DNA from: a bacterium
GTDB taxonomy: Bacteria; UBP18; UBA7526
Length of the DNA stretch: 14,513 bases
Assembly: GCA_030619985.1 (NCBI GenBank)
Contig: JAUXAI010000029.1
Span: 1 to 14,513 of the forward strand
Reading direction: 5' to 3'
Shown: positions 1-14,513 of the stretch, piece by piece
Layout: every line of letters begins with the position of its first letter
Position numbering within the stretch: position 1 is the stretch's first letter
Translations under genes and position numbers: made by a program
The notes under the pieces: generated by a model
Seen by the model: the letters and a program-made list of their open reading frames with translations, nothing else
What the model was told of the DNA's origin: nothing
Database searches by the model: none

Positions 1-498
1 GCCCTTCAGGACTTCTTTTACATTCCCTTCCGTAATGGTGTCAGTATAAGAGGTAACAATTAGACTGGAGTTTATGGCCCTTACCCTATCTGCTGCTATC
101 TGGGCCTTATACTTACCGATATCTCCCTCAGTGGACATGAGCTGGCGGTTCAGGGTGGATTCTGTAAAGCGGTCATTATCAGCGATGATGATATGGCCCA
201 TCCCCTGTCGGGCCAAGAGCTCTATTATCCCTCCTCCCAATCCCCCGGCACCGATGACCGCCACCGTTGATTGAAGGAGTTTAATCTGACCCTTCATCCC
301 AATGGTCCCGATATTTCTCTGATAACGAAGGGGGATGACTCCCTTCTCTAAAGCGGTGATCTCCACTTCCTTTTTAGAAAGATCGAATTCCTTTGCTACC
401 GTTTCCACAGATTTTAGAGAGAGTCCTCGGTATTCCTGACCATTGGGTGCCTTATGCCTCTCCTCCAGTTCTTTCAAACGCTTGATAAGATCCTCCAT
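1..498 (-). CDS. ThiF/MoeB/HesA-family adenylyltransferase (E1-like), 3' part missing
   Basis: The visible 166 residues are the N-terminal part of an E1-like enzyme of the ThiF/MoeB/HesA family, which adenylates the C-terminus of a small sulfur-carrier protein (ThiS or MoaD type). The nucleotide-binding loop GAGGLG is at residues 83-88, followed by D107-N-D109 and the N117-R118 pair expected in the ATP site. About 75 residues precede the Rossmann fold, including a helix-turn-helix-like stretch (about 30-47), as in the HesA-like members of anaerobes. The start is ATG 498 with AAGGAGAG just upstream. The gene runs off the left edge, so the Zn-binding and catalytic cysteines cannot be checked. 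It follows nadA by 72 nt. Its neighbours (MOSC, mobA, formate dehydrogenase) make a molybdopterin role attractive, but a thiamine or cysteine sulfur-transfer role is equally possible from sequence alone. Confidence 0.88.
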   Translation of the reverse strand, partial: MEDLIKRLKELEERHKAPNGQEYRGLSLKSVETVAKEFDLSKKEVEITALEKGVIPLRYQRNIGTIGMKGQIKLLQSTVAVIGAGGLGGGIIELLARQGMGHIIIADNDRFTESTLNRQLMSTEGDIGKYKAQIAADRVRAINSSLIVTSYTDTITEGNVKEVLKG

Positions 499-546
499 TG
501 TCTCTCCTTCTAATTTGGATTTGGGATTTAACTTAATCTGCCCCCC

Positions 547-564
547 CTGCCTGTCAGCAGGCAG
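547..564. repeat. Short perfect hairpin between nadA and the ThiF-family gene
   Basis: CTGCCTG and CAGGCAG form a 7-bp perfect stem around a 4-nt loop, next to a run of seven C on the plus strand. No T-run follows on the minus strand, so it does not look like a normal intrinsic terminator. It may be a small dispersed palindromic repeat or an RNA-stability element in the intercistronic spacer. Confidence 0.6.
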
Positions 565-570
565 ACGTAG

Positions 571-1503
571 TTATCTCTCAAGCATCCCATATAGAGACTT
601 CTTTGCCCTCTCGCGCACTCCTATAGGAATTTTGATCTCATATCTCATCTTCTCTAAGGACTGGGCAACTTCTTTTAAAGTAATCAGTTTCATACTAGGG
701 CAGATGAGGTTCTCACTTGCTGGATAGAAATTTTTACTCGAGACCTCCTTCTTCAATCTATGAATGAGGCCCATCTCTGTACCGATAATAAACTCTTTCG
801 CTTCACATTCTTTGGCATATTCCAGCATACCATTTGTTGAGAGGGTCTCGTCTGCTAAATCAATTACTGATAGACGACATTCTGGATGGACAAGGACCTT
901 GGCCCGAGGATGCTCTTCCTTAGCCCTTAATATATCCTTGGGCAATAGATTGTAGTGTGTTGGGCAGAATCCCTTCCAGAGTATAAAATTCTTATTCGTT
1001 TTGCTTTCCAAGTATCTTCCCAGGTGTTCATCAGGAATGAAGAGGATTTTTTCTTCTTTTAAAGAATTTACTACTTCAATGCCGTTGGCTGAGGTGCAGC
1101 AGATGTCTGACTCTGCCTTCATTTTAGCACTAGAATTGACATAGCAGACAACCGCTGCCTGAGGATTTTCCTTTTTCTTCTTGCGCAGTTCAGAAAGAGT
1201 TATCATCTCTGCTAAAGGACAGCTCGCTTCTTTAATCGGAAGGAGGACTGTCTTCTCTGGAGATAGAATAGCAGCTGATTCTGCCATGAAGTGAACCCCG
1301 CAGAAGACAATAACCTTAGCATCTGTTGCTGCTGCCTGCCTTGAAAGGTCTAAGGAGTCGCCCACCAGATCCGCTAAGTCTTGAATCTCTGGCCGCTGAT
1401 AATTATGGGCTAAGATGATGGCCTTCTTCTTCTCCTTTAACTCTCTTATCTTCTCCTTAAGTTTCTTATCCTTTCCTATGCCTTTTTGCTTTCTTACCTT
1501 TAT
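571..1503 (-). CDS. nadA: Quinolinate synthase NadA, apparently starting at an AUA codon
   Basis: NadA condenses iminoaspartate with dihydroxyacetone phosphate to quinolinate, the precursor of NAD, using an oxygen-sensitive [4Fe-4S] cluster. Family motifs are clear: AHNYQ (residues 32-36 of the proposed protein), VGDSLDLSR (47-55), VCYVN with C120, GFCPTH with C180, HPEC with C209 and CPSMK with C268. Three of these cysteines should bind the cluster: C120, C268 and one of C180 or C209. The frame has no ATG, GTG or TTG between the stop at 1552-1554 and AHNYQ. The first GTG (1365) would remove the essential AHNYQ motif. The best start is AUA at 1503-1501, 7 nt after GGAGG and overlapping the TAA of the MOSC gene, giving 310 residues, normal for the family. 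Function is near certain; the start is inference. No nadB or nadC is in view. Confidence 0.93.
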   Translation of the reverse strand: MKVRKQKGIGKDKKLKEKIRELKEKKKAIILAHNYQRPEIQDLADLVGDSLDLSRQAAATDAKVIVFCGVHFMAESAAILSPEKTVLLPIKEASCPLAEMITLSELRKKKKENPQAAVVCYVNSSAKMKAESDICCTSANGIEVVNSLKEEKILFIPDEHLGRYLESKTNKNFILWKGFCPTHYNLLPKDILRAKEEHPRAKVLVHPECRLSVIDLADETLSTNGMLEYAKECEAKEFIIGTEMGLIHRLKKEVSSKNFYPASENLICPSMKLITLKEVAQSLEKMRYEIKIPIGVRERAKKSLYGMLER

Positions 1504-1979
1504 CTTTCTACCTCCAGGTGGTCTCCCGCCTTTGCCCTTCCTCCTCTAATTACCCGAGCGAAGACCCCTTCTTTGGGCATTATACATTCCCCTACCCTCC
1601 TGAAAATGGCACAAGGAGCAGGACACTCTTTGCCGATTTGAGTGATCTCTAAAATAATTCTTTTGCCAATAAATGACGACGCGCTTTGCTTGCCTCGTCT
1701 TTGTCTGCCAACAAATAACCTCTGGCCTCTAGTCAGAGAGAGAAGATTGACTCCTTCGGTAGTGAGATTCTCAGCAAAATCACCCGGGCCCACCTTTAGC
1801 CCCTTCTCTTGCATTCTTTGGATACTCTCCAAGGCCAAAAGACTCACCTGACGGCCAGAGCCAGCATGAGCATCGCCCACCAAGCCATAATCCTTACGCA
1901 GGCGACCAGTAGCGATTTCCCTCTTGGCCACGCCCTTTTTCCGACTTCTTAAAACAGCAACGATTCTGCCCATCCTCAC
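1500..1979 (-). CDS. MOSC-domain protein (molybdenum cofactor sulfurase C-terminal domain family)
   Basis: This is a stand-alone MOSC-domain protein of 159 residues. The family binds molybdenum cofactor or transfers sulfur to it, and this short form is common in anaerobes beside Moco genes. The diagnostic C-terminal region reads IGKECPAPCAIF (115-126) and then VGECIMPKEGVFARV (129-143); C119, C123 and C132 are candidate functional cysteines. The N-terminal half has GLVGDAHAG (32-40) and GPGDFAENL (64-72), also typical. The start is GTG 1979, which overlaps the stop of the upstream CDF gene as GTGA; an ATG two codons later (1973) is possible. Residues about 92-105 look like an extra insertion between two strands (see the repeat at 1664-1715). 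It probably serves the Moco enzymes of the window, but the exact reaction is unknown. Confidence 0.87.
   Translation of the reverse strand: MRMGRIVAVLRSRKKGVAKREIATGRLRKDYGLVGDAHAGSGRQVSLLALESIQRMQEKGLKVGPGDFAENLTTEGVNLLSLTRGQRLFVGRQRRGKQSASSFIGKRIILEITQIGKECPAPCAIFRRVGECIMPKEGVFARVIRGGRAKAGDHLEVER
1501..1515 (-). promoter_or_regulatory. Shine-Dalgarno and proposed AUA start of nadA
   Basis: On the minus strand GGAGG (1515-1511) is followed by 7 nt and then ATA (1503-1501), which overlaps the TAA stop (1502-1500) of the MOSC gene as ATAA. Spacing and strength are those of a real ribosome-binding site. No other candidate start in the nadA frame has such a site before the AHNYQ motif. Confidence 0.6.
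1664..1715. repeat. Palindrome flanked by 10-nt direct repeats inside the MOSC gene
   Basis: Plus-strand TGCCAATAAA (1664-1673) and TGCCAACAAA (1706-1715) are 9/10 identical direct repeats 42 nt (14 codons) apart. Between them GACGACGC (1675-1682) and GCCTCGTC (1692-1699) form an 8-bp stem with one mismatch. The 42-nt unit keeps frame and encodes a basic, Ser-rich stretch where related MOSC proteins, as I recall them, pass straight from one strand to the next. This looks like an in-frame palindromic insertion with target-site duplication, by inference only. Confidence 0.45.
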
Positions 1980-2857
1980 AATTCCCGGAAAGGGTTAACG
2001 TGGATCAGAACATTAGCAACTTGCTCCACTTCCCCTAGTATTCTCTTCTCTACTCGGACGGCAATAGCATGGCCCTCTTCTACAGTCAATCTACTATCCA
2101 CCTCGATCTCTAAATCAACTAAGATGTCCAGTCCACTACGACGCGCCCTTAGGTTGTTTACCCTTTTAACCCCTTTTACTCTTACGGCCTCTTTTTCAAT
2201 CCTTTTCCTGATTTTCTTATCAATTGTGGCATCCATCAACTCCCCAGTTGTAACGAGGAATGTCTTTATTCCCACAATCATGATCAGAATGCAAACTACT
2301 ACCCCGGCCAGGGGATCGAGCCACATCCAGCCAAGGAACCTCGCCCCTCCAATCCCAATTATCGCTGCCAGGGAAGCGAAGACATCACTCCGGTGATGCC
2401 AGGCATCGGCAATAACAGCGCTACTGCCAATATTCTTCCCCAGTCTGAATTTATAGCGAAAAAGAAACTCCTGAGTTATGATAGCTAAAAGAGCAACCCA
2501 TAGGGTAATCATCCTGGGAGTGACCAAGGTCTTGGTAAAGATAGTCTTAAGATTATCTATTCCAAAATGAGCACCAATCAGGATGAGGATGATGGCTATA
2601 GTCTTGGTAGCGATGGACTCTGCTTTCCCATGTCCATAGGGATGGGTCTTGTCCGGGGGCCTCTTTGCTATGCGAAGGCCGATCAAGACAACAACTGAGG
2701 TCAGGACATCGGAGAAAGAATGGAGGCCGTCTGACAATAGGGCACGGCTGTGGCCTAAGATTCCCACCGTCCCCTTTATCAGAGCTAAGAAAAGGAGGGT
2801 GAATATTCCTATTATCGTTCCTTTCTCTCCCTTTTTATACTTCGCTTCATTTCTCAT
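1976..2857 (-). CDS. Cation diffusion facilitator (CDF) metal efflux protein
   Basis: This 293-residue inner-membrane protein belongs to the CDF family, which exports divalent metals by proton antiport. Six hydrophobic segments are followed by a cytoplasmic domain of about 85 residues. The intramembrane metal site is visible as H46-x3-D50 in TM2 (LSDGLHSFSD) and H154-x3-D158 in TM5 (DAWHHRSD). An HD/HD site is usual for zinc transporters, so Zn(II) is the best guess, with Fe(II), Co(II) or Cd(II) possible. THPYGHGKAE (71-80) is the typical loop after TM2. The start is ATG 2857, which overlaps the stop of the aldo/keto reductase as TGATG; a longer frame to 2929 would overlap that gene and add a non-homologous leader. 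The 3' end overlaps the MOSC start by 4 nt, implying translational coupling. Confidence 0.92.
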   Translation of the reverse strand: MRNEAKYKKGEKGTIIGIFTLLFLALIKGTVGILGHSRALLSDGLHSFSDVLTSVVVLIGLRIAKRPPDKTHPYGHGKAESIATKTIAIILILIGAHFGIDNLKTIFTKTLVTPRMITLWVALLAIITQEFLFRYKFRLGKNIGSSAVIADAWHHRSDVFASLAAIIGIGGARFLGWMWLDPLAGVVVCILIMIVGIKTFLVTTGELMDATIDKKIRKRIEKEAVRVKGVKRVNNLRARRSGLDILVDLEIEVDSRLTVEEGHAIAVRVEKRILGEVEQVANVLIHVNPFREL

Positions 2858-3828
2858 CAAGAGATTTTCTTCTCCCGCTCTTTGAACAGCACTTTTATGG
2901 CAGCGATATCTTCTTGAGAAAGCGCCCATTCTCCGGCGAGGACGGTCTCCTCAATCTGGGAGGGATGTCGAGCGCCCACAATGGCTGCCGTTACCTCTGG
3001 TCTATGCAATACCCAGGCTATTGCCAGCTGGGCTATGGTTCTATTGTTCTTCTCAGCGATGGGGCGTAATTCCTCAACCAGTTTGAGATTGGCAGAAAGT
3101 TCCGGTTCCTGGAAGTGAGGATTCTTTGTCCTTCGCCAATCATCCTCAGGCAAATTCTGGATACTTTCTTCAGTATACTTACCGGTAAGTAGGCCACACT
3201 CCATGGGGCTATATACGATTACTCCGATATCATGGGCTTGGCAATAGTTCAGCAACTCATCCTCAATACCACGATTAAGCATGCTATAGGGCGGCTGGAG
3301 GGATGCTATGGGATGGATAGGGCGAATGCGCTCAAGCTGTTCCACATTGAAATTGGATACCCCGATATAGCGAACCTTGCCCTCTTTCACCAGATCCGCC
3401 ATGGTGCTCCAGGCCTCCTCTATCTCCTGGTCAGGGTCTGGCCAATGAATCTGGTAGAGGTCGATTACTTCGATATCCAGACGTTTTAGACTAGCCTCTA
3501 TCTCATGGCGAATGCTCTTTCTTTTTAATCGACCAGAGATCTTCCCTCTCTCATCCCAGACCAGACCACACTTGGTGGCTATGATGACTTTATCGCACAG
3601 GCCCTTGATGGTCCGGCCCACAACCTCTTCGGAATGACCAAGTCCATAGACCGGGGCGGTATCTATCCAATTCACTCCCTGTTCGAAGGCGTAGCGGATA
3701 GTAGCGACTGACTCTTCATCATCCTGCGGCCCCCAGCCAAAAGCCCAACCCCCACCCCCCAAGGCCCAGGTACCGAGTCCGATAGGGGATAATTTAAGAT
3801 CTGTGTAGCCTAATCTTCTTCTTTTCAT
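2857..3828 (-). CDS. Aldo/keto reductase
   Basis: An NADPH-dependent (by family) TIM-barrel oxidoreductase of 323 residues. The catalytic tetrad is visible: D56 and Y61 (WIDTAPVYG), K86 (VIIATKCG) and H128 (LYQIHWPD). The N-terminus RRLGYTDLKLSPIGLGTWA is typical of the group that includes YajO- and IolS-like proteins. The C-terminal cofactor region (AAIVGARHPSQIEE) is also present. The substrate cannot be told. The start at ATG 3828 overlaps the end of the rrf2 gene by 35 nt; GGGGAG lies directly against it, closer than ideal. GTG 3846 would add six residues but has no clear site. It is the second gene of the Rrf2-led operon and may deal with reactive carbonyls or redox stress. Confidence 0.9.
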   Translation of the reverse strand: MKRRRLGYTDLKLSPIGLGTWALGGGGWAFGWGPQDDEESVATIRYAFEQGVNWIDTAPVYGLGHSEEVVGRTIKGLCDKVIIATKCGLVWDERGKISGRLKRKSIRHEIEASLKRLDIEVIDLYQIHWPDPDQEIEEAWSTMADLVKEGKVRYIGVSNFNVEQLERIRPIHPIASLQPPYSMLNRGIEDELLNYCQAHDIGVIVYSPMECGLLTGKYTEESIQNLPEDDWRRTKNPHFQEPELSANLKLVEELRPIAEKNNRTIAQLAIAWVLHRPEVTAAIVGARHPSQIEETVLAGEWALSQEDIAAIKVLFKEREKKIS

Positions 3829-4231
3829 CTCCCCTTCTCTCTTCACGGAAATCGTCTAAAGTAGTGGAATCCAGAATCTCGGCTATCCTGTTAGCTATCT
3901 TCTTCCAAAGCAGGTGAGTGGTGCAACCTTTGAGATGAGAACAATTTTCTTCAACACAAGGAGCCAGGGTAATCGGTTCCTCGATCCCCCTGATAATATC
4001 CCCCACCCTTATTTGAGAGGGGGGCCTGGCTAATAAGAAGCCACCTTCTGGACCACGCCTGCTCTTAATGAGACCTTTTCGTCTAAGTTTGATAAATAAC
4101 TGTTCAATATAATCGGGAGAGATTCCTTCTTCTTTAGAAATGGAGTTAACTGAGACAGGCCCTTCCCCATAATGTAAAGCCAAAGCAACCATAGCCCTGA
4201 CCCCATATCTCCCTTTAGTAGAAAGTCTCAT
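3794..4231 (-). CDS. Rrf2-family regulator, IscR-like with three-cysteine Fe-S motif
   Basis: A 145-residue winged-helix transcription factor of the Rrf2 family. The N-terminal winged helix is typical: RLSTKGRYGVRAMVALAL (2-19), the recognition region ISPDYIEQLFIKLRRKGLI (37-55) and the wing RGPEGGFLLARP (59-70). C92, C97 and C103 sit where IscR-type members bind a [2Fe-2S] cluster, with one residue less between the first two than in E. coli IscR. The protein is therefore probably an Fe-S-sensing regulator. The start ATG 4231 has AGGAGG 8 nt upstream, and a consensus promoter with an IscR-like box lies at 4265-4297, implying autoregulation. It is not followed by iscS/iscU but by an aldo/keto reductase, a CDF exporter, a MOSC protein and nadA. 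Confidence 0.93.
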   Translation of the reverse strand: MRLSTKGRYGVRAMVALALHYGEGPVSVNSISKEEGISPDYIEQLFIKLRRKGLIKSRRGPEGGFLLARPPSQIRVGDIIRGIEEPITLAPCVEENCSHLKGCTTHLLWKKIANRIAEILDSTTLDDFREERRGDEKKKIRLHRS

Positions 4232-4264
4232 TGGCAGTGCCTCCTCTATCTTAAAGTTTGTTTT

Positions 4265-4293
4265 ATTATAACATATACGAGCATTTTAGTCAA
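4265..4293 (-). promoter_or_regulatory. Sigma-70-type promoter of the rrf2 operon
   Basis: On the minus strand TTGACT (4293-4288), a 17-nt spacer and a perfect TATAAT (4270-4265). Transcription would start near 4258, leaving a leader of about 27 nt before the ATG at 4231. Confidence 0.88.
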
Positions 4294-4297
4294 GTAT
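4273..4297 (-). promoter_or_regulatory. IscR type-1-like operator overlapping the -35 of rrf2
   Basis: The 25 nt from 4297 to 4273 on the minus strand begin ATACTTGACTAAAAT and end CTCGTATAT. Compared by hand with the E. coli IscR type-1 consensus as I remember it, 21 of 25 positions agree: the left half is complete and the mismatches are confined to four positions of the right half. The site covers the -35 element, as at the E. coli iscR promoter, so cluster-bound Rrf2 could repress its own operon. Confidence 0.6.
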
Positions 4298-4314
4298 TTT
4301 CCCAAATAAAAAAA

Positions 4315-4899
4315 TCATTTCCCCTTGAATAACTTTTCCGCCTTCGCTATATCCTTAGGGGTATTTATGTTGAAGAAAGAAATAAGGTCGAGATCAAATC
4401 TTAGAAGATCCTTCTTTGGGATATATTTTACTCTTACTTTATTAAAGAAGGAACGGATAGCGAAATTATTTTCGTTCAACTCTTCTTTTATTGCTTTCAG
4501 ACAATTTTTGGAATAGATGGCGCATAAGGGCTCCAAAAAGCCATCGAATTTGGGAATGGTTATATCGTTTCCTCTACAGTTATCTATGAGATGTTTAATT
4601 AGGAGAATCTTCAAGAAGGGCATATCACAACCAGTAACGAAGTTGTAATGACTTTTAGATTCTTTCAATCCGCTATAGAGGCCTCCCAGCGGACCACAAT
4701 GAGGGATAGTGTCTTTAACGATTCTTACTTTTAGATGTTTATATTTTTTGGGGAAGTTGGTAACGACAATTACTTCCTCAAATAGAGGTTGGACCTTTTC
4801 AATAACGATCTCAATGATTGATTTTCCTTCGAGTTTTAGGAAGGCCTTCTCCTTGGCCATCCTCTCGTTCTTCCCGCCCGCTAAAATAATAGCATTCAT
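4315..4899 (-). CDS. mobA: Molybdenum cofactor guanylyltransferase MobA
   Basis: MobA transfers GMP from GTP to molybdopterin, making the guanine dinucleotide cofactor used by DMSO-reductase-family enzymes such as the formate dehydrogenase upstream. The 194 residues show the nucleotidyltransferase fold: LAGGKNERM (6-14) with the conserved Arg and K18 for GTP binding, GPLGGLYSGL (69-78), and GCDMPF (90-95) with D92 as the metal ligand. The start ATG 4899 is preceded by AAGGGA at good spacing. It stands alone after the terminator of the formate operon. The 83-nt gap to rrf2 shows no hairpin terminator, so readthrough into the rrf2 operon is possible. The protein is richer in Lys, Asn and Ile than its neighbours, a mild compositional difference. 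Confidence 0.93.
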   Translation of the reverse strand: MNAIILAGGKNERMAKEKAFLKLEGKSIIEIVIEKVQPLFEEVIVVTNFPKKYKHLKVRIVKDTIPHCGPLGGLYSGLKESKSHYNFVTGCDMPFLKILLIKHLIDNCRGNDITIPKFDGFLEPLCAIYSKNCLKAIKEELNENNFAIRSFFNKVRVKYIPKKDLLRFDLDLISFFNINTPKDIAKAEKLFKGK

Positions 4900-4983
4900 A
4901 TTCTTCCCTTAAGAGGTCTCTGATGACAGTGATTTGAAGTAACGATTATGGTGATAAAATCGCCAATGAGATTGAGGTTCTAT

Positions 4984-5029
4984 GCTTTTAATATCACTGT
5001 AATCTCGCCTTTAATATCACTGTAATCCC
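4984..5029. repeat. Tandem 23-nt repeat upstream of mobA, with an inverted copy of its core
   Basis: Two 23-nt units (4984-5006 and 5007-5029) agree at 21 of 23 positions; the shared core is TTTAATATCACTGTAATC on the plus strand. A third related copy lies inverted at 4922-4934 (GATGACAGTGATT), sharing 11 of 12 bases of ATCACTGTNATC. Three copies in a short non-coding leader suggest binding sites for a regulator of mobA. No convincing -35/-10 pair was found near them. Confidence 0.6.
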
Positions 5030-5060
5030 TGCTTATTCTGACTTTTCCAGAAATCTTTTA

Positions 5061-5089
5061 AAGAAAAAGCCCCGAGAAAAATCGGGGCT
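5061..5089 (-). terminator. Intrinsic terminator of the formate operon
   Basis: On the minus strand AGCCCCGA (5089-5082), a 6-nt loop and TCGGGGCT (5075-5068) form an 8-bp GC-rich stem followed by TTTTTCTT. It begins 15 nt after the stop of the formate/nitrite channel gene. Confidence 0.93.
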
Positions 5090-5104
5090 CTTCTATCTTT
5101 ATTT

Positions 5105-5929
5105 TTATCTTTTTTGCCCTTTTAGATAAGCAAGATAGTAGAAGCCAGCTACAAAGATTGCCCCGCCCACGATATTGCCGATAGTTACTGGAATGAGATT
5201 CTTTATGAAAAAGTTACTCCAGGTGAGAGAAGCCAAATCCAAGCCAGACTTTAAAGCAGCTTCTGTTCCTTTCAGATAGATCCCCACAGGAATAAAATAC
5301 ATATTGGCGATGGAGTGCTCAAAGCCACTGGCCACAAAGGCCATGATGGGAAAGTAAATCCCAAATATCTTGCTTATGGCATCTTTGCCTGCTACAGCAA
5401 GCCAGACCGCCAAACAGACCAGCCAGTTACAGCCGATCCCTCTGAAGAAGGCCTCAGACCAGCTCAAGTTCACCTTGGCCAAGGCAGTATTAATTGCTCC
5501 TATTCCCACCTGATGTCCGTTCACCTTCCATAATCCAGAATAGAAGATAATCCAAACCAGAATGAGAGAGCCTAAGAAGTTAGCGAGATAGACCCAGAAC
5601 CAGTTCTTCAGGCATCCTCCCCATCTTGCTTCTTTCTTGAAAATGCTTATGGGTATCAGGCAGTTCCCGGTAAAGAGTTCTGAGCCCCCGATGACTACCA
5701 GCATCAGTCCTACGCTGAAGACGCTTCCCGCTAAGAATTTGGAGAAGCCAACCCCTAATTTAGGAGCCAAATCATGGGTAACCATATTGGATAGTTCTGC
5801 TCCAAAACCGATGTAGGCTCCGGCCAGTATTCCCAGAACAACCATTTGAAATATAGACAACCTAACCTTATTTTTTCCGATTTTAACCATCTTTTGGGCG
5901 GTCTCTTGTGGGGTATTAAATCCATCCAT
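5105..5929 (-). CDS. Formate/nitrite transporter family channel (FocA/NirC/FdhC-like)
   Basis: A 274-residue inner-membrane protein of the FNT family, pentameric channels for formate, nitrite or hydrosulfide. Six hydrophobic segments are visible, with family signatures GGSELFTGN (81-89), GIGCNWLVCLAVW (164-176) and FEHSIANMYFIP (203-214). The histidine of the last motif (H205) is the central pore His. The start ATG 5929 has an excellent AAGGAGGT 5 nt upstream; an upstream ATG (5953) is rejected for lack of a site. It is the last gene before a terminator and follows the formate dehydrogenase subunits by 96 nt, so formate is by far the likeliest substrate, in or out. Confidence 0.93.
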   Translation of the reverse strand: MDGFNTPQETAQKMVKIGKNKVRLSIFQMVVLGILAGAYIGFGAELSNMVTHDLAPKLGVGFSKFLAGSVFSVGLMLVVIGGSELFTGNCLIPISIFKKEARWGGCLKNWFWVYLANFLGSLILVWIIFYSGLWKVNGHQVGIGAINTALAKVNLSWSEAFFRGIGCNWLVCLAVWLAVAGKDAISKIFGIYFPIMAFVASGFEHSIANMYFIPVGIYLKGTEAALKSGLDLASLTWSNFFIKNLIPVTIGNIVGGAIFVAGFYYLAYLKGQKR

Positions 5930-5963
5930 CCCGCACCTCCTTAGACACTTCATTGAGTAGAAT

Positions 5964-6028
5964 AGTTGGATTGGTTGGATTCAAAATCCAACTAATTTCC
6001 TAGTCCACCTATTTTCCTAATCTACCTA
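5964..6028. repeat. Small inverted and direct repeats in the leader of the channel gene
   Basis: Plus-strand AGTTGGATT (5964-5972) and GTTGGATT (5974-5981) can each pair with AATCCAACT (5985-5993), giving two mutually exclusive short hairpins. Beside them TTTCCTAGTCCACCTA (5996-6011) and TTTCCTAATCTACCTA (6013-6028) are 14/16 identical tandem copies; the second covers the stop codon of the upstream gene. There is no T-run, so a terminator is unlikely. Confidence 0.5.
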
Positions 6029-6865
6029 AAATTCTTTTGATAGTCCTTTTATCTCTTTGTAAGAGAAGACTGGGCCATCGAGACAGGTATATTTGGGGCC
6101 GATGTTACAGTGGCCACACTTCCCCACTCCACATTTCATGTACCTTTCCAGGTTAGCAAATATTCTCTCGTCCTTAAGGCCTATCTTTACCAATCCCTCA
6201 ATGACAAAGGGAATCATGACCGGTGGGCCGCAGACAAAGGCAAAGGCCTTTTTAGGGTTTACTTTTATCTTCTCAAATAGAGTAGTAACCACTCCCACAT
6301 TCCTCTTCCATTTACCATCCCCTTCATCAACAGTGACTAGTAACTCTACATCCTTTCTCCTCTCCCATCCCTTCAGTTCATCCTTAAAGACCAGTTCCTC
6401 TGGATTCTTTGCTCCATAGAGGATGATTATTCTTTCAAAATTCTTTCGCTTATCGAGTATATAGTTTATCAAGGACCTTAGGGGCGCCAGGCCGATCCCT
6501 CCTCCCACAAATAGGATATCGTATCCTCTTATATCTTTTATGGGAAAGCCATTCCCGAAGGGACCCCTTAGGCCAATCACCTGACCTTTCCTTAAATTAT
6601 GGAGAGCACTGGTTACAGAACCAACATCCTTTATACTGATTTGAAGGTCCTTCTGAGTAGGAGAGGATGATATGGAGAAGGGAGCCTCTCCTGTCCCAAA
6701 GACAGAAATCTCCAGGAATTGACCGGGAATAAACTTTATTTTCTCTTTTAGGAAAAAGGTAAACCCCGCCCCTCGTAGAGGAGCGAGGGTAAAGGTCTTG
6801 ACGTCTGAGGTTTCTTTCTGTACTCTTTTAATCTTTCCTAATTGAGGAAGATAGATGTTCTTCAT
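6026..6865 (-). CDS. FAD/NAD(P)-binding oxidoreductase with C-terminal [2Fe-2S] site (HydG/PyrK-like)
   Basis: A 279-residue ferredoxin-NADP reductase-type subunit like the gamma subunit (HydG) of archaeal sulfhydrogenases and like PyrK. The FAD site is APFSISSSP (61-69), with RGPFGNGFP at 100-108. The nucleotide site is FVGGGIGLAPLRSLI (119-133) with CGPPVMI (212-218). The C-terminal C245-x4-C250-x2-C253-x7-C261 should hold a [2Fe-2S] cluster. The start ATG 6865 overlaps the upstream stop as ATGA; a frame extending to 6934 is rejected. It would carry electrons between NAD(P)H and the Fe-S subunit, and hence to FdhA. Residues 25-36 (FTLAPLRGAGFT) come from the palindromic element at 6762-6793 and look inserted just before the FAD-domain motif IPGQF. 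Confidence 0.92.
   Translation of the reverse strand: MKNIYLPQLGKIKRVQKETSDVKTFTLAPLRGAGFTFFLKEKIKFIPGQFLEISVFGTGEAPFSISSSPTQKDLQISIKDVGSVTSALHNLRKGQVIGLRGPFGNGFPIKDIRGYDILFVGGGIGLAPLRSLINYILDKRKNFERIIILYGAKNPEELVFKDELKGWERRKDVELLVTVDEGDGKWKRNVGVVTTLFEKIKVNPKKAFAFVCGPPVMIPFVIEGLVKIGLKDERIFANLERYMKCGVGKCGHCNIGPKYTCLDGPVFSYKEIKGLSKEF
6762..6793. repeat. Palindromic element, copy A, in frame within the HydG-like gene
   Basis: A 32-nt sequence identical at 31 of 32 positions to 7649-7680 in the neighbouring, unrelated gene. On the minus strand ACCC-T-CGCTCCTC and GAGGGGCGGGGT form a 12-bp stem with one bulged T, one G-U pair and a 3-nt loop. It is read as FTLAPLRGAGFT, counting a few flanking bases. 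Confidence 0.85.
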
Positions 6866-7905
6866 TTCATAATCTCGTGCATCACCCGGGGCATATTGAT
6901 GTTTCCAAGGCAGGTAGTAACACACCTTCCACAACCCACGCAGCCATGCATCCCAAACTGCTGGGGTTCGTAAACTAACTTATGATAGAATCTCCTCTTG
7001 ACTCGATCCTTCTTCTCTTCCCGGGGGTTATAGCCTCCGGCCATCCTAGTATAGCCGGAAAAGGTGCAGGAGTCCCAGGTACGCATTCTCTTTCCTTCCT
7101 CTTTACCAGTAACCCGATCGATGAGATTAAAGCAGAAACAGGTGGGACAGACATAGGAACAGCCTCCGCAGTTCTGACATCTGACGGCCAGTTCCTGCCA
7201 CAGACTCTCCGGCACCTCTTCATTTTCCATCTTCTTAGCCACCAGATCGAAGTCCACCTCTTCTTTAAACTTTCTCTCTGCCTCGCGAACCGTCTGGATA
7301 TTCTCCTCCTTCTCTTCCCTACTTGCCGGTCTGAAGAAGTAATCGTACCTTTCTATTAATTCTTTTCCTTTTCGGGAACCAATCTGGACATAGTATCTAT
7401 CCTTAAGGTCAGTGAGTTGGATATCGAATCCTCTTTTAAGAAAGGGACCGGTTCCTGCTGAAAGGCAGAAACAGTGTTCCTGGGGTTCGTTACATCCTAA
7501 GAGAATAAAGAGGGTATTATTCCTTCTGGTAAAGTAATAATTATCCTCATAGGCCAAGGCATAATAGCCATCGAGAAATAGAATGCCTGAGAAGTCACAG
7601 GGCCTTATCCCAAATATAATCCTTCTTTTGGTCTTTAGGGGAACGGTCAACCCCGCCCCTCGTGGAGGAGCGAGGGTAAACTCCTTTCCCTTCCAGGAGA
7701 AGAGGGTCTCAAACTGAGGAAAGAAGAACCTCTTGGGAGGCATGATGGTATTGGTAAAATCTAAAACAACATCATGTTCTGAGGTTATGGGATCGAAGAC
7801 GATATCTCCTCCCTTTCCCTCAACCGGGGCAATGATCTCAAAATGCTTATTAAGTCTTCTTATGAGGGGGAAGGTATGCTCTTTGTAGAGTATCCAATCT
7901 CTCAT
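6862..7905 (-). CDS. Fe-S electron-transfer subunit, HydB-like (4Fe-4S dicluster domain)
   Basis: A 347-residue cytoplasmic Fe-S protein like the beta subunit of sulfhydrogenases (HydB) and AsrA. The N-terminal half carries IIFGIRPCDFSGILFLD (96-112) and GCNEPQEHCFC (137-147), both conserved in that family. The C-terminal half has two [4Fe-4S] motifs: C243-x2-C246-x2-C249-x3-C253 (plus C256 and C258) and C322-x2-C325-x2-C328-x3-C332. It would pass electrons between FdhA and the flavin subunit. The start ATG 7905 overlaps the fdhA stop as ATGA, with AGAGG upstream; the 3' end overlaps the next gene by 4 nt, so the three subunits are translationally coupled. Residues 76-87 (FTLAPPRGAGLT) derive from the palindromic element at 7649-7680. 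Confidence 0.91.
   Translation of the reverse strand: MRDWILYKEHTFPLIRRLNKHFEIIAPVEGKGGDIVFDPITSEHDVVLDFTNTIMPPKRFFFPQFETLFSWKGKEFTLAPPRGAGLTVPLKTKRRIIFGIRPCDFSGILFLDGYYALAYEDNYYFTRRNNTLFILLGCNEPQEHCFCLSAGTGPFLKRGFDIQLTDLKDRYYVQIGSRKGKELIERYDYFFRPASREEKEENIQTVREAERKFKEEVDFDLVAKKMENEEVPESLWQELAVRCQNCGGCSYVCPTCFCFNLIDRVTGKEEGKRMRTWDSCTFSGYTRMAGGYNPREEKKDRVKRRFYHKLVYEPQQFGMHGCVGCGRCVTTCLGNINMPRVMHEIMK
7649..7680. repeat. Palindromic element, copy B, in frame within the HydB-like gene
   Basis: 31 of 32 bases match copy A (6762-6793); the single change is in the hairpin loop. The reading frame is the same as in copy A, giving FTLAPPRGAGLT. The two host genes are not homologous, so the likeness must come from the element itself. 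Confidence 0.85.
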
Positions 7906-9932
7906 CTCTCTATCCTCTCTATTCTAACTGCACAGACCTTATACTCCGGTATCTTGGCCTTGGGATCCAGAACGGGATTAGTTAATAGATTGGCTGCGGC
8001 TTCTTTGAAGTGAAAGGGGATGAAGACCGTTCCCGGGATGATTAATTCACCTACCAAGGCCTGAATGGTAATCTTTCCTCGGCGGGAGATGACCCTCACC
8101 ATCTCCTTATTCTTTATTCCTAACCTCTGGGCATCCTGGAGATTCATCTCAATAAACCCTTCAGGATACTCACGATGGAGGGTAGAAGAACGACGGGTCA
8201 TACTTCCTGTATGCCAGTGGTAGTAGAGTCTCCCCGTAGTAAGGATGAAGGAATACTTCTTGCTGGGAAGTTCCTTAGCAGGTTTATAATCTATGGGTGT
8301 GAAATGCCCCTTCCCCCGAGAGAAGGAGCCCCGATGGAGAAAGGTAGTACCAGGATGCTTCTTATTCCAACAGGGCCATTGGAGGCCAAAGGTCTTTTCC
8401 AGCCGATCGTAGTAAATACCGCCATAGATGGGGGTAAGGAGGGCGATCTCCTCCATTACTTCTTCAGGCGATTCATAATTTAGCGGGTAACCCATCTTTT
8501 TCGATAGGTCACAGATTATCTCCCAGTCTGCTTTTGCCTCTCCCACGGGGTTGATGGATTTCCTCACCCTCTGTACCCTTCTCTCTGTAGAGGTGAAGGA
8601 CCCGTCCTTCTCAGCAAAGGAGGCTCCAGGTAGGACAACGTCTGCTAACTGGGCGGTCTCAGTGAGAAAGATATCTTGAACCACAAGAAAATCGAGGCTC
8701 TTCAAGGCTTCTACAGTATGGGTAATATCGGGGTCGGAGAGGGCCGGGTTTTCGCCCATAATATACATCCCTTTTATCCTTCCCGCCTCGCGAACCATCT
8801 CAATTATAGTAAGCCCCTTATTCTGAGGTAGTTTCACATTCCAGGCCCTCTCAAACTTCCTCCTACAGGGAGCATTTGATACCTTCTGGTATCCAGAGTA
8901 GAAATCAGGAAGGGCGCCCATATCGCAGGCCCCCTGGACATTATTCTGCCCTCGCAAGGGATTCAAACCAGTATAAGGACGACCAACATGGGAAGTAAGT
9001 AGCGTAAGATTAGCTAAGGATAATACATTATCTGTTCCCGTAACATGCTGGGTGATACCCATGGAGTAGATGAGTATGGCTCTCTTCGCCCGGGCATAGA
9101 TGCCTGCCGCTTCCTTAAGATCTTCTTTTGGAATGCCGGTTATTCTCTCCACATACTGAGGGGTAAACTTGGCTAATTTTCTCTTCAAGGCGGGAAAGTT
9201 CTCCGTCCTCTTCTTTACGAAGTCTAAGTTTGCCAGTCCCTTCTTCAGAATAACGTGCATCATTCCATTGATCCAGGCGACATCCGTTCCTGGGCGAGGT
9301 TTCAGATGAAGGAGGGCGAAGGAAACCAGCTGAGTTGTCCGGGGATCGACAACGATGAGGCTGGCTCCTTTCTCTACGGCATTCAGTATACGGGAGCCGA
9401 TCTGGGGATGCTGAAGGGTGGTATTGGAGCCGGCAACCAGAATGCAGTCCGCCTCCTCAATCTCATTGATGGAGTTGGTCATGGCTCCGGAGCCAAAGGC
9501 GGTGGCCAGACCCACTACCGTAGAGGAGTGGCAGAGCCGAGCACAGTGATCGATATTATTCGTCCCCAAAACAGCCCGAGTGAACTTAGAGAGAAGATAG
9601 TTTTCCTCATTGGTACACTTCGCAGAAGCAAGAACTCCCAGGCTATCCGGACCAAATCTCTTCTTGATCCTCTTAAACTTCTCAGCGATAAGGTTAAAAG
9701 CCTCATCCCAGCTAACTTCTTCAAACCCCCCTTTCTTCTTAATGAGTGGAGTCCGAAGACGATCCGGATGCTGGATGAACTCATGAATATTCCAACCCTT
9801 AACACAGAGAGACCCACGAGAGATGGGATGCTCCCGAGAAGGGGTGACACCGATGACCTCATTTCCTTCCACTTGAAGATATAGTCCACAACCACAGCCG
9901 CAATAGGTACAGGTGGTTAGAATCTTCTTCAT
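7902..9932 (-). CDS. fdhA: Formate dehydrogenase catalytic subunit, cysteine type
   Basis: A 676-residue molybdopterin oxidoreductase close in layout to E. coli FdhF; it interconverts formate and CO2. The N-terminal [4Fe-4S] site is C8-x2-C11-x3-C15-x27-C43, followed by K45. The metal ligand is C134 in IDHCARLCHS, where FdhF has selenocysteine, and the catalytic H135 follows it. NPLRGQNNVQGACDMGALP is the strongly conserved formate dehydrogenase signature, and TTGRLYYHWHTGSMTRRS near the C-terminus belongs to the cofactor-binding domain. There is no Tat signal and no extra ferredoxin domain, so the enzyme is cytoplasmic and depends on the two overlapping downstream subunits. The start ATG 9932 has AAAGGA at 7 nt; a promoter lies at 9964-9992. 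Mo versus W cannot be told. Confidence 0.95.
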   Translation of the reverse strand: MKKILTTCTYCGCGCGLYLQVEGNEVIGVTPSREHPISRGSLCVKGWNIHEFIQHPDRLRTPLIKKKGGFEEVSWDEAFNLIAEKFKRIKKRFGPDSLGVLASAKCTNEENYLLSKFTRAVLGTNNIDHCARLCHSSTVVGLATAFGSGAMTNSINEIEEADCILVAGSNTTLQHPQIGSRILNAVEKGASLIVVDPRTTQLVSFALLHLKPRPGTDVAWINGMMHVILKKGLANLDFVKKRTENFPALKRKLAKFTPQYVERITGIPKEDLKEAAGIYARAKRAILIYSMGITQHVTGTDNVLSLANLTLLTSHVGRPYTGLNPLRGQNNVQGACDMGALPDFYSGYQKVSNAPCRRKFERAWNVKLPQNKGLTIIEMVREAGRIKGMYIMGENPALSDPDITHTVEALKSLDFLVVQDIFLTETAQLADVVLPGASFAEKDGSFTSTERRVQRVRKSINPVGEAKADWEIICDLSKKMGYPLNYESPEEVMEEIALLTPIYGGIYYDRLEKTFGLQWPCWNKKHPGTTFLHRGSFSRGKGHFTPIDYKPAKELPSKKYSFILTTGRLYYHWHTGSMTRRSSTLHREYPEGFIEMNLQDAQRLGIKNKEMVRVISRRGKITIQALVGELIIPGTVFIPFHFKEAAANLLTNPVLDPKAKIPEYKVCAVRIERIER

Positions 9933-9963
9933 CTTTTATCCTTTATTTCTTTTCTTTATAGAT

Positions 9964-9992
9964 AGTATATCTCCTTAAACTTCCCTTGTCAA
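9964..9992 (-). promoter_or_regulatory. Sigma-70-type promoter of the formate operon
   Basis: On the minus strand a perfect TTGACA (9992-9987), 17-nt spacer and TATACT (9969-9964). Transcription would begin near 9957, about 25 nt before the fdhA ATG. No molybdate riboswitch or clear FNR-type palindrome was seen in the 144-nt gap to the M23 gene. Confidence 0.88.
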
Positions 9993-10076
9993 CCATAAAT
10001 TCTCTTTTTACTCTTTCCAAATTATTAAGAATTTGAAAATATAAAAAGAATTTAAACAGGGCAAGAGGTATTCATG

Positions 10077-11285
10077 CTATTGGATCATATCGGGAATATT
10101 CTCCAGTTGGGCGAGGCAGGTCTCTTTTATTCTGTTAAACTCTTCCCGGTATTCCTTCTTGACCGATTTTACTGCGGGCAGTTTCAACCTCAAAAAATTA
10201 ACATGTTTTCCATCTTTAATCATTCTGAAGTCTAAATGGGGCCCGGTGGAGAGACCACTTGAACCAACGCGACCGATGACCTGTCCCTGGCGTACCCTTT
10301 CTCCTACCCTTATTCCTTTTGCGTATCTCCTCAGATGGCCATAGGTAGTATAATATCCTCTTTTGTGCTTTATCTTTATAAACCTCCCAAAGCCTTTCTT
10401 CCATCCACAATAGACTACTCTTCCATCTCCAATACTTCTCACCCGTGTTCCAATGGGAGCCGCATAATCGATACCCGGATGGGGACGATAGACCTTTAGG
10501 ATAGGATGGAATCTGCGATATGAGAAATAGGAGCTTATTCTTCTATAACTTAGAGGAGACCTCAGGAACTGTTTCCTTAAGGACTTTCCCTCTTCTGTGA
10601 AGTAGCCCCTATGGCCTTCTGGATCCTCAAAGTAGATTGCGGTATGAGTCTTGTGTCTATTGATATATTGGGCAGTGAGTATTTTTCCATCAAAGACTGT
10701 CTTCCCATTATCTACATATTTTTCCCATACCAATCTAAATCTATCTCCTGGCCAGGACTCGGTATTAAAATCGATCTCCCAGTCAAAAATATCAGCCATC
10801 TTCTCAGCGAGTTGGGCCGATTGACCTTCCTTCAGTATGGCTTCATAGAGGGAGGTCTCTATTTTTCCTTCTACCCTAGCGATCTTTTTCTCAACAGGAA
10901 GCCTCTCCCTCTTGGCAACCAACCTTCCGGATTCGTCTTCCTCTACCAGGTAAAAGTCGATGGGGCTTACGGTAGTGTAGTATTTAAAATTTTTGAAGCG
11001 CCCCTCTAAGTCCCTCTCTAATTCATAGCGATCACCTATCTGGGATTTCTTTACATCGAAGACCGGCTTGAGAGCCTTCTCTAAAAGGATTATCTTATCT
11101 CTTGGTATCCCTTCCCTTATCAGGGCGAGGTACAAGGACTCCCCCTTTCTGATCTCTCCCGTCACCACCTCAGTCATAGAAGAGATGAGTCTTTCCTGAC
11201 GGAGATGCTCCACCTTTCTTAAGATAAAAAGAAAGGCAACGAGCATCAGAAAGAGAATAAAGAGGCAAAGAATTTTTCTTTTCAT
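10077..11285 (-). CDS. Membrane-anchored M23 (LytM-like) murein endopeptidase
   Basis: A 402-residue protein with an uncleaved-looking N-terminal membrane anchor (about 5-22), a periplasmic region resembling the MepM/Csd3 N-terminal domains (about 40-240), and a C-terminal M23 zinc peptidase domain (about 255-370). It would cut peptide cross-links of peptidoglycan. Zinc-site motifs are H269-x3-D273 (HPGIDYAAPIG), YGHL with H317, and TGPH350-L-D352 instead of the textbook HxH, so the third zinc ligand would be Asp. The remaining fold markers (VVYCGWKKGFG, VRQGQVIGRVGSSGLSTG) are intact. The start ATG 11285 has only a weak AGAG and lies 9 nt after the U-run of the ribosomal terminator. A promoter was not found; it may depend on readthrough or on one inside rplQ. 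Confidence 0.9.
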   Translation of the reverse strand: MKRKILCLFILFLMLVAFLFILRKVEHLRQERLISSMTEVVTGEIRKGESLYLALIREGIPRDKIILLEKALKPVFDVKKSQIGDRYELERDLEGRFKNFKYYTTVSPIDFYLVEEDESGRLVAKRERLPVEKKIARVEGKIETSLYEAILKEGQSAQLAEKMADIFDWEIDFNTESWPGDRFRLVWEKYVDNGKTVFDGKILTAQYINRHKTHTAIYFEDPEGHRGYFTEEGKSLRKQFLRSPLSYRRISSYFSYRRFHPILKVYRPHPGIDYAAPIGTRVRSIGDGRVVYCGWKKGFGRFIKIKHKRGYYTTYGHLRRYAKGIRVGERVRQGQVIGRVGSSGLSTGPHLDFRMIKDGKHVNFLRLKLPAVKSVKKEYREEFNRIKETCLAQLENIPDMIQ

Positions 11286-11294
11286 TTCTCTAAC

Positions 11295-11326
11295 AAAAAG
11301 CCTCCCCGATATATCGGGGAGGCTTT
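11295..11326 (-). terminator. Intrinsic terminator of the ribosomal protein operon
   Basis: A perfect 30-nt palindrome (11297-11326; arm AAAGCCTCCCCGATA) followed on the minus strand by TTTTTG. It lies 34 nt after the rplQ stop. The plus side has only a short TTT, so it acts mainly on the minus strand. Confidence 0.94.
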
Positions 11327-11360
11327 GATCTGGAAGTCCTTCATTCTAATTCGGGCCCTC

Positions 11361-11840
11361 TCATCTAAACCGAAACCATCTCTTAAAGAATGGTTCTTTC
11401 TTTGCTACTGGAGGTTTTTTCTCTTCTGGCTTTGGTTTTACTTCCTTAATTTCCTTAGGCTTTTTCTCTACCTTCTCTTTTTTCTTTTCAACTACTGGGG
11501 CGACCTTTTCCACCAATTCTATCAGAGCCAGGAAGGCATTATCCCCCCTTCTCTGCCCCAATCTGAGGATTCGGGTATAACCACCGGGCCTTTCCTTAAA
11601 TTTGGGACCAATCTGAGAGAAGAGCTTCTTCAGGACCTCCTTATCTCTTATCACCTTCCCCGCTTCCCTTCTCGAAGCCAGGGTATCCTTCTTTGCCTTA
11701 CTAATTAGCCTTTCTACCACTCCCCTCACCTCCTTTGCTCTGGGAAGGGTGGTGGTGATTCTCTCATAACGCAGAAGGGAGGTGGCCAGATTGGAAAGCG
11801 TGGCCTTCCTATGGGAGGAGGTGCGTCCCAGTTTTCTCAT
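11361..11840 (-). CDS. rplQ: 50S ribosomal protein L17 with a charged C-terminal tail
   Basis: Residues 1-112 are a normal bL17, a large-subunit protein near the peptide exit tunnel: KLGRTSSHRKA (3-13), SLLRYERITTT (21-31), AKEVR (35-39) and GGYTRILRLGQRRGDNAFLALIEL (86-109). A tail of about 47 residues follows, rich in Lys, Glu and Pro and ending in the aromatic-basic FFKRWFRFR. Many L17 proteins stop near residue 115-125, so this is an extension. The start ATG 11840 has AAGGTG 5 nt upstream; this site lies in one arm of an inverted repeat (11841-11977). It is the last gene of the operon, before the terminator at 11295-11326. Confidence 0.96.
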   Translation of the reverse strand: MRKLGRTSSHRKATLSNLATSLLRYERITTTLPRAKEVRGVVERLISKAKKDTLASRREAGKVIRDKEVLKKLFSQIGPKFKERPGGYTRILRLGQRRGDNAFLALIELVEKVAPVVEKKKEKVEKKPKEIKEVKPKPEEKKPPVAKKEPFFKRWFRFR

Positions 11841-11977
11841 CCCGCACCTTTTTTATGATTCACCCCGCCCCTTCCTTGCACGCAGTCGGGGATTTGGGGA
11901 GAAGAAGGAGCGGGGTTCACAAAGCTTTTTCTTTTGCTTTTTAAAAGATAAATATAGAACATGATAAAAGGTGCGGG
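11841..11977. repeat. Nested inverted repeats filling the rpoA-rplQ spacer
   Basis: Outer arms CCCGCACCTTTT (11841-11852) and AAAAGGTGCGGG (11966-11977) are perfectly complementary over 12 bp. Inner arms 11862-11877 (ACCCCGCCCCTTCCTT) and 11901-11916 can form a 15-bp RNA stem on the minus strand with two G-U pairs. The inner arms share GGGGCGGGGT and the opposite CGCTCCT with the palindromes at 6762 and 7649. The outer 3' arm contains the whole rplQ ribosome-binding site. The spacer of 139 nt is long for this gene pair. Confidence 0.75.
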
Positions 11978-11979
11978 GC

Positions 11980-12969
11980 TCATCTCTTTATCCCCGGAGA
12001 TAGCCCATAGCTTGTTAAAATCTTCTTTATCTCTTCTAAGGACTTCTTACCGAAGTTTCTTATCTTCAAGAGTTCTTCCTCGCTCTTCCTGGCCAGCTGA
12101 CCGATGGTCTTTATCTTGGTTACTTTAAGGCAGTTGGCGCTGCGTACAGAGAGTTCCAGTTCCTCAATGCTCTTATTCAGAATCTCATCTACCCTCCTCT
12201 CTTCTTCTTTCACCTCAACCTCCTCTTCCTCTTTAGGTTCAGGGAAAGTGATGAAGAGATCGAGGTGGTTCTTTAATATCTTGGCAGCAAAAGCCACCGC
12301 ATCATCTGGCCTGACGCTTCCATCTGTCCAGACCTCTAGGATAAGCCGATCATAGTCTGTGATCTTTCCCACCCTGGTATTCTCTACCCGGTAACTCACC
12401 TTCTTTATGGGAGTAAATATGGAGTCTATGGGAATGGTCCCGATGGGATTATTCTCTTTTTTATGTCTCTCTGCAGTAATATATCCCCTACCCACATTTA
12501 CCGCGATCTCCATATTCAGTTTACCCTTTTCATTCAAGGTGGCGATATGGAGGTCGGGATTCAGGATCTCGACATCGGCATCCTTGGTGATATGGGAGGC
12601 CTTGACCTCTAAAGGCCCTTTGACCTTTAGATATAGGGTCTTGGGCTTTGCTTTATATAGTTTTAGGAGTAACTGCTTGAGGTTCAGGATGATCTGGGGG
12701 ACATCCTCCATTATCCCAGGAATGGTAGAGAACTCATGCTGAACTCCTTGAATCTTGATGCTGGTTACCGCTGCTCCAGTTAGGGAGGAGAGGAGTATCC
12801 GGCGCAGAGAGTTTCCAATGGTTATTCCATAGCCCCTTTCTAAGGGCTGAGCAACAAATTTACCATAGGTAGCAGAGAGGGTCTGCTTCTCCCACTCTAT
12901 CCTCTTGGGTTTGATGAACCCCTTCCACTGGATGCTTATATCCTGCACTTCTCTTTTGGCCTTTGCCAT
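11980..12969 (-). CDS. rpoA: RNA polymerase alpha subunit
   Basis: Alpha subunit of 329 residues, of normal length. The N-terminal dimerisation and assembly domain covers about 12-240, including GYGITIGNSLRRILLSSLTGAAVTSIKI (47-73). An acidic linker (about 245-262, Glu-rich) leads to the C-terminal DNA-binding domain (about 266-325) with the helix-hairpin-helix LELSVRSANCLK (271-282) and IRNFGKKSLEEI (303-314). The Arg in VRSANCLK matches the residue that contacts UP elements and activators. The start ATG 12969 has AAGGAGG at good spacing. It follows rpsD after a 121-nt repeat-bearing spacer. Confidence 0.98.
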   Translation of the reverse strand: MAKAKREVQDISIQWKGFIKPKRIEWEKQTLSATYGKFVAQPLERGYGITIGNSLRRILLSSLTGAAVTSIKIQGVQHEFSTIPGIMEDVPQIILNLKQLLLKLYKAKPKTLYLKVKGPLEVKASHITKDADVEILNPDLHIATLNEKGKLNMEIAVNVGRGYITAERHKKENNPIGTIPIDSIFTPIKKVSYRVENTRVGKITDYDRLILEVWTDGSVRPDDAVAFAAKILKNHLDLFITFPEPKEEEEVEVKEEERRVDEILNKSIEELELSVRSANCLKVTKIKTIGQLARKSEEELLKIRNFGKKSLEEIKKILTSYGLSPGIKR

Positions 12970-12996
12970 TTAATAACCTCCTTATCAGTCGGTTAT

Positions 12997-13075
12997 AGTT
13001 CGGAGCACGCTCGGCTTCGCCTCGCTTGAGTTCGGTGCATTTTTTCTCCGAACTCCGAACTCCCAACTCCGAACT
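12997..13075. repeat. Heptanucleotide tandem and inverted repeats in the rpsD-rpoA spacer
   Basis: Plus-strand 13048-13075 is four tandem 7-nt units: CCGAACT, CCGAACT, CCCAACT, CCGAACT. The complement AGTTCGG occurs at 12997-13003 and 13029-13035, so several alternative hairpins can form in the RNA ahead of rpoA. The rest of the 121-nt spacer holds the rpoA ribosome-binding site and nothing else that I recognise. Confidence 0.7.
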
Positions 13076-13090
13076 TCTTATATTCGTGTA

Positions 13091-13717
13091 TCAACGAGAA
13101 TAATATTCCACAATGAGCTGTTCCTGGATGGGAAGACCTATCTCTTCCTTTTTGGGTAATCTTACTACCTTCCCTTTGAAGTTCTCCTGGTCTATCTCAA
13201 GCCAGGGGACTTTCTCCCTATCCTGGGAAAGCTTCATAGCCTCTCTTATTCCTACTATCTCCTTACTCGAGGCCTTGAGAGAGACCTCGTCCCCCACCTT
13301 ACAGGAATAGGAAGGGATATTCACCTTCTTACCATTGACCAAGAAATGGCCATGGCGCACCAATTGGCGGGCGCTGGCTCTGGTGAGAGAGAATCCCAGT
13401 CTAAAAACGATGTTATCGAGCCTCCTTTCTAAGAGCAGAAGAAGATTCTCACCCGTCATTCCCTTAAGCCTCTTGGCCTCTACGAAATATTTTCTGAACT
13501 GCCTCTCCAGTATCCCGTAGATCTTCTTCACCTTCTGCTTCTCCCGCAGTTGGAGTCCATAGGCAGATAATTTCTTAGGAACCTTTCCATGTTCCCCAGG
13601 TCTATAGTCCTTCCGGGCCAGGGCACACTTCTCGCTATAGCATCTCTTCCCTTTTAAGAATAGCTTCATCCTTTCTTGACGGCATAGCTTACAACTCGGC
13701 CCAATTAATCTCGCCAT
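13091..13717 (-). CDS. rpsD: 30S ribosomal protein S4 (zinc-binding form)
   Basis: A primary 16S rRNA-binding protein of 208 residues. The N-terminus has C9-x2-C12-x13-C26-x4-C31, the four-cysteine zinc site of the 'C+' form known from Thermus S4. The S4 RNA-binding domain follows (about 95-160: [32 protein letters not shown] in two runs). The C-terminus ends [12 protein letters not shown] as usual. The ATG at 13717 shares one base with the rpsK stop (TAATG), with AGGAGG upstream. Its place before rpoA is the common one; S4 is the classical translational autoregulator of this operon in E. coli, though I cannot show that here. Confidence 0.97.
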
Positions 13718-14094
13718 TAGACTCTCCTCCTCTTCCTAGGGCGGCAACCATTGTGGGGAATAGGAGTGACATCCTTTATGGCAGTAATGGAAAGTCCCAC
13801 CGCCTGGAGGGAGCGGATGGCCGTCTCCCTTCCCGAACCTGGTCCTTTGACATAGACCGCCACTTCCTTCAAACCTTTTTCCATGGCTTTCTTTGCCGAG
13901 TTCTCAGCTATTAGCCCAGCAGCAAAAGGAGTAGACTTCCTAGTTCCCTTAAACCCCAGACTACCTGCAGATGCCCAAGAGATGACATTTCCCTGAGTAT
14001 CAGTAATGGTAACGATGGTATTATTGAAAGTAGCCTGGATATGGGCAATCCCTTTCTCTACCCCTCTCTTTTGGGTTTTCTTCTCCTGAATCAC
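13717..14094 (-). CDS. rpsK: 30S ribosomal protein S11
   Basis: A small-subunit platform protein of 125 residues. Typical uS11 blocks are present: [18 protein letters not shown] (15-32), [16 protein letters not shown] (35-50), [11 protein letters not shown] and the conserved end [18 protein letters not shown]. The start is GTG 14094, which overlaps the rpsM stop as GTGA; no in-frame ATG precedes the conserved region closely. Its 3' end overlaps rpsD by one base. Tight overlaps on both sides imply translational coupling. Confidence 0.97.
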
Positions 14095-14498
14095 TTCTTC
14101 CTCTCCTCTCTCAGGGTCATTCTCTTCGTTTTCTCCCTAACGACGCCCACTGTCTTGCGTGGCCCCTTCCTTGTCCGAGCATTGGAGTGTGTCCTCTGCC
14201 CTCTCACCGGTAGGCCCTTCCTATGCCTCAGGCCCCGATAGCTCCCGATCTCTATGAGCCTCTTAATATTCTGGGCAACCTCGGTCCTCAGATCTCCCTC
14301 TACCCTATGTTCCTTGCTGACCACAGCGTTCAGCTTTCCTACCTCCTCCTCTGTCAGATCCTTCACCCTGGTATTTGGATGGACATTGGCAGTTGATAGA
14401 ATCTTGTTGGCTAAGGTTCTTCCTACGCCATAGATATAGGTGAGGGCGATCTCTATCCTCTTATCCCGCGGTAAATCAACTCCTGCTACCCTTGCCAT
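14091..14498 (-). CDS. rpsM: 30S ribosomal protein S13
   Basis: A small-subunit head protein of 135 residues that contacts tRNA and 50S bridges. uS13 blocks: [21 protein letters not shown] (read in two parts, 1-10 and 11-21), [11 protein letters not shown] (24-34), [19 protein letters not shown] (87-105) and [13 protein letters not shown] (108-120). The C-terminal basic tail is about ten residues longer than in E. coli. ATG 14498 has AAAGGAG upstream. It is the first gene seen of the operon; its promoter lies beyond the right edge. Only 15 nt of non-coding sequence remain to the window end, beginning with a possible TGA stop of the preceding gene. Confidence 0.97.
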
Positions 14499-14513
14499 AC
14501 ATTTCTCCTTTCA

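Follow-up and report, generated by a model that had tools for sequence, protein, structure and literature searches.

Short palindromes with four-base target duplications inside genes and at gene starts of a candidate-phylum bacterium and of Omnitrophota

What does it mean that two adjacent genes of unrelated function carry almost the same hairpin in the same reading frame? Coding sequence is usually damaged by mobile DNA. The case arises in a 14,513-nt stretch of bacterial DNA (the window), contig 11 of a 1.25-Mb MAG that is 83.65% complete; all genomes analysed here are MAGs.

Matching hairpins in the HydG-like and HydB-like genes

The best direct repeat in the window pairs positions 6762-6793 with 7649-7680, which are identical at 31 of 32 bases. 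The first copy lies in a gene on the minus strand (6026-6889, start approximate) for a flavoprotein of the HydG/ShyC/AsrB-like kind, a FAD/NAD oxidoreductase with NAD_binding_1, FAD_binding_6 and DHODB_Fe-S_bind domains; the second lies in a gene on the same strand (6862-7905) for a HydB/ShyB/AsrA-like Fe-S protein with a Fer4_22 domain. A sequence-only reading of this DNA had described the pair as near-identical hairpins, read in the same frame in non-homologous hosts, and the description survives a renewed count, folding and the distinct domain content of the two proteins, which are unrelated to each other. The coding strand of each copy folds as a stem of 12 bp that has one bulge and closes on a 3-nt loop, with energies of -20.1 and -23.3 kcal/mol (z about -3.2); the sole base difference falls in the loop, and both copies are translated as FTLAP(L/P)RGAG(F/L)T.

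The elements can be delimited more closely. In the hydG gene a 26-nt palindromic element (6764-6789, minus strand) stands between two copies of a target-site duplication, TAAA at 6760-6763 and at 6790-6793 (TTTA on the coding strand), and adds 10 codons including the duplicated TTTA. The hydB element (7651-7676, minus strand) has the same length and is flanked by TCAA at 7647-7650 and TAAA at 7677-7680, which differ by one mismatch; here too palindrome and 4-bp duplication make up an inserted unit of 30 nt, or 10 codons. Homologues of both proteins in eight genomes do without the segment, and two Omnitrophota HydG proteins (45% identity), aligned to that of the window, leave one clean 10-residue gap at the insertion. 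The earlier suggestion that the segments are tolerated insertions therefore stands, with a size of 10 residues rather than 12. By these alignments both copies persist as short peptide insertions. AlphaFold models from three-sequence alignments reached a mean pLDDT of 50 for HydG and 32 for HydB, too poor for placing the insertions; in the low-confidence HydG model, residues 35-44 would fall within or close to the loop that joins two strands.

A dispersed family inserted at TNAA

The two hairpins belong to a genome-wide family, as the sequence-only reading had supposed. The arm pattern ACCCYGCNCCY has 115 matches in the genome against 4 for the same pattern reversed, a control that places the repeat beyond chance, and the search brought up dozens of further copies. 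Stretches around the arm matches yielded a catalogue of 60 inverted-repeat pairs with at most two arm mismatches. The elements end in CCCCG(C)...(G)CGGGG, have terminal inverted repeats CCCCGCNCCT...AGGNGCGGGG around a variable interior, and span 23 to about 160 nt in total, with length classes near 25-26, 48-53, 62-75, 100-121, 130 and 162 nt that have their ends in common and differ in their interiors.

Identical 4-bp flanks were found at 38 of the 60 pairs, where 20,000 shuffles gave a mean of 10.9 and a maximum of 21; at any offset other than four bases the flanks agreed in 0-2 pairs. The 22 pairs without a perfect duplication are older, nested or chance pairs. The duplicated words, TGAA/TTCA, TCAA/TTGA and TAAA/TTTA, read as TNAA on one strand.

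Empty sites in relatives demonstrate insertion, at the rpoA-rplQ junction and twice in lipA. The spacer palindrome between rpoA and rplQ that the sequence-only reading had counted to the family is real and consists of two nested elements. The outer one, of 139 nt (11840-11978, minus strand), is flanked by a TGAG duplication (CTCA at 11836-11839 and 11979-11982); with it in place the stop of rpoA is retained and the ATG of rplQ is made anew. Inside it sits a 53-nt element (11863-11915) between TTCA at 11859-11862 and at 11916-11919, and the same kind occurs at C71:8108 and C45:8424. In four related genomes the two genes overlap in ATGAGG and the site is empty (AGATGAGG in G001, G002 and G005; AAATGAGG in G004), in the window's own genome (G000) it is filled as TGAG[139 nt]TGAG, and in G003 this TGAG is occupied by another element. 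The two 30-nt insertions in lipA of the window's genome are found in neither G002 nor G003, and solved lipoyl synthases have the same gaps at both; dtd of the window's genome has one insertion, again a gap in homologues. The hydB-hydG junction is empty in the window (AAATGAAGAAC; AAATGAAGAACATC) and filled in an Omnitrophota locus (L185), as AAATGAA[82 nt]TGAAGAATATC. At the tsf start a 103-nt element in the window's genome has as its counterpart a different 50-nt element in G002, and at rpmD several relatives have tandem or nested elements, each of which remakes TGAA. Covarying flanks and empty sites together establish that the elements enter at TNAA and duplicate 4 bp there, a feature that the sequence-only reading had not described.

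The family is present in this bacterium, in its relatives and in many Omnitrophota MAGs. Inverted-repeat pairs occur in all six genomes analysed from the window's own phylum (reversed control, 0), and pairs with TNAA flanks in the same 6/6 against 0/92 genomes of other groups. Among GTDB contigs the TGAA form was matched in at least 108 stretches; the matches listed are nearly all from Candidatus Omnitrophota, with some from MAGs named only 'bacterium', and none of the 80 listed is from Rickettsiales. The viral contigs searched had no copy.

Several loci add detail on the make-up of the family. Two 23-nt tandem copies (GCTTTTAATATCACTGTAATCTC), 91% alike, lie at 4984-5029 of the window, between a mobA-like gene and a formate-transporter gene. 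A 75-nt element occurs in four copies (C9:12691, C47:9110, C55:103 and C10:10884; L063, L070, L074 and L049), three of them near contig ends; since these have longer flanks in common (GGCCTCAC..TCGTTCGGCAATTTCA and CAAGCAGATTAGCA), the repeated unit is larger than 75 nt. Before rpmD, at about 3560-3750 of L190, an element has CCCCG ends and TGAA flanks with different arms (CCCCGTTAGACTC..GAGTCTAACGGGG); what the sub-families have in common is thus limited to the outermost bases.

In-frame copies and copies at gene starts

Where do the copies come to rest without harm? Among the short copies of the six genomes, length plus four is divisible by three in 13 of 13 mid-gene copies and in 10 of 20 elsewhere (Fisher p 0.002), with the classes assigned by eye on a small sample. 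Mid-gene elements measure 23-26 nt. Their hosts in the window's genome are hydG, hydB, lipA (twice), dtd and a Wzy_C gene, and in relatives genes for an MTHFR C-terminal protein, an amidase, KdtA, an aminotransferase, DciA, a nucleotidyltransferase and a metallo-beta-lactamase-fold protein, the last with a 23-nt copy. Such in-frame insertions in many unrelated conserved genes support the mobile-element reading that was first proposed from the hydG and hydB pair. Of the two outcomes named in advance as refuting it, residues present in homologues and a lack of further copies in the genome, neither was observed. Three reading frames of the palindrome are in use (FTPLL, INPAP and LPRSC types). A frame-shifting 25-nt copy alone in mid-gene was seen nowhere among these short copies of six genomes; priA of G004 has one directly beside a 26-nt copy in tandem arrangement, and the two jointly add 60 nt. 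Copies of 26 or 23 nt can persist inside genes because with the four duplicated bases they make whole codons, and the resulting 30 or 27 nt would add a short, tolerated peptide.

A different in-frame palindrome, ACCTGTCTGCGTGC..GCACGCACAGACAGG, lies in lipA of G002 (L115, G002:C34, about 1724-1760), where it adds 30 nt or 10 residues; a match at L142 represents this very arm, from another G002 record. The find suggests a second family of palindromes that shares the in-frame habit.

The main niche of the family is the start codon. Copies of at least 45 nt, including those of 100-121 nt, lie mostly at gene starts, a preference that went beyond the earlier observations, as did the abundance of the family in Omnitrophota. 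Elements of 48-162 nt go into ATGAA, in many cases where two genes overlap in ATGA, and the right end in sense direction, GGAGGGGCGGGG|TGAA or GAAGGTGCGGGG|TGAA, gives GTG AA(R), so that the remade start is GTG, sometimes ATG, behind a new Shine-Dalgarno (SD)-like stretch. The remade start opens an ORF of 60 codons or more in 25 of the 35 copies of at least 45 nt in the window's genome (-1 frame, 0) and in 51 of 57 Omnitrophota copies (-1 frame, 3); in the +1 control frame the TGA is a stop. The left TGAA follows an A, the first base of the old ATG, in 51 of the 57 Omnitrophota copies, and the left TGA is the stop of an upstream ORF in 10/35 own copies (controls 0 and 1) and 25/57 Omnitrophota copies (controls 2 and 5). 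The downstream ORFs are genuine genes; those with a Pfam domain from or near the remade start include the genes for methionyl-tRNA formyltransferase (fmt), EF-Ts, L30, PTS enzyme I and RadA, among others.

The stop and start of this architecture can be read directly from the DNA, and their use as signals in translation is probable. On entering ATGAA, a longer copy leaves the upstream TGA stop in the left duplication, and its right arm with TGAA supplies an SD-like stretch and a start; both genes would survive because the left stop is kept and the start is remade. The left arm can pair with the new ribosome-binding site, with the upstream stop at the foot of the hairpin, in which case a terminating ribosome would open the hairpin and the coupling of the two genes may be preserved. 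When the single strand is folded, the SD-like stretch has a pairing probability of 0.84-0.86, which falls to 0.40-0.53 with the left arm blocked, the state that a ribosome stopping at the left TGA would impose.

At one start, that of an NAD-dependent epimerase gene (L009, 1300-1560; C42:7700-7950), an element with a TTCA duplication has the MKILVTGGAG-coding start twice: one copy precedes the left arm, the other lies immediately within the right arm. The right arm, GGAGGGGCGGGGTTCATCGG, is itself the GGAGFIG motif.

Nature of the elements and known systems

In all likelihood these hairpins are very short non-autonomous mobile elements, MITE-like, with a TNAA target, a 4-bp duplication and two designs that spare coding sequence. 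How were they moved? Two transposase families were searched, Y1_Tnp (PF01797) and DDE_Tnp_1, and neither is present in the six phylum genomes, where a control profile did match in the Y1_Tnp search. DDE_Tnp_1 genes occur in 5 of 8 Omnitrophota genomes, at loci with different terminal repeats and none flanked by the element ends. Across all loci examined, a single and spurious long inverted-repeat pair with duplication was of a size to enclose a transposase, and in two Omnitrophota genomes no isolated arms were paired at a spacing of about 1-3 kb. Transposition would be the work of a putative recombinase.

Could the palindromes instead be REP-like hairpins, moved as single-stranded DNA by a REP-associated tyrosine (Y1) transposase? 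Their short, GC-rich, imperfect hairpins and many copies would fit, as would the fixed asymmetry of some short forms, which have T-G on one strand and C-A on the other. A variable 4-bp duplication on both sides is not expected of Y1 elements (IS200/IS605), however, and here the variable duplications agree on both sides and empty sites exist. Together with the lack of Y1_Tnp, the enzyme class of TnpA-REP, in all six carrier genomes, and with long copies that lie mostly at gene starts instead of being confined to extragenic DNA, this makes such an origin very unlikely. Nor does the element consensus have the GTAG or CGTC end by which REP/RAYT sequences are tagged (PMC3733652), despite the likeness in size, GC content and number.

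The folding results bear on another account, in which the hairpins are regulatory RNAs, such as SD-sequestering switches, kept by selection before particular genes and not mobile. The left arm does pair with the SD-like right arm at gene starts, and the arms covary as A-T and C-G. The downstream genes, however, are unrelated (fmt, tsf, rpmD, rplQ, PTS, RadA and others), orthologous sites are empty or, at rplQ and tsf, hold different elements at the same start, copies also lie within ORFs and carry target duplications, and Rfam at gathering scores returned tRNAs and no match to the elements. Regulation as the reason for the hairpins is accordingly highly improbable; once inserted, the elements may influence translation. 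Least credible is the view that hydB and hydG merely exchanged sequence by gene conversion and that no mobile family exists, for which speak the one-base difference, the GCGAGGG variant common to both copies and some similarity reaching past the element, and against which stand differing flanks (TAAA/TAAA and TCAA/TAAA) and the presence of the element in relatives and at dozens of sites unlinked to these genes; conversion could have homogenised this pair of copies and would leave the family unexplained.

The mobile-element reading invites comparison with described families. The Rickettsia palindromic elements (RPEs) and the Wolbachia elements (Ogata et al. 2000, 2002, 2005; described in PMC10969869 and PMC3767692) were the likeness that the sequence-only reading proposed, and it holds in part: palindromic repeats lie in frame in many ORFs of unrelated function and leave them unbroken. 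RPEs are set apart by a repeat length of 100-150 bp (PMC3767692), whereas the in-gene copies here have 26 (or 23) nt, and for this reason the elements are not filed as RPEs. They differ further in their clear TNAA duplication with empty sites, in a main niche at the start codon or stop/start overlap where the start is remade, and in their hosts, Omnitrophota and another candidate phylum.

The elements also match MITEs (PMC10969869), in that they are short, have terminal inverted repeats and no coding capacity, duplicate a target that is single at empty sites, are dispersed in many copies, and form several length classes with common ends as well as nests. They depart from MITEs in being unusually short and in habitually using start codons whose SD and start they re-create; the Y1_Tnp and DDE_Tnp_1 searches found no parent transposon with these ends. 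The MITE review mentions neither start codons, stop codons nor ribosomes (PMC10969869), and open-access text yielded no account of such elements in Omnitrophota, nor of MITEs or palindromes that remake start codons.

Start or stop codons are also the sites of some bacterial group II introns, although this is an analogy only. A wider model is plausible, if slightly harder to accept than to doubt: an element lineage common to Omnitrophota and one or more further candidate phyla may have specialised on translation junctions, inserting in ATGA, sparing the upstream stop, bringing its own SD and start behind a hairpin which would yield only to a ribosome that terminates upstream of it, and so keeping coupling, through a recombinase that is neither Y1 nor DDE_Tnp_1. 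With the stop at the hairpin foot and the next ribosome-binding site hidden, it is a testable model of coupled translation.

On the MITE-like reading, one family has two nearly harmless routes through a compact genome, as in-frame peptides and by swapping a start codon for an equivalent that the element carries. This is relevant to the persistence of selfish DNA where genomes are small, and to the origin of short lineage-specific insertions and of GTG starts; for annotators and gene callers working on Omnitrophota, many short in-frame peptides and GTG starts may derive from the element. A last locus (L058, 737-946; C43:10936-11145) has CCCCGCCCCTTTTT..AAAAGGGGCGGGG around a sequence that resembles tRNA, and within it one tRNA-like unit seems to be inserted in another (CCTGACTTGCC..GGCAAGTCGGGCAGG ends).
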